64,000 nt of DNA from an uncultured bacterium (GTDB lineage: Bacteria; Verrucomicrobiota; Lentisphaeria; Victivallales; Victivallaceae), in contig CASFRF010000067.1 in assembly GCA_949297015.1 (NCBI GenBank), forward strand, positions 1 to 64,000. The letters run 5' to 3'. Numbering within the stretch: the first letter of the stretch is position 1; every line of letters begins with the position of its first letter. Below, in pieces: positions 1 to 64,000 of the stretch. The notes below the pieces were generated by a model. The model was given only the letters and a program-made list of their open reading frames with translations, had not been told where the DNA came from and did not search any database. Made by a program: the position numbers and the translations under genes.

Positions 1-182
1 AGCAGCTCCGGCAACTGCGTCCGGAGCTGTCCGGTCAGCGGCACGCGCTCCCCCTTCGCCGCCGCCGGAACCGCCGCCAGCAGCCGCTCGCACCCGGCGA
101 TCACTTCGGCCCGAAGCAGCGCGGCCCGGGCCTCGGCGCTCCAGTCGGCGCCGGTGCCGCCGATCACTTCAATGATGCTCAT
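1..182 (-). CDS. cbiE: CbiE-like precorrin-6Y C5-methyltransferase, N-terminal fragment
   Basis: Partial gene: only about 60 N-terminal residues are in the window and the rest lies beyond base 1. The protein opens MSIIEVIGGTG and continues with a stretch ending AEVIAGCERLL. This fits the start of CbiE/CobL tetrapyrrole methylases, where a beta strand with a glycine-rich turn is followed by an 'AdvvvG..rlL' segment. CbiE methylates C5 of the corrin ring in the anaerobic cobalamin pathway. Its ATG overlaps the cbiD stop codon (ATGA), so it is translationally coupled as the next gene of the cobalamin operon. Whether it is CbiE alone or a CbiE-CbiT (CobL) fusion cannot be seen here. Confidence 0.7.
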   Translation of the reverse strand, partial: MSIIEVIGGTGADWSAEARAALLRAEVIAGCERLLAAVPAAAKGERVPLTGQLRTQLPEL

Positions 183-1258
183 TCTATCCGTTCTCCCGTC
201 TCGTCGTACACGGCAAATTCCAGTTCCAGCTCCGGCCCCCAGTTCCGCAGCGCCCGCTTTGCCGCCGGGACCAGCTCAATCACCACCCGGCGGAAGGCCT
301 CCGGACCGATCGCTGCGGCCAGTTCACTCATGCCCGAACACCGTTCCGGCGCCGCTCCGGGCGGCAGTTCGGCGACGAACTCGCGCAGTCGAGCAAGCTC
401 CTGCCGGGTCCGGTGTGCGTGCGTGTTCCCCAGCCCGCAGGCGTACTTGAAGAGCTTGCCCGCCATGCAGCCGATGATCAGGCGCCGGAGTCCGGCCCGG
501 GCCGCCGCGCGCACCGCCACTTGAATATAGTCTCCGATCCGGACGATCTGCGTCTCCGCCAGGTCCGGATAATCGCGCTGAATCGCCGCCGCGCTGCGGT
601 TGCCGGTGACCAGCGCCGCCACCGCCCGCCGCTCGACCCCCAGCTGCCGCAGTTGCCAGCAGATGGTGGCGGCGTAGGCGGCGTGGGAGTAGGGTCGGAC
701 AATCCCGGAATTTCCCAGAATCGAGATTCCGCCGCAGATGCCCAGCGTCGGATTCAGCGTCTCCGCGGCCAGTTCCACGCCCTTCGGGACCGAAATTTCA
801 ACCAGCAGCGCCTCCGGGTCGGAACCGAAACCCGCGGCCCGGAGATTCTCCCGCAACATCCGGCGCGGCCCCGGGTTGATCGCCCAGTGCCCGACCGGAA
901 CCGCCAGCCCCGGCCGGGTCACCACCCCCACGCCGACGCCGCCGCGCAGCGTCAGCACCCCCGCGCCGCAGGGCTCAACATAATCGCGCGGATCGGCGGC
1001 GAAGGGCGGCTCGCGCAGCGTCACCACCACCGCCGCCCCGGAGGTGACGTCCGGATCGTCGCCGCCGTCCTTGATCACCACCGCGCGCCCCGGTTCCGCC
1101 GTCGCCACCGGCACCGTCAATTGTCCGCCGCCGGGCAGCAGCAAAGTCACCGCGTCGGGAGTCACGCCCCCGCGCCGGGCGCGGAAGGCGGCCACCGCCG
1201 CCGCCGTCGCCGCGCTGCCGGTGGTAAACCCCTCCCGCAAGACCGGCGGCAGCTTCAT
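179..1258 (-). CDS. cbiD: Cobalt-precorrin-5B C1-methyltransferase CbiD
   Basis: A 359-residue protein that matches CbiD in length and motifs. It has an N-terminal REGFTTGSAATAAA segment, a DVTSGAAV segment around residue 80, GVGVVTRPGL near residue 115, and a C-terminal IGCMAGKLFKYACG segment. CbiD methylates C1 of cobalt-precorrin-5B in the anaerobic (early cobalt insertion) route to cobalamin. I chose the ATG at 1258 because it starts the conserved N-terminus and overlaps the end of cbiC by four bases; the open frame runs further upstream, but that part is only antisense noise within cbiC. It is followed by an overlapping cbiE start. It sits in the cobalamin operon behind the riboswitch at 8612-8744. 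Confidence 0.95.
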   Translation of the reverse strand: MKLPPVLREGFTTGSAATAAAVAAFRARRGGVTPDAVTLLLPGGGQLTVPVATAEPGRAVVIKDGGDDPDVTSGAAVVVTLREPPFAADPRDYVEPCGAGVLTLRGGVGVGVVTRPGLAVPVGHWAINPGPRRMLRENLRAAGFGSDPEALLVEISVPKGVELAAETLNPTLGICGGISILGNSGIVRPYSHAAYAATICWQLRQLGVERRAVAALVTGNRSAAAIQRDYPDLAETQIVRIGDYIQVAVRAAARAGLRRLIIGCMAGKLFKYACGLGNTHAHRTRQELARLREFVAELPPGAAPERCSGMSELAAAIGPEAFRRVVIELVPAAKRALRNWGPELELEFAVYDETGERIE

Positions 1259-1923
1259 CCCAGTTCCAGCTCCATGATGCCGTGCAGCGTGGCGACCGCC
1301 AGCGGACTCCCGCCCCGCCGCCCGTTGAGCCGGATGCAGGGACCCGGCAATTGCCGCGAATAGACTTTGGACTCGACCACATTGACGAACCCGACCGGCA
1401 TCGCCACCACCAGCGCCGGGGCGATCCGCCCGGCCAGCGTCAGCCGCACCACTCCGGCCAGCGCCAGCGGCGCGTTGCCGCACAGGAAAATCGCCCCGTC
1501 CAGTTCCGCCTGATGCAGTTCCACCGCCGCCAGCGCCCGGGTGATTCCCCGCTCCGCCGCCAGCGCCGCGGTCTCCGGATCGGCCACCGGGCAGAGGATC
1601 GACTCGCGCTCGTACGCCGGATTGAACCGCTTGAGCTTGGGGATCGAAAGCCCCGCCCGGATCATGTTGGAATCGGTGTAAATCCGGGCCCCGCGCCGCA
1701 GCGCCGCCAGCGCCCGGGGAATCGCCCCGGGCGAGAACTCCAGCTCCGGCAGAATCCCGAAGTCGGCGGTGGTGTGCACCAGCCGCCGGGCCACCGGCCA
1801 CTCCTCGGGGGTGAATCGCGCCCGCTGCGCCGGATCCACTTCCGCCTCGATCCGGCGCAAACTTTCGCGCTCGATCTCCGCCCCGGTCGCCTGCCAGGAG
1901 AGCAGTTCGGCTTCCTCGTTCAT
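1255..1923 (-). CDS. cbiC: Cobalt-precorrin-8 methylmutase CbiC
   Basis: A 222-residue CbiC/CobH family protein. Methylmutases move the C11 methyl group to C12, converting precorrin-8 to cobyrinate. Visible family features are the RRLVHTTADF segment (the proposed catalytic histidine region), DSNMIRAGLS near residue 85, and AMPVGFVNVVESK near the C-terminus. The ATG at 1923 is preferred over an upstream in-frame ATG at 1962, because it overlaps the cobO stop by one base (TGATG) and starts at a typical N-terminus. The stop overlaps the cbiD start. It belongs to the cobalamin biosynthesis run cobO-cbiC-cbiD-cbiE. Confidence 0.94.
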   Translation of the reverse strand: MNEEAELLSWQATGAEIERESLRRIEAEVDPAQRARFTPEEWPVARRLVHTTADFGILPELEFSPGAIPRALAALRRGARIYTDSNMIRAGLSIPKLKRFNPAYERESILCPVADPETAALAAERGITRALAAVELHQAELDGAIFLCGNAPLALAGVVRLTLAGRIAPALVVAMPVGFVNVVESKVYSRQLPGPCIRLNGRRGGSPLAVATLHGIMELELG

Positions 1924-2453
1924 CAGTAATCCAGTCCTTTCCGCGCGGGCACGCCGCGCCAATAGGGGTGTTTCAGCGCCCGGATCTCCGAAACCAGATC
2001 GGAGATCGCCAGCAGTTCCGGCGGCGCATAACGCCCGGTGACCACCACGTTGAGTTCACGCCGCCGGTTCCGCAGCGCCGTCAGCACCTCATCGAGCTCC
2101 AAATACCCGCGGTGCAGCGCCACATTGAGCTCATCCAGCACCAGCAGTTCCCCCTCGAAACTCCGCAACAACGTCCGGGCCCGGGCCCAGCCGGCGGCCA
2201 CCGCCGCCCGCTGCTCGTCGCTCCCGGCGGCGCGGCCCAGCCCGTAGGATTCAAAGATCAGCTCCGGGAACCGGGTGTGAAAGAAATTCCGCTCCCCGGT
2301 TTCGCGCGCCCCCTTCAGCAGCTGAATCACCGCCGGACGCCAGTTCCAGCCCAGCGCCCGGATCACCATGCCGAAGGCGCTCGAACTCTTGCCCTTGCCG
2401 TCACCGGTCAGATTCAGCAGCAAACCCCGTTCCCGATCCGTTTCACTCAACAT
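1923..2453 (-). CDS. cobO: Cob(I)alamin adenosyltransferase, CobO/BtuR family
   Basis: A 176-residue protein with the CobO/CobA-type P-loop TGDGKGKSSSAFG at residues 16-28, a Walker-B-like LLVLDELNVAL segment and a late VVVTGRYAPPELL segment. These enzymes transfer the 5'-deoxyadenosyl group of ATP to the cobalt of a corrinoid. The length is slightly short for the family (about 195-200), mainly at the N-terminus, which lacks the usual leader helix. It starts ten bases after the end of the CobD-CobQ fusion gene and overlaps cbiC by one base. Expression is expected to follow the upstream cobalamin riboswitch. Confidence 0.94.
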   Translation of the reverse strand: MLSETDRERGLLLNLTGDGKGKSSSAFGMVIRALGWNWRPAVIQLLKGARETGERNFFHTRFPELIFESYGLGRAAGSDEQRAAVAAGWARARTLLRSFEGELLVLDELNVALHRGYLELDEVLTALRNRRRELNVVVTGRYAPPELLAISDLVSEIRALKHPYWRGVPARKGLDY

Positions 2454-2462
2454 TGTTGCACC

Positions 2463-4991
2463 TCACCGCAATCCCAACCGGCGGTACAACGCCGGAAAAT
2501 CGAGCCGCGAACGCAGATGCGCGGCCAGCCGGTTCAACGACTCCTCCACTCCGTACCGGGCGGTGACGCCCCCCAGCGGCGGCAGTCCCCGCCGCACCCG
2601 CACCTCGTCCAGCCAGCGCCGCCGGAAGGCGTCGTCGTCGAACACCCCGTGCAGGTAACTGGCAAAACAGTTCCCCTGCTCGTAGCCGATCTCCGTTCCA
2701 TCCTCCGCCAGCTGCCGCCCCGGCCCCGGCTCCAGCAGCCGACTCACGCCGTGATGGATCTCGTAGCCGTGAATCCGTTCGCCGCCGGGCCGGACGCCGG
2801 AGGTCCGGCGCAGAATCTTCTGCGGGCGCAGCACCGTCTCCAGCGGCAGCAGCCCGAGTCCGGCGACCTCCTCGCGCTCCGACTCCAGATGCTCCGGATC
2901 GCGCAGTACCCGCCCCAGCAGCTGCAAACCGCCGCAGATCCCGACCAGCTGCGCCCCGGCGGCGGCGGCCGCCAGAATCCGCTCTTTCAGTCCGCAGCGT
3001 TCGAGCTCCGCCAGATCGGCCGCCACACTGCGGCTGCCCGGCAGAATCACCAGCTCCGGAGTCCCGAACTCCCCGGCCCGCGACACCTTGCGCACCGTCA
3101 CGTCCGGCTCCAACTCAAACGGCGTGAAATCCGTAAAATTCGCCACATGCCCGAGCTGAATGAGCACCGCATCCAGCGTCCGCTCCAACTTGGGCGCGGG
3201 CCGGATCCAGGAAAAGTTGACCGAATCCTCCTCCGGCAAGCCCAGATCGCGCTGATAATCGATCACCCCCAGCACCGGTTTGCCGGTGAAGCGCTCGACC
3301 GTCCGGTGCGCCGACTCCAGCAGCGCCGGATCGCCCCGGAACTTGTTGACCACAAAACCGTACAGCAGCTCCCGCTCCCAGGGTTCAAAGGTGGCGTAGG
3401 TGCCGATGAACCCGGCGTAGACGCCCCCCCGGTCGATGTCCCCGGTCAGCAGCACCGAGGCTCCGGCATAGCGGGCCATGCGCATGTTGACCAGATCGGA
3501 ATCCTTCAAATTCACCTCGCCGGGACTGCCCGCGCCCTCCAGCACCATTACCTCGTGTTCGGCGCTGAGACGGTCGTAACAACTCCGGACCTCCGACCAC
3601 AGTTCCTGCTTGCGCGCGAAGTACTCGCGTACCGTCATCGTCCCCACCGGCCGCCCCCGTACCACCACCTGACTGCCCAGATCGCTCTGCGGCTTCAGCA
3701 GAATCGGATTCATCCGCACATCCGGCTCCAGCCGGCAGGCCTCGGCCTGAACCGCCTGCGCCCGCCCCAGTTCGCCGCCGTCGAGCGTGACATAGGAGTT
3801 GAGCGCCATATTCTGCGCCTTGAACGGCGCCACCGAAAACCCATCCTGCAGCATCACCCGACAGCAGGCGGCGGCCAGCACGCTCTTGCCCGCGTTGGAG
3901 GAGGTCCCCTGCCACATCAGCGCCGGAGTGCGCCGCGCCCGGGGCAGATGCACCGCGCCGGGCAGCGCCGCCAGCAGCCGCGCGTTCTCTTCGGCGCTCC
4001 GGACCGCGACCCGGAAATAGTGCGCATCCAGCCCCGGATAGTTGTCCGCGCGCCGCACCAGAATCCGGTGTTCGCGCAACAGCCGGTCCGGCAGCTCCGG
4101 ATCCCCGGCGCGCACCAGCAGATAGTTGGCGCACGACGGATAGACCCGCAACCCCGGCCGCCCCCGCAGTCCCGCCGCCAGCTCCTCGCGCCAGCGCCGG
4201 ACCCGGCGCCGGGACTCCTCGCCCCACGCCGGGGGCACTTCGCAGAGAAACTTCAGCACCGCCGTTTCGGCCGCGCCCAGCGGCCAGCAGGGCTGGATCG
4301 CCCGCAGCCGGGCCAGCAGCTCCGGCTCCGCCACCGCGCACCCCAGCCGCAACCCCGGCAGGGCGTAAAACTTGGTGAACGAACGGGTCACCACCAGATT
4401 CGGCAGCCCCGCGCCGATCAGCGAAAACTCCTCGCCCGCGAACTCGATAAACGCCTCGTCCACCAGGAACCGGACTTCGGGCTGACGCTCGATCAACGCC
4501 CGCAACTCGGTTCGCCGCCCGGTCGGATTGGCCGGATTGCCCAACAGCACCAGATCGCCCGGCCGCAACACCCGCTCCAGCGCCAGGGGATCCAGCTCGA
4601 ACTCCCGCTCCGGAGTCAGCGAAAAGCGGCAGATCTCCAGCCCCGCCGCCCGCGCCGCCGCCTCGTACTCCAGATACCCCGGCACCGGGATCACCGCCCG
4701 CTTCCGCCCCAGCGCCCGCGGCAGCAGTGCCAGCAGCTCGCTCGAGCCGTTGCCCGGCAACACCCGGTCCGGCGCGATGTCCCAGCGCGCCGCCAGCGCC
4801 GCCGCGGCCGACTCCGCGCCCGGCTCGGGGTAGCGTCCGGCCTCGTCAAACGCCCGGAAATAGACCTCGAACACCCCCGGCGGCGCCCCGAGCGGATTCA
4901 CATTGACGCTGAAATCCAGAATCTCCTCCGGGCGACACCCCGCCCGGCGGGCGGCCGCCACCCGGTCCCCGCCATGTCCGGAACTCATCAT
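2463..4991 (-). CDS. CobD-CobQ fusion: threonine-phosphate decarboxylase-like / cobyric acid synthase
   Basis: An 842-residue two-domain protein. Residues 1 to about 345 are a fold-type I PLP enzyme of the CobD/HisC type (VLPGNGSSELL at 78-88, GNPANPTG at 151-158, VDEAF at 177-181, RSFTKFYALPGLRLG with Lys207 as PLP lysine); CobD makes aminopropanol phosphate. Residues from about 355 are a full CobQ/CbiP: P-loop GTSSNAGKS at 362-370, glutamine-amidotransferase Cys686 in VGICGGLQLLG and His781 in YLHGVF; it amidates side chains b, d, e and g of adenosylcobyrinate diamide. The ATG at 4991 overlaps the ABC ATPase stop, and an AAAGGAG site lies eight bases upstream. The two activities are normally separate proteins. 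No stop or frame change separates them here. Confidence 0.92.
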   Translation of the reverse strand: MMSSGHGGDRVAAARRAGCRPEEILDFSVNVNPLGAPPGVFEVYFRAFDEAGRYPEPGAESAAAALAARWDIAPDRVLPGNGSSELLALLPRALGRKRAVIPVPGYLEYEAAARAAGLEICRFSLTPEREFELDPLALERVLRPGDLVLLGNPANPTGRRTELRALIERQPEVRFLVDEAFIEFAGEEFSLIGAGLPNLVVTRSFTKFYALPGLRLGCAVAEPELLARLRAIQPCWPLGAAETAVLKFLCEVPPAWGEESRRRVRRWREELAAGLRGRPGLRVYPSCANYLLVRAGDPELPDRLLREHRILVRRADNYPGLDAHYFRVAVRSAEENARLLAALPGAVHLPRARRTPALMWQGTSSNAGKSVLAAACCRVMLQDGFSVAPFKAQNMALNSYVTLDGGELGRAQAVQAEACRLEPDVRMNPILLKPQSDLGSQVVVRGRPVGTMTVREYFARKQELWSEVRSCYDRLSAEHEVMVLEGAGSPGEVNLKDSDLVNMRMARYAGASVLLTGDIDRGGVYAGFIGTYATFEPWERELLYGFVVNKFRGDPALLESAHRTVERFTGKPVLGVIDYQRDLGLPEEDSVNFSWIRPAPKLERTLDAVLIQLGHVANFTDFTPFELEPDVTVRKVSRAGEFGTPELVILPGSRSVAADLAELERCGLKERILAAAAAGAQLVGICGGLQLLGRVLRDPEHLESEREEVAGLGLLPLETVLRPQKILRRTSGVRPGGERIHGYEIHHGVSRLLEPGPGRQLAEDGTEIGYEQGNCFASYLHGVFDDDAFRRRWLDEVRVRRGLPPLGGVTARYGVEESLNRLAAHLRSRLDFPALYRRLGLR

Positions 4992-5791
4992 CGTCCGCTC
5001 CTTTCCGCCTCCCGCCGACAGGAGCCGGTGGGAATGCAATACGGAATGCCGTCGGAACCGACGGCGATCTCGGCTTCCAGCTCGAAAATCTCGCGCAGCA
5101 GCTCCGGCGTCAACAGCTCCCGGGGGGTTCCCCGGTAACGGATCTCGCCGTCCTTCATCGCCACCAGACAGTGCGAGCAGCGCGCCGCAAGATTCAGATC
5201 GTGCAGCACCATCAACACGGTGACGCCGCGCGTCCGGTTCCAGCGCTCAATCAATTCGATCACCTCGAACTGACAGCAGACGTCCAGAAAGGTGGTCGGT
5301 TCATCCAGAAACAGCACCCGGGGCTCCTGCGCCAGCGTCATGGCGATCCAGACCCGCTGGCGCTCCCCGCCGGAGAGCGTGGCCACCGCCCGGCGGCGCA
5401 ACGGCTCCAGCCGGGTCAGCTGCAACACCTCGTCCACCGCCTCGCGATCGCGCACGGAGTCCCCTTTGAGCAACCCGCGGTGCGGGAACCGCCCGTAGGC
5501 CACCAGTTCGCCCACCGTGATCTCCTCCGGCGCCCGGTGCAGCTGCGGCAGCACCGCCAGCACCCGGGCCAGCTGCCGGGTATTCCAGCGCCGCAGTTCG
5601 CGGCCATCCAGGTAGGCCCCGCCGGTCCGCGGCTTGAGCAGCCGGGCCGCCGCCTTCAGGAGCGTGGACTTGCCGGAGCCGTTGGCGCCGATCAACGTGG
5701 TGATCTGCCCCTCCGGCAGCTCCAGCGAAAGGTCGCGGAGCACCGTCCGGGAGCCGTACCCCGCGCCGACATTTCTGAGTTCAAGCTTCAC
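4988..5791 (-). CDS. btuD: ABC transporter ATP-binding protein, FecE/BtuD type
   Basis: A 267-residue ABC ATPase with Walker A GANGSGKST (about residue 35), signature LSGGERQR, Walker B VLFLDEPT and the switch histidine in MVLHDLNLA. It is closest in layout to the FecE/BtuD/FhuC group that powers import of iron-chelate and vitamin B12 compounds. The start is GTG at 5791, with GGAGGAG upstream; it overlaps the permease gene by 11 bases. Place in the operon, between permease and cobalamin enzymes and under a cobalamin riboswitch, argues for a corrinoid substrate, so the symbol is by context. The C-terminal 25 residues extend beyond the usual domain. Confidence 0.9.
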   Translation of the reverse strand: MKLELRNVGAGYGSRTVLRDLSLELPEGQITTLIGANGSGKSTLLKAAARLLKPRTGGAYLDGRELRRWNTRQLARVLAVLPQLHRAPEEITVGELVAYGRFPHRGLLKGDSVRDREAVDEVLQLTRLEPLRRRAVATLSGGERQRVWIAMTLAQEPRVLFLDEPTTFLDVCCQFEVIELIERWNRTRGVTVLMVLHDLNLAARCSHCLVAMKDGEIRYRGTPRELLTPELLREIFELEAEIAVGSDGIPYCIPTGSCRREAERSGR

Positions 5792-6779
5792 GACGACTCC
5801 TCCGCAGCAGATAGAGGAAGAACGGCGGCCCCAGCAGCGACATGATCACCCCCACCGGCAGCTCCGACGGGTCGAGCGCCAGCCGTCCGATGGTGTCGCA
5901 CCCGGCCACCAGCGCCGCGCCGAACAGCGCCGAGCCGGGAATCAGGAACCGGTGATCCCCCCCCACCAGCAACCGGACCAGATGCGGCGCGATCAACCCG
6001 ACAAACCCCAACAGTCCGACCACGCTCACCGCCGCCGCCGCCAGCAGCGCCGCCACCGCCAGCAGCACCAGCCGCGTACGCTCCACCCGCAGCCCGAGTC
6101 CGGCGGCGACCTCGTCCCCCAGCGCCAGAATGTTCAGCCGCCCGGCCAGCAGCCAGGCGCCCAGCAGTCCGAAAACCAAATAGGGCCAGACCAGCTCCAG
6201 CTGCGGCCAGGAACGGGTCGAAAGACTGCCGATGGTGAAGTCGAGCACCCCCGCCACCTTTTCGGCGTTGAACAGCAGAATCGCGCTGGAGATCGCCCCG
6301 AGCATGCTCGAAACCGCCACCCCGGCCAGAATCAGCCGCACCGGATCCGCCCCGCCGCGCCAGGCCAGCACATAGACCAGCAGCGCCGTGGCCAGCGCCC
6401 CCAGAAAGGCCGCCGGAATCAGCCACGGACTCCACGCCGGGACCGCCAGCAGCACCACCACCCCGGCCAGTCCGCCGCCGGCGGAGATGCCGATGATCCC
6501 CGGCGCCGCCAGCACGTTGCGCATCACCCCTTGCAGAATCGCGCCCGAGACCGCCAGTCCCGCCCCCACCAGCGCCCCCAGCAACACCCGGGGCAGCCGG
6601 ATGTTCACCAGAATCTGGTACTCCACGGTGTCGCCCGGGTGGGTCAGTTCGCGCAGAATCTCCCCCACCGTCAACTCCAGCGAGCCGTAGCGCAGCCCCA
6701 GCAGCAGCACCGCCAGCAGCAGCACCGCCAGCAGCACCAGGAGCAAGACCCGGAATCCGATGCGCGCAGTCCCATTCAC
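5781..6779 (-). CDS. btuC: FecCD/BtuC-family ABC transporter permease
   Basis: A 332-residue polytopic membrane protein of the FecCD family with about ten hydrophobic segments. Family landmarks include NIRLPRVLLGALVGAGLAVS near residue 60, followed by a QGVMRNVLAAPGIIGISAG segment, and GLIAPHLVRLLVG near residue 270, the coupling helix region that contacts the ATPase. The start is GTG at 6779, overlapping the stop of the binding-protein gene (GTGA), with a GAGGAGG ribosome-binding site. With its neighbours it forms a complete BtuCDF-like importer. The corrinoid substrate is inferred from the riboswitch and the downstream cob/cbi genes, not from the permease sequence. Confidence 0.91.
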   Translation of the reverse strand: MNGTARIGFRVLLLVLLAVLLLAVLLLGLRYGSLELTVGEILRELTHPGDTVEYQILVNIRLPRVLLGALVGAGLAVSGAILQGVMRNVLAAPGIIGISAGGGLAGVVVLLAVPAWSPWLIPAAFLGALATALLVYVLAWRGGADPVRLILAGVAVSSMLGAISSAILLFNAEKVAGVLDFTIGSLSTRSWPQLELVWPYLVFGLLGAWLLAGRLNILALGDEVAAGLGLRVERTRLVLLAVAALLAAAAVSVVGLLGFVGLIAPHLVRLLVGGDHRFLIPGSALFGAALVAGCDTIGRLALDPSELPVGVIMSLLGPPFFLYLLRRSRREA

Positions 6780-7722
6780 GGGGCGACCTCCTCCGGATAG
6801 AGCAGCTGCTCCAGATACCCGAACGCCTTCGGGAACCGCATCCCGGGCACATACAGAAAGAGTTCGCTGGGCAGAAAATGCACCCGCCCGGCGCGGGCCG
6901 CCCGCAGCCGCCGCCAGGCCTCCTGACTCATCACCTCGCGCCGGAACTTCTCGCGGAGCGCCTCGGAATCGCCCATGGTCACGATGAAGATCACCTCCGG
7001 ATCCAGCAGCAGCAGCGGCTCCAGCCCGAACGCCGCGCGCAACGCCTCCTCCGGCACCCGGTCCCGGGCCAGATTGCGCCCGCCCAGCTCGGCAATCATG
7101 CCGCTGCTGTTGGCCCGGTCGCTCTCGACCCGGATTCCGCCGCCCGCGACGAACAGCGTCACGAAGCCGGGGCCGGGACCGCGTTTCCGGCAGCGCTCGG
7201 TCACCGCCTCGATTTCGCGCAGCAGCGCGACCGCCTCCGGGCGCTCCTCGATCCGGGTGCCGTTCACCCGGCAGAAAAGCTCCAGCAGCGCCCGGAAATC
7301 CTGATAGTTGTCGTACTTGACCAGCAGCACCGGAATGCCTGAACGGACCAGAAACTCCCGGAGCCGGCGATGCGAGGCGACCTTGCCCATCAGCAGCACC
7401 AGATCCGGCTTCAGCGCCAGAATCCGCTCGGCATTCAGGACGTTGAAGGAGCCCACCTCGGGCAGTTCCCGCGCCGCCGCCGGCAGATTCTCCGCCGAGA
7501 CCAGACTCGGAATGCCCACCGCCCGCCCCCCCGCGCAGTACCAGACCGGGACCAGCGAACCGTAGCCGATCACCACCCGGCGGGGACGCAGCGGCACCGT
7601 CACCTCGCTGCCGTCCGGCTGGCGGCAGCGCAGCGAGTCGCCCTCCGCCCCCGGCGCCGGAACGCCCGCCACGAGCAGCAGCAACAGCGGCAACAGCCGC
7701 CAACCGAGTCGCCGCCACCGGT

Positions 7723-7726
<4 letters not shown>
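6776..7726 (-). CDS. btuF: Periplasmic corrinoid-binding-like protein, BtuF/FecB family
   Basis: A 316-residue secreted protein. It opens with a signal peptide (basic [10 protein letters not shown], then a leucine-rich core) and continues with the two-lobed cluster A solute-binding fold. Typical elements are the [17 protein letters not shown] strand-helix, [13 protein letters not shown] after the first lobe, and a second lobe with [21 protein letters not shown] and [16 protein letters not shown]. It would deliver a corrinoid or iron chelate to the adjacent BtuC-type permease. The ATG at 7726 overlaps the pseudopilin stop by four bases and follows GGAG; an earlier in-frame ATG at 7867 lies inside the pseudopilin gene and is rejected. 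There is no lipobox cysteine. Confidence 0.88.
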
Positions 7727-8592
<866 letters not shown>

Positions 8593-8611
8593 GATCAAGT
8601 CCTTTCTGTGT

Positions 8612-8744
8612 TGCGCGCACATTCCGGTTCCCGGCCACCCCGGTCGGGAACGCCGACCCGATCGCGGACGGGATCCGACTATGACGGTTGCGCGACAGCC
8701 ACGGACTTCCACCGTGATTCACCGCTTCCCGCGATCGACCACTT
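8612..8744 (-). promoter_or_regulatory. Probable cobalamin riboswitch
   Basis: Reading the minus strand, the leader holds in order: GGGAA, then a CACGG/CCGTG stem enclosing GGTGGAAGTCC (8703-8713), then GCTGTCGCGCAACCGT (8684-8699), then GTCGGCGTTCCCGACC (8642-8657). This order and spacing resemble the conserved core of cobalamin riboswitches. The position, between a promoter and an operon of B12 transport and synthesis genes, is what such an element predicts. The 3' end before the ATG at 8592 is short, so control could be at translation initiation. Boundaries are approximate. A covariance-model scan would settle it. Confidence 0.78.
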
Positions 8745-8750
8745 CTTGCT

Positions 8751-8779
8751 AATATACACCGCCCCCGGTCATTTGCAAA
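8751..8779 (-). promoter_or_regulatory. Promoter of the cobalamin operon (TTTGCA N17 TATATT)
   Basis: On the minus strand TTTGCA (8774-8779) and TATATT (8751-8756) are separated by 17 bases. Transcription would start near 8744, just ahead of the riboswitch. The same TTTGCA element recurs at five other promoters in the window. Confidence 0.7.
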
Positions 8780-8807
8780 CGCCGCCCGAACCGCCCGCAT
8801 CAAAAAT

Positions 8808-8835
8808 TTGACTTTCGCGTGGGGACCGCTATAAT
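8808..8835 (+). promoter_or_regulatory. Promoter of the SGNH hydrolase gene (TTGACT N16 TATAAT)
   Basis: TTGACT at 8808-8813 and a perfect TATAAT at 8830-8835 with a 16-base spacer, about 40 bases before the start codon. It is divergent from the cobalamin operon promoter; the two -35 elements are about 28 bases apart. Confidence 0.75.
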
Positions 8836-8874
8836 ACCGGCAACCCGTCATTTCAACGCAAAGGAAGCTGCAAC

Positions 8875-9627
8875 ATGAACTCGAAAAAATGGTTCGTCGC
8901 CCTGTTGACCACTTTGTTGACCGCCGCCGCGCTGCCGCTGACGGCCGAGGACAACCCCGCCGTCAAGCCGCTCTCCGGCGTCACCGAGACCACCGGGCGC
9001 CGCGACTTCTGGCCCGCGCGCTGGCAGCAGAAGTTCGAGGAGGCCAGGACCCTCGGCGATCAGATTCAGGTGGTCTTCCTCGGCGACTCGATCACCCACT
9101 TCTGGGAGAGCAACGGTCGCGAGGTCTTCGCCGAGACCTTCCCGCCCTACCACACGCTCAATCTCGGCTTCTCCGGCGATCGCACCCAGCACACGCTCTG
9201 GATCGCCCGGGAGAGCGGCATTTTCAAGCTGATTCATCCCCGTCTGGTGGTATTGATGATCGGCACCAACAACATCGGCTGGAAGGAGTCCACGCCGGAA
9301 CAGACGGTGGCCGGGATTCAGCAGATCCTTGCCGCGGTCCGGGAACAGGCGCCGCAGGCCAAAATCCTGCTCTTCGCGGTGTTCCCCCGCGGGAAAACCG
9401 CCGACGACCCCATGCGCCGGCAGGTCGAGGAGATCAACCGCGGGCTGCCCGCCCTGGCCGACAATCAGAACATCTTTTTCGTCGACATCAACCGCCAACT
9501 GATGAATCCGGACGGGACCATCGATCCGGCGGTGATGCCCGACTACCTGCATCCGGCGCGCGCCGGGTACGTCGTCTGGCGCGACGCGATTCTGCCCTAC
9601 CTGAAAAAATATGTGCCCGCGCCGTAA
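8875..9627 (+). CDS. Secreted SGNH/GDSL hydrolase (PAF-acetylhydrolase-like)
   Basis: A 250-residue protein with a cleavable signal peptide (MNSKKWF then a hydrophobic core, ending near LTAED). All four SGNH blocks are visible: nucleophile Ser in VVFLGDSITHFW (about residue 71), the Gly block in NLGFSGDRTQHTLW, the Asn block in VVLMIGTNNIGW, and the catalytic Asp-His pair in DYLHP near residue 230. The layout is that of the PAF-acetylhydrolase beta/gamma-like group of esterases, which often deacetylate polysaccharides. It is exported, so a polysaccharide ester substrate is likely but unproven. A strong promoter and an AAAGGAAG ribosome site precede it; it appears monocistronic. Confidence 0.9.
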   Translation: MNSKKWFVALLTTLLTAAALPLTAEDNPAVKPLSGVTETTGRRDFWPARWQQKFEEARTLGDQIQVVFLGDSITHFWESNGREVFAETFPPYHTLNLGFSGDRTQHTLWIARESGIFKLIHPRLVVLMIGTNNIGWKESTPEQTVAGIQQILAAVREQAPQAKILLFAVFPRGKTADDPMRRQVEEINRGLPALADNQNIFFVDINRQLMNPDGTIDPAVMPDYLHPARAGYVVWRDAILPYLKKYVPAP

Positions 9628-9648
9628 GGGCCCGGGTTCGTACCGATC

Positions 9649-9682
9649 AAAAAAAATCGCGCCGGAGTCAAGGCTCCGGCGC
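9649..9682 (-). terminator. Rho-independent terminator of tRNA-Leu(CAA)
   Basis: A perfect 9-bp stem GCGCCGGAG/CTCCGGCGC (9659-9667 with 9674-9682, loop of six) is followed on the minus strand by a run of eight T (9649-9656). It lies 13 bases past the tRNA 3' end. Confidence 0.85.
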
Positions 9683-9695
9683 GGAGGTTCAAAGC

Positions 9696-9780
9696 TGGTA
9701 CCGAGGGTGGGAGTCGAACCCACAAGGTTGAAAACCGGTTGATTTTGAGTCAACTGCGTCTGCCATTCCGCCACCCCGGC
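9696..9780 (-). tRNA. tRNA-Leu (anticodon CAA)
   Basis: An 85-nt class II tRNA. The 7-bp acceptor stem GCCGGGG/CCTCGGT includes G-T pairs; the anticodon stem-loop is GTTGA-CTCAAAA-TCAAC with anticodon CAA. A long variable arm follows, then T-arm GTGGG-TTCGACT-CCCAC, discriminator A and an encoded CCA. It reads UUG codons. It has its own promoter and terminator and is independent of its neighbours. Confidence 0.95.
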
Positions 9781-9798
9781 ATCGGTGTGTGCTTCTTT

Positions 9799-9826
9799 AA
9801 TGTAGGCCGATTTCGGGGAATGTCAA
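9799..9826 (-). promoter_or_regulatory. Promoter of tRNA-Leu(CAA) (TTGACA N16 TACATT)
   Basis: A consensus TTGACA at 9821-9826 and TACATT at 9799-9804 on the minus strand with a 16-base spacer. Transcription would begin about 12 bases before the mature 5' end. Confidence 0.75.
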
Positions 9827-9943
9827 GTCCGGGAGCCGCCCCCGCCCCGGAAAAATCGAAAAAAAGCAATTCTCACCGTTCGCTCATCCTCCGCTAACCG
9901 ACGCCGGGTATGGTAATGGCAACTCCTAATGGAAAGGATTGCC

Positions 9944-10288
9944 ATGAAATCAGAATTGACCGATCGGACCGTGCGCGTGGAATGCCGTCCCGAACCGGAC
10001 TCCGGAGACTCCCGGATCCTGATCGGGAAGGTGCTGGCCGAAAACTCCCTCTATCTGCTCGTCAAGGGGCGGCTCTTCCGCCGCCGCGCGGTGGCCGGGC
10101 ACGCCGCCGAAATCCGGGGCGAGCCCCCCGCACTCCAGGCCGTCCCCTGGCACCGGATCCGGAGAATCGTGCTGATCGAAGACAAGGCGAACTTCCGGGC
10201 GGCGCTGCGAGGCGAACTTGCCGCGGATCCGACCGTGCTCGACTCCGAACCGGCCGGTCCGGTTCCGGCGGAGTGTTATCATGGGTAA
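9944..10288 (+). CDS. Small protein of unknown function, first gene of the secretin-like cassette
   Basis: A 114-residue protein that I do not recognise. It has no signal peptide or membrane segment. The central part alternates hydrophobic strands (RILIGKVLAENSLYLLVKG, then VPWHRIRRIVLIED), which could form a small SH3-like or LSm-like barrel; that is only a fold guess. ATG 9944 is preferred over an ATG at 9929 because GGAAAGGA (9931-9938) sits at the right distance. Its stop overlaps the start of the lipoprotein gene by eight bases, so the two are probably translated together. Context suggests a cytoplasmic accessory to the exported proteins encoded next. Confidence 0.7.
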   Translation: MKSELTDRTVRVECRPEPDSGDSRILIGKVLAENSLYLLVKGRLFRRRAVAGHAAEIRGEPPALQAVPWHRIRRIVLIEDKANFRAALRGELAADPTVLDSEPAGPVPAECYHG

Positions 10289-10718
10289 AAAACTCCGCCT
10301 CTTGCCGGTGCTGCTGGGCGCCGTGCTGATCGCGCTGTTCGGCGGCTGCCGGACCTCCGCGCCGCCGCCCGCCGCCGCCCCCCCGGATCCCGGCCGGGAG
10401 TGTGCGGAGCGACTGGTCCGGGCGCTGACCACGGACGACTACCGGCCGGTCCCGCCGCTGCTGGCCCCGACCGCGGCCGAAACCCTGACTCCGGAGAACT
10501 TCGCGGCGCTGACCGCCCAGCTGCGGAAACTCGGCGAACTCCGGAGCGTCGAATTCGTCACCCGGCTGGAACTGCCGGTCTTCCGGGCCTACGTCTGGAA
10601 ACTGCGGTTCGAGACCGAACGCCCGGGGCAGTCGCCCCGGGTCCATGAAAAGCTGCTACACCTCATCGTCGGCAATCCGGACGCCCGCTGTCAGGTTTTC
10701 GGACTGTCTCTGCAATAA
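10281..10718 (+). CDS. Small outer-membrane-type lipoprotein of unknown function
   Basis: A 145-residue protein with a lipoprotein signal: basic MGKKLR, a hydrophobic segment and lipobox LFGGC with Cys21. The residue after the cysteine is Arg, which does not suggest inner-membrane retention. A Pro/Ala-rich linker follows, then a globular domain of about 110 residues with one further cysteine near the end (DARCQVFG). I do not recognise the family. It is followed within 32 bases by two secretin-like genes. Small lipoproteins next to secretins are sometimes pilotins that guide secretin assembly, so a pilotin-like role is a reasonable inference but nothing in the sequence proves it. Confidence 0.7.
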   Translation: MGKKLRLLPVLLGAVLIALFGGCRTSAPPPAAAPPDPGRECAERLVRALTTDDYRPVPPLLAPTAAETLTPENFAALTAQLRKLGELRSVEFVTRLELPVFRAYVWKLRFETERPGQSPRVHEKLLHLIVGNPDARCQVFGLSLQ

Positions 10719-10749
10719 CCCCCATGTCGATCAATAACGGAGTTTGCTG

Positions 10750-12219
10750 ATGAAAATTCTTCCCCTGTTCGCCACTCTTTCCGGCATCGCCCTGCTGACG
10801 GCAGTTCCGGCCCCGGCCCGCGAAACCCCAACCCCCGGCGACGACGCCAAAATCCGCCGGATCCGCTTCAAGGAGGACGACGCCCAGAACGAGATGACCT
10901 CCAAGATCTACACGCTCAAACACCTCAAGGCCAACGATCTGGTGCCGTTCCTGCTGGGCGCGGTCAAGCGCTACGCCCGGAACTCGGCCGTGGACCGGAT
11001 CAACTACTCGGCCGGGAAACAACAGCTGGTGGCGGTCACCTGCCCGGTGGGGATGATGCCCTACGTCGACCGGCTGGTGGCCACGCTCGACCGCGACGGC
11101 CTCCGCGACGCCAACGGTTCGCCGATCGACGGCACCGGCATTCTCCGCTACGTCTACGAGCCCCGGTTCCGCTCCTCGCCGGAGCTGGTCGAACTGATGA
11201 TCAAGGCGGGGATCCCCTCCAACGCCGAGGCCGGCGCCGATCAGGACGCGGTGGTCGCCTACGATTCCCACACCAATTTGATCTACTGGAAGGACTCGAT
11301 CAACAAGGACAAGGACCTCCGCAAATACCTGGCCTGGCTGGACCGCCCGGTGCCGCAGGTCACCCTCACGCTCCGGGTCTACGAGGTGCGCGAGAGCAAA
11401 CTGCGCGACCTCGGAATCGACTACCTGGCCTGGAAGAACGGCCCCGGACTGGATCTCTTCGGAACCGGTTTCAACTTCCTGTCCATGCACTTCAACGAGC
11501 TGGTGATGGACGCGGTGCTGAGCCACGCGCCCGAGCTGGCGAATCTGGCCTCCGGCTCCTACGGCGGCTTCTTCTTCGCCCCCGCCTTCGACGCGAGCTT
11601 CATCCGCTGCCTCCAGCAGGACGGCAACGCCGCCGTCTCCGCCTCGGCCAGTTTGACCGTGGCCAACGACGCGGAGGGCTCCTACGAGGTGACCTTCAGC
11701 CCCGAATACCAGAATCTGAGCAAAGGCGATCAGGACCGCACCACCGTCGAGCTGTCGCTGCCCTCGGATTTGACCATGACCATCGGGCAGCCGACCGTCT
11801 GCCTCTCGCTCCCGACCGACGGCTCCGGGGTGCAGACCTTCACTCCGGAGACCTGTCGTCAGGCCACCGGCGTACTCAACTTCCAGTACCGCATGGCGAC
11901 CTGCCACACCGTGGAACGCAACAACTACGGCGCAGAACTCGGTGACTACGGACTCAGTTCCAGCGCGGTCACCGTCGCGCTCAATCAGGAGCAGCTGCTG
12001 ACCAGCTGGAGCAAGGAGACCGAGGTCGAACAGACCGTCGGCGTCCCCTTTCTCTGCGAGCTGCCGATCCTTAAGTACCTCTTCGGCACCACCACCGTCA
12101 ACCGGGAGCAGACCCACTACTTCCTGACGGTGCAGGTCCAGCCGATCCACCCCGACCTCGAGCTCGGCGGCATCTCCGGCACTTTGCTGGAGATGACCGA
12201 GCTCTTCCCCGAACGTTAA
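10750..12219 (+). CDS. Divergent secretin-like protein 1
   Basis: A 489-residue protein with a signal peptide (MKILPLFATLSGIALL, cleavage near APARE). An N-terminal region with KIYTLKHLKANDLVPFLLG resembles secretin N-domains. Around residue 217 VPQVTLTLRVYEVRESKLRD and LGIDYLAWKNG match the start of the secretin channel domain. The C-terminal VPFLCELPILKYLFG with HYFLTVQV is the typical secretin end motif. The true start is the ATG at 10750 after ACGGAG; a TTG two codons upstream is possible but lacks a better site. It is 30 bases from a second secretin-like gene with the same layout. No secretion ATPase or inner-membrane platform gene is nearby. Confidence 0.75.
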   Translation: MKILPLFATLSGIALLTAVPAPARETPTPGDDAKIRRIRFKEDDAQNEMTSKIYTLKHLKANDLVPFLLGAVKRYARNSAVDRINYSAGKQQLVAVTCPVGMMPYVDRLVATLDRDGLRDANGSPIDGTGILRYVYEPRFRSSPELVELMIKAGIPSNAEAGADQDAVVAYDSHTNLIYWKDSINKDKDLRKYLAWLDRPVPQVTLTLRVYEVRESKLRDLGIDYLAWKNGPGLDLFGTGFNFLSMHFNELVMDAVLSHAPELANLASGSYGGFFFAPAFDASFIRCLQQDGNAAVSASASLTVANDAEGSYEVTFSPEYQNLSKGDQDRTTVELSLPSDLTMTIGQPTVCLSLPTDGSGVQTFTPETCRQATGVLNFQYRMATCHTVERNNYGAELGDYGLSSSAVTVALNQEQLLTSWSKETEVEQTVGVPFLCELPILKYLFGTTTVNREQTHYFLTVQVQPIHPDLELGGISGTLLEMTELFPER

Positions 12220-12249
12220 CCCCCTTCCGCCACAGGAGAGACGAAGATC

Positions 12250-13866
12250 ATGAATCGGAATTTGTCCCGCTTCGCCCTGGCCGCCGCCCTGGTCCTGAAC
12301 GCCGCCGCTGCCGCGGCCAACCAGCAGCCGACCGGAAACCACAACCCCGCCTACGGCTCCTCGCAGGTTCAGGCCCAACTGCGCCTGAACGTGGAATCGG
12401 ATACCGACGTGGTTCACTTCATCCGCGACACCGCCGATCCCAGAATCATCACCAAGGCCTATGTGCTCAAACACGCCGATCCCTACTCGATCCGGCCCTA
12501 TCTGCGCGAGATGGTTCAGGCCACCCGCGTGGACTACACCGCCCCGGCCGGGGCCCCCGAAAATCCGGACTACTACAACATCTATGAAAAGGCGCCGACC
12601 GGAGTGGAATGCCTGAAGTACATGGACGGCACCGGCGTGGTGATCGTCTCGGCCGAGGAGTACCGCTTCGCCGATCATCCGGGCGGCATGGGGATCGATG
12701 CGCTGGTCGCCCGCCTGGATCAGCCGGGAATCATGAACTCCTCCGGCCAGCCGAAGTACCTCTACTTCCCGAAAAACCGCCCGGCCCGGGAACTTCAGGA
12801 GATGGTCAAACTGGTCGGCGCCAACGTCTCCAACGACACCGTCGAACTGATCGGAGGCAAGGACAAGGTGGAGTACGACTCCGCGCTGAACTGCCTCTTC
12901 TTCAACACCGCGCTCTACTCGCGCAAGCACATCGAAGCGATGCTCAAGCGCTACGACATTCCCCACCCCGAAGTCCGGCTGCGCTACACCGTCTACGAGC
13001 TGTTCGCCGAAAACGACGGCCGGATCGGCGCCGATTTCCAAGCCTGGAAGAACAACGACGGGGTGAACTTCTTCTCGACCGGTGCGATCTTCCGCGACAA
13101 CTGGGCGAACACCTTCGCCGGCGGCCTGACCCGGGGCGCCGGCTGGGCCGACACCAGTTACTTCAACTTCAATCCCAAGTGGAACACCCGCTACCTCGAT
13201 TTTCTGGTCTCCCGCGGCCGGGGCCGGATCGCCTACTCCGGGGATCTCGCCATCCAGAACGGCAGCACCGGGGTGATTGACAAACAGACCGGGCTCTTCC
13301 TGGTGGAGACCGCCGGAGACACCACGGAAAATCCCAATGCCGGCCCGGAACTGGAGGTGGCCGGTGAATCGGGCTTCCGTTTCCTGCTGGCCGCCACCCC
13401 GTCGATCACCGCCGGGGCGACCACGTTGAAACTCGGTGTCTACACCCGGTCGCTGACCGGCTATTTGTCCGACGGCAAACCCCGGGTCTCGACCTACGGC
13501 AAACTCGTGGACGGTCTGCCGGAACTCACCACCACGGTCATGATCGGCAATCGCGGAACCCGCTTCTTCCTCGGCGGCATCGAAAAGACCGAAACGGTCC
13601 GGGTCAGCAACGGCATTCCGCTGCTCAAGGATCTGCCGGGACTCGGGTGGCTCTTCTCCACCGAGAGCGAATCGACCAAGAAATCGCAACTGGTGCTGGT
13701 CGCCGAATGTGAGCTGGTCCGGCCCGATGCGACGCTCCCGGAGGAGGCGCGGAAGACCATCGAGACCATCCGGAGCCGGGAGCCGGAGGCCGGTACAGTC
13801 AATCACTATGGTTTTGGTCAGTACTACCTGGATCCGGCGAAGCGTCCCGACTTCAATCTCGATTGA
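12250..13866 (+). CDS. Divergent secretin-like protein 2
   Basis: A 538-residue exported protein (signal MNRNLSRFALAAALVLNAAA) that repeats the layout of its upstream neighbour. It has KAYVLKHADPYSIRPYLREM near residue 78, HPEVRLRYTVYELFAEN and a shared AWKNNDG segment around 260, and a clear secretin terminus IPLLKDLPGLGWLFSTESES followed by KSQLVLVAECELV. The two are probably paralogues: both carry the WKN-x-G and the VPFL/IPLL...LPxLxxLF motifs, although overall identity looks low. Secretins form outer-membrane channels of type II/III secretion and type IV pili. This one has a C-terminal tail of about 40 residues past the secretin motif. It ends at a strong hairpin (13876-13908). Confidence 0.75.
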   Translation: MNRNLSRFALAAALVLNAAAAAANQQPTGNHNPAYGSSQVQAQLRLNVESDTDVVHFIRDTADPRIITKAYVLKHADPYSIRPYLREMVQATRVDYTAPAGAPENPDYYNIYEKAPTGVECLKYMDGTGVVIVSAEEYRFADHPGGMGIDALVARLDQPGIMNSSGQPKYLYFPKNRPARELQEMVKLVGANVSNDTVELIGGKDKVEYDSALNCLFFNTALYSRKHIEAMLKRYDIPHPEVRLRYTVYELFAENDGRIGADFQAWKNNDGVNFFSTGAIFRDNWANTFAGGLTRGAGWADTSYFNFNPKWNTRYLDFLVSRGRGRIAYSGDLAIQNGSTGVIDKQTGLFLVETAGDTTENPNAGPELEVAGESGFRFLLAATPSITAGATTLKLGVYTRSLTGYLSDGKPRVSTYGKLVDGLPELTTTVMIGNRGTRFFLGGIEKTETVRVSNGIPLLKDLPGLGWLFSTESESTKKSQLVLVAECELVRPDATLPEEARKTIETIRSREPEAGTVNHYGFGQYYLDPAKRPDFNLD

Positions 13867-13875
13867 GTTTCACCG

Positions 13876-13908
13876 CCCCGCGCCGCCTGAAATATCGGCG
13901 GCGCGGGG
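13876..13908 (+). terminator. Hairpin terminator after the secretin-like cassette
   Basis: A perfect 12-bp stem, CCCCGCGCCGCC (13876-13887) with GGCGGCGCGGGG (13897-13908), loop of nine. It is followed only by an interrupted T-rich stretch (TTGACTTTTGAT), which doubles as the -35 region of the next promoter. Confidence 0.65.
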
Positions 13909-13937
13909 TTGACTTTTGATGTTTGGCCGTTTATATT
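13909..13937 (+). promoter_or_regulatory. Promoter of the RsbU-like phosphatase gene (TTGACT N17 TATATT)
   Basis: TTGACT at 13909-13914 and TATATT at 13932-13937 with a 17-base spacer. It abuts the terminator hairpin of the preceding operon. The predicted 5' leader is only about 13 bases and contains a GGAG site. Confidence 0.75.
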
Positions 13938-13956
13938 GACCGAAAACCGGAGAATC

Positions 13957-15399
13957 ATGTACTTTTGGCCGATCATCATCATTCTGCTGCTCGGGGGCGC
14001 CTTCTGGGCCGTCGCCGGCAGACTGCGCCGCCGCTGCCGCCGGCTGGACGGCGCCCTGGCCAAATCCCGGCGTGAATACCGGGAACTCAGCGATTTTCTG
14101 GCCCAGATGACCTCCGGGCTGCAGGAGGACACCGGCTTCGCCGACGCCATGCACAGCGTGGCCCGTCACTTGGCTGATCAGCTCGGGGCGGAGGCGGTGG
14201 CGGTGTACGAGTTCGAAAACGGCGTGCTGACCGTCAGCGGGGTTGCCGGGCTCTACCCTCTGGTGCGCACCGGGAACCGGCTGATCCTGACCAAACCCCA
14301 CCACCTGTTCGAGGCGTTGAAGCGGGAACCGGTGGTGCCCGGCACGGGCTTTCTCGGCGAAGTCGCCGCGCTCAAACGTCCGGAACTGATCTCCTCGGCG
14401 GCGAACGATCCGCGGTTCGCCGACTACCCCGACTCCGACCGGCTGGGCAGCATCATGGCGGTGCCGCTGCTGCGGGAGCCGGACCATTCGCTGCTGGGGG
14501 TGATCTGCGCGGTCAACAACCGGCAGGGGCGGCAGACGCCGTTCTCCGAAGAGCAGTTCGCCCGGCTGCAGTCGATGGAACCACAGGCGATCATCGTGCG
14601 GGATTTGATGCAGGCCTACAGCCGGAACAGCCGCCAGCAGCGGATCGATCAGGAGCTGGATTTCGCCCGCCGGGTGCAGTATTCGCTGTTGCCGCCCTCG
14701 TTTCCCTCGTGGAATCAATTTTCGGTGACCGCCTTCACCCGCTCGCTCAAGGAGGTCAACGGCGACTACTACGACTTCGTGGAGATCGACTCCGACCGAC
14801 TGCTGATCGTCATCGGCGACGCCTGCGGCAAGGGCATTCCCGCCTGCATGATGGCGGCGATGGTCCGGAGCATGGTGCGGGCGCTGGCTGAAAACTTCAC
14901 CAATCTGACCGACTTTCTGCGCAGCATCAATCGCAAAATGCAGCAGAACACCGAGGCGGACAGCTTCATCACCTTGGGCTGCTGCCTGCTGGACCGCAAA
15001 AATCTGATGCTCGAATACGGCCGGGCCGGGCACACCGAGCTGCTGACCTATGTCCGGCACCACATCCGGGTGATCGAACCGAACGGCATGGCGCTGGGTG
15101 CGCTGCCCGATGAATTCGCCAACTTCGACACCATCTGTCTGTCGTTCGAGCCGGGCATGGCGTTTCTGATGTTCTCCGACGGTCTCACCGAAGCGGTCAA
15201 CGAACAGGGCGAGGAGTTCGGGCTTCCCCGGCTCAAGGAGGCCTTCCGTCGGGCCGGCGACCTCGGGGACGCCCCCGATGCGACCATCCAGCGGATTCTG
15301 GACGCGGTGCACGAATTCGCCCCCGAGGCGGGTGACGACCAGACGCTGATTCTGATCCGGCACTCGGAATCGTCCGTTCCGGCTCCGGCCGGGATCTGA
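13957..15399 (+). CDS. Membrane-anchored GAF-PP2C phosphatase (RsbU/SpoIIE family)
   Basis: A 480-residue protein. An N-terminal transmembrane helix (MYFWPIIIILLLGGAFW) is followed by a short coiled segment, a GAF domain at about 45-215 (GTGFLGEVA, MAVPLL, LLGVICAVNN) and a PP2C-type phosphatase domain at about 220-465. The metal-binding motifs of the RsbU/SpoIIE group are present: GDYYDFVEI, VIGDACGKGIPACM, MFSDGLTEA and DDQTLILI. Such phosphatases dephosphorylate anti-sigma-factor antagonists in partner-switching pathways and sense a ligand through GAF. No STAS antagonist or anti-sigma kinase is adjacent. ATG 13957 is chosen over an upstream ATG because of its CCGGAG site and the promoter position. 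Confidence 0.9.
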   Translation: MYFWPIIIILLLGGAFWAVAGRLRRRCRRLDGALAKSRREYRELSDFLAQMTSGLQEDTGFADAMHSVARHLADQLGAEAVAVYEFENGVLTVSGVAGLYPLVRTGNRLILTKPHHLFEALKREPVVPGTGFLGEVAALKRPELISSAANDPRFADYPDSDRLGSIMAVPLLREPDHSLLGVICAVNNRQGRQTPFSEEQFARLQSMEPQAIIVRDLMQAYSRNSRQQRIDQELDFARRVQYSLLPPSFPSWNQFSVTAFTRSLKEVNGDYYDFVEIDSDRLLIVIGDACGKGIPACMMAAMVRSMVRALAENFTNLTDFLRSINRKMQQNTEADSFITLGCCLLDRKNLMLEYGRAGHTELLTYVRHHIRVIEPNGMALGALPDEFANFDTICLSFEPGMAFLMFSDGLTEAVNEQGEEFGLPRLKEAFRRAGDLGDAPDATIQRILDAVHEFAPEAGDDQTLILIRHSESSVPAPAGI

Positions 15400-15425
15400 G
15401 TCGCCGCCGGGCCGCGGACTTTTTT
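15400..15425 (+). terminator. Possible terminator after the phosphatase gene
   Basis: An imperfect GC-rich hairpin directly after the stop codon is followed by a run of six T (15420-15425). The stem pairing is short, so the call is tentative. Confidence 0.5.
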
Positions 15426-15436
15426 CGGAAAGGTTT

Positions 15437-15465
15437 TTGCAATCGCGCGCCAGACGTGCTATAGT
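15437..15465 (+). promoter_or_regulatory. Promoter of the etf operon (TTGCAA N17 TATAGT)
   Basis: TTGCAA at 15437-15442 and TATAGT at 15460-15465 with 17 bases between. Read one base earlier, it contains the same TTTGCA hexamer seen at five other promoters in this window. Confidence 0.75.
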
Positions 15466-15536
15466 ATTCAAGATGGATCGTGTTTTTTATTTCGCAAACT
15501 AAGGATGATCAACACCAAACAGGGGAGTCAAGAACT

Positions 15537-16433
15537 GTGAGTTACACCGTGCTCGTGTTTGTCAAACAGGTTCCCGATACCCAAAACATCAGCGGCGACG
15601 CGATGACGCCGCAGGGTACCGTGAACCGGGCGGCGCTCCCGGCGATCTTCAATCCGGAGGATTTGAATGCGCTGGAACTGGCCCTGCAGCTCAAGGACCG
15701 TTACGGAGCCAGAGTCGTGGTCGGAACCATGGGGCCGCCGTCGGCGGCGGAGGTGCTCCGCAACGCGCTGTATCGCGGCGCCGATGAGGGCGTACTGCTG
15801 ACCGACCGGGCGTTTGCCGGCGCCGATACGCTGGCGACCAGCTATGCGTTGAGCTGCTGCGCGAAGAAACTCGGCAAGTTCGATTTGATTCTCTGCGGCC
15901 GGCAGGCGATCGACGGCGACACCGCTCAGGTCGGGCCGCAGCTGGCGGAAAAGCTGAAGATTCCGCAGATCTGCTACGTCGAAGAGGTGAAGGAATTGGG
16001 CGACGGCAAGGTGGTGGCCCGCCGGGCCATCGAGGGCGGGTACGAGGTGCTCTCGGCCCCCCTGCCCTGCCTGCTGACGGTGGTCGAGGGCAACGAGCCG
16101 CGGCCGATGGCCGGCAAGCGGATCATGAAGTACAAGCGGGCCAAGACCCCCGGCGAAGTCGCCAAGAGTCACGCCGACGCCAATTACACCGACGAGGAAC
16201 CCATGGCGGCGGAACTGGCCAAGCTCCGCGAGCAGGGGCTGCTGATCGCCGAGTGGACCGCCCAGGATGTCGATGCCGATCCGGCGCGGATCGGACTCAA
16301 GGGTTCGCCGACCAAGGTCAAGAACATTCAGAGCGTGGTGCTCACCGCCGGCGAGGCCAAGTCGGTGCCGGCGACCGATGAGGGCATCGCCCTTCTGATC
16401 CACGAACTCATCACCGATCACACGCTGGGGTAA
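15537..16433 (+). CDS. etfB: Electron transfer flavoprotein beta subunit
   Basis: A 298-residue EtfB. It starts YTVLVFVKQVPDTQ, has NPEDLNALELALQLKD near residue 40 and the AMP/FAD-proximal CGRQAIDGDTAQVGPQLAE signature near 120. EtfB with EtfA forms the FAD-carrying heterodimer that passes electrons between acyl-CoA dehydrogenases and the respiratory chain or, in bifurcating forms, ferredoxin and NAD. The protein is longer than typical EtfB (about 260), with extra sequence in the last 70 residues. The start is GTG at 15537 after GGGGAG; the in-frame extension upstream to 15480 lies in the leader. The etfA start codon begins four bases after the stop. Confidence 0.95.
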   Translation: MSYTVLVFVKQVPDTQNISGDAMTPQGTVNRAALPAIFNPEDLNALELALQLKDRYGARVVVGTMGPPSAAEVLRNALYRGADEGVLLTDRAFAGADTLATSYALSCCAKKLGKFDLILCGRQAIDGDTAQVGPQLAEKLKIPQICYVEEVKELGDGKVVARRAIEGGYEVLSAPLPCLLTVVEGNEPRPMAGKRIMKYKRAKTPGEVAKSHADANYTDEEPMAAELAKLREQGLLIAEWTAQDVDADPARIGLKGSPTKVKNIQSVVLTAGEAKSVPATDEGIALLIHELITDHTLG

Positions 16434-16436
16434 AAC

Positions 16437-17459
16437 ATGTCCGAGAAACTGGGAAACGTCTGGATTTTCATTGAGCAGGAAGGCGGCAAAATCGCCGACG
16501 TCAGTCTGGAACTGGTCTGCAAAGGGCACGATCTGGCCAAACGGTTGAACGTCAAAACCGAAGCGCTGCTGCTGGGCGATAATCTCTCCGGCTGCGTCGA
16601 TACCCTGTACAGCTACGGCTGCGACACGGTCTATCTGGTGGAGGATCCCCGGCTGGAGCCCTTCACCGTGCTGCCCTACGCCAAGGTGATCATGGATCTG
16701 ATCCGCGAGCACCGGCCGAACATTCTGCTGTTTGGCGCGACCATGAAGGGGCGCGAACTGGCGCCGCGCATCGCCTCCGAGAAGCTGGCCGGGCTCACCG
16801 CCGACTGCACCGACCTGCAGATCGACAACTTCGAGGACAAGGCGAACAACAAGTCCTACACCGACAAACTCATGCAGATCCGTCCGGCCTTCGGCGGCAA
16901 CATCATCGCTACGATCGTCAACACCTGGGACGATCCGCAGATGGTCACCGTGCGCGAAGGGGTGATGAAGATGGACGCCCCCGATCCCAAGCGCAAGGGC
17001 AAGCTGGTCAAAGTGCAGCCCAAGCTCTCCGACGCCGACACCGTGATCAAGGTGCTGGAGCGGGTTCGGGCCGACAAGGAGGTGGACCTCAAGGGGGCGC
17101 AGATCATCGTCTCCGGCGGTTACGGCGTGGGCAGCAAGGAGAATTTCAAGCTGATCCGTGACTTGGCCGAGGCGCTGGGCGGCGAAGTGGCCGCGTCGCG
17201 CGCCGCGGTGGATGCCGGCTGGATCGATCACGACTACCAGGTCGGCCAGACCGGGGTGACGGTGCGGCCGCGCTTGTACATCGCCTGCGGCATCTCCGGC
17301 TCGGTGCAGCACGCCGCGGGGATGAAGGAGTCGAAGAAAATCATCGCAATCAACACCGATCCGGCGGCGCCGATCTTTTCGCTTGCGCACTACGCGATTG
17401 TCGGCGATCTCAACACGGTGATTCCTCAAATGATCAAAGCCTTCAAGGCGAAAGCGTAA
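16437..17459 (+). CDS. etfA: Electron transfer flavoprotein alpha subunit
   Basis: A 340-residue EtfA. The N-terminal half carries the Rossmann-like domain ([15 protein letters not shown] near 104). The C-terminal half is the FAD-binding domain with [16 protein letters not shown] near 220, SRAAVDAGW, the [20 protein letters not shown] block and the [10 protein letters not shown] segment. There are no ferredoxin-type cysteine clusters. It pairs with EtfB, encoded just upstream, and serves the acyl-CoA dehydrogenase encoded 15 bases downstream. Whether the complex is bifurcating cannot be decided by eye. Confidence 0.95.
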
Positions 17460-17474
17460 GGGAGTATTGCACAG

Positions 17475-19193
17475 ATGGCGAACTTTTTCAAAGACAATCC
17501 GGACCTGCTGTTTTCGCTGAATGAGCTCGATCTCAGCGAGGCGGTGGCGCTGCGGGAGGAAAATTACCGTCTGGCCGAGCAGTTCGACACCGCGCCGGTC
17601 GACTACGCCGACGCGCAGGACAACTACCGCCGGGTGCTCGACGTGGTCGGCGAGATCTGCGCCGACAACATCGAACCGCGGTCGCGCCAGGTGGATCGCG
17701 AGGGGCCGAAATTCGAGAACTTCAAGGTCACCTACCACCCGCTGACGCAGAAGAATCTGAAGGATCTGACCGACGCCGACGTGATGGGCATTATGCTGCC
17801 CCACCGCTACGGCGGGCTGAACTTCCCGGTTTCGGTCTACACCATGATGACCGAAATGGTCTCGCGCGCCGACGCTTCACTGCAGAACCTGATCGGCCTG
17901 CAGGACATCGCCGAGACCATCTGCGACTTCGGCAGCGAGGAGCAGCGGCAGCAGTACCTGCCGCGCTTCGCCACCGGCGAGGTGGACGGGTCGATGGATT
18001 TGACCGAGCCGGACTACGGTTCGGACCTCCAGTCGGTCCGGCTCCGGGCCTGGCAGGACGAGAAGACCGGCCAGTGGTATTTGAACGGCATGAAGCGGTT
18101 CATCACCAACGGCTGCGCCAAGGTGCACCTGGTGCTGGCCCGCTCCGAGGAGGGAACCACCGACGGTCGCGGACTGTCCATGTTCATCTGCGAAGCCGGC
18201 CCCAAACTGGTGGTGCGCCGGATCGAGGATAAGCTCGGCATCCACGGGGTGGCCACCTGCGAACTGCAGTACAACGACGTTCCGGCCCAGCTCTGCGGCA
18301 AGCGCCGGTTCGGACTGATCAAGTATGTGATGAGTCTGATGAACGGCGCCCGGGTGGCGATCAGCGCGCAGGCCGTCGGCATTGCCGAGGCGGCCTACCG
18401 CGAGGCGCGGAAGTACGCCTCCGAGCGGCAGCAGTTCAAGCGTTCGATCGACCAGTTCCCGGCGATCTACGATCTGTTGTCGAGCATGAAGGTGCAGCTG
18501 ACCGCGGCCCGCACGCTGCTTTATGAGACGACCCGCGCGGTCGATCTGCGCAACGGCTACACCCAGCTGGTGGAGAGCGGGCGCGACACCTCGCCCGAAG
18601 CCAAAGCCAAGCAGAAGTACTACAACAAGGTGGCGGCGGTGCTGACCCCGATGTGCAAGGCGCTGGCCACGGAGATGGCCAACCGCGTGGCCTACGATGC
18701 GATTCAGATTCACGGCGGCACCGGGTTCATGCGCGACTTCAACGCCGAGCGCTTCTATCGCGACGCGCGCATCACCAACATCTACGAGGGGACGACCCAG
18801 CTGCAGGTGGTGGCGGCGATCGGCGGCGTGATCCAGCGCGACAACGACGTGCGGATCAAGGAGCTGGCGGCGCTGCCGCTGCCGGGGAAACTGGACCGGC
18901 TGCGGGAGAAGGTCATGGAGCTCTACCGGAAGCAGCTCGATGCCGTCTCCTTTGTGGCGGAGAAGAAGGATCAGGCCTATCACGATCTGATGGCCCGGAG
19001 TCTGGTGGAGATGGAGACCATGGTGCTGGTCGGGCTCCTGATGCTGCGCGATGCGGCCAAGGACGAGCAGCGTGAACCGCTGGCCGAGCGCTATGTGCTC
19101 GATTCGATTCCGGCCTTCGAGCAGCGCTATCTGCGGGTCAAGTCGAACGACATGGCGTTGATCGACAATCATCGCGACATTATCGACTACTGA
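17475..19193 (+). CDS. Acyl-CoA dehydrogenase, long (about 570 residue) type
   Basis: A 572-residue flavoprotein of the acyl-CoA dehydrogenase family. FAD-binding signature regions are visible as MDLTEPDYGSDLQSVRL near residue 175 and YDAIQIHGGTGFMRDFNAER near 410. NIYEGTTQLQ supplies the usual catalytic glutamate. The extra C-terminal domain of about 130 residues places it with the longer AcdA/DmdC-like group, so the substrate could be something other than a simple fatty acyl-CoA. It forms an operon with etfB and etfA, which would accept its electrons. No thiolase, hydratase or CoA ligase is nearby to name the pathway. Confidence 0.92.
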   Translation: MANFFKDNPDLLFSLNELDLSEAVALREENYRLAEQFDTAPVDYADAQDNYRRVLDVVGEICADNIEPRSRQVDREGPKFENFKVTYHPLTQKNLKDLTDADVMGIMLPHRYGGLNFPVSVYTMMTEMVSRADASLQNLIGLQDIAETICDFGSEEQRQQYLPRFATGEVDGSMDLTEPDYGSDLQSVRLRAWQDEKTGQWYLNGMKRFITNGCAKVHLVLARSEEGTTDGRGLSMFICEAGPKLVVRRIEDKLGIHGVATCELQYNDVPAQLCGKRRFGLIKYVMSLMNGARVAISAQAVGIAEAAYREARKYASERQQFKRSIDQFPAIYDLLSSMKVQLTAARTLLYETTRAVDLRNGYTQLVESGRDTSPEAKAKQKYYNKVAAVLTPMCKALATEMANRVAYDAIQIHGGTGFMRDFNAERFYRDARITNIYEGTTQLQVVAAIGGVIQRDNDVRIKELAALPLPGKLDRLREKVMELYRKQLDAVSFVAEKKDQAYHDLMARSLVEMETMVLVGLLMLRDAAKDEQREPLAERYVLDSIPAFEQRYLRVKSNDMALIDNHRDIIDY

Positions 19194-19212
19194 GTCGAAA
19201 GTCGAAACAACG

Positions 19213-19251
19213 GCGCGGGGGCGCGTCTCCTCGGGAGACGCGTTCCCGCCG
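19213..19251 (+). other. Strong intergenic hairpin between acyl-CoA dehydrogenase and rpoZ
   Basis: A perfect 9-bp stem CGCGTCTCC/GGAGACGCG (19222-19230 with 19234-19242, three-base loop) lies inside a wider GC-rich stem. No T-run follows. It may stabilise the etf-acd transcript or weaken read-through into rpoZ. Confidence 0.55.
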
Positions 19252-19272
19252 ATTTGCTGGAAAGGCGGAAAA

Positions 19273-19536
19273 ATGAACAATCAATATCTGGCCCGGGCCA
19301 AGAAGGTCATCACCGATCCGCAGATTCTGTCGGTGGTGGCGGCGAAGCGGGCGAAGCAACTGGCGCTGGGCGCCCGTCCGATGATCAAGTGCGACGCGCA
19401 GAACCACCTGGACGTGGCGCTGCTGGAGATCGCCGAGGGACTGCTGGATTACGAATTCGGCACGCCGGAGGAGACGGCGGCGGCCCATCAGGAGGGGTCC
19501 GGCGCGGAGCCCGAGCAGGCCGAGCCCCGGCTCTGA
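19273..19536 (+). CDS. rpoZ: RNA polymerase omega subunit
   Basis: An 87-residue protein with the omega core: VVAAKRAKQLALGARPMI at 20-37 followed by HLDVALLEIAEGLL, the conserved 'KRA.QL..G..P......iAl.Ei' pattern of RpoZ. Omega binds the beta' subunit and helps RNA polymerase assembly. The C-terminal 20 residues are acidic and low-complexity. ATG 19273 follows GGAAAGGCGG. It lies between the etf-acd genes and purE and was likely transcribed with purE to the terminator at 20106-20149. The main rpoB and rpoC genes are 12 kb away in the same window. Confidence 0.85.
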   Translation: MNNQYLARAKKVITDPQILSVVAAKRAKQLALGARPMIKCDAQNHLDVALLEIAEGLLDYEFGTPEETAAAHQEGSGAEPEQAEPRL

Positions 19537-19555
19537 ATGAAAGAGGAGTAGACAG

Positions 19556-20071
19556 ATGGACAAGAATCCGGCCCGGGTCGCGGTGATCATGGGCAGCAAG
19601 AGCGATCTGGAGCTGGTCTCCGCCGCTTTTGAGATGTTGGATCGTTTCGGCGTGCCTTACGTCGGGCGCGTACTTTCGGCGCATCGGACGCCGGGTCCGG
19701 CGGCGGAGTTCGCCGCCGGCGCAGCGGCGGCCGGGATCAAGGTGGTGAACTGCGCGGCGGGCATGGCGGCACATCTGGCCGGGGTGGTCGCGGCGCACAC
19801 CACGTTGCCGGTGATCGGCATTCCGGTGGCCTCCGAACCGTTCAAAGGGCTCGACGCGCTGCTGAGCACGGTGCAGATGCCGCCGGGCATTCCGGTGGCG
19901 ACGGTGACCGCGGGCAAGGCGGGCGCCAAAAACGCCGCGCTCTACGCGGTGGAGATTCTGGCGTTGAGCGATCCGGAACTGGCGGCGGAACTCCGGACGT
20001 TCCGCGCCGAACAGACCGCGCAGGTGCTGAAGGCGGACGCCGAACTGCAGCAGCAGCTGGCGGAACGTTGA
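19556..20071 (+). CDS. purE: N5-carboxyaminoimidazole ribonucleotide mutase PurE
   Basis: A 171-residue class I PurE. Substrate-binding motifs are intact: [10 protein letters not shown] at the N-terminus, VLSAHRTP with the catalytic histidine near residue 41, [15 protein letters not shown], and [16 protein letters not shown]. It converts N5-CAIR to CAIR in de novo purine synthesis, just before the SAICAR synthetase step (purC, 46284-47180 here). No purK is adjacent. AAGAGGAG precedes the ATG. Confidence 0.95.
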
Positions 20072-20105
20072 GCGGAAGCTCCGGCCGGAGAACTCCGGCC
20101 CTGAG

Positions 20106-20149
20106 CCCCCCGATTCGCGTGGGAGACGCGACCCGGGGGGTGTTTTTTT
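20106..20149 (+). terminator. Rho-independent terminator after purE
   Basis: CCCCCCG (20106-20112) pairs with CGGGGGG (20134-20140), with a nested CGCGT/ACGCG stem inside, followed by seven T at 20143-20149. Confidence 0.88.
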
Positions 20150-20158
20150 GGGTGCTCA

Positions 20159-20188
20159 TTGGACATTCCGGAGAAAGCGGTGTACATT
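20159..20188 (+). promoter_or_regulatory. Probable promoter of the GH3 operon (TTGGAC N18 TACATT)
   Basis: TTGGAC at 20159-20164 and TACATT at 20183-20188, spacer 18, about 40 bases before the GH3 start codon and directly after the purE terminator. Confidence 0.6.
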
Positions 20189-20228
20189 GAAGGGTAAACG
20201 TCTTGAGCAACGTGAGGAGAGAAACAAG

Positions 20229-22358
20229 ATGAACCGAAATTTCCCCTGGTACGACGACACCAGACCGTTCGAGGAGCGGATTGAACTGCTGATTCAGGCG
20301 ATGACGCCGGAGGAGAAGGTCTCCCAGATGCTGCACGAGGCTCCGGCCATCGAACGGCTGGGGATCCCGGCCTACAACTGGTGGAACGAGGCGCTGCACG
20401 GCGTAGCCCGGGCCGGACGGGCGACGATCTTCCCGCAGAGCATCGGCAGCGCCGCCACCTTCAACCCGCCGCTGCTGCGCCGGATCGGCGACGCCATCGC
20501 GCTGGAGGGGCGGGCCAAACACCACCAGGGGATCCGCAACGGCAACCGCGGGCAGTATTTCGGACTCACCTACTGGACTCCGAACATCAACATTTTCCGC
20601 GATCCGCGCTGGGGCCGCGGGCAGGAGACCTACGGCGAATGTCCGTATCTGACCAGCCGCATGGGCGTGGAGCTGATCCGCGGGCTGCAGGGGGACGACC
20701 CCAAATACCTCAAGTCGGCCGCCTGCGCCAAACACTTCATCGTGCACTCCGGGCCGGAAAATCTGCGGCACACCTTCAATGCGCGGGTTTCGGGGCGCGA
20801 CTTCTTCCAGACCTACGCCCGAGCCTTCAAGGCGGCGGTGCAGGAGGCCAACGTCGAATCGGTGATGGGGGCCTACAACCGGACCAACGGCGACCTCTGC
20901 TGCGGCAGCAAGAAGTACATCACCCGGCTGCTGCGCGGAGCCTGGGGCTTCGCCGGGCACTTCCTCTCGGACTGCTGGGCGATCCGGGACTTTCACACCA
21001 CGCACAAGGTGACCGGGGACGCGGCGCAGTCCTCGGCGCTGGCCGTGCGCAACGGCTGCGACCTCAACTGCGGCTGCTCCTATCACAAGCTGACCGAGGC
21101 GCTGGAGCGCGGTCTGATCACCGAGGCGGAACTCGACACCGCGCTGCGGCGGCTGTTCCGGACCCGGATGAAGCTGGGCATGTTCGATGCCGATGACAAG
21201 GTCCCGCTGGCCGACACCCCGGTGTCGGTGGTCAACTGCGCCGCCCACCGGGTGCTGGCGCTGGAGGCGGCCCGCCAGTCGATGGTGCTTTTGAAGAACG
21301 ACGGCATTCTGCCGCTGAAGAAGGATCCGGCCACCATCGCGGTCACCGGCCCCAACGCCATGAGCATCACGCCGCTGCTGGGCAACTACAACGGCTTCAG
21401 CGGCCGGATGACCACGGTGCTGGAAGGGATCATGGCCAAGGTCTCGCCGGGCACCCAGATCGACTATCACGCCGGCTGCGATCTGGCGGGGAACCGGCCG
21501 ATCGCCGAATGTGAACTCGGCTGGGTCCACGAGCACCACCCCGAATACGTCATTGCGGTGATGGGGTTGACCGCCCAGCTGGAGGGCGAGGAGGCCGGGG
21601 TGGCCGCCTCCGACGGCGGCGGCGACCGCACCTCGCTGGGGCTCCCGGCGGTGCAGCGTAAACTGCTGGAGTTCTTCATCGAGAAAAAGATTCCGGTGGT
21701 CCTGGTGGTGCTGGGCGGCAGCGCGCTGGATCTCTCGTGGGAGCAGGAGCACTGCGCGGCGGTGCTCTACGGCTGGTATCCGGGCGAAGCCGGCGGCGAG
21801 GCGGTGGCCGACGTGCTGTTCGGCGACTGCAATCCGGCCGGACGGCTGCCGGTGACCTTCCCGAAATCGCTGGCGGACGTTCCGGAATTCACCGACTACA
21901 ACATGGCCGGACGCACCTATCGCTACAGCGACAAGGAGCCGCTCTATCCCTTCGGCTACGGGTTGAGCTACACCACCTTCGCCTACTCCGGGCTGAAACT
22001 CAGCCGGAGCGTGGTCGATGACGACTGCGGCGTGGTCGCCACGGTGGAGGTGACCAACACCGGGAACCGGGCCGGGGACGAGGTCGTTCAGCTCTACCTG
22101 GCCTGTCGCCGCGCGCCGGAGCCGATGCCCCTCTGCGAGCTGGCGGCAGTGCAGCGGATCTCGCTTCAGCCCGGAGAGACCCGGAAGGTCGAGCTCCCGG
22201 TGGCCGGTGAGTCTCTGCTGCTCTATCGGGAAAACGGCGACAGCTACCGCGGCGACGCGGAGTTTGAACTGAGCGTGGGCGGCGGTCAGCCGCGCTACAC
22301 CACCGGCTGCGTAACCGCGACGTTGCAAACCAAGGCGGAAGGATCCGAATTGAAATGA
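20229..22358 (+). CDS. Glycoside hydrolase family 3 beta-glycosidase
   Basis: A 709-residue GH3 enzyme without a signal peptide, so probably cytoplasmic. The N-terminal barrel has YNWWNEALHGVAR near residue 45 and RWGRGQETYGECP near 130, typical of the beta-xylosidase/beta-glucosidase branch, and the nucleophile Asp in HFLSDCWAIRDF near 255. The alpha/beta sandwich domain (VLLKNDGILPLKKD) and a C-terminal fibronectin III-like domain (YPFGYGLSYTTF onward) complete the usual three-domain form. ATG 20229 follows GAGGAGAG; an upstream in-frame ATG overlaps the promoter. Its end overlaps the oxidoreductase gene (ATGA). Context indicates release and oxidation of sugars from plant-type or host glycans. 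Confidence 0.93.
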   Translation: MNRNFPWYDDTRPFEERIELLIQAMTPEEKVSQMLHEAPAIERLGIPAYNWWNEALHGVARAGRATIFPQSIGSAATFNPPLLRRIGDAIALEGRAKHHQGIRNGNRGQYFGLTYWTPNINIFRDPRWGRGQETYGECPYLTSRMGVELIRGLQGDDPKYLKSAACAKHFIVHSGPENLRHTFNARVSGRDFFQTYARAFKAAVQEANVESVMGAYNRTNGDLCCGSKKYITRLLRGAWGFAGHFLSDCWAIRDFHTTHKVTGDAAQSSALAVRNGCDLNCGCSYHKLTEALERGLITEAELDTALRRLFRTRMKLGMFDADDKVPLADTPVSVVNCAAHRVLALEAARQSMVLLKNDGILPLKKDPATIAVTGPNAMSITPLLGNYNGFSGRMTTVLEGIMAKVSPGTQIDYHAGCDLAGNRPIAECELGWVHEHHPEYVIAVMGLTAQLEGEEAGVAASDGGGDRTSLGLPAVQRKLLEFFIEKKIPVVLVVLGGSALDLSWEQEHCAAVLYGWYPGEAGGEAVADVLFGDCNPAGRLPVTFPKSLADVPEFTDYNMAGRTYRYSDKEPLYPFGYGLSYTTFAYSGLKLSRSVVDDDCGVVATVEVTNTGNRAGDEVVQLYLACRRAPEPMPLCELAAVQRISLQPGETRKVELPVAGESLLLYRENGDSYRGDAEFELSVGGGQPRYTTGCVTATLQTKAEGSELK

Positions 22359-23545
22359 AGAAAGTGGCTCTGATCGGCGTGACCGGGTTCGGCGCGCACA
22401 TTTACCGGCAGCTGCTGCGGCTGCACTACGAAGGACGCATCGAATTTGCCGGAGCGGTGGTCCGGACTCCGGCCAAGTGTCCGGATCAGCTTCAGGAGAT
22501 GAAGCGTCTGGGGTTCCGGATCTACGGCAGTCCGGCCGAGCTCTACGCCGACCGCTCGATCCGCTACGATCTGTTGAGCATTCCGACCGGCATCGATTCG
22601 CACGAGACGATGGTCCGCGAGGGCCTGGCCTACGGCGCCAACGTGCTGGTGGAAAAGCCGCTCACCGGCACCATCGACAGCGCCAAACGGATGATCGCCG
22701 CCGGGGACGCCTCGCCCTGCTGGGTTGCAGTCGGCTTCCAGAACCTCTACGGCAAGGATACCCGTCAGGTCAAGAAGCTGCTGCTCGCCGGGACCATCGG
22801 CAAAGTCCGGCAGATCTCGGTGATCGGCATGTGGCCGCGCAACACCGCCTACTACACACGCAACAACTGGGCGGCCCACTTCAAATGCGGCGATGCTTGG
22901 GTGCTCGACTCCCCCGCCAACAACGCCTTTGCCCACTACATCACCAACGCGCTGTTCTGGGCGGCGGACGAGTACTGGGACCTGGCCCGGATCCAGTCGG
23001 TCCAGGCCGAGCTGTACCGGGCGCGCGATATCGAAACCTTCGACACCTGTTCGCTGCGGCTGCTGACGCAGAACGGGGTCGAGCTGATCGTGCACCTGAC
23101 CCACAGCTGCGCGATTCAGGGCCACGAGCCGATTGTCCGGATCGTGGGGGAGACCGGCGTGATCGAGTGGCAGCTGCGCAACTACTACAAAGTGCTGCGA
23201 CCGGGCGAGTTTTCCAGCGCGATTCCGGTCGGCGACGCCATGTTCGATGAATTCGACGTGGTCGCCGACCGGCTCGAGGGCAAGGAGGCGCTGCTCTGTT
23301 CCATGCGGATGGCGGGGAAGCACCTCTACACCATCAACGCCATTCACCTGACCAGCACCATCGCCGACATTGCGCCGGAGTTCGTCGACGTGGCTCCGGA
23401 CGGTCTGCATCAGATCCGGAACCTCGAGGAGGCCTTCCAGCAGGCTTGGGAGCGCGGAGTCCTGTTGAGCGAGCTGGGCACGGTGCCTTGGGCGCGGCCG
23501 GCGCGGCTGGCGGAAGCCGCCAACTTTCAGACCTTTCAACTCTGA
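22355..23545 (+). CDS. Gfo/Idh/MocA family oxidoreductase
   Basis: A 396-residue NAD(P)-dependent oxidoreductase. The dinucleotide-binding strand VALIGVTGFGAHIY opens the protein; VLVEKPLTG near residue 103 holds the family EKP motif with the catalytic-region lysine. The C-terminal part supplies the beta-sheet substrate domain. Members oxidise or reduce sugars and cyclitols. It is translationally coupled to the upstream GH3 gene and followed by an aldo-keto reductase, so it most likely processes the sugar released by GH3. The exact substrate cannot be read from the sequence. Confidence 0.9.
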   Translation: MKKVALIGVTGFGAHIYRQLLRLHYEGRIEFAGAVVRTPAKCPDQLQEMKRLGFRIYGSPAELYADRSIRYDLLSIPTGIDSHETMVREGLAYGANVLVEKPLTGTIDSAKRMIAAGDASPCWVAVGFQNLYGKDTRQVKKLLLAGTIGKVRQISVIGMWPRNTAYYTRNNWAAHFKCGDAWVLDSPANNAFAHYITNALFWAADEYWDLARIQSVQAELYRARDIETFDTCSLRLLTQNGVELIVHLTHSCAIQGHEPIVRIVGETGVIEWQLRNYYKVLRPGEFSSAIPVGDAMFDEFDVVADRLEGKEALLCSMRMAGKHLYTINAIHLTSTIADIAPEFVDVAPDGLHQIRNLEEAFQQAWERGVLLSELGTVPWARPARLAEAANFQTFQL

Positions 23546-23554
23546 GGTGACGTC

Positions 23555-24547
23555 ATGGTTTATCAGGCCAATCCCGACCGCTACACGGTCATTCCCTACC
23601 GCCGCTGCGGACGCAGCGGTCTGAAGCTCCCGGTGATTTCGCTGGGTTTCTGGCACAATTTCGGGTCGGTGGACCGCTACGACAACTGCCGGGAACTGGC
23701 CCGGACCGCCTTCGACTGCGGCATCACTCACTTCGATCTGGCCAACAACTACGGTCCGCAACCGGGTTCGGCGGAGGAGACGCTGGGCAAGCTGTTGCGC
23801 GACGACTTCCGTCTCTACCGCGACGAACTGGTGATTTCGAGCAAGGCCGGGTACCTGATGTGGCCCGGTCCCTACGGCGAATGGGGGTCGCGCAAATACC
23901 TGATCGCCAGCTGCGATCAGAGTCTGAAGCGGATGGGGCTCGATTACGTGGACATCTTCTACCACCACCGGCCCGACCCCGAGACCCCGCTGGAGGAGTC
24001 GCTGGGGGCCTTGGCCTCGCTGGTGCAGCAGGGAAAGGCGCTCTATGTCGGGATCTCCAACTACAGCGCCGAGCAGACGGAACAGGCGATCCGGGTCTTC
24101 CGGGAACTCAAAATCCCGTTTCTGATCCATCAGATGCGCTGCAACATGTTCGACCGGCACCACGAGGAACAGGGGCGGTTCCAGCTGCTGAGCGAAGAGG
24201 GAATCGGCGGCATCGCCTTCTCGCCGCTGAATCAGGGCATTCTGACCGACCGCTATTTGAACGGCATTCCGGCCGACTCCCGGGCCGGGCGCGGCGGCTT
24301 CCTGAAGCCGGAGGCGCTGACCCCCGAAGTCATGGCCAAAGTGCGTGAACTCGATGCCTTTGCCCGCGACCGGGGCCGGACGCTGGCGCAGCTGGCGATC
24401 GCCTGGGTGCTGCGCCGTCCCGGTATGACCTCGGCGCTGATCGGCGCCAGCCGCCGCGAGCAGATTCTCGACGCGGTGGCCGGCGTGACCAAGCCGGAAC
24501 TCTCCGCCGAGGATTGGGCGGAGCTGGAGCGGAAACTCCGGAGCTGA
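23555..24547 (+). CDS. Aldo/keto reductase (YghZ/Kvbeta-like)
   Basis: A 330-residue AKR. The tetrad of this superfamily is visible: Asp in THFDLANNYGP, Tyr in the same segment, Lys in ISSKAGYLMWPG, and His in FYHHRPDPETPLEE. The sequence LMWPGPYGEWGSRKYL is characteristic of the YghZ-like L-glyceraldehyde-3-phosphate reductase group, and the C-terminal ALIGASRREQILDAV binds NADP. It follows the MocA-type gene by nine bases. A role in sugar aldehyde reduction within the GH3 operon fits. Confidence 0.92.
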   Translation: MVYQANPDRYTVIPYRRCGRSGLKLPVISLGFWHNFGSVDRYDNCRELARTAFDCGITHFDLANNYGPQPGSAEETLGKLLRDDFRLYRDELVISSKAGYLMWPGPYGEWGSRKYLIASCDQSLKRMGLDYVDIFYHHRPDPETPLEESLGALASLVQQGKALYVGISNYSAEQTEQAIRVFRELKIPFLIHQMRCNMFDRHHEEQGRFQLLSEEGIGGIAFSPLNQGILTDRYLNGIPADSRAGRGGFLKPEALTPEVMAKVRELDAFARDRGRTLAQLAIAWVLRRPGMTSALIGASRREQILDAVAGVTKPELSAEDWAELERKLRS

Positions 24548-24593
24548 CCCTCCGGGCGGGAGTTCCGGCTCCCGCCCGGCGAGGACCGAGACG

Positions 24594-25094
24594 ATGCGAA
24601 TCCGCGTGGTGAATCAGCTCTGGTTCCGGCAGCATTGCGAACCCGGGAGTTCCGTCCCGGTCTACGAGCAGCCGGAGTCCGGGTTCTGGCGGGACTGCAA
24701 CTTCATCTCCATCCGGAACTCCGACGAGCCGGATGAAAACTGCGCCGTCCCCATCTCCGGGAGCCAGGTGCTGAAACTCCAATTCGACGACGCGATCAGC
24801 GATCCGGACCACACCTTGATCCTGTTCGACGACGCCATGGCGCAACAGATCGCGCAGTTTGCCCGGCAACTGGATCGCGCCCGGCCGCTCTTCGTCAACT
24901 GCGCCGCCGGGATCAGCCGTTCCGGCGCGGTGGGCGAAGTGCTGAACGAATACTTCAACCGCTATCTGGAATACCGCCCCGGAGATCTGGATTTCTTCCG
25001 GAGCCGCAACCGGCAGTTGCAGGGCAATCCCCGGGTCCGGGGGCTGTTGCGCCGGGCGCTGATGCCGGAAACCAGCTATGGAGAAGACCGGTGA
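24594..25094 (+). CDS. Protein tyrosine phosphatase-like protein with an altered signature motif
   Basis: A 166-residue protein with the cysteine-phosphatase P-loop pattern C-x5-R in LFVNCAAGISRSG near residue 103. The classical motif is HC-x5-R-S/T; here Asn stands in place of the histidine that lowers the cysteine pKa. An upstream LILFDDAMAQQI helix could hold the general acid. The family resembles small predicted phosphatases found in phages and bacterial accessory genes. It starts 47 bases after the aldo-keto reductase gene, and its stop overlaps the GTG of the LOG gene (GTGA). Activity and substrate are uncertain. Confidence 0.72.
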   Translation: MRIRVVNQLWFRQHCEPGSSVPVYEQPESGFWRDCNFISIRNSDEPDENCAVPISGSQVLKLQFDDAISDPDHTLILFDDAMAQQIAQFARQLDRARPLFVNCAAGISRSGAVGEVLNEYFNRYLEYRPGDLDFFRSRNRQLQGNPRVRGLLRRALMPETSYGEDR

Positions 25095-25690
25095 ATCCGG
25101 AAAAGTTCGCACGTCAACTGCGCCGGGTCCATTCGGCGGCGGTCTTTCTCGGGTCGCGCCCCGGCCACGCTCCGGAATACGGCGAGGCGGCGGTCGAACT
25201 CGGCCGCTTTCTCGCCGAACACGATATTGAACTGATCTTCGGCGGCTCCTCGACCGGAACCATGGGGGTGCTGGCCGACACCGTGCTCGCGCACGGCGGG
25301 CGCGTCACCGGCATTTTTCCCGAACAGCTGCGCGGGGAGCTGCTGCATCCGGGGCTGACCCGCACCATCCGCGTCCGGAGTCTGGCCGAACGCAAAGAGC
25401 TCCTGCGCTCCGGAGCCGATGTGATTCTGGTGCTGCCCGGAGGCCCCGGCACCTGGGATGAGCTGTTTGAAGCGCTGACGCTGCGCCACCTGAAACAGCT
25501 CAGAGCGCCGATCGGGTTGCTCAACGTCAACGGTTATTTTGACCATCTGCTCGCCTTTCTGGCTCACGCGCAGGCGTGCGGGTTCGCCTCCGCCGGCGCC
25601 GTCGGAGCGCTTCAGCACGCCCGGAACGTGCCCCAGCTGTTTCAACGGCTGCTGGGGAATCTCCCGCCCGCCCCGGCGGAGCCGGTCTGA
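25091..25690 (+). CDS. LOG/TIGR00730 family Rossmann-fold protein
   Basis: A 199-residue protein with the two signatures of the LOG group: IFGGSSTGTMGVLAD near residue 50 (usually GGG-x-x-G-x-M-G) and LPGGPGTWDELFEALT near 115 (PGG-x-GT-x-x-E). LOG enzymes are nucleoside 5'-monophosphate phosphoribohydrolases, first known for cytokinin activation and also involved in bacterial nucleotide salvage. GTG 25091 is the start and is coupled to the phosphatase-like gene. The tail of 15 residues is Pro/Ala-rich. It ends the operon and converges on the ribosomal protein operon. Confidence 0.88.
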   Translation: MNPEKFARQLRRVHSAAVFLGSRPGHAPEYGEAAVELGRFLAEHDIELIFGGSSTGTMGVLADTVLAHGGRVTGIFPEQLRGELLHPGLTRTIRVRSLAERKELLRSGADVILVLPGGPGTWDELFEALTLRHLKQLRAPIGLLNVNGYFDHLLAFLAHAQACGFASAGAVGALQHARNVPQLFQRLLGNLPPAPAEPV

Positions 25691-25724
25691 CCTCGTCGGT
25701 TCCGGGCGGCGGCTGCGGCTTTCC

Positions 25725-25764
25725 CGAAAAAGAAAAAGCCGGAGCATCCTCCGATGCTCCGGCT
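25725..25764 (-). terminator. Terminator ending the truncated S10 operon after rpsS
   Basis: A perfect 12-bp stem AGCCGGAGCATC/GATGCTCCGGCT (25737-25748 with 25753-25764, loop of four). On the minus strand it runs into T5-C-T5. It closes the ribosomal protein transcript 18 bases after rpsS. Confidence 0.9.
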
Positions 25765-25781
25765 TCCTCCGCAATCCGGGA

Positions 25782-26048
25782 TTACTTACCCGAGACCACG
25801 CCGTGTTCCTTGAACACCCGGGTCGGGGCAAACTCACCGAGTTTGTGTCCGACCATGTTCTCGGTCACGAACACCGACACGAACGACTTTCCGTTGTGCA
25901 CGTTGAAGGTGTGGCCGACGAAATCCGGAATGATCATGGACCGGCGCGACCAGGTCTGAATCGCCTTCTTGCCGCCCTTGGACATCTTCTCGACCTTCTC
26001 AATGAGATAGGCGTCGACAAAGGGACCTTTCTTGATCGATCTGGGCAT
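25782..26048 (-). CDS. rpsS: 30S ribosomal protein S19
   Basis: An 88-residue S19. It begins [15 protein letters not shown] and contains [17 protein letters not shown] and [10 protein letters not shown], all hallmark S19 segments. It binds 16S rRNA in the small-subunit head with S13. The ATG at 26048 shares a base with the rplB stop (TAATG). It is the last gene of the operon here: a terminator follows at once, whereas rplV and rpsC would be expected next. Confidence 0.97.
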
Positions 26049-26878
26049 TATTTCTTCCTCCGTTCCACAATGAACTTGCTCGAAGTCTTCTTCGGGTGCC
26101 GGGTCTTCTTGCCCTTGGCCAGCTGACCCCACGGCGAAACCGGATGGCCGCCGCCCGAAGTCCGTCCTTCACCACCGCCCATCGGGTGGTCGACCGGGTT
26201 CATCACCACGCCGCGGACGTGCGGCCGGAAGCCCAGATACCGTTTCTTGCCGGCCTTGCCCAGCTTGACGTTCATGTGATCGAGATTGCCCAGCTGGCCG
26301 ATGGTGGCCCGGCAATCCACGTTGATCAGCCGGACCTCGCCCGAGGGCAGCTTGACCTGCGCGTACTTCTCGTCCTTGCCGCGCAGCACCGCGGTCTGTC
26401 CGGCGGAGCGGACCAGCTTGGCGCCGCGCCCCGGCAGGAGCTCGATGCAGTGGATGTTCAGCCCCACCGGAATATCCTTGATCGCCTTGCAGTTGCCGGG
26501 CTTGAGCTCGGCCTGGGGGCCGTTCATCAGCACGTCGCCGACCTTGACTCCGACCGGGGCCGGAATGTAGGCCTTGATGCCGTCGGCGTAGCAGATCAGC
26601 GCCAGATTCGCCGTGCGATTGGGATCGTACTCGATCGCCACCACCTTGGCCGCCACGCCGTCCTTGTTCCGCAGGAAGTCAACCTGCCGATACCGGCGCT
26701 TGTTGCCGGCGCCGCGGAACCGGGTGGTGACCCGGCCGTAGCTGTTACGGCCGCCCGTCGATTTCTTGCCCCGAATCAGGCTCTTTTCGGGAGTCTTCTT
26801 GGTGATCTCGGACGCATAGTCCAACACCGCCATGTGACGCCGCGAAGGAGTCGTGGGCTGAAAAGATTTTACCGCCAT
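26048..26878 (-). CDS. rplB: 50S ribosomal protein L2
   Basis: A 276-residue L2. Core segments are [49 protein letters not shown] and the C-terminal [19 protein letters not shown], the conserved region near the peptidyl transferase centre. Length and motifs are normal. It lies between rplW and rpsS in the standard S10-cluster order. Confidence 0.98.
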
Positions 26879-26908
26879 AAGTATTTACCTCTCAAAGCGC
26901 CACGCGCC

Positions 26909-27190
26909 TTAAATAATTTCAATGGTTCCCTCGGACAAGGTCACGATCGCCTTCTTCCAGTCGGCGCGGCGGCCCATCTTCATGGTGCGCCCCGCCCGCT
27001 TGCTCTTGCCGGCGTAGTTCATGACATTGACCGATTTGACTTTGACCTTGAACAACTCCTCAATCGCCCGCCCGATTTCGATCTTTTCGGCATCGGGGCG
27101 CACCTTGAAGACGTACTGCTGGCGACCGATCAGACCGTTGCTCTTCTCGGTGACCAAAGGCGCGATAATCAAATCAAACGCAGTTCTCAT
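26909..27190 (-). CDS. rplW: 50S ribosomal protein L23
   Basis: A 93-residue L23 with IIAPLVTEKSNGL at the N-terminus, YVFKVRPDAEKIEI, and a KSVNVMNYAGKSKRAGRTM loop. L23 sits at the exit tunnel and docks signal recognition particle and trigger factor. The start follows a good AGGAGGAG site 14 bases after the rplD stop. Confidence 0.96.
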   Translation of the reverse strand: MRTAFDLIIAPLVTEKSNGLIGRQQYVFKVRPDAEKIEIGRAIEELFKVKVKSVNVMNYAGKSKRAGRTMKMGRRADWKKAIVTLSEGTIEII

Positions 27191-27204
27191 TTCTTCACTC
27201 CTCC

Positions 27205-27837
27205 TTACGCCAGCCGTCCGATGAAGGCGTCCAGCGCCTCCTTGGTGAACAGGAGCTTCTTGAAGTAGACCAGGTCATAGACGTTGACCCCGGTCGCTTC
27301 GCTCAGCAGCACGCCCGGCAAATTGCTGACCGCGCAATCGACGCTCGGCTCGCAGTTGGCAACCGTCAGCAGCAGCGTCCGGCTGTCGCCCAGCTGCAGC
27401 TTGTTCAGAACCGCCACCGCGCTCTTGGTCTTGTGATCGGGCAGCACGAAGTTGTCCACCACCACAATATCGCCGTCGACCACCCGCTCGGAAAACGCGC
27501 GGCGGAGCGCCAGCTTCATCACTTTCTTGTTGACCTTCTTGGCGAAGCTGCGCGGCTGCGGTCCGAAGATCGTACCGCCGCCAACCCAGACCGGCGACCG
27601 GCTGCTGCCGGCGCGCGCCCGACCCATACCCTTCTGACGGAACGGCTTGGAGCCGCCGCCGCTGACCAGACCGCGGGTCTTGGTGCAGGCGGTTCCGGCC
27701 CGCTGGCCGGCCATGAACGCGACCACCGCGTCATGCAGCGCCTGTTCGCCCTTCTCCAGTTCCACCACCTCATCGGGGATCGTATACTCACCGACGCGGG
27801 CTCCCTGGCAATCCAGAATATCCAGAACTTTCGACAT
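27205..27837 (-). CDS. rplD: 50S ribosomal protein L4
   Basis: A 210-residue L4. It contains the exit-tunnel loop region with RAGTACTKTRGLVSGGGSKPFRQKG and the GRARAGSSRSPVWVGGGTIFGP block, then the globular part with ALRRAFSERV. I place the start at the ATG at 27837, preceded by AGGTGAT; a GTG three codons upstream is the alternative. L4 is also an autogenous regulator of the S10 operon in E. coli, but I see no homologous leader here. Confidence 0.96.
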   Translation of the reverse strand: MSKVLDILDCQGARVGEYTIPDEVVELEKGEQALHDAVVAFMAGQRAGTACTKTRGLVSGGGSKPFRQKGMGRARAGSSRSPVWVGGGTIFGPQPRSFAKKVNKKVMKLALRRAFSERVVDGDIVVVDNFVLPDHKTKSAVAVLNKLQLGDSRTLLLTVANCEPSVDCAVSNLPGVLLSEATGVNVYDLVYFKKLLFTKEALDAFIGRLA

Positions 27838-27853
27838 CGTTATCACCTATATC

Positions 27854-28495
27854 CTACTTCGCCCGCCGTTTGATCGCTTCCCGGAGGATCAACGTGCCGC
27901 CGACCGGGCCCGGAACCGCGCCCCGCACCAGAATCACGTCATCATCCGCCATCACCCGGACCACCTGCAGATTCTGCACGGTCCGACGGTCATTGCCCAT
28001 GTGTCCGGGCATCCGCTTGCCCTTGATCACGTTGCCCGGCCATTCGCGGCAACCGATCGAACCCGGACGCCGGGTCCAGGCGCCGCCGTGGCTGGCCCGA
28101 CCGCCGCCGAAGCCGTGGCGCTTGACCACGCCCTGGAAGCCGCGCCCCTTGGTGGTGCCGGTAATATCCAGATAATCATCGGCCGCAAACACGTCGGCCT
28201 TGAGCACCGTGCCCGGAGCCACGTCCGTATCCGCCGCCTGACGGATCTCACGCAGCACCGCCGGGAAGAGCTCCTTCACCCCGGCCTTGGCGCAATGGCC
28301 CTGAATCGCCTTGGACACGTTCTTCGCCTTGCGTGCGCCGAATCCCAGCTGCATGGCCGAGTAGCCGTCGCGCTCCCGGGTCTTGACCGCCACTACGACG
28401 CAGGGACCGGCTTGGATCACCGTCACCGGAACCACTTTGCCGCTCTCGTCGTAGACTTGCGTCATCCCGACCTTCTTACCGATTAACCCTTTCAT
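27854..28495 (-). CDS. rplC: 50S ribosomal protein L3
   Basis: A 213-residue L3: MKGLIGKKVGMTQVYDESGKVVPVTVI at the start, KGRGFQGVVKRHGFGGGRASHG in the middle, and GNDRRTVQNLQVVRV near the end. L3 is an early assembly protein near the peptidyl transferase centre. An 87-base gap separates it from rpsJ, and GAAGGAG precedes the ATG. Confidence 0.98.
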   Translation of the reverse strand: MKGLIGKKVGMTQVYDESGKVVPVTVIQAGPCVVVAVKTRERDGYSAMQLGFGARKAKNVSKAIQGHCAKAGVKELFPAVLREIRQAADTDVAPGTVLKADVFAADDYLDITGTTKGRGFQGVVKRHGFGGGRASHGGAWTRRPGSIGCREWPGNVIKGKRMPGHMGNDRRTVQNLQVVRVMADDDVILVRGAVPGPVGGTLILREAIKRRAK

Positions 28496-28582
28496 TCAGC
28501 TTCTCCTTCGCTGTTTAGATACACACCCGCAATCGGTTGGCGGGTGGCGGTATCCCGGAGCTCCCGGTCTCCCCCGTGGAGA

Positions 28583-28906
28583 CTAGACTCCGATCTTGAT
28601 CGAAATATCCACACCGGCCGGAAGATTGAGCTTCTTGAGTTCATCCACCGTCTTGGCCGTCGGATTGATGATGTCCATCATCCGCTTGTGGGTGCGGATC
28701 TCAAACTGCTCCATCGACTTCTTGTCCACGTGCGGGGAACGGTTCACCGTCCACCGCTCGATCCGGGTCGGCAGCGGCACCGGACCGGCAATCATCGAAC
28801 CGGTGCGTTTCGCCGTTTCCAGAATCTCGTTGACCGACTGGTCCAGAATCCGATGCTCATAAGCCTGCAACCGGATCCGGATGCGCTGCGTCTTGCCACT
28901 GGCCAT
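28583..28906 (-). CDS. rpsJ: 30S ribosomal protein S10
   Basis: A 107-residue S10 (NusE) with [41 protein letters not shown] and [15 protein letters not shown]. It works in the 30S head and as NusE in transcription antitermination. Its ATG lies one base after the fusA stop, so fusA-rpsJ is continuous: the tuf gene that often sits here is instead in the upstream operon (44089-45285). Confidence 0.98.
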
Positions 28907-28907
28907 T

Positions 28908-31025
28908 TTATTTCTTCTCCACTACTTTATCTTGAATTTGTTTCGGTACACGTTCAAAATGCGCCGGCTCCATCGAATAGGAAGCACGACCGCGGGAGAG
29001 TGACCGGATCGCCGTGGCGTACCCGAACAGTTCCGACAGCGGCACATTGGCCAGCACCCGGGTGAAACCGCCCGCGCCGGAGTTGATCTCCACCACCGCG
29101 CCCCGGCGCGAAGTGACGTCGCCGATCAGGTCGCCCATGTTCTCGTCCGGCGTGGTCAGCTCGACCTTCATAATTGGCTCGAGCAACATCACGCCGGCCT
29201 TCTTCGCCGCCTCTTTGAGCGCCATCGAACCGGCCACTTTGAAGGCCATTTCCGACGAGTCGACCGGGTGATAGGAACCGTCGATGATCTCCACCTTGAA
29301 GTCGATCAACGGATATCCGGCCAGAATGCCCGAAGCCGCCGCCTCGCGAATTCCCTGCTCAATCGGCTTGATATACTCCTTCGGAATATTGCCGCCGACC
29401 ACCTTGTTCTCAATCACCACGCCCGAACCGCGCTCCAGCGGCATCAGGTTGATGATCACATGGCCGTACTGGCCGCGACCGCCGGTCTGCCGGACGAACT
29501 TGGTGTTCGCCTCGCCGTTGCCGCACAACGCTTCGCGATAGGCCACCTGCGGGGCGCCGGTGTTCGCCTCCACCTTGAACTCGCGCACCAGACGATCCAG
29601 AATGATCTCCAAATGCAGTTCGCCCATGCCCGAGATCACGGTCTGGCCGGTCTCCTCGTTGCTGTGCACCCGGAAGGTCGGGTCCTCGTCCGAAAGCGCG
29701 ATCAGCCCCTTGGCCAGCTTGTCGCGGTCGCCCGAGGACTTCGGCTCCACCGCGATCGAAATCACCGGCTCGGGGAAGCTCATCGACTCCAGCACGATCG
29801 GATCCTCCTCGAGGCACAGGGTGTCGCCGGTGGTCACGTTCTTGAGTCCGACCGCCGCGGCGATGTCGCCGGAGAACATCTGCTCGTGCTCCTCCTGCTT
29901 GTTGGCGTGCATCTGCAGAATCCGCCCCAGGCGCTCGCGCTTGCCGGTCCGCGGGTTCAGCACCGTCATGCCCTGCTTGGCCACGCCGGAGTAGACCCGG
30001 AAATAATACAGCTTTCCGACATAGGGGTCGGTCATGATCTTGAAGACCAGCGCCGAGAACGGCTGCAGATCGCCCACATGCCGGGTCTTCGGCTCACCGG
30101 TCACCGGGTCGGTGCCCTTGATGTCCCAGGCATCGATCGGGCTGGGCAGGTAATCGACCACCACGTCCAGCAGCGGCTGCACGCCGATCTTTTTGAAGGC
30201 CGAAGCGGCCGCCACCGGCACCACTTTCGCCTTCAGCGTCGCCCGCCGCAACGCGGGACGCAGCACTTCCGGCTCGATCGGCTGCTCCTCGAGGAACAGC
30301 TCCATAAGCTCGTCATCGGCCTCGGCCACCTTTTCGATCAGATCGTGATAGGCCGCCTCGCGCCGCTCGGCCAGTTCGCCGGTCAGCTCCTGGACCTCAA
30401 TGGTCATGCCCTGATCCTGCGGATCGTTGGCACGGGGGAAGAGCAGCGCCCGGTTGCCCAGCACGTCGATCACGCCACGGAACTCATTCTCCTTGCCGAT
30501 CGGCAGCATGATCGGACAGGGCACCGCGCCGAGCTTGGTTTTGATCTCCTCGACCACACCCTCGAAGTCGGCACCGGTCCGGTCCATTTTGTTGACCAGC
30601 GCGACGATCGGCACCCCGTACTTCTGAGCCTGACGCCACACGGTTTCGGACTGCGGCTGCACCTTGCCGACCGAGCAGAAGACCGCGACCGCGCCGTCCA
30701 GCACCCGCAGCGAACGCTCCACCTCGGCGGTGAAGTCGACGTGTCCCGGGGTGTCGATGATATTGATCTTGTGCCCCTTCCAGGTGCAGGTGATGGCCGC
30801 GCTGGTGATGGTGATGCCGCGCTCGCGCTCCTGCGCCATCCAGTCGGTGGTGGCGGTACCCTCGTGGGTGTCGCCGATCTTGTAGTTCACACCGGTGTAG
30901 AACAGAATCCGCTCGCTCAGCGTGGTTTTGCCGGCGTCGATGTGCGCCATGATTCCGATGTTGCGCACGTCCTTGAGCGCGACCTGACGGTCGGGCGACT
31001 CATGAAAAATCTTCTCTTCGGCCAT
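28908..31025 (-). CDS. fusA: Elongation factor G
   Basis: A 705-residue EF-G. GTPase motifs are intact: AHIDAGKTT (G1), RGITITSA (G2), DTPGHVDF (G3), NKMDRTGAD (G4). The four later domains end with the [20 protein letters not shown] segment of domain V. It catalyses ribosomal translocation. The start is the ATG at 31025, six bases after the rpsG stop, where TAAGGGA overlaps the stop; an ORF start four codons earlier is less likely. The order rpsL-rpsG-fusA is the classical str operon. Confidence 0.98.
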
Positions 31026-31030
31026 TTCCC

Positions 31031-31501
31031 TTACCACCGGTAATGCGCAAACGCTTTATTGGCCTGAGCCATTTTGAAAGTATCTTCCTTCTTCTTGATC
31101 GAAGACCCGGTATTGTCAAACGCGTCCATCAGCTCCCCGGCCAGCGACTCCATCATCGACCGGCCCTTGCGCCCGCGGGAGAAGCTGGTGATCCAGCGCA
31201 GCGCCAACGCCACCTGCCGCTCGGCATCGACCTCGATCGGCACCTGATAGGTCGCACCGCCGACCCGGCGGCTCTTCACCTCGAGCTTCGGCTTGACGTT
31301 CTCCACCGCCTGGAGGAACACCTCCAGCGCATCCTGCTCCGGCCGCTTGGCCTTGATCAGGTCGAACGCGCCGTACACGATCCGCTGAGCGGTCGACTTC
31401 TTGCCGCGGGTCATGACCGTATTGATCAGCCGCGCGACCAGCGGGCTGTTGTACTTGACGTCGGGAATCAGCTCCCGCTTCACTGCACTGCGTCTTCTCA
31501 T
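31031..31501 (-). CDS. rpsG: 30S ribosomal protein S7
   Basis: A 156-residue S7: [43 protein letters not shown] at the N-terminus in two conserved blocks, then [24 protein letters not shown], and a C-terminal [10 protein letters not shown]7 nucleates assembly of the 30S head. In E. coli it also represses the str operon by binding the rpsL-rpsG spacer; a stable hairpin is present in the corresponding 111-base spacer here. Confidence 0.98.
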
Positions 31502-31554
31502 AGTTCGCGATCCTTCAAAAGAACTTCTTCTGTTTTTCTTACCTCACACAACAG

Positions 31555-31592
31555 AACCGTCGTTTCGTCAGCAACGTTTACGAACGACGGTT
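31555..31592 (-). promoter_or_regulatory. Hairpin in the rpsL-rpsG spacer, candidate S7 regulatory site
   Basis: A 10-bp stem AACCGTCGTT/AACGACGGTT (31555-31564 with 31583-31592) with further pairing inside the loop. It lies between the rpsL stop and the rpsG start, where S7 binds in E. coli to repress translation. Function here is inferred from position only. Confidence 0.5.
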
Positions 31593-31612
31593 CGGAGCCG
31601 GGGGACCGAAGC

Positions 31613-32020
31613 CTACTTCTTCTTCCCCTTGGCAGCGGCCTCCTGGCCGGGTTTCGGCCGCTTGGCGCCGTACTTGGAACGCCCCTGCCGCCGCTTGTCC
31701 ACGCCGAGGCTGTCCAGCGCGCCGCGGACAATGTGATACCGCACACCGGGGAGGTCACGGACACGGCCGCCCTTGACCAGCACCACCGAGTGCTCCTGCA
31801 GATTATGCCCTTCGCCGCCGATGTAGGCGGTGACCTCCTGACCGTTGGTCAGACGCACGCGGGCGATCTTACGCAACGCCGAGTTCGGTTTCTTCGGGGT
31901 GCGGGTGGTCACCTGCAGACAGACGCCGCGCCGCTGCGGACAGGCGCTCAGCGCGCGCGCCTTGCTCTTCTTGTCTTTCTTCTCGCGTCCGAAACGCACC
32001 AACTGGTTGATTGTCGGCAT
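31613..32020 (-). CDS. rpsL: 30S ribosomal protein S12, with Arg at position 88
   Basis: A 135-residue S12 starting [15 protein letters not shown], with [20 protein letters not shown] and [20 protein letters not shown]. It lies in the decoding centre. Lys43, the best-known streptomycin-related residue, is conserved. Position 88, Lys in E. coli, is Arg here (GGRVRDLPG; codon 31757-31759), the same as a known streptomycin-resistance substitution. The tail is extended by a basic Ala/Lys stretch. ATG 32020 is chosen over an upstream in-frame ATG because it gives the conserved N-terminus. Confidence 0.98.
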
Positions 32021-32086
32021 AGAAATGTCCTGATTTTTAGTTTTTATGTGATCGTTTATGTTTACGCAATACACTTACGGACTTAT

Positions 32087-32115
32087 AAAATAGCCTGTAA
32101 ATGGTTGTTTTGCAA
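32087..32115 (-). promoter_or_regulatory. Promoter of the str operon (TTGCAA N17 TATTTT)
   Basis: On the minus strand TTGCAA (32110-32115) and TATTTT (32087-32092) are 17 bases apart; the -35 is embedded in ATTTGCAAAAC, so it carries the recurrent TTTGCA. It separates rpsL onward from the rpoBC transcript. The leader to rpsL is about 60 bases and AT-rich. Confidence 0.7.
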
Positions 32116-32137
32116 ATGACTTTCCGTTTTTTTTCGC

Positions 32138-32186
32138 AAAAAAGCCCGAAACCACCCGCCGTCGGCGCGTTTCACGCCGCGGCGGG
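32138..32186 (-). terminator. Probable terminator after rpoC
   Basis: A stem CCCGCCG/CGGCGGG (32155-32161 with 32180-32186) with an inner CGGCG/CGCCG-type stem, about 28 bases after rpoC. A T6 run (32138-32143) follows after an 11-base gap, longer than in a classical terminator. Confidence 0.5.
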
Positions 32187-32213
32187 GGACATCGTTCCTC
32201 AGCCTGCAGGAGT

Positions 32214-35200
32214 TCAGAACTCTCCGTTCTCCTGGTCTTCGATCGACATGCTGTCGGCGTCGAACTCGCCGACCAGCTCGGTCTCCTCGGGCAGGAACTC
32301 CTCGTCCGAAGCCAGGGTCTCGCCCGCACCCCAGTCGATTCCACCCGCTCCGGCCTCGCAGGCCGCATGCTCGGGCGCAGGCTCCAGCGCCGGCAGCTCC
32401 GGTTCGATCTCCTGCCCCAGATACTTGAGCCGGATCGACTGCAGCGCCTCGGTCCCGGTTCCGGCCGGAATCAGGTGCCCGGTGATCACGTTCTCCTTGA
32501 AGCCCTCCAGGTTGTCCACCTTGCCCAGGGTCGCCGCCTCGGTCAGAATCCGGGTGGTGTCCTGGAACGACGCCGCGGAGATGAAGCTGTCGGTCTCCAG
32601 CGCCGCCTTGGTGATGCCCAGCAGAATCGGCTCGGCCTCGGCCGGACGCCCGCCCTGTTCGAGCATCTCCCGGTTGACCCGGTCGAACTCCGAACGATCC
32701 AGCAGTTCGCCCGGCAGGTAGTCGGTGCTGCCCGACTCGGTGATCCGGACCTTCTGCATCATCTGCCGGATGATGATCTCGACGTGCTTGTCGTTGATCT
32801 CCACGCCCTGGGCCCGGTAGACCAGCTGAATCTCGTCCACCAGATAGCGCTGCAGCTCGTGCATGCCGCAGACCTCCAGCAGCGCGTGCGGCACCACCGA
32901 TCCCTCGGTCAGCTTCTGCCCCTTGCGGACGAAGTCGCCCTTGCTCACGGTCAGATGCTTGTGGCCGGGGATGTTGTTGTGCTCCTCGGTCAATCCCGAC
33001 TCCGGATCGCGGATCTTCAGCTGCCGCCGGCCGCGCGAGATCTTGTCCACCTCGACCACGCCGTCGATCCGGGCGATCTCGGCCACATCCTTCGGAATCC
33101 GGGCCTCGAACAGCTCGGCGATTCGCGGCAGACCGCCGGTGATGTCCTTGTTCTTGGCGGAGGAGCGCGGCACCCGCGCCACCACCATACCCGGCGTCAC
33201 CTTGGCGCCGGCCTTGGTCATCAAAAAGGCGCCGGCGGGCAGCGGATAGTTCGCCAGCAGTTCGCCTTCGGGCGACTTGATCACAATCTGCGGATGCAGG
33301 TCGTCGCGGTGCTCCATCACCGTGACCTCCTCGGTACCGCCGCGCTTCTGACGGCTCAGGGTCACCATCTCGACCAGGTCGTGCAGCTCGACGATACCGG
33401 CCTCCTCGATAATGATCGGCACATGATACGGATCCCAAGTCACGAACTGCTCGTTGGCCTCGACCTTGTCGCCGTCCTTCTTCTCCAGCACCGCACCGGC
33501 CTCCAGCTCGTAGCGGTCGAGCTCGGCCTCGCGCAACGCGTCCGACCAGTAGTCGTAGTCCTTGTTAAAGGCCGCGCCGATCATCTCGGCCTCGACCCGG
33601 GCCCGCTCGCGGGCCACCTTCTCCGCGGCCTTGGCCGCCGCCTCGTCGTAGACCACCACATAACCGTTCTTGTTGACCACCACGGTCTGGCCCTTCTGGT
33701 TCTTCACCGTACGCACGTTGAAGAACTTGATCCGGCCCGCGTTGCGCGCGGTGATCACCGGCTGCTTGTACGCGCTCGACGCGGTGCCGCCGATGTGGAA
33801 GGTCCGCATGGTCAGCTGGGTACCCGGCTCACCGATCGACTGCGCGGCGATGATGCCCAACGCGTCGCCGATCTTGGCCACCCGGTCGCTGGCCAGGTTC
33901 CGCCCGTAGCACTTGACGCAGACGCCGTGCAGCGTCTCGCAGGTCAGGGTCGACCGGATCAGCACCCGCTGGATGCCGCGCTTCTCGATCAATTCCACCA
34001 CTTCGGGCGTGAACTCCTCGTTGGCGGCGATCAGCAACCGGCCGTCGTCGTAGACCGGGTCGCGCACATCCTGAGCGCTGAACCGGCCGAGAATCCGGTC
34101 CCGCAGCGGCAGGATCACCTCGTCGCCCTCGACGATCGCGCTGACCCAGACGCCCTTGACGGTTCCGCAATCCTCCTCGCGGCAGATGATGTCCTGCGCC
34201 ACGTCCACCAGCCGGCGGGTCATATATCCCGAGTCGGCGGTCTTCAAGGCGGTATCGGCCAATCCCTTGCGGGCGCCGTGGGTCGAGATGAAGTACTCCA
34301 GCACCGACAGCCCTTCGCGGAAGTTCGAGGTGATCGGCCGCTCGATGATGTCGCCCGACGGCTTGGCCATCAACCCGCGCATACCGGCCAGCTGCCGGAT
34401 CTGGTCCTTGCTGCCGCGCGCGCCGGAGTCGAGCATCGCGTAGACCGGGTTGATCTCGCCCCGCCGCGAAGCGGTCTCCAGCCGGTTGAACAGCTCCTGC
34501 GCCACCGCATTGCTGGTCTGGGTCCAGATGTCGATCACCTTGTTGTGACGCTCACCCTCGGTCAGAATACCGTTGTTGTACTGATCGATCACCTTGGCGA
34601 TCTCTCCGCGGGCGTTGTCGATCAGCGGCTCCTTGGTCTCCGGCACCTGCAGATCGGCGATGGAGATCGAGAGTCCGGCCAGCGTGGCGTGCTTGTAGCC
34701 CAGCGCCTTCAGATCGTCCAGCAGCCGGATGGTGTCCTCGTGCCCGGCGATCTTGTAGGAGTTGCTGATCAGCGCGCCGAGATCCTTCTTCTTGGCCACC
34801 TGATTGTAGAAACCGAGCCGACGATCCCAGATTTCGTTGAAGATGCAGCGTCCCGGCGAGGTCAGGATGAACTTGGCCTCCTTGTCGCCGTAGATGGTGT
34901 CCCGGCCCCGGTCGGGGTTCGGAATCCGCACCGCGTCGTGGATCTTGAGGTAGCCGCAGCTGTGCGCGTAGAGCACCTCGAAATAATCCTTGTACAGCTT
35001 CGCCTTCTCCTTGTTCCGGGGCTCGCAGGTCAGATAGTACGACCCCAGCGTGATGTCCTGGGTCGGCGAAGTGATCGGTTTGCCGTTGGCCGGGCTGAAG
35101 ATGTTGTTCGGCGCCAGCATCAGCAGCTTGGTCTCCATCTGCGCCTCGTTCGAAAGCGGCACATGGACCGCCATCTGGTCGCCGTCGAAGTCGGCGTTGT

Positions 35201-36593
35201 AGGCCGTACAGACCAGCGGATGCAGCCGCAGCGCGGACCCCTCGATCAGCACCGGGTCGAAGGCCTGGATACTGAGCCGGTGCAGCGTCGGCGCCCGGTT
35301 CAGCATCACCGGATGGCCCTTGGTCACCTCCTCGAGGATATCCCAGACCACGGGCTCGCCGCGCTCGATCATCTTCTTGGCCCCGCGCACGGTGTGCGCC
35401 AGATCGCGCCCCTTGAGGTGACGGATGATGAACGGCTCGAACAGAATCAGCGCCATCTTCTTGGGCAGTCCGCACTGATGCAGCCGCAGCTCCGGACCGA
35501 CCACGATCACCGACCGGCCCGAGTAGTCCACGCGTTTACCCAGCAGGTTCTGACGGAACCGCCCCTGCTTGCCCTTGAGCATGTCGGAGAGGCTCTTGAG
35601 CGGCCGGTTGCCGGCGCCGGTCACGGCGCGGCCGTGACGGCCGTTGTCCATCAGCGCGTCGACCGCCTCCTGCAACATCCGCTTTTCGTTGCGGATGATC
35701 ACTTCCGGCGTGCGCAGCTGCAACAGATTCTTCAACCGGTTGTTACGGTTGATCACCCGGCGGTAGAGGTCGTTCAGGTCGCTGGTCGCGAAGCGTCCGC
35801 CCTCCAGCGGCACCAGCGGCCGCAGGTCCGGCGGGATCACCGGCAGCACCGAGAGGATCATCCACTCCGGACGGGAGTTGCTGTTCATGAAGCCCTCGAC
35901 CAGCCGGAGGCGTTTGGCCAGCTTCTTGCGGATGGCCTTGTTCTTGGTGCCCTCCAGACTGACCTCGAGCTCGGCCTTGAGCAGCGGCAGGTCGATCCGC
36001 TCCAGCAGGGTCTTGATCGCCGGTGCGCCCATGTCGGCGGTGAAGGCGTCACCGTACTCGTCGCGGGCCTGGCGATACTCGATGTCGTTCAGGGTCTGAC
36101 CGACCAGCAGCGGAGTGTCGCCCGGATCGGTCACCACATACTCCTCGTAGTAGATCACCCGTTCCAGGGACTTGGCCGTCATATCCAGCGCCAGACCGAT
36201 GCGGCTGGGCATGCACTTGAAGAACCAGATGTGCGAGACCGGCACCGCCAGCTCGATGTGGCCCATGCGCTCGCGCCGCACCTTGGCCTGGGTCACCTCC
36301 ACGCCGCAGCGGTCGCAGACGATGCCTTTGTGCTTGACCCGCTTGTACTTGCCGCAGTTGCACTCCCAGTCGCGGGTCGGTCCGAAGATCCGCTCGCAGA
36401 AGAGACCGCCCTTTTCCGGCTTGAAGCTGCGGTAGTTGATGGTCTCCGGATTCTTGACCTCGCCGAAGGACCAGGAACGGATCACTTCCGGCGAAGCGAC
36501 GTTGATCGAAACGGCGCCGAAGGAGGTGGTGGCGGTTTTCCCCAGCAGCTCCCGGTAGGCATAAGTATTGTCAATCAAGGTATAGCCCTCCAA
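32214..36593 (-). CDS. rpoC: DNA-directed RNA polymerase subunit beta'
   Basis: A 1459-residue beta' subunit. The N-terminal zinc-binding motif is [20 protein letters not shown] at about 79-98. The active-site loop [12 protein letters not shown], with three Asp that hold the catalytic Mg, is intact. Other landmarks are the bridge helix/trigger loop region ([32 protein letters not shown]). The C-terminus after residue 1400 is acidic and low-complexity, and it is longer than the E. coli protein. It starts three bases after the rpoB stop and is the last gene of the tuf-to-rpoC transcript. Confidence 0.99.
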
Positions 36594-36596
36594 ACA

Positions 36597-40424
<3,828 letters not shown>

Positions 40425-40713
40425 GTTTCACCATTTCCACAGATAATCCGATATTCAAAACAGAAATAAGCATGGAGCGTCCATGCTTCCAACCGGCGAC
40501 ATCACGAAAATCGCAGTTCCGGAACCCGCAGTTCCGGAACCGGAGGCCGTCCCCTGTTCCGACAAAAGACCACATCGGAGCCAAAAAACGGTGAAGAGAG
40601 GTCCGGTTCATCCGGACCGGGCTCCGGGGTCGAAACCCGCGGAGCCGATGAATACAAAAGAACGGCAGGAGGTCTGAATGCCCGATCCCGCCGTTGCTGG
40701 CTGCAGCCGTCGA
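40425..40713 (-). promoter_or_regulatory. rplL-rpoB intergenic region with hairpins and a candidate attenuator
   Basis: This 289-base stretch holds no gene. In transcription order it contains a GGTCCGG/CCGGACC hairpin (40600-40618) followed after 11 bases by T6 (40583-40588), then two tandem 15-base repeats (40512-40541), then a perfect 8-bp hairpin AGCATGGA/TCCATGCT with a three-base loop (40469-40487) shortly before rpoB. In E. coli the equivalent spacer has an attenuator and an RNase III site that set the ratio of ribosomal protein to RNA polymerase synthesis; the same role is inferred here. Confidence 0.6.
40512..40541. repeat. Tandem 15-bp repeat, two perfect copies
   Basis: CGCAGTTCCGGAACC occurs twice in a row at 40512-40526 and 40527-40541. 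Each copy centres on the palindrome TTCCGGAA, so either copy can fold or be bound as a dyad. It lies in the rplL-rpoB spacer. Confidence 0.85.
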
Positions 40714-41121
40714 TTAGTTGACTTCGACGGTCGCGCCGGCGCCCTCGAGGGCCGCCTTGATCTTGTCGGCCTCGTCCTTGGAGACGCCTTCCTTGACGGC
40801 CTTGGGCGCGCCCTCGACCAGATCCTTGGCCTCCTTGAGGCCCAGCCCGGTGATGGTCCGGACTTCCTTGATCACGCTGATCTTGTTGTCGCCGAAGGAC
40901 TTCAGGATCACGTTGAACTCAGTCTTCTCCTCGGCCGGAGCCGCCGCAGCAGCACCCGCCGCCGGAGCCGCGGCCACCGCCACCGGAGCCGCCGCGCTGA
41001 CGCCCAGACGCTCTTCCAGAGCCTTGACCAGCTTCGAGAGCTCGAGCACCGTCATGTTCTCGACGTAGGAAATGAATTTCTCCATTTCGGCCGAAACTTC
41101 CACCTTCGCATCTTCCGACAT
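40714..41121 (-). CDS. rplL: 50S ribosomal protein L7/L12
   Basis: A 135-residue L7/L12: N-terminal dimerisation part ([21 protein letters not shown]), an Ala-rich hinge, and the C-terminal factor-binding domain with [40 protein letters not shown] and [12 protein letters not shown]. It forms the stalk that recruits translation factors. It follows rplJ by 26 bases and is separated from rpoB by the regulatory spacer. Confidence 0.98.
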
Positions 41122-41147
41122 TATCTGCCTCCAATTATGTTAGTTGA

Positions 41148-41669
41148 CTACTGTTTTTCGATTTTTTCTTGATAAGCGGAAAGCACATTCAGGATGCTCG
41201 CCGCCTTGGCGTTGAGAACCCGGACCAGATTCTGGGCCGGCGCATTGAGAACGCCGAGCAGCTGGGCCTGCAGCACCGGTTTCGGCGGCAGCGCGGCCAT
41301 TTCGCCGACTTCCTGCACCGAAAGCACCGCGCCTTCAAAGTAACCGCCCTTCGCCGCGAGCTTCTCATACTTCTTGCCGAACTCGGTAATCGCCTTGGCC
41401 GCGGCGCTGACATCGCCCTTGCCGCAGACCAGCGCGGTATCCCCGGCCAGCGCCAGCTCCGCCAGCGCCTCGGCGCCGAGCAGCGCACCGGCCTTCCGGA
41501 TCAGCGTGTTCTTCAGCACATGGCACTCCGCGCCCTGCGCCGCCAGCACCGTCCGGAATTCCGCAAGTTCCTTGACCTTCAAGCCCTGGAAGGAGACGAA
41601 GTAGACGTAATCGGCCTCTTTGATCAGACTGCCGATATAGTTTACCAGATGAAGTTTTTCGCTTCTCAT
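41148..41669 (-). CDS. rplJ: 50S ribosomal protein L10
   Basis: A 173-residue L10: FVSFQGLKVKELAEFRTVL, CHVLKNTLIRKA, and the C-terminal helix that carries the L7/L12 dimers (LNAKAASILNVLSAYQEKIEK). Its ATG overlaps the rplA stop (ATGA), so there is no spacer for the long L10 autoregulatory leader known from E. coli and Bacillus. Confidence 0.97.
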   Translation of the reverse strand: MRSEKLHLVNYIGSLIKEADYVYFVSFQGLKVKELAEFRTVLAAQGAECHVLKNTLIRKAGALLGAEALAELALAGDTALVCGKGDVSAAAKAITEFGKKYEKLAAKGGYFEGAVLSVQEVGEMAALPPKPVLQAQLLGVLNAPAQNLVRVLNAKAASILNVLSAYQEKIEKQ

Positions 41670-42367
41670 TTCTCGGCCCTCACCAGTTCCTTGACGTTGA
41701 TCTTGACGCCCGGAGTCATCGTCGCCGAAATCGTGCAGCTCAGAATGTAGGCGCCCTTCGCCGTCGCCGGCTTGGCCTTGACCACCGCGTCGGAGACCGC
41801 GTCGAAGTTCTGCTTCAGCGCCGCCACCTCAAAGGAGAGTTTCCCGAGCGGCACATGAACGCAGGCGCCACGGTCGGCGCGGAACTCCGCCCGGCCCGCC
41901 TTGGCCTCGCGCACCGCCGCGCCCGGAGTCTCGGTCACGGTTCCGGTCTTGGGGTTCGGCATCAGTCCGCGCGGACCGAGCTGACGGCCCAGGGGACGCA
42001 CCAGTTTCATCGCATCCGGGGTGGCGATCAGCACATCGAAATCCAGCCAGCCGTCCTTGATCCGACCGACCACCTCGTCGTACCCGACCACGTCCGCACC
42101 GGCGGCTTTCGCCTCCTCCGCGGCAGCCCCGTCGGCGACCACGCAGACCCGCACCGTCTTACCGGTACCGGCCGGCAGCGCCACCGCGCCGCGCACCGTC
42201 TGATCCGACTTGCGCGGATCAATGCCGAGCTTGTAGGCAACTTCCACGGTCTGATCGAACTTCACCGCCGGGAAGGACTTCAGCACCTCGAACGCCTCGG
42301 CAACACTGTACCGCTGCTGCCCGTCATACTTTTCAGCCTGGGCCTTGTAAAGTTTGCTTCTACGCAT
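41666..42367 (-). CDS. rplA: 50S ribosomal protein L1
   Basis: A 233-residue L1: [41 protein letters not shown], and [20 protein letters not shown]. It forms the mobile stalk at the E site. The ATG at 42367 gives the usual MRRSKLYK N-terminus and overlaps the rplK end by eight bases; an ATG four codons upstream is less likely. It ends in an ATGA overlap with rplJ. Confidence 0.97.
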
Positions 42368-42788
42368 CGACCACCTCAATTCCCATGCTGCGCGCCGTGC
42401 CCTCGATGATCCGCATCGCCGCCTCTTCGCTGCGGGCGTTCAGGTCTTCCTGTTTGATCTTAACGATTTCACGGATCTGCGCCTTCGTGATTTTGCCGGC
42501 CTTCTCCGAACCGGGCTTCTTAGCCCCGGAGGCCAGCCCCGCCGCCTTCTTCACCAGAACGGCCGCCGGGGGCGATTTGCAGATGAACGTGAACGACCGG
42601 TCCTGATAGACCGTGATCACAACCGGAATGACCGTTCCACTCTGCGCTTGGGTCGCGGCGTTGAACTGCTTGCAGAACTCCATAATGTTGCAGCCAGCCT
42701 GGCCCAGCGCCGGCCCGATGGGCGGCGCCGGGTTGGCGGCTCCTGCCGGAATCTGCAGCCGGATCAAGCCTGTAACTTTTTTCGCCAT
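42360..42788 (-). CDS. rplK: 50S ribosomal protein L11
   Basis: A 142-residue L11: [21 protein letters not shown] with the conserved proline-rich turn, [12 protein letters not shown], and the rRNA-binding C-terminal half ending with TARSMGIEV. It forms the GTPase-associated centre with 23S rRNA. A 98-base spacer separates it from nusG, and its end overlaps rplA by eight bases. Confidence 0.98.
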
Positions 42789-42886
42789 GTTTCAGGTCTT
42801 CCTTCATGGTGATTCAACGTGGTGCGGCCAGGCAGGAGGCCTCCCATGCTGAATCCATCTTGATGTACCAAGTTTCCGACCCCGCC

Positions 42887-43459
42887 TCAAAGGCTGCGGT
42901 CGACCTGCCAAAACTCCAATTCCACCGGGGTCGAGCGACCGAAAATCGACACCATCAACTTGAGCTTGCCCCGCTCGTTGTCGATCTCCTGGATCACACC
43001 CTCGAAATTCTCAAACGCTCCGTCCTTGATCCGGACGGTCTCGCCGATCTCAAACGCGATCTTCGGCTTGATTTCGGACTCCCCGCGGCTCTGCCGCAGC
43101 ATATCTTCCACTTCGGAATCGGAAAGCGGCGTCGGCTTGTTGCCGCTGCCCAGGAACCCCAGCACCCCCTGGATGTTCCGCACGAAGTACCAGACCTTTT
43201 CGTCGATCCGATACTCCTCGTCATAAAGATCCATCCGAACCAGGACATAACCGGGGAAGTACTTCCGGGTCGTGGTGGTCTTCTTGCCCTGACGGATCTC
43301 CGAGACCTTCTCCGTCGGAATGTAAATCTCGTAGACCGGCAAATCATCGCTGACCTGCAGCTGGCGCTGCATGGTGTCGCGGACCTTGTTCTCATGCCCG
43401 GACAGGGTGTGTACCACAAACCACTGACCGGCATTGCTGTTGTCTGTCGCGCCGCTCAT
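42887..43459 (-). CDS. nusG: Transcription termination/antitermination factor NusG
   Basis: A 190-residue NusG: the NGN domain opens with QWFVVHTLSGHENKVRD and holds KYFPGYVLVRMDLYD, and the KOW domain has GETVRIKDGAFENFEGVIQE with FGRSTPVELEF. It links RNA polymerase to the ribosome and Rho. It starts 12 bases after secE and precedes rplK, the canonical order. Confidence 0.98.
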   Translation of the reverse strand: MSGATDNSNAGQWFVVHTLSGHENKVRDTMQRQLQVSDDLPVYEIYIPTEKVSEIRQGKKTTTTRKYFPGYVLVRMDLYDEEYRIDEKVWYFVRNIQGVLGFLGSGNKPTPLSDSEVEDMLRQSRGESEIKPKIAFEIGETVRIKDGAFENFEGVIQEIDNERGKLKLMVSIFGRSTPVELEFWQVDRSL

Positions 43460-43471
43460 TGTCCCAGTCCC

Positions 43472-43726
43472 TTACAACTTACCGGTGGTGATCAGCCGGA
43501 TGACCACCCGGGCCACCTCGTCCACACCCCAGACGAACAGCGACAACAGAACGATCGCCACGACCACCAGCACGGTCGATTCCCAAAGCTCGGCTTTGCT
43601 TGGCCAAGTGCAGCGCCGCATCTCCGCCATTGAATCCGCAAGAAACCGGCGGACCTTCCCCATCCCGCCGTCAAATCCCGCGATCGCCCGGGAAATCGCC
43701 GATTTCCTTTTCGCTTCGTGTTCCAT
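43472..43726 (-). CDS. secE: Preprotein translocase subunit SecE
   Basis: An 84-residue single-pass SecE. An amphipathic segment (FLADSMAEMRRCTWPSKAEL) contains the family TWPS/K motif, followed by one transmembrane helix (STVLVVVAIVLLSLFVW). It is part of the SecYEG channel. It lies between tRNA-Trp and nusG as in many bacteria. Confidence 0.95.
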   Translation of the reverse strand: MEHEAKRKSAISRAIAGFDGGMGKVRRFLADSMAEMRRCTWPSKAELWESTVLVVVAIVLLSLFVWGVDEVARVVIRLITTGKL

Positions 43727-43766
43727 TGTCTCGTTTCGCTTTCCGTCTTGTACCGGTATTCAAATC

Positions 43767-43843
43767 TGGCAGGAACGGTGAGGCTCGAACTCACGACCTG
43801 CGGTTTTGGAGACCGCCGCTCTAGCCAACTGAGCTACGTTCCT
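43767..43843 (-). tRNA. tRNA-Trp (anticodon CCA)
   Basis: A 77-nt tRNA with acceptor stem AGGAACG/CGTTCCT, anticodon loop CTCCAAA (anticodon CCA) on a GCGGT/ACCGC stem, discriminator G and encoded CCA. It lies between rpmG and secE in the operon, the conserved place for tRNA-Trp. Confidence 0.96.
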
Positions 43844-43859
43844 GCAAAAAACTACCTGC

Positions 43860-44012
43860 TCACCGCGTCTCTTTGTGGACGGTGTGCTTGCGCTCGAACT
43901 TGCAGAATTTCTTCTTCTCGATCCGCTCCGGAGTATTACGCTTCTCCTTCATGGTCGTGTAGTTCCGCCGCTTGCACTCGGTGCACTCCAAAATAACCAG
44001 TTCGCGCGCCAT
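43860..44012 (-). CDS. rpmG: 50S ribosomal protein L33
   Basis: A 50-residue L33: [20 protein letters not shown] and [18 protein letters not shown]. It has a Cys pair C-x2-C near residue 10 and one later Cys at 37, whose usual partner (KYCP/KFCP with a preceding Cys) is reduced, so a full zinc ribbon is doubtful. It is tucked between tuf and tRNA-Trp on the same transcript, an arrangement seen in many bacteria. Confidence 0.95.
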
Positions 44013-44088
44013 AGTGTCTACCTTGTTGACTGTAAATATCCCGGGACCGCCCTACGACGGCCCGGGATCGGTTCCAAACTACCCCGTC

Positions 44089-45285
<1,197 letters not shown>

Positions 45286-45344
45286 TTTGTCCTCCTGAAC
45301 CGTTTGAATTGTTCGCTGTCCGTTCCTCAAACACTAAACAACAA

Positions 45345-45420
45345 TGGAGCCCACAAGCGGACTTGAACCGCTGACCTCATCCTTACCAAGGATGTGCTCT
45401 ACCAACTGAGCTATGTGGGC
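45345..45420 (-). tRNA. tRNA-Thr (anticodon GGT)
   Basis: A 76-nt tRNA: acceptor GCCCACA/TGTGGGC, anticodon loop TTGGTAA (GGT) on a CATCC/GGATG stem, discriminator T and encoded CCA. It lies 59 bases upstream of tuf and is cotranscribed, as in many bacteria. Confidence 0.96.
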
Positions 45421-45515
45421 ACGTTTCCCATCCTGAAACTTCAGTTGCCGGACCATACTATACAGCCGGTCACCGACCTTTTCAAGTCGAACGGACAACT
45501 TTGTCCTCTTTTCAA

Positions 45516-45600
45516 TGGTGCTCGAGGGGGGACTCGAACCCCCATGGATCGCTCCATATGGACCTCAACCATACGCGTCTGCCAATTCCGCCACCCGAGC
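45516..45600 (-). tRNA. tRNA-Leu (anticodon GAG)
   Basis: An 85-nt class II tRNA: acceptor GCTCGGG/CTCGAGC with one G-T-type mismatch position, anticodon loop TTGAGGT (GAG) on a TATGG/CCATA stem, long variable arm, T-arm GGGGG-TTCGAGT-CCCCC, discriminator A and encoded CCA. First transcribed feature of the tuf-rpoBC block. Confidence 0.95.
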
Positions 45601-45647
45601 TTCCGGAGTCCGCTGCACCCCGTCCGCGTTGCCGCGAATCGGTTCTT

Positions 45648-45676
45648 AATATAGAAGTGTTCCCCGGTTTTGCAAA
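45648..45676 (-). promoter_or_regulatory. Promoter of the tRNA-tuf-rpoBC transcript (TTTGCA N17 TATATT)
   Basis: TTTGCA (45671-45676) and TATATT (45648-45653) on the minus strand with a 17-base spacer, about 40 bases ahead of tRNA-Leu(GAG). It is the same promoter form as those of the cobalamin, leuA and V-ATPase operons. Confidence 0.75.
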
Positions 45677-45779
45677 TCCAAATCTCCCCCTTTTTCAATT
45701 TTTTTGCTGTTTTTTTCGCTTTTTTGGCTCAGAAACCGATTTTCCAGCGTAAAAAAACCGTTTTCCATGTCGCGATCAC

Positions 45780-45807
45780 TTGAATATTCGCCAATCGCGT
45801 GTAAATT
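45780..45807 (+). promoter_or_regulatory. Probable rplU promoter (TTGAAT N16 TAAATT)
   Basis: TTGAAT at 45780-45785 and TAAATT at 45802-45807, about 60 bases before rplU. The 45601-45867 spacer is strikingly AT-rich for this genome and holds this promoter and the opposite tRNA/tuf promoter; I see no gene in it. Confidence 0.55.
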
Positions 45808-45867
45808 AGTCAATTGTATGATTTGAACTTGCAACAGGTTGATTTTCAGACAAGGAGAAACATAACC

Positions 45868-46182
45868 ATGTACGCAATCATCAAAACCGGCGGCAAACAG
45901 TACAAAGTGAAGTCCGGCGATCTGGTCGACATCGAGACCGTTGCCGGCGAGGCCGGCGCCCCCGTCGTCTTCAGCGAAGTCCTCGCCATCGGCGAGGAGG
46001 GTGGGAAACTCAATGTCGGCACCCCCCTGCTTGACGGCGCGTCCGTCCAGGCCGAGATCGTCGAGCAGTTCCGCGGCAAGAAACTCGTGGTCTTCAAAAT
46101 GAAGCGCCGCAAGAGCTATCGCCGCACCCACGGCCACCGCCAGAACCTGACCAAGGTCAAAATCGGCGAGATCAAGGGCTGA
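45868..46182 (+). CDS. rplU: 50S ribosomal protein L21
   Basis: A 104-residue L21: MYAIIKTGGKQYKVKSGDLV at the N-terminus and VFKMKRRKSYRRTHGHRQ with TKVKI near the end. It binds 23S rRNA. The start codon follows AAGGAG. In many genomes rpmA (L27) and an obg GTPase gene follow rplU; here a terminator and purC follow, so rplU stands alone. Confidence 0.97.
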   Translation: MYAIIKTGGKQYKVKSGDLVDIETVAGEAGAPVVFSEVLAIGEEGGKLNVGTPLLDGASVQAEIVEQFRGKKLVVFKMKRRKSYRRTHGHRQNLTKVKIGEIKG

Positions 46183-46204
46183 ACCCGGCTCGGCTCCGCC
46201 ATGA

Positions 46205-46247
46205 AACCTGAATCGCCGACACGCGCGGTCGCTGATTCAGGTTTTTT
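46205..46247 (+). terminator. Rho-independent terminator after rplU
   Basis: AACCTGAATC (46205-46214) pairs with GATTCAGGTT (46234-46243), an inner GC stem sits between, and the last T pair continues into T6 (46242-46247). Confidence 0.88.
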
Positions 46248-46283
46248 GTTTTCCACCCGTAACCCCAACCGGAGATTGCTGTT

Positions 46284-47180
46284 ATGATCTACGATGCCAA
46301 TCACGCTTTGCTCGAAACCGAACTGCCCGGAATCCCCCTGCTCAACCGCGGCAAGGTCCGCGACGTCTACGACCTCGGCGACGCGCTGCTCTTCGTCGCC
46401 ACCGACCGGCTCAGCGCCTTCGACGTGGTGCTCCCCACCGGCATTCCCCGCAAGGGCGAGGTCCTGACCCGGATCTCCCTCTTCTGGTTTGAACTGATGA
46501 AGCACATCCCCAACCATCTGCTCTCGGCCGACGTCACCACCCGTCCCGAGCTGAAACCCTTTGCGGAGCACCTGCAGGGGCGTTCGATGATCGTCAAAAA
46601 GGCGCGCGTCCTGCCGGTGGAGTGCATCGTCCGCGGCTATCTGGTCGGCAGCGGCTGGAAGGATTATCAGAAAACCGGAACCGTCTCCGGCATCCGCCTC
46701 CGCCCCGGCTATCGTCAGGCCGAAAAGCTCGATCAGCCGCTCTTCACGCCCTCGACCAAAGCGGCCGTCGGCGAACATGACGAGGCGATCTCCTTTGAAG
46801 GCGTGGCCGAACTCATCGGCGCGGAGCGGGCGGAGACTTTGCGCCGTTACTCGCTGGAACTCTATCAGAACGCCGCCGACTACGCCCGGACCCGCGGCAT
46901 CATCGTGGCCGACACCAAGTTTGAATTTGGAGAGATCGACGGTCGCATCACTCTGGTGGATGAGGTTCTGACCCCCGACTCCAGCCGCTTCTGGCCCGCC
47001 GACCAGTATCAGGTCGGCACCAGTCCGGTGAGTTTGGACAAGCAGTTCGTCCGCGACTACCTCGAGACCCTGGACTGGAACAAGACCGCTCCCGGTCCCG
47101 AGCTGCCGCTCGAGGTGGTCCGCAAAACCACCGAGAAGTATCTTGAGGCCTATCGGATGCTGACCGGCAGGGTGCTGTAA
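46284..47180 (+). CDS. purC: SAICAR synthetase PurC
   Basis: A 298-residue phosphoribosylaminoimidazole-succinocarboxamide synthase of the longer (SAICAR/yeast Ade1-like) form. Motifs: [31 protein letters not shown], the [17 protein letters not shown] block, [11 protein letters not shown] and the Mg-binding [14 protein letters not shown]. It joins aspartate to CAIR, the step after PurE. No other pur gene is adjacent, and the purE gene is 26 kb away in this window, so the pathway is dispersed. Confidence 0.97.
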
Positions 47181-47198
47181 GCAGCCCTCCGGAGCCGG

Positions 47199-47235
47199 GC
47201 GCCGCGCGATCCCCCGCAACCGGGATCCGCGGCGC
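47199..47235. terminator. Bidirectional terminator hairpin between purC and the carboxypeptidase gene
   Basis: A long stem GCGCCGCG-C-GATCCC with GGGATC-CGCGGCGC (47199-47235, one bulged base) between convergent genes. On the plus strand it is followed by a pyrimidine-rich stretch TTCTCTTT rather than a clean T-run. Confidence 0.65.
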
Positions 47236-47258
47236 TTCTCTTTCCGGGTCGCCCCGGC

Positions 47259-48332
47259 TCAGCCCTGCTGTGCCGCCTGGGTATAGCCCCAGTCGAGCAG
47301 TTTGCGGGCGAAGGCGTCGCGCTCTTTGGCGCTTTTGAAACCGGTGACGCAGAGCAGCAGCCGTTTCCCCTCGCGCAACGCGCTGACCGTGACGCAGAAC
47401 CCGGCTCGATCGGTGTAGCCGGTCTTCAAACCGTCCACGCCGGGGTAGCGCGGGCGGATCAGCCCGTTGTGATTGACCAGCTGCGTTTTGCCGTCACGGA
47501 TGTAGACCAGCTGGGTGGAAGTCCACTCCAGGAGTTGAGGATACTCCAACAGCCGCTCCCCGAGCAGCACCATACCCTGCGCGGTACTGACCGAATCGGC
47601 GACCTCCTTCAACGGCAGGCCGTGGGGGGTGGTAAACCGGGTCCCGGGCATCCCCAGCTCGGCAGCCCGCCGGTTCATTGCGCTCACAAACTCCTCGACC
47701 TTGCCCCCGGCGATGAACTCGGCAACCTGATAAGCCGCGTCATTCGCGCTCTTGATCGCCACCGCCAGCAGCAATTCGCGGAGCGGGAAGGTCTCCCGCG
47801 GGTCGAGCCAGATCTGGCTTCCGCCGATCCGCGCGGCGGCCTGACTGATCCGGACCGGAGTTTCCAGATTCAACTGCGGATTCGATTCCAATTCCTCAAA
47901 AGTCAGCAACAGCGTCATCATCTTGACCATCGAGGCGATCGGCACGCTGCGGTCGGAGTTCTTCTCCCACAACACCCGGCGGGTATCCAGATCGACCAGA
48001 ATCCCGCTGGTCGCCGACTGCGAGCCCGGCAGCTCCTTCAAATTCCCCCGCACCGCCCGCGAGAAGTCCAGCGGCGCTCCGAATTTCGGATTGGAGCTCG
48101 GCACCCGGAAACGGCCGGTCGCCGCCGGGGCCGGGGCTGGACCGGCAACCGGGGCCTCCGCCCCGCCGGACGCCCCGCCGGACTCCTCCGGAACCGGGGT
48201 TTCCCCGCTCCGGGCGGCCGAGCGATGGCAGCCGACAAACCCCAGCGGCAACAGCACCGCCAAGTGCACGCAGGCGACCACCGCCAGCACAATCAGCAAC
48301 AACTTCAACCGGGCCTGCGAGATCTGATTCAT
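47259..48332 (-). CDS. D-alanyl-D-alanine carboxypeptidase (PBP5/DacF-like, S11)
   Basis: A 357-residue membrane-anchored protein. One N-terminal transmembrane segment (LLLIVLAVVACVHLAVLLPL) is followed by a Pro/Ala-rich linker and the serine carboxypeptidase domain. The three penicillin-binding motifs are present: SMVK (S-x-x-K) in PIASMVKMMTLLL, SAN in KSANDAAYQV, and KTG in GLKTGYTDRAG. It would trim peptidoglycan stem peptides, supporting a peptidoglycan-containing cell wall. The C-terminal amphipathic anchor typical of PBP5 is absent; the N-terminal helix replaces it. It follows leuA by four bases and is probably cotranscribed. Confidence 0.9.
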   Translation of the reverse strand: MNQISQARLKLLLIVLAVVACVHLAVLLPLGFVGCHRSAARSGETPVPEESGGASGGAEAPVAGPAPAPAATGRFRVPSSNPKFGAPLDFSRAVRGNLKELPGSQSATSGILVDLDTRRVLWEKNSDRSVPIASMVKMMTLLLTFEELESNPQLNLETPVRISQAAARIGGSQIWLDPRETFPLRELLLAVAIKSANDAAYQVAEFIAGGKVEEFVSAMNRRAAELGMPGTRFTTPHGLPLKEVADSVSTAQGMVLLGERLLEYPQLLEWTSTQLVYIRDGKTQLVNHNGLIRPRYPGVDGLKTGYTDRAGFCVTVSALREGKRLLLCVTGFKSAKERDAFARKLLDWGYTQAAQQG

Positions 48333-48336
48333 CCGG

Positions 48337-50028
48337 TCACGCCTCCTCCCGCCGGGCGGCCCGGTTGAGCGCGCTGATCAGCGCGGCCACCGCCGCCCGA
48401 TCGATGTTGGAGTGTTCCCCCGCGCCGTAAACCAGAGCGCCATCCTCAGCCAGCCGGATGCCGACAAACGCCAGCGCCTTGGCGTCGGCGTCGGACCCCA
48501 TGGTCTTCTCCGAGAAGTCCTCCAGCTTGAACTCCGGCAGCAAGCCGGAACAGCGGAGCGTGTGCACCACCGCCGAAAGCGGTCCGTTGCCCTGCCCCGA
48601 CATTTCATAACTGCGCCCGTCCACATGGAGCGTGAAGCTCACGCCCAACCGCTCCCCCGTGGTGGTGGTGCAGCGCGTGTACTCGGTCATCCGGTACGGG
48701 CCTTCGATGTTGACGAAGGTCTTCCGGAAGATCTCGTGCAGTTTGGCTGCACTGAGCTCCCCGCCTTCGCGGTCGAGCACCTTCTGCACCGCCGCCCCGA
48801 TCACCGGGTGCATCTGCTTGGGCGGGCAGATCCCGAATTCGTGCTCCAGCAGATAGACCACGCCGCCCTTGCCGGACTGGCTGTTGATCCGGATCAAATC
48901 CTCATACCCGCGCCCGACATCGGCCGGATCCACATGCAAATAGGGCACCTTCCAGCCCTGCCGGAAAAATTGACTGATCTCCTCGCGCTGCGCCATGCCC
49001 TTGCGGATCGCATCCTGATGCGACCCGGAGAACGCGGTGAAGACCAGACTCCCGGCATAGGGATGGCGCGGGTGCACCTCGATCCCGGACATGCTCTCGA
49101 CCGTCCGCACGATCGAGGGCAGATCGGAGAAGTCCAGCCCGATGTCGATCCCGCGCGCAAACAGATTCAGCGCCAGCACCGCCAGATCCAGATTCCCGGT
49201 CCGCTCGCCGTGTCCGAAGATGGTCCCCTCCACCCGGGTTGCCCCGGCCAGCAGCGCCAGTTCGCTGGCCGCCACCGCGCACCCCTGATCGTTGTGCGAA
49301 TGGATGCTGATCGTGGTCTCGTCCAGATACGGATACTTCCGGCAGAAGTACTCGATCATGTCGGCGTAGTGGTTCGGCGGCCGCCGCTCCACGGTCGCGG
49401 GCAAATTCAGAATGAAGTCCTCTCGCGTGGCGGGCCCCCACTCCTCCTTGACCGCCGCGCAGAGCTCCACGGCGAAATCCAAGTCGGTATCGGTGAACTC
49501 CTCCGGCGAAAACTCGTAGGCCAACCGGTCGCCGAGCCCGGCCCGGGCGATGGCGTCACGCACCATGCGGGTGCCCTCCACCGCCATTTGCAGCACCTCC
49601 TTCCGGTTCTTGCCGAAGACGAAGCGCCCGTGCAGGTCGGAGCTCGGCACATAACAGTGAAGCAACCCCTTCTTCACCCCTTTGAGACTCTCGACCGTGC
49701 GCTCGATCAGATGTTTCCGGGCCTGGGTCAGCACCGCAATGCGCACATCGTCGGGGACCAGATCCTCCTCGATCAGACGCCGCACAAAGTTGAAGTCGTC
49801 CTGGCTGGCCGAGGGGAAGGAGACTTCGATCTCCTTGAACCCGATCCGCAACAACATATTGAAATAGGTCAGTTTCCGCTCCGGATTCATCGGTACCGGA
49901 AAAGCCTGGTTGCCGTCGCGCAAATCGACGGAAACCCAGCGCGGAGCCTGTGTGATCACCCGGTCGGGCCACTGCCGGTTCTGAATCGGAATCGGCGTCG
50001 GATAACGGTATTTGGGCATGGTTTCCAT
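48337..50028 (-). CDS. leuA: 2-isopropylmalate synthase, LeuA2 type
   Basis: A 563-residue protein of the longer LeuA type found in actinobacteria and fungi. The catalytic TIM-barrel has SVDLRDGNQAF with the metal Asp and Arg, EIEVSFPSASQDDF, SIHSHNDQGCAVA (metal histidines) and EGTIFGHGERTGNLDL. The C-terminal regulatory domain has EMSGQGNGPLSAVVHTL, expected to bind leucine. It makes the first leucine-specific intermediate. ATG 50028 is used; an ATG three codons later (MPKYRYP) is an alternative because both lack a strong ribosome site. No leuB, leuC or leuD is adjacent. A long structured leader precedes it. Confidence 0.95.
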   Translation of the reverse strand: METMPKYRYPTPIPIQNRQWPDRVITQAPRWVSVDLRDGNQAFPVPMNPERKLTYFNMLLRIGFKEIEVSFPSASQDDFNFVRRLIEEDLVPDDVRIAVLTQARKHLIERTVESLKGVKKGLLHCYVPSSDLHGRFVFGKNRKEVLQMAVEGTRMVRDAIARAGLGDRLAYEFSPEEFTDTDLDFAVELCAAVKEEWGPATREDFILNLPATVERRPPNHYADMIEYFCRKYPYLDETTISIHSHNDQGCAVAASELALLAGATRVEGTIFGHGERTGNLDLAVLALNLFARGIDIGLDFSDLPSIVRTVESMSGIEVHPRHPYAGSLVFTAFSGSHQDAIRKGMAQREEISQFFRQGWKVPYLHVDPADVGRGYEDLIRINSQSGKGGVVYLLEHEFGICPPKQMHPVIGAAVQKVLDREGGELSAAKLHEIFRKTFVNIEGPYRMTEYTRCTTTTGERLGVSFTLHVDGRSYEMSGQGNGPLSAVVHTLRCSGLLPEFKLEDFSEKTMGSDADAKALAFVGIRLAEDGALVYGAGEHSNIDRAAVAALISALNRAARREEA

Positions 50029-50347
50029 AAACTCTACTCAATCTTCCAAAAAACAGCTCATCTCAAAAAAACGTGTTTCGGTCGCCGGGCTCGACGCCCG
50101 GCCCTGCGGGGATTGTTCGATCTGGATCGCTCCGCCGGGACCCGCCGCGGGAGGACGGGTCGCGGTCAAACCGTCGGCGACGCCCGGACCCGCATCCGCC
50201 ATCCCCGGGGATCCGGAGTCAGTCGCCGACGCTGCTAAGTCGGGTCCGCGCGGAAAGAGTGCAACGGAGCGCCGCAATCCCGTTCCCGAACCGGATCCGG
50301 GGCTGCGCCGCCGTCATCAAAGTCATAGTTCCCGTTTCACTCATGAT
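50029..50347 (-). promoter_or_regulatory. leuA leader with alternative pairings and a candidate attenuator
   Basis: A 319-base leader between the promoter and leuA. It contains a short ORF (50344 to 50219, 41 codons, four Leu codons). CGGACCCG and GTCGGCGAC near the ORF end can pair respectively with CGGGTCCG and GTCGCCGAC downstream; because the order is not nested, the two pairings compete or form a pseudoknot. Then GCCGGGC/GCCCGGC (50084-50102) is followed after 12 bases by T7 (50065-50071), like an attenuator. The rest of the 404-base gap up to 50432 holds the promoter. No gene of normal type is seen. Confidence 0.5.
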
Positions 50348-50353
50348 AGGGAT

Positions 50354-50382
50354 AATGTACCACAACCGTGAGTGATTGCAAA
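50354..50382 (-). promoter_or_regulatory. leuA promoter (TTTGCA N17 TACATT)
   Basis: TTTGCA (50377-50382) and TACATT (50354-50359) on the minus strand, 17-base spacer, predicted transcription start near 50347. Confidence 0.72.
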
Positions 50383-50432
50383 TCCGATTCCGGAATTTTT
50401 CCCGGAAAACCGCCGCCGCCCGGGGAACCGCC

Positions 50433-51602
50433 TCAGCGTCCCCCGGTGACGGGACTGAACGCCGCCGCCCAGTCGAGATAGCACGCCCAGTCCTCCGGCA
50501 GCAAATCGTGCACCCCGGGGCGCCGGTGGCAGGCGCAGTATCCGGGAATCCCCCCGTTCGGCGGCAACTCGTCCCCCGGTTCGGGCACCGGAATCCCGAG
50601 CGCGCGCCATACCGGCAGCGCCTCGCGCCAGGCCAGAAACTCCCCCCGCGGATCGGCCCACAGATCCTCCGCCGCGCTGGCCACATGGAGCGGCCGCGGC
50701 GCCACCAGCGCCAGCAGCTGGTGCTGATCGACCGGCAGCTCGTTCTCCCGTCCGGCGAACTCGGCGAACCGGGGCGTGAACCAGTGCGGGAAACGCGAGG
50801 TGATCGCCGCCACCGATTCCCCGAAACAGCGCCGGGTCAGCGCCGCGCCGCCCTCCCCCGAATCGTTGGAAATCACCCGGGCGAACCGCTCGTCGTTGAC
50901 CCCGGCCCACAGTGCAGCCTTGCCCAGCCGGGAGTGTCCGAACACCCCGATCTGCGCCGGATCGAGCTCCGGCTGCCGGGCCAGCAGTTCGCGGATCCGG
51001 AGCAATCCCCAGGCCCAGGCGGCCAGCGCCGTGGCGGGCCGGGCGCAGCCCGGGAACAACCGGTGGATCCCCGTCTCCACCGCCCCGGGCTGATCGGGAC
51101 AGAGCTGACCGTAAAAGGCCGTGGCCGCGGCGAAGCCCCGGGTCAGAATTTCCGTCAGCGGCAACCGGTGGCAATAGGCGCCGACCTGATCCTGTCGGAT
51201 CGGGCCTTCCGGACCGATGCCGGAACTCGGAAACACGTCGGCTTCGGGGGTCACGCTGTGATTGCCGTAGAAGTTGAGTCCGCAGAACGCCGGAACGCGC
51301 CCCGGCCGCCGGGTCGGCAAATAGAGCAGGACATCGAGCTCCGCCGTCGCCGTTCCGTTCCGGAAGTGCAGCCGGAATTCGCGGCGCACCGCCAAGCCGT
51401 TCAGCGCCCCGGCGCGCTCCGCACGCAGCTCCGGGCGGGTCTCCTCCGGCGGCGGCGGAATCTCGCCGTAGAGCAGTTCGGCGAACTGCCGGAGCAACCG
51501 GGGGCGGAATTCGTCGCGCCAGCGCTCCGGCGTCATCCCCTCCGGCCAGACCGGGGGCAGTGTGTAGACCGGGACTTTGCTTTCATCGTAATTGGGTTCC
51601 AT
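50433..51602 (-). CDS. CE15-like (glucuronoyl esterase family) alpha/beta hydrolase
   Basis: A 389-residue alpha/beta hydrolase. The nucleophile elbow IGVFGHSRLGKAALWAGVND followed by RFARVISNDSGEGGAALTRR is the family signature of CE15-like glucuronoyl esterases. The likely catalytic His lies in PGVHDLLPEDW at the C-terminus. CE15 enzymes cleave esters between glucuronic acid of xylan and lignin alcohols. No signal peptide is seen at this start, so it may be cytoplasmic. ATG 51602 is chosen for the AAGGAGAAGG site; it lies inside the last 20 bases of the upstream GH106-like gene, to which it is coupled. Confidence 0.82.
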   Translation of the reverse strand: MEPNYDESKVPVYTLPPVWPEGMTPERWRDEFRPRLLRQFAELLYGEIPPPPEETRPELRAERAGALNGLAVRREFRLHFRNGTATAELDVLLYLPTRRPGRVPAFCGLNFYGNHSVTPEADVFPSSGIGPEGPIRQDQVGAYCHRLPLTEILTRGFAAATAFYGQLCPDQPGAVETGIHRLFPGCARPATALAAWAWGLLRIRELLARQPELDPAQIGVFGHSRLGKAALWAGVNDERFARVISNDSGEGGAALTRRCFGESVAAITSRFPHWFTPRFAEFAGRENELPVDQHQLLALVAPRPLHVASAAEDLWADPRGEFLAWREALPVWRALGIPVPEPGDELPPNGGIPGYCACHRRPGVHDLLPEDWACYLDWAAAFSPVTGGR

Positions 51603-53814
51603 CGCCTTCTCCTTGATTTTCATCGCCTCGGCAAACCAGCATCCGCGGCAGCCGGAAGGGCACAAAGCGCCAGGCCCGGTCCCAGGTCCGCGTCGACGGC
51701 TCCTCCGGATCGGCGAAGTTGCGCCGTCCGACCATCTGATCCGGACTGATCAGCGGCGCGTCGCCGCGCACATAGTGATGCGGCCCGAAATGGTTGAAGC
51801 CCGAAGGTGCAAGTTCCAATTCAAACGCCTCCTCCCGCCCCACAAACTCCGACGGCAGCGTCACCGTCCACGCCGGACCCCAGCACCAGGCGGAACGCCA
51901 CTCCCCGCAGCCGATCCGGGCCGCCGCCGCCGCCACTCCGGACAACCGCACCCGGTTGGTCTCCGGCGGCAGGGTCAACCGGGCACGGAACCGCAGCGGC
52001 ACATCGAGAAACGGCCACCCCGCCGCCACCAGATCCGCCCCGGGGCGCCGGGTCACCGGCCCCGGTTCAAAACCGCCCGCCGCCGGATAGACGCCGAAGG
52101 CGCCGCGCAGGTAGACGAACGGCCGGAACAGCGGTCGCGCCGTGGTGAACTCCAGCACGTTCTCCCGCGTCTGCTGCTCCGGGGTCAGCTCCGGCCCGCT
52201 CAGCGGCGTCCCGTTGAGCCGGAGCCCCGACACTTCGTCGGCGAACTCCAGACGGCACGCCTGCGCCCGGGTCCGCCAGCGCCAACGGACCCGGTGCCGC
52301 CGGACCGCCCGGCGCCCGGCACTCTCCAGCAACAGTGCGTTGTCCGGAACTTCCGCCAGCTCCCACGCCGGAGTTTCCACCACCTCCAGAAACCGGATCA
52401 ACTCGCGGTATACCCGCTTCCCGAGCCGGAACCGGCCGTCCGGAGCACGTTCTCCGCGCTCCGCCCAGGTCCGGTCGTCGGTCAGTTCAAAATCGGGAGC
52501 CTCCCCGGCGGCAAAGGCCAGCAGTTCCGCGTTGAGCCGTCCGGCGGCGCTCAGCGGGAAGTGGTCGCCGTCGTGAATGTTGGTTTGTGCCAGCTCACCC
52601 GCGGTGTAGCGCCGCATCAGCGCCCGATACGGCAGCACCACCAGTCGGGGACGCTCCGGTTCCGGCCCGGAGAGCGCCTGCCGCACCCGCGCCAGCACCT
52701 CGGCATAGGCCTCGCGCCAGGGCAGCGCCAGGGGCTGTGAGGGCGGCCAGTCCCGGATCGCCGGAGTGTCCAGCCGGTACTGCGCCAGATGCAGCACAAA
52801 ATCGGTCACCCCGTGCCGCCCGAGCCAGAGCAGATAGCGCTCCAGATCCTCCGGCTGCGCCCCCCAGCCCGCCCCGCCGAAGGCCTCGGCCAGACAGCGC
52901 CCGGACCCGAACTGCCGCGCCGCCGACGCCACCTGCACCGGAAAGAAATCATTCCCCGGGAATCGCTCCAGCGCATCCATTCCCGGCAGCGTGAACGCCT
53001 GCTGAATCCGACTGTTGGAGCCGACCACCGGCAGCTGGAAGCAGGGGTGCTCCTCGCCCTTGATGTGGCCGGTGAACTCCTTGCCGTAACGGCGGCACCA
53101 CGCCCGGTACGGCGTGAAAAAGTTCTCGATCAGCAGATCGTTCATCGTCTCGTAGAAATGGACCCGGAACTCCGCGGCCCCGGGCCCGTCGAAGAACAGC
53201 AGCGGTAGTTTTTCGCGCGCCCCGGCGCCCAGCGCCGCCAGCAGACAGGACGAACCGGCCACCCCCGCCAGCTCCGGCTGCGGCTCCCAGGTGGCCCCGG
53301 ACTCGGGTTCATCGGCGAAGAAGGCCTCGATCTGCTCGAAGGCCTCGGGTTTCAGCCCCCGCCGGTAGCGCTCGTGAACCAGCTCCAGAAACAGCCGCCC
53401 CCCCTCCGGCTGGAAGGGATCCACGCCGCTCACCGGCTGCCAGTAGAGACAGGCGTACCCGCCGTCGGGCGCGGTGAATTCGACCAGCGCGTCGTCCCGC
53501 CGCCGCCGACTGAGGTCGAGCCGCCGGGCGCCCCAGTCCGGATGCAACTTCAGAATTTCGCCGTTGGCGGTGCCGGAAGGCCAGCCGTTCTCATCGTAGA
53601 GCCAGAAGCGCAGCCCCAGCCGCCGGGCCTCCAGAATCAGGTCGGAAAGCAGCGCCAGATACTCCGGCCCCAGATAGGGCGGAATTCCCGGATAATTCCG
53701 CGGTTGAAACACCACCCCGTCCAGCCCGTGCTCCCGGAACCGGGCCAGCTGCGTGAACAGACGCTCCCGGTCCAGCCGGTCGTTGATTGCCCAGAATGCG
53801 TAAAAGCGAACCAT
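51583..53814 (-). CDS. GH106-like glycoside hydrolase (alpha-L-rhamnosidase type)
   Basis: A 743-residue protein. The N-terminal barrel has FWLYDENGWPSGTANGE near residue 70, a hallmark of GH106-like rhamnosidases. AFFADEPES and GKEFTGHIKGEEHP could hold the acidic catalytic residues. The C-terminal third is beta-sandwich-like. There is no signal peptide. The gene is coupled to the CE15-like esterase, so the pair would process a rhamnose- or uronate-bearing oligosaccharide imported into the cell. The family assignment rests on motif recognition. The exact substrate is unknown. Confidence 0.7.
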   Translation of the reverse strand: MVRFYAFWAINDRLDRERLFTQLARFREHGLDGVVFQPRNYPGIPPYLGPEYLALLSDLILEARRLGLRFWLYDENGWPSGTANGEILKLHPDWGARRLDLSRRRRDDALVEFTAPDGGYACLYWQPVSGVDPFQPEGGRLFLELVHERYRRGLKPEAFEQIEAFFADEPESGATWEPQPELAGVAGSSCLLAALGAGAREKLPLLFFDGPGAAEFRVHFYETMNDLLIENFFTPYRAWCRRYGKEFTGHIKGEEHPCFQLPVVGSNSRIQQAFTLPGMDALERFPGNDFFPVQVASAARQFGSGRCLAEAFGGAGWGAQPEDLERYLLWLGRHGVTDFVLHLAQYRLDTPAIRDWPPSQPLALPWREAYAEVLARVRQALSGPEPERPRLVVLPYRALMRRYTAGELAQTNIHDGDHFPLSAAGRLNAELLAFAAGEAPDFELTDDRTWAERGERAPDGRFRLGKRVYRELIRFLEVVETPAWELAEVPDNALLLESAGRRAVRRHRVRWRWRTRAQACRLEFADEVSGLRLNGTPLSGPELTPEQQTRENVLEFTTARPLFRPFVYLRGAFGVYPAAGGFEPGPVTRRPGADLVAAGWPFLDVPLRFRARLTLPPETNRVRLSGVAAAAARIGCGEWRSAWCWGPAWTVTLPSEFVGREEAFELELAPSGFNHFGPHHYVRGDAPLISPDQMVGRRNFADPEEPSTRTWDRAWRFVPFRLPRMLVCRGDENQGEGDGTQLR

Positions 53815-53847
53815 CTTGATCTCAACTCCCGGCCCCGCACGGCCTGT

Positions 53848-55221
53848 TTATTTGCGGAATTTCCGAACTCCGCGCCGCAACCACCTCCGGCCATACCGGA
53901 AAACCCCCTCCACCCGGGTCAGTTTCCGCCGGGCCCCCGGCTCCACTTCCACCTCCTCCACCCGGTCCAGCGAACGCATCAGCGGCGGCATCAGCGACGG
54001 GCTCTTGGCCGCCCCCAGAATCTGCGTCGGATAGACGCTGCGGTGACCGATGGCGATGTAGCAGACCACGCAGGCGATCGCGGCATAGGCGCTGATATCA
54101 GCCCCGAACAGCTCGATCGCCATGACCGTGCTGGCGATCGGCGTATTGGTGCACCCCGCCAGCAGCGCCACCAACCCGATCCCGGCGAACACCGCCGGAT
54201 CCAGCTGAAAAACCTGCGCAAAGGCGTTCCCGGCGGTCGCGCCGACAAAGGTGATCGGCGTCAGCACGCCGCCCACGCCCCCGGCCGCCATGGTGGTGGC
54301 GGTGGTGAACATCTTCCACAAAAACCAAGTCAGCGGCATTTTTTCGCCGGCGGTCGCCTGATTGATGATCGGCAACCCGAGCCCGCAGAAATCGGTGCTG
54401 ATGCCGCCCGCCACCGCCACCAGAATCAAACCGCCCAGCAGCGCCCGCCAGATCCGCCGCTCCCGGAATTTCCGGCCCAGAAAACCGGCCAGACGCAGCA
54501 GCTCAATGAACAAATACCCGACCATGGCCAGAAACAGCCCGGCCCCCGCCGCCTGCAGAAACAGCAGCGGCGAAAACTCCTCGATCGGGATGTACGAATA
54601 GTGATAGACCTGCCCCAGATACTTGGTGGTCTGAAAGCCGATCACCGAGGAGACCAGCGAAGGCAGCAGCACCTCCTGAAACACCATCCCCAGCACCAGC
54701 ACCTCCACCGCGAACAGCGCCCCCGCCACCGGCGTTCCGAACACTGCCGCGAAACCGGCGCTGATGCCGCAGATGGTCACTTTTTTGCGGTCGCGGTCCT
54801 CCAGCCGCAGACAGTCGCTGGCCAGCGATCCGACTCCGGCTCCGAGCACGGCACAGGGGCCCTCCTTGCCCGCGGAACCGCCGGCGGTCAGCGTGATCAG
54901 CGTCGCCAGCAGCTTCACCGGGATCTGCACCACGTTCATCCGCCCGGAGCGCTTGTGGACCGCTTCGATCACCTGTTCCGTGCCGTGCCCCTCGCCCGCC
55001 GGGGCCAGATACTTCATCAGCAGCGAACTTACCACCAGCGCCAGTGGAATGAACCAGAAAAACCAGGCGTACTGCCAGCGCCAGTGGTTCAACCCCAGCT
55101 CCAGCAGATAGAGGAACAGCGCGGCCAGACTGCCGACCAGAATCCCGATCAACGCCGCCAGCGACATCCACTTGACGATGCTGACCAACAGCACGATCTC
55201 TTCAAAAACCTGCTTTTTCAT
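53848..55221 (-). CDS. ClC-family chloride channel/transporter with Val at the proton-glutamate position
   Basis: A 457-residue polytopic protein of the ClC family. The gating glutamate is present: GGSAGKEGP, Glu120 (E. coli ClcA E148). The residue matching the intracellular proton glutamate E203 appears to be Val174 (ALFAVEVLVLG versus ILFIIEEM), as in true channels. The GSGIP motif is replaced by GHGTEQ. Late helices include GGVGGVLTPITFVGA and HRSVYPTQ. The start is uncertain: ATG 55221 lies directly after the V-ATPase terminator T-run without a ribosome site, and an ATG at 55242 is inside the terminator stem. It may depend on read-through from the V-ATPase operon. Confidence 0.88.
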   Translation of the reverse strand: MKKQVFEEIVLLVSIVKWMSLAALIGILVGSLAALFLYLLELGLNHWRWQYAWFFWFIPLALVVSSLLMKYLAPAGEGHGTEQVIEAVHKRSGRMNVVQIPVKLLATLITLTAGGSAGKEGPCAVLGAGVGSLASDCLRLEDRDRKKVTICGISAGFAAVFGTPVAGALFAVEVLVLGMVFQEVLLPSLVSSVIGFQTTKYLGQVYHYSYIPIEEFSPLLFLQAAGAGLFLAMVGYLFIELLRLAGFLGRKFRERRIWRALLGGLILVAVAGGISTDFCGLGLPIINQATAGEKMPLTWFLWKMFTTATTMAAGGVGGVLTPITFVGATAGNAFAQVFQLDPAVFAGIGLVALLAGCTNTPIASTVMAIELFGADISAYAAIACVVCYIAIGHRSVYPTQILGAAKSPSLMPPLMRSLDRVEEVEVEPGARRKLTRVEGVFRYGRRWLRRGVRKFRK

Positions 55222-55223
55222 CG

Positions 55224-55261
55224 AAAAAACAGCCGGAGACATCCCTGCGGATGCCTCCGGC
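55224..55261 (-). terminator. Terminator after the V-ATPase B subunit gene
   Basis: GCCGGAG-A-CATCC with GGATG-C-CTCCGGC (55232-55244 with 55249-55261, one A-C mismatch, four-base loop), followed on the minus strand by T6 (55224-55229). It ends 15 bases after the B subunit stop. Confidence 0.85.
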
Positions 55262-55276
55262 GCTCCCGGTTCGGAT

Positions 55277-56584
55277 CTACTCCTGCTCCGTTTTTTTCGG
55301 CCAGAACTCGCGCACCAGATCGGTCTTGATTCCGACCTCGCTCGGCTCGAAGCACTCGGCGAGCGTCTGCCAGGCCAGATCCAGCGCCGGCTCCAGCGCG
55401 ATGTTGACCGAAAGGTCCATCATCCGCTCCTCGAACAGCTTGCCGTACTTCAGCAGCTTCTTGTCCCAGGCGCTCATCTGGAAGCCCATGCTCTGCTTTT
55501 CCAGCGCGCTGCGGTAATCGGCGTAGAGCCGGATCATCGAGTCCATGATCGCCCGGTGATCCTTGCGGGTCTTGCCGTTGACCTGCTGCTTGAGCCGGCT
55601 CAGCGACCCGAACGGCTCGATCCGGCCGTGCCGCAGGTAGAACTGCCCCTCGGTGATGTACCCGGTGTTGTCCGGAACCGGATGGGTCACGTCGTCGCCC
55701 GGCATGGTGGTCACCGCCAGAATGGTGATTGAACCGGCGCCGTCGAAGTCTACCGCCTTCTCATAGCGGCTGGCCAGCTGGCTGTAGAGGTCGCCGGGGT
55801 AGCCGCGGTTGGCCGGGATCTGCTCCATGGTGATGGCGATCTCCTTGAGCGCGTCGGCGAAGTTGGTCATATCGGTCAGCAGCACCAGCACCCGCTTGCC
55901 CTGCAGCGCGTAGGCCTCGGCCACCGCCAGCGACATATCCGGCACCATCAGGCACTCCACCACCGGATCGGCGGCGGTGTGGATGAACAGCACCGAGCGC
56001 GACAGCGCGCCGTGCTCTTCGAGCGTGTTGCGCAAGTAGAGGTAGTCGTCGTATTTGAGCCCCATGCCGCCGAGGATGATCACATCCACCTCCGCCTGCA
56101 GCGCGATCCGGGCCAGCAGCTGGTTGTAGGGCTCGCCGGCGATGGAGAAGATCGGCAGCTTCTGCGATTCGACCAGGGTGTTGAAGATGTCGATCATCGG
56201 GATCCCGGTCCGGATCATGTTCCGCGGCAGAATGCGCTTGGAGGGATTGACCGAGGGGCCGCCGATTTCGATCAGGTTGTCGGTGACCTCCGGCCGCTGA
56301 TCGCGCGGCGCGCCGCGCCCGTTGAACACCCGCCCCAGCAGATCGTCGGAGCCGGAAATCTCCATCGGACGCCCCAGAAACCGGACCTGGTCGCCGGTGC
56401 TGATGCCGCGGCTCCCGGCGAACACCTGGAGCGAAACCTGATTGTCCTGCAGCCGGATCACCTGGGCCAGCGAAGTGCCCCGGGCGCCGGTGACTTCGGC
56501 CAGTTCGTTGTAGGCGACGCCGTCGGCCTCGACCGTGATCACGTTGCCGGCGATGCGGTTGATTTTATGGTAGACCTTACGCAT
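55277..56584 (-). CDS. atpB: V-type ATP synthase subunit B
   Basis: A 435-residue V/A-type ATPase non-catalytic subunit [54 protein letters not shown] (degenerate P-loop), [17 protein letters not shown] and [18 protein letters not shown]. It starts at the ATG at 56584, overlapping the A subunit end by eight bases; the longer open frame upstream is antisense-like noise. It is the last V-ATPase gene before a terminator: subunits D, I and K are not here. Confidence 0.96.
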
Positions 56585-58313
56585 AGCGTTTGCACTCCTC
56601 GATTTTGGCGTTGATCGCCTGCTCCTGGCGCTTGAAATCCTCGTTCTGGAACGGCAGATAGTTCCAGTCGATGAAGAGCTGGCGCAGTTCCAGGAAGTAA
56701 CGCCGGGCCGCGTCGCGATCGGCGAAGTCAAATTCGGTACCGAGCACTTCGACCACCCGCGCGAAGACATAGCGCTGACGCTCGGCGTCGGTGGCGCCGT
56801 CCACCGGATCGAAGGTGTTCTGCTGCAAATAGACGTAGTCGAGAAACTCGCTCTTGAGGTAGACCACGAAGTCGGGCAGCGCGGTGCCGTCCTCGCCGAT
56901 GACCTTCATCATCTGGTTGACCTCGGCCCCCTGACGCAGCACCGAGCGGGCGAAGGCCACGCTCTCCTCGGGCGCCACGCCGCGGTATTTGCTCCAGGAG
57001 TCCAGCGGATGGATCGAGGGGAAGCGCCGGGCGTCCGAGCGCTCGCGCGAAAGCCCCAGGAAGCAGCCCACCACCTTCAGCGTGGCCTGCGTCACCGGCT
57101 CCTCGAAGTTGCCGCCGGCCGGGCTCACCGCGCCGCCGATGGTCACGCTCCCGAGCTCGCCGCTGCGCAGCCGGACCAGTCCGGCCCGCTCGTAGAAACT
57201 CGCGATCAACGACTCCAGATAGGCCGGAAAGGCCTCCTCGCCCGGGATCTCCTCCAACCGCCCGGACATCTCGCGCAGCGCCTGCGCCCAGCGACTGGTG
57301 GAGTCGGCCAGCAGCAGCGCGTTGAGTCCCATCTGCCGGTAGTACTCGGCCAGCGTCACCGCGGTGTAGACCGACGCCTCGCGCGCCGCTACCGGCATGC
57401 TGCTGGTGTTGCAGATGATGATCGACCGGTCGATCAGCGTCTTGCCGGTCCGCGGGTCCTGCAGATGCGGGAATTCGCGCAGGATTTCCACCACCTCGCC
57501 CGCCCGCTCCCCGCAGGCGGCCACGATCACCACGTCGGCCTCGGCGTACTGACTGATCGCGTGCTGCAGCACGGTCTTGCCCGCGCCGAACGGCCCCGGC
57601 GTGCAGAAGGTTCCGCCCACCGCCACCGGGAAGAAGGTGTCGATGATCCTCTGGCAGGTCACCAGCGTACTCTCCGGCAACAGCTTTTCAGCGTAGTCGG
57701 TGATCGGAATTTTGACCGGCCAGCGCTGCACCATGGTGAGATTGGCGCTCTCGCCACGCTCATTGGAAGCGACCGCGATCACCTCGTCCACGGTATAATC
57801 CCCGGCCGGTTTCAGCGCCGTCAGCTCCCAGTTTCCGCGCCAGGTCAGCGGGACCATGATGTAGTGCTTGAAAATCCCCTCCGGAACATACCCGATCCGG
57901 TCGCCGGGGCGGACTTGGTCGCCGACCTTGGCCAGCGGCGTGAACGCCCACTTCCGTTCGCGGTCCAGCGCATTGAGATAGACCCCTCGTTTCAGGAAGA
58001 AGCCGGAGCGCTCCCCCAGCTGGGGCAGCGGATTCTGCAGACCGTCGAAGACCTGGGTCAGCAGCCCGGGCCCGAGCTCCACCGAGAGCAGCTCCCCGGT
58101 GAACTCCACCGCGTCGCCGATCTTGAGTCCGTTGGTGCTCTCGTAACTCTGGAGGTCGGCGCGGTTGCCGCGCACCCGGATCACCTCGCACTTGAGCCGT
58201 TCCTCGCCGACCACGGCAAAGGCCACTTCGTTCTGGGTCACTTTGGCGGAAAACTCAACGGTCAGCATGTTGCCATTGACGCCCACCACCGTTCCCGTAT
58301 TGCCATCGAGCAT
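56577..58313 (-). CDS. atpA: V-type ATP synthase catalytic subunit A
   Basis: A 578-residue catalytic subunit. The P-loop [17 protein letters not shown] (about residue 238), [35 protein letters not shown] in two conserved blocks, and the A-type-specific insert at about 110-220 are present. Together with B it forms the V1 head that hydrolyses or makes ATP. The protein is slightly short (often about 590). It lies between E and B, with a 44-base gap after E. Confidence 0.97.
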
Positions 58314-58357
58314 ATCCGTATTCCTTATCTCTTGTACCAGCCGTCAAGCCGGGAACT

Positions 58358-58954
58358 TCACTTCAACAGCTCCGCCAGCCGGGGACCGGCGTAAGCGGTG
58401 ACCAGCGCGCTGATCGCCTCATCGGTAAAATCGAAGTAGACCCCGGAATCGGAGACCTCGACCTCCAACCCGCCCGTAATCGCACTGTCGGGAAACAGCC
58501 GGGGCTGACTCCGGAAACTCCCGGCGAGCGCTCCGCGCAGCGCCGCGTCGAGCGCGGCGGTGTCGGCAACCGCGGTCCGGATGGTGACCTCGGCATTGGG
58601 ATTGGCGGCGAAGGCGGTCAGCACCGCCCGGACGATCTCGGTCATCAGCGCCGGAGTCAACGCCTCGCGGGCGGCGCCGTCGATCGCCAGCTTCAACCGC
58701 CGCTCGAGTTCCGCCCGCAGCTCCAGCAACACATCGCGGGCGGCCTGTTTAACCGCGCTTTCGCCACGCTCGCGGAGGTTTTCCGCTTCGGCGGCGGCGG
58801 CCTGCCGCTGCTGCTCAGCCTCGGCCTTGGCGGCACTTACAATTTTTTCAGCCTCAGCCTTGGCCTCGGCCAGAATACGGGCCCGTTCAGCCTCGGCGCG
58901 CTTGACGCCCTCCTCATTGATTTTGGTCAGGAGACTCTGCAGATCTTCGGCCAT
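58358..58954 (-). CDS. atpE: V-type ATP synthase subunit E
   Basis: A 198-residue peripheral-stalk subunit E. The N-terminal half is a long charged Ala-rich coiled coil (residues 15-95, with repeats such as AEAKAEAEKIVSAAKAEAE). The C-terminal half is the small globular domain with ITGGLEVEVSDSGVYFDFT near residue 160. The ATG follows TAAGGAGG. It is the first gene of the E-A-B operon; the small DUF2764 gene seen between E and A in chlamydiae is absent. Confidence 0.92.
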   Translation of the reverse strand: MAEDLQSLLTKINEEGVKRAEAERARILAEAKAEAEKIVSAAKAEAEQQRQAAAAEAENLRERGESAVKQAARDVLLELRAELERRLKLAIDGAAREALTPALMTEIVRAVLTAFAANPNAEVTIRTAVADTAALDAALRGALAGSFRSQPRLFPDSAITGGLEVEVSDSGVYFDFTDEAISALVTAYAGPRLAELLK

Positions 58955-59005
58955 GGTTCCTCCTTAGCGCGAATGCTTACCGTTACGACAAGATATATTT
59001 CTGAT

Positions 59006-59034
59006 AATGTAACGGTTTTTTTCCGCAATGCAAA
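59006..59034 (-). promoter_or_regulatory. V-ATPase operon promoter (TTTGCA N17 TACATT)
   Basis: TTTGCA (59029-59034) and TACATT (59006-59011) with a 17-base spacer. The -10 lies within a perfect CCGTTAC/GTAACGG inverted repeat (58980-59014 region) that could form a hairpin or an operator. Confidence 0.72.
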
Positions 59035-59076
59035 CCCATTTCGCCGATTTTTCCCGATTTCGGGACGCCGTCCGCT

Positions 59077-59787
59077 TCAGGGGCGACGGCTGTCGAGCAA
59101 AATTGAGCGTACCGGATAGGCCCAGGCCAAGGTATAAAGCGGCGCCATGTCGTTGATTTTCAGCTCTTCGGAGCCGAACTCCCGCTGCTGCAACTCGATC
59201 GCCCCGTTCCGGCTCCGGTAGTAGTAAAGCGCGGGCGGGCGGTTGTGCAGCCGGGCCAGCACCAGCTGGCCGTCACGCGGATAGTCGTCGCCACCGAGCA
59301 GGATCAAACTGTCCGACGGCAACCGGAAGCGAGTCCGGTACTCGTTGACCCGAACCGCCAGCGAGGCCCCCCGAACCAGTTTCCCCAGTTCGTACTCCAG
59401 GTACCGCCGGGCGAAATCGGTACAGGACTCCAGGGCCGGTTGGAACCACATCAATGAGCGGCAGGAGATCACCGGCAGCGCCGTTTGCGACACCTTCACC
59501 CGGGGCCACAGACGGATCCCCCGGCAGCTTTCGGGCTGCCAGCGCAATACCCGGGAACTGATCACCATGGCATAAAACACCGCCGCCTCCCTCCTGCTCA
59601 TCTGAAAGTAATCCACCAGCTTCGCAAGATGAGCAGAACTTAAACACATCCGTTCATGCTTGATCTGGCTGATCGCCGGGGCTGAAACGCCCAGCAGCTT
59701 CGCCAATTCCCCCTGTCTCATCCCGCGCTCCACCAGGAACGTCTCCAGCACCGGCCAACCATTGATGTGATTCTGTTCCGACACCAT
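59077..59787 (-). CDS. HTH repressor with CI-like layout
   Basis: A 236-residue protein. Residues about 15-70 are an XRE-type helix-turn-helix (GMRQGELAKLLGVSAPAISQIKH, then LSSAHLAKLVDYFQMSRREA). The C-terminal part (SLILLGGDDYPRDGQLVLARLHNRPPALYYYR) recalls the beta-rich S24/LexA-like domain of phage repressors. I see no Ser-Lys pair that I could assign with confidence, so autocleavage is doubtful. ATG 59787 follows CAGGAG. It is divergent from a Cro-sized gene (59953-60132). An inverted repeat at 59800-59817 lies between its promoter and start and may be an operator. Confidence 0.75.
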   Translation of the reverse strand: MVSEQNHINGWPVLETFLVERGMRQGELAKLLGVSAPAISQIKHERMCLSSAHLAKLVDYFQMSRREAAVFYAMVISSRVLRWQPESCRGIRLWPRVKVSQTALPVISCRSLMWFQPALESCTDFARRYLEYELGKLVRGASLAVRVNEYRTRFRLPSDSLILLGGDDYPRDGQLVLARLHNRPPALYYYRSRNGAIELQQREFGSEELKINDMAPLYTLAWAYPVRSILLDSRRP

Positions 59788-59799
59788 ATTTTCTCCTGT

Positions 59800-59817
59800 G
59801 TTAATTATTAGATTAAC
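59800..59817. promoter_or_regulatory. Inverted repeat, candidate operator
   Basis: GTTAAT-N6-ATTAAC is a perfect inverted repeat in the 5' leader of the repressor gene, between its -10 element and its ribosome site. Its place suggests autoregulation. Confidence 0.5.
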
Positions 59818-59826
59818 CGATTGGTA

Positions 59827-59855
59827 ATGATAGTACACCCTGCCGTTAACTGCAA
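59827..59855 (-). promoter_or_regulatory. Promoter of the repressor gene (TTGCAG N17 TATCAT)
   Basis: TTGCAG (59850-59855) and TATCAT (59827-59832) on the minus strand with a 17-base spacer, about 40 bases before the start codon. Confidence 0.65.
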
Positions 59856-59885
59856 GAGAAAAAACGATTTTTTTTGATTTTTTTG

Positions 59886-59914
59886 TTGCCGGAAGTCAAA
59901 TTATTCAATATATT
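59886..59914 (+). promoter_or_regulatory. Promoter of the Cro-like gene (TTGCCG N17 TATATT)
   Basis: TTGCCG (59886-59891) and TATATT (59909-59914), spacer 17. It is divergent from the repressor promoter; the two -35 elements are 30 bases apart, leaving room for shared operators. Confidence 0.65.
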
Positions 59915-59952
59915 TAAGCATTGGCTAAACGAAAGAAAGGAATTCACTGAAA

Positions 59953-60132
59953 ATGAGCGCACTGTCCAACATCGTCAAACACCGGAAAATCAAACAATCG
60001 GAACTGGCCAGCGAGCTGGGAATCAGCAAGGCCGCGGTTTCGATGCGACTCAAATACGGAATCCGGAACATCACCACCGCCCGGCGCTACGCCCGGATCC
60101 TGAACTGCGATCCGCGGTTTCTGATCGATTGA
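59953..60132 (+). CDS. Cro-like small helix-turn-helix protein
   Basis: A 59-residue protein made almost entirely of an XRE/Cro-type HTH: MSALSNIVKHRKIKQSELAS, then ELGISKAAVSMRLKYGIRN, then TTARRYARILNCDPRFLID. ATG 59953 follows AAAGGAATT. Small size, basic charge, own promoter and divergent orientation to a CI-like repressor all match the Cro position of a lambdoid switch. Third codon positions are strongly GC-rich, which supports a real gene. It could also be the antitoxin or activator of a small accessory module. Confidence 0.75.
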   Translation: MSALSNIVKHRKIKQSELASELGISKAAVSMRLKYGIRNITTARRYARILNCDPRFLID

Positions 60133-60202
60133 CCCCGCCCCCTCCCGCGGCGAACCGCCGTCCGGGAGAATCTCACAACGGATTACCAACAGGAGGAATC
60201 GT

Positions 60203-60781
60203 ATGGATTGTTACGGCAACTTCAACCCTGCCCGTGACCGCTGCCGGGAGTGCGAACTGGCCCCCTACTGCCGCACAGCCGCCGACCCACCGCCGCTGCC
60301 CCGGGCCCGCTTACGCGAACTCGGAGCAGTCACGCCCGCTCCGTTTCGGGACCGGGCCCCGGCCGCGGCCTGCTACACCCGGCAGGATCTGCTCGAAGTG
60401 ATCAGTTTCATGGCCGCGCTCGACGTCAACACCTTGGAGCTGGTCAGCGCCAAACTGGGCAACCCGGACGCCACCTGCGAGGAGCTCGCCCGGCTGCGCG
60501 GACTCACCCGTCAGGCCGTCCACAAAACCATCAAAAAATGGTGCCGGAGTATTCCGGAGCTGGAGACGCTGCTCCGGAACCGGCAATGTCAAAACCGCAG
60601 TCACGCCCAAACCACATTTATGGAGGAAGTATGCAAAATTCGTCTGCGTGTACGTCGGAAAAACTCCAAATCGCCCGTCAGCGGGTCGAATGTCTGCAGG
60701 AGCTTGATCTCCTGGAAACCGAGTTTCGACTTATCCAGAATGAGTATCTTCAAAGGAAGCGCCATCTTGAGACGCGACTGA
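60203..60781 (+). CDS. Cys-rich N-terminus plus HTH protein, C-terminus uncertain
   Basis: An open frame of 192 residues. The N-terminus has a small Cys cluster (Cys3, then CRECELAPYC at 14-23) that could bind metal. A helix-turn-helix (TCEELARLRGLTRQAVHKTI) follows at about 93-112, with IPELETLLRNRQ after it. GGAGG precedes the ATG. From base 60631 the frame overlaps another gene by 151 bases, and residues beyond about 140 look like out-of-frame translation. The likely real domain is about 140 residues, and the original stop may have been lost. I do not recognise a named family. Confidence 0.6.
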   Translation: MDCYGNFNPARDRCRECELAPYCRTAADPPPLPRARLRELGAVTPAPFRDRAPAAACYTRQDLLEVISFMAALDVNTLELVSAKLGNPDATCEELARLRGLTRQAVHKTIKKWCRSIPELETLLRNRQCQNRSHAQTTFMEEVCKIRLRVRRKNSKSPVSGSNVCRSLISWKPSFDLSRMSIFKGSAILRRD

Positions 60782-60807
60782 CCGAACTGTCCCCCGACGG
60801 CGAATGA
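60631..60807 (+). CDS. Small coiled-coil protein
   Basis: A 58-residue protein: after a short N-terminus, KLQIARQRVECLQELDLLET and a charged continuation form one long amphipathic helix likely to be a coiled coil. GGAGGAAG lies right before the ATG, stronger than most sites nearby. It overlaps the previous open frame by 151 bases in another frame; its codon choice favours this frame as the coding one. The function is unknown. It ends 42 bases before the next, oppositely oriented gene. Confidence 0.6.
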   Translation: MQNSSACTSEKLQIARQRVECLQELDLLETEFRLIQNEYLQRKRHLETRLTELSPDGE

Positions 60808-60848
60808 GTCCGCACCGGGGTTCCGCCGGCGGGCGGAGCCCCGGCTCC

Positions 60849-61919
60849 TCAGCGGTAAGCCAGCTCCTCGTAGAGCTCATTGTAGTAGAGCGCGCGCTCC
60901 ACCGGCACGTTGGCCGGCAGATGGTTGCCGACCGCCAGCATGAAGCCGGGATACTCCCGTCCCAGGCGCATCGCCCGTTCGACTTCGCGCCGGATCTCGT
61001 CGCGACTGCCGTACATCAGCGTCCGGCAGTCCACCCCGCCGACGAACCCGACCTCCCGCCCGAACTCCCGGGCGAAAAACTCCAGATCGCAGCAGGGCTC
61101 CATCACCAGCGAGTGAATCCCGAGCTCCGCCAGATCCCGGAAAAAGCAATCAATCCTCCCGTCGGAGGTGAACATGACCCGCTTCCCGGCGGCCAGCACC
61201 GGCTCCAGCAGCTGCTTCAACCGCGGAAAAATCACCCTCCGGTACCACGCCGGATCCGTCACCGGGCCGCTGGTCCAACACAGATCGTCGTGCACCATCA
61301 TCACCGGGATCGAGCTCTCGGCGTAGGCCTCGAAGAACTGCCGGATCCAGTGGTAGTAACTGTCCACCAGCCGGTTGAACCGGCGCTCGTCAGTCCCCAG
61401 CGCCAGCAGCAGCGACTCCCAGCCCAGAAGCTCGATCAACCCGGAGAACAGCGTGACGTAGACCCCGCTCATCGCCACCGCGTCCGGCACCAGCGCCTGC
61501 TGCTCGCGGTAATGCTCCTCGAATTTGCGAATCAGTTCCGAACGCTCGAAAAAGCGGAACTGCGCCGCCGGGTCGAGCGCGTAGACCTGCTCCGGATCGG
61601 CGTAGGGATTGGTCGTCACGGGCCGGAAATCCCCCTGCCCCGAGGCGTCCTCGCCGTACACGGCATGGCCCATGTCGGCCGGCGTCGCACCGGCCTCCAG
61701 CAACTCGCCGCGGGAGATCCGCGTGGCCCACAAAAAGCCGTAGTCCCAGCTCCGCCGGAAGGCGAGCTGCGCCGCCGGACGATTCTCCACACAGGAGGTG
61801 TCGATTCCGGTCACTTGCTGCATCAGTTCCCAGTGGTAGCTGCAGACCGAATACTCCGTCCGCGGAATCTTCGGACTGAACTGCAGATTCAACGCCGCCC
61901 AACCATCACGATACGACAT
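60849..61919 (-). CDS. Uroporphyrinogen decarboxylase-like family protein
   Basis: A 356-residue protein with the URO-D superfamily barrel layout. Segments such as MVHDDLCWTSGPVTDPAWYR (about 215), RLKQLLEPVLAAGKRVMFTSDG, and FVGGVDCRTLMYGSRDEIRREVE near residue 300 are typical of the large methyltransferase-like or URO-D-like paralogues of Lentisphaerae and Planctomycetes. These are thought to act in corrinoid-dependent methyl transfer rather than heme synthesis; the link to the cobalamin operon is only suggestive. It overlaps the upstream glycosyltransferase gene by 14 bases. Confidence 0.85.
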   Translation of the reverse strand: MSYRDGWAALNLQFSPKIPRTEYSVCSYHWELMQQVTGIDTSCVENRPAAQLAFRRSWDYGFLWATRISRGELLEAGATPADMGHAVYGEDASGQGDFRPVTTNPYADPEQVYALDPAAQFRFFERSELIRKFEEHYREQQALVPDAVAMSGVYVTLFSGLIELLGWESLLLALGTDERRFNRLVDSYYHWIRQFFEAYAESSIPVMMVHDDLCWTSGPVTDPAWYRRVIFPRLKQLLEPVLAAGKRVMFTSDGRIDCFFRDLAELGIHSLVMEPCCDLEFFAREFGREVGFVGGVDCRTLMYGSRDEIRREVERAMRLGREYPGFMLAVGNHLPANVPVERALYYNELYEELAYR

Positions 61920-62838
61920 GGCTCCTCCGATTGATACTGCTCCACTTCCGCAACATCCGCCGCACCTTCAACGCCGCCCGCCGGGGCAGTGACAGCCGCG
62001 CGCGCCGGAGCTGCCGACGATATTCCGCCCGCAGCCCGGGCGTCTCCATTACCGGGGTCCGATCGAACCGCACCGGGTGCTCCGCCAGCGCGAAGCCCGC
62101 CCGGTCCGGCGCACCGTGAGTCCCGGAGTTGTCGAAACCGAGGTTGCGCACCAGCGGCACATTCGATTGCAACATGTACCGCCCGGCCAGAAACGCCGAG
62201 GCGTACCAGCGAATCGCCCAAGAGTCCAGCTCCCCCCGCGCCTGGCTCCGGAGCATCCGGGTGTAGGGATAGGCCCCCTCCACGTCGAAACTCCGGCGCA
62301 ACCGCCGCGCGCAGAGTTCCCGGTAGAGCGCCGCGCCATCGGCGTTGTACAGGCGCCAGGCCCGGCGCCAGGTGCCCCAGCCCCAGCAGTCGGCCCCCCG
62401 CCGCAGAAAGCAGGGGATCTCCGGATACGCCGAGGGCTCGGCGTAGGCGTGGATCTGGCAGATCCGCTCATCGTCGGCGAAGCGCTCCAGCCCCTCGTTC
62501 ACGAAACGCAGAAAAAAGGGGGAGGTCTCCAGATCGTCCTCGAGCACGATCACCCGGTCGTACTCCGCCAGCAGCTGCGAAACCCCGCCGGTCACCGAGG
62601 CGGCCAGCCCGCGGTTGGACTCCGCCGCGCAGACCGTAACCCGGCGGAACCCCGAAACCGTGCGCACCAGCGCCCGGACCGCGGCCACCGCCTCGCGGTC
62701 ATGCTCTCCGGCGGGACCGTCGGCAAAGATGAACAGCTCGCTCTGCGGGGCCAACTCATTGCGCGCCAGCGCCGCCAGCGTCCGCGCCGTGTGCTCCGCC
62801 CGGCGATAGACGAAAAGCGCAATCGGAGCCGGAGTCAT
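61906..62838 (-). CDS. Glycosyltransferase (GT-A fold, GT2-like)
   Basis: A 310-residue protein. The N-terminus PIALFVYRRAEHTARTLAALA and FADGPAGEHDREAV is a GT-A nucleotide-sugar binding start. VIVLEDDLETSPFFLRF holds the metal-binding acidic cluster. FLRRGADCWGWGTWRRAWRLY is a motif of a family of glycosyltransferases in bacterial surface glycan loci. The C-terminus is highly basic. It is coupled to gltX (ATGA overlap). No signal or membrane helix is visible. Confidence 0.85.
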   Translation of the reverse strand: MTPAPIALFVYRRAEHTARTLAALARNELAPQSELFIFADGPAGEHDREAVAAVRALVRTVSGFRRVTVCAAESNRGLAASVTGGVSQLLAEYDRVIVLEDDLETSPFFLRFVNEGLERFADDERICQIHAYAEPSAYPEIPCFLRRGADCWGWGTWRRAWRLYNADGAALYRELCARRLRRSFDVEGAYPYTRMLRSQARGELDSWAIRWYASAFLAGRYMLQSNVPLVRNLGFDNSGTHGAPDRAGFALAEHPVRFDRTPVMETPGLRAEYRRQLRRARLSLPRRAALKVRRMLRKWSSINRRSHVVS

Positions 62839-64000
62839 GCGCCCGCCTGCGCCCGCAGCCGCTCCAGCGCCAGCCCCAACCGCCGCAGCGACTCGGCCCG
62901 GCCCAGAATCGTCATCAGTTCAGCCGGACCGCCGGGCGTCACCGCCAGACCGGAGACGCCGATCCGGACCGCCCAGATCACCTGCCCGGGCTTGACTCCG
63001 AGCTCCGCGGCGTAGGACTCGATCACCCCGCCCAGCGCCTCCGGAGTCCACTCCGGCAAGGCCTCAAACCGGGGGATCAGCACCTCCAGCGCGGCGCGGC
63101 AGCTCTCGGGGGTCGCCTTGCTCTTCTTGTTGAAAAAGAGCTCCACCCCGAATTCGGGCAGCCGCTGCAGAAAGGCGATCTTGTCCGGAATCTCGGAGAG
63201 CAACTCGACCCGGGGCTGCAACAGCGCGGCCAGCAGCGGCCACTGCGGCGCCAGAGCGGAGCCGTCCACCCCGGCAAAAACGCGGGCCCGGGCGGCGAAT
63301 TCCTCCGGCGCGAGCGACTTGAGGTACTCGCCGTTGAGCCAGCGCAACTTGGCGTAGTCGAAGACCGCCGGGGATTTGTTCAAACCGGAGAGGCTGAAGC
63401 GTTCGACCAACTCCGGCAGCGAAAAACGCTCCCGGTCATCCTTGGGCGACCAGCCCAGGAGCGCGATGTAGTTGATGATCGCCTCGGGCAGATACCCTTC
63501 GGCCAGCAGATTTTCAAAACTGACCGAACCGTGACGCTTGGACAACTTGGTGACCGCTCCATCCTCGCTCCGGCCCATGATCAGCGGCAAATGCACATAG
63601 ATCGGGATCTCCCAGCCGAAGGCCCGATAGAGCAGATTGTACTTGGGGGTGCTCGACAAATATTCCGAACCGCGCACCACATGGGTGATCCCCATCAGGT
63701 GGTCGTCGATCACATTGGCGAAGTTGTAGGTGGGCAGACCGTCGCGTTTGAGCAGGATCTGGTCGTCCAGATTCCGGTTTTCGATGACGATCCGGCCGAA
63801 CACCGAATCGTCGAAGGCGGTGACGCCGTCGTGGTCGATCTTCTGGCGGATGACGTAGGGCTTGCCCGCCGCCAGATTGGCCTTGACCTCCTCCGGGGAG
63901 AGGTGGCGGCAGTGACCATCGTAGCCGCCGTGGTGTTCGCCCTCCTCCTCGCCGTCGGCGGGTTCGACCTTGTCGCAGAAGCAGTAGTAGGCGTGCCCGG
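62835..64000 (-). CDS. gltX: Glutamyl-tRNA synthetase, C-terminal about 388 residues
   Basis: The gene enters from beyond base 64000, so the HIGH-containing N-terminus is missing. Visible parts are the zinc-type motif AYYCFCDK with YDGHC further on, RDGLPTYNFANVIDDHLMGI, the signature KLSKR (KMSKS variant) in AVTKLSKRHGSVSF, and the anticodon-binding C-terminal helices. It charges tRNA-Glu. The reading frame is open to the window edge; an apparent start at 63803 is an internal GTG. Its stop overlaps the glycosyltransferase ATG. Confidence 0.96.
   Translation of the reverse strand, partial: GHAYYCFCDKVEPADGEEEGEHHGGYDGHCRHLSPEEVKANLAAGKPYVIRQKIDHDGVTAFDDSVFGRIVIENRNLDDQILLKRDGLPTYNFANVIDDHLMGITHVVRGSEYLSSTPKYNLLYRAFGWEIPIYVHLPLIMGRSEDGAVTKLSKRHGSVSFENLLAEGYLPEAIINYIALLGWSPKDDRERFSLPELVERFSLSGLNKSPAVFDYAKLRWLNGEYLKSLAPEEFAARARVFAGVDGSALAPQWPLLAALLQPRVELLSEIPDKIAFLQRLPEFGVELFFNKKSKATPESCRAALEVLIPRFEALPEWTPEALGGVIESYAAELGVKPGQVIWAVRIGVSGLAVTPGGPAELMTILGRAESLRRLGLALERLRAQAGA

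Follow-up and report, generated by a model that had tools for sequence, protein, structure and literature searches.

A tandem secretin pair with a PhoB-type promoter box in Victivallales, a candidate outer-membrane channel for phosphate uptake

The four-gene cassette and its products

As shown in Table 1, four closely packed ORFs, all on the + strand, occupy positions 9944-13866 of the window (the whole 64,000-nt stretch of DNA that was analysed), in the order p1, lipoprotein, secretin A and secretin B. The host genome, placed in the Lentisphaeria/Victivallales lineage by its named relatives, comprises 2.2 Mb in 96 contigs and is 83% complete. The ATG of p1 at 9944 is preceded by GGAAAGG, and an alternative start is found upstream at 9929. 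The p1 and lipoprotein genes overlap by 8 bp and the gap between A and B is 30 bp. The GC hairpin behind B was skipped by the automatic terminator scan, whose loop limit is 8 nt against the 9 nt found here. Because the gene behind the hairpin has a sigma-70-like promoter of its own, it probably lies outside the cassette. The hairpin after B, with a promoter-like site right behind it, indicates that p1, the lipoprotein, A and B probably form a single transcription unit. The original prediction had described this layout of a cytoplasmic protein, a lipoprotein and two adjacent secretins, with an overlap or short gaps and a terminator at the end, and the ORFs, their spacing and the 12-bp hairpin bear it out.

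Table 1. Features of the cassette and its flanks, in window positions.
Feature	Position	Strand	Description
Pho-box-like array	9872..9898	+	CTCAC-N6-CTCAT-N6-CTAAC; three half-sites, 11-bp period
-10-like hexamer	9909..9914	+	TATGGT; 10 bp downstream of the Pho-box-like array
p1	9944..10288	+	Small cytoplasmic protein, 114 aa, no family match
Lipoprotein	10281..10718	+	145 aa; candidate pilotin or channel partner
Secretin A	10750..12219	+	489 aa; signal peptide, two predicted N-domains, C-terminal secretin domain
Secretin B	12250..13866	+	538 aa; signal peptide, two predicted N-domains, C-terminal secretin domain
Terminator-like hairpin	13876..13908	+	Perfect 12-bp stem (arms 13876-13887 and 13897-13908), 9-nt loop, tail TTGACTTTT; read straight from the sequence
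Sigma-70-like promoter of the next gene	13909-13937		Directly behind the hairpin
Next gene	13909-15399		GAF + SpoIIE-type phosphatase

The secretin assignment, for which a search with the Secretin family PF00263 had been proposed, held for both proteins. B matched over 172 residues (E=3.1e-16, 59.9 bits) and A over the C-terminal 57 matched residues (E=1.6e-7, 31.5 bits), both above the curated cut-off of 27.5 bits. AlphaFold models, each built from 84 sequences, had moderate confidence (mean pLDDT 75.7 for A and 74.3 for B). Secretins made up all of the roughly 40 best PDB matches of each model, with resemblance to the GspD, InvG, PilQ and pIV structures. The models thus show a predicted secretin fold with N-domains in both A and B. 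Each model has two N-domains only, with a low-confidence N-terminus, and the N0 docking domain family gave no match in either protein up to E=1. Within the genome the sole second match of A is B (27% identity, E=1.4e-17), and the two are, by sequence comparison, distant paralogues. The AWKN motif that had been noticed in both proteins is real and conserved, as WKNGP in 114/122 A proteins and as WKNxxG in 128/130 B proteins. A and B share with the secretin superfamily (GspD, PilQ, SctC, RcpA, pIV; PF00263) a signal peptide and N-domains followed by the C-terminal secretin domain, but they differ from it in being two diverged secretins in obligate tandem, with no machine genes and, in the search up to E=1, no N0 match.

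The two small proteins are less widely shared. p1 had no family match in profile searches; homologues adjoin three other cassettes (L099, L100 and L118), all in or near phosphate-linked clades, and 16 residues are invariant across the window p1 and these three. The lipoprotein carries the lipobox LFGGC, of which Cys23 is invariant in 23 aligned members. Its family was found at 35 cassette loci, nearly always on the same strand and immediately upstream or downstream. In PulD-PulS and GspD-AspS, too, the secretin gene has a gene for a small lipoprotein next to it, but searches of the cassette lipoprotein against Pfam and NCBIfam gave no pilotin family match up to E=1; DUF3887 matched below threshold only (E=0.1). 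In one clade (L158, L160, L161, L168, L169, L176, L184, L185) the lipoprotein gene lies upstream and a small MarR-type regulator gene directly downstream of B.

Distribution, neighbours and promoter boxes of the family

A lies directly upstream of B on the same strand at 122 of the 132 unique B loci, and at 119 of these 122 the two genes are no more than 60 bp apart; the B loci without an upstream A are mostly contig ends or fragments. By gene order, A and B are an obligate tandem pair. The original prediction had called for a survey of the co-occurrence of all four genes. A and B do occur together nearly always and the lipoprotein often (35 loci), while p1 recurs at the three loci named above only. 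B matches were present in 58/61 genomes, up to 19 per genome, the weaker ones including ordinary secretins, and many copies per genome are common in Victivallales. In a survey of 388 genomes from the phylum, the strong matches came from the same order (Victivallales) and from one genome of another family of the class; outside these the survey found general secretin similarity only. One family of the order, f8, had no cassette among the 388 genomes. A literature search of incomplete coverage returned no account of secretins as nutrient channels, nor of the A/B family.

The recurrent neighbours are transporter genes. PstS is the next gene at 12 loci, mostly with more Pst genes after it; at L178 the cassette has PhoB-PhoR upstream and Pst downstream, and at L193 it has a PiT transporter. 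Other clades adjoin FeoA-FeoB, an NMT1-type ABC transporter or an SNF (Na+) symporter, and some adjoin MarR-type regulators or M48-type peptidases. The cassette-linked phosphate, iron and amino-acid importers were seen in related gut bacteria. Polytopic membrane proteins form 21% of operon neighbours vs 9% of the background, an approximately 2.5-fold enrichment whose p-value is optimistic because the loci are related. At many cassettes no transporter gene is adjacent. In one clade (L045, L142, L145, L149, L153, L156) the cassettes adjoin amino-acid permeases, and several of these loci also carry Orn/Lys/Arg or glutamate-type decarboxylases, an arrangement similar to that of acid-resistance antiport systems.

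At the window locus the genes adjoining the cassette are not pst, and the link to phosphate is made by the promoter box and the clade. The nearest relatives of the window B are 57-62% identical to it, and their clade has PstS downstream in several members; this sequence grouping places the window copy in a phosphate-linked clade.

A PhoB box consists of direct repeats with an 11-bp period, located about 10 bp before the -10 element. Upstream of p1, three CTNAY repeats with 11-bp spacing are followed, after 10 bp, by TATGGT. In the whole 2.2-Mb genome the triple pattern has two exact sites only, and the reversed pattern, used as control, has none. One site is that of the cassette. The other lies 50 bp before a response-regulator/kinase gene pair; the families that match this pair best are of PhoB and PnpS/PhoR type, with scores under the formal cut-offs. 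The pstS gene of the same genome, which is above the PstS cut-off, has a two-copy box 83 bp upstream. Five relatives have triple boxes upstream of pstS, at distances of 49-98 bp, and a sixth has one 79 bp upstream of an A gene. A TAnnnT hexamer at the same 10-bp spacing follows the box at phoB, in 4/5 of the relatives' pstS promoters, at the A gene of the sixth relative and in other cassettes. The relatives' total of triple sites was not above the reversed-pattern control, so that support there rests on the positions of the CTAAY/CTAAC-rich sites.

The strict box with the -10 spacing was present in 11/122 cassettes vs 33/20000 random segments. Among 26 strict sites in 1.5 Mb of fetched sequence, a pool enriched for such loci whose tally serves to illustrate specificity rather than to give an unbiased rate, 12 belong to cassettes, 5 to pstS and 1 to phoB, and 8 are unassigned. 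The box occurs in 7/18 phosphate-clade cassettes vs 9/104 others, a comparison that is partly circular because the half-site was picked by eye from some of these promoters; the independent tests of the box are the search of the own genome and the pstS promoters of the relatives. Taken together, these positions show a predicted PhoB-type box common to the cassette, phoBR and pst, at which PhoB would bind in the cassette promoter. With the E. coli Pho-box consensus CTGTCAY, phosphate-clade promoters were not separable from random, and the lineage box was read from the sequences instead. A perfect triple box with -10 spacing also occurs at L244 (genome G018, contig C1 near 2674166), where the reading frames downstream are unmatched to phosphate genes.

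Boxes of an iron type were found as well. TTAG-N6-CT[AT]A, which fits the DtxR/IdeR consensus, occurs at 7/122 cassettes, all in the FeoAB clade and its sister clade, vs 0.77% of random segments. Four members of the FeoAB clade (L053, L069, L070 and L071) have two DtxR/IdeR-like sites each upstream of gene A, and the Feo-linked cassette at L063 has no such site. The E. coli Fur box was not enriched in the Feo clade.

Relation of the pair to secretion systems

The usual view of secretins is that of export gates belonging to large machines. That no secretion ATPase, platform protein or pseudopilin gene adjoins the cassette had been stated beforehand and holds for the window; none recurs at the relatives' loci, and such genes are found on other contigs, together with secretins other than A and B. 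Searched against the machine-specific secretin families, A and B reached 40-46 bits at best and passed none of the cut-offs, which are at least 238 bits. The genome has six secretin matches, namely A, B and four others. On contig C62 a GspD-like secretin is encoded beside T2SS-like ATPase, platform and pseudopilin genes. Contig C81 (L198:2703-7868) carries another secretin pair, of a different kind from A-B, in which tandem Amuc_1098-like secretins of 864 and 848 aa stand beside T4P-assembly-like genes. On contig C37 (L197:8567-13585) a GspD-like secretin gene is directly followed by genes for a MacA-like adaptor, an ABC ATPase and a MacB-like permease, and this secretin may substitute for TolC in an efflux pump.

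The original prediction was that A and B could form a hetero-oligomeric channel, with the lipoprotein as pilotin, possibly to serve the numerous pseudopilins of the lineage. Its first half, read as a two-protein channel with the lipoprotein as partner, is reasonable, as both proteins are secretins, the pair is fixed and the lipoprotein recurs. The service to pseudopilins is very improbable. Many pseudopilin-like N-methylation proteins are indeed encoded in these genomes, some of them a few genes from cassettes (19 loci), but the position and strand of such neighbours vary from cassette to cassette. The T2SS- and T4P-like sets have secretins of their own, with neither ATPase nor platform gene next to A and B; the recurrent neighbours are inner-membrane solute transporters and regulators, and the clade and the promoter box, the same as that of phoBR and pstS, point to phosphate.

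A Pho-regulated export channel is the strongest rival. Under phosphate or iron stress the A-B pair would release scavenging enzymes, for example phosphatases, through a borrowed T2SS platform, in the manner of Hxc of Pseudomonas, whose complete T2SS gene set is Pho-regulated and serves the export of a phosphatase. The cassette would share with Hxc a secretin in the phosphate-starvation response but consists of the secretin pair, the lipoprotein and p1 only. A and B are both secretins, and a T2SS-like ATPase, platform and pseudopilins do exist on C62; that set, however, has its own GspD-like secretin, which leaves no free secretion platform. The cassettes adjoin transporters rather than secreted enzymes, the N0 search described above gave no match up to E=1, the models show two N-domains only, with a low-confidence N-terminus, and export leaves the FeoAB and permease/decarboxylase cases unexplained. 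We therefore regard export, regulated by nutrients, as unlikely.

A proposed role in nutrient uptake

We consider it fairly likely that the cassette is a Pho-regulon operon, in which a two-secretin channel with its lipoprotein would act as an outer-membrane pore for phosphate uptake. Under phosphate limitation PhoB would bind the 11-bp repeat array and switch the operon on. Assisted by the lipoprotein, A and B would reach the outer membrane, where they would assemble into a ring, either mixed or stacked. Phosphate would enter the periplasm through this ring, to be taken up by PstS and PstCAB. The sequences show the secretin fold, the pairing, the recurrent linkage to transporters and the promoter box in common with phoBR and pst; from these we infer PhoB binding, hetero-oligomerisation, channel activity, the direction of uptake, the substrate and the role of the lipoprotein. 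The proposed role resembles that of PhoE and OprP/OprO, which are likewise outer-membrane proteins under PhoB control together with pst, A and B being predicted to be so. PhoE and OprP/OprO, however, are porin trimers of 16-stranded barrels, whereas A and B are secretins.

The pore reading has against it that the gate of wild-type secretins is usually closed. Passage of small solutes through a secretin is possible, because leaky mutants of the phage pIV secretin admit maltopentaose and antibiotics (PMC8563730).

An outer-membrane ring without solute transport, structural or serving in envelope stress and induced by phosphate, iron or acid stress, would fit the clades that adjoin acid-resistance-type decarboxylase/antiporter pairs, MarR-type regulators or M48-type peptidases. 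It is quite unlikely, given the recurrent pairing with importers of unrelated solutes and the fact that the matching clades carry phosphate-type or iron-type boxes.

With the phosphate-uptake pore as the case at the window locus, duplicated A-B pairs of relatives may each serve a nutrient other than phosphate (ferrous iron, amino acids and others), and a matching regulator would control some of these pairs. The channel genes would be transcribed with the matching inner-membrane importer, or under the same regulator.

In a survey of two porin-type families only, TonB plug domains were above cut-off in 2/61 genomes and Porin_O_P PF07396 in 0/61; PF07396 had no match in A or B either. BamA-type Omp85 was found in 20/21 genomes, the exception being the incomplete genome of the window, and its presence indicates double-membrane cells. 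Family f8 has neither the cassette nor TonB plugs, so that solutes must have further ways in. Of the two genomes with TonB plugs, one (G040, at L201) belongs to the few in the order that have no true cassette; it has three TonB plug-domain proteins, a single case that is suggestive of replacement. The probable role of the pair is that of an entrance for nutrients in bacteria without some of the usual ones. A wider proposal, which we put forward tentatively and hold to be somewhat doubtful, is that throughout the order hetero-oligomeric secretin pairs, one per nutrient and each under a matching regulator, take the place of TonB-dependent receptors and classical porins as the main gated import channels.

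If the uptake reading is true, secretins have been recruited as nutrient channels. It gives a candidate function to a large lineage-specific secretin family of which the literature search found no description, and A and B would offer a testable answer to how solutes cross the outer membrane of Victivallales, which are nearly without TonB-dependent receptors.
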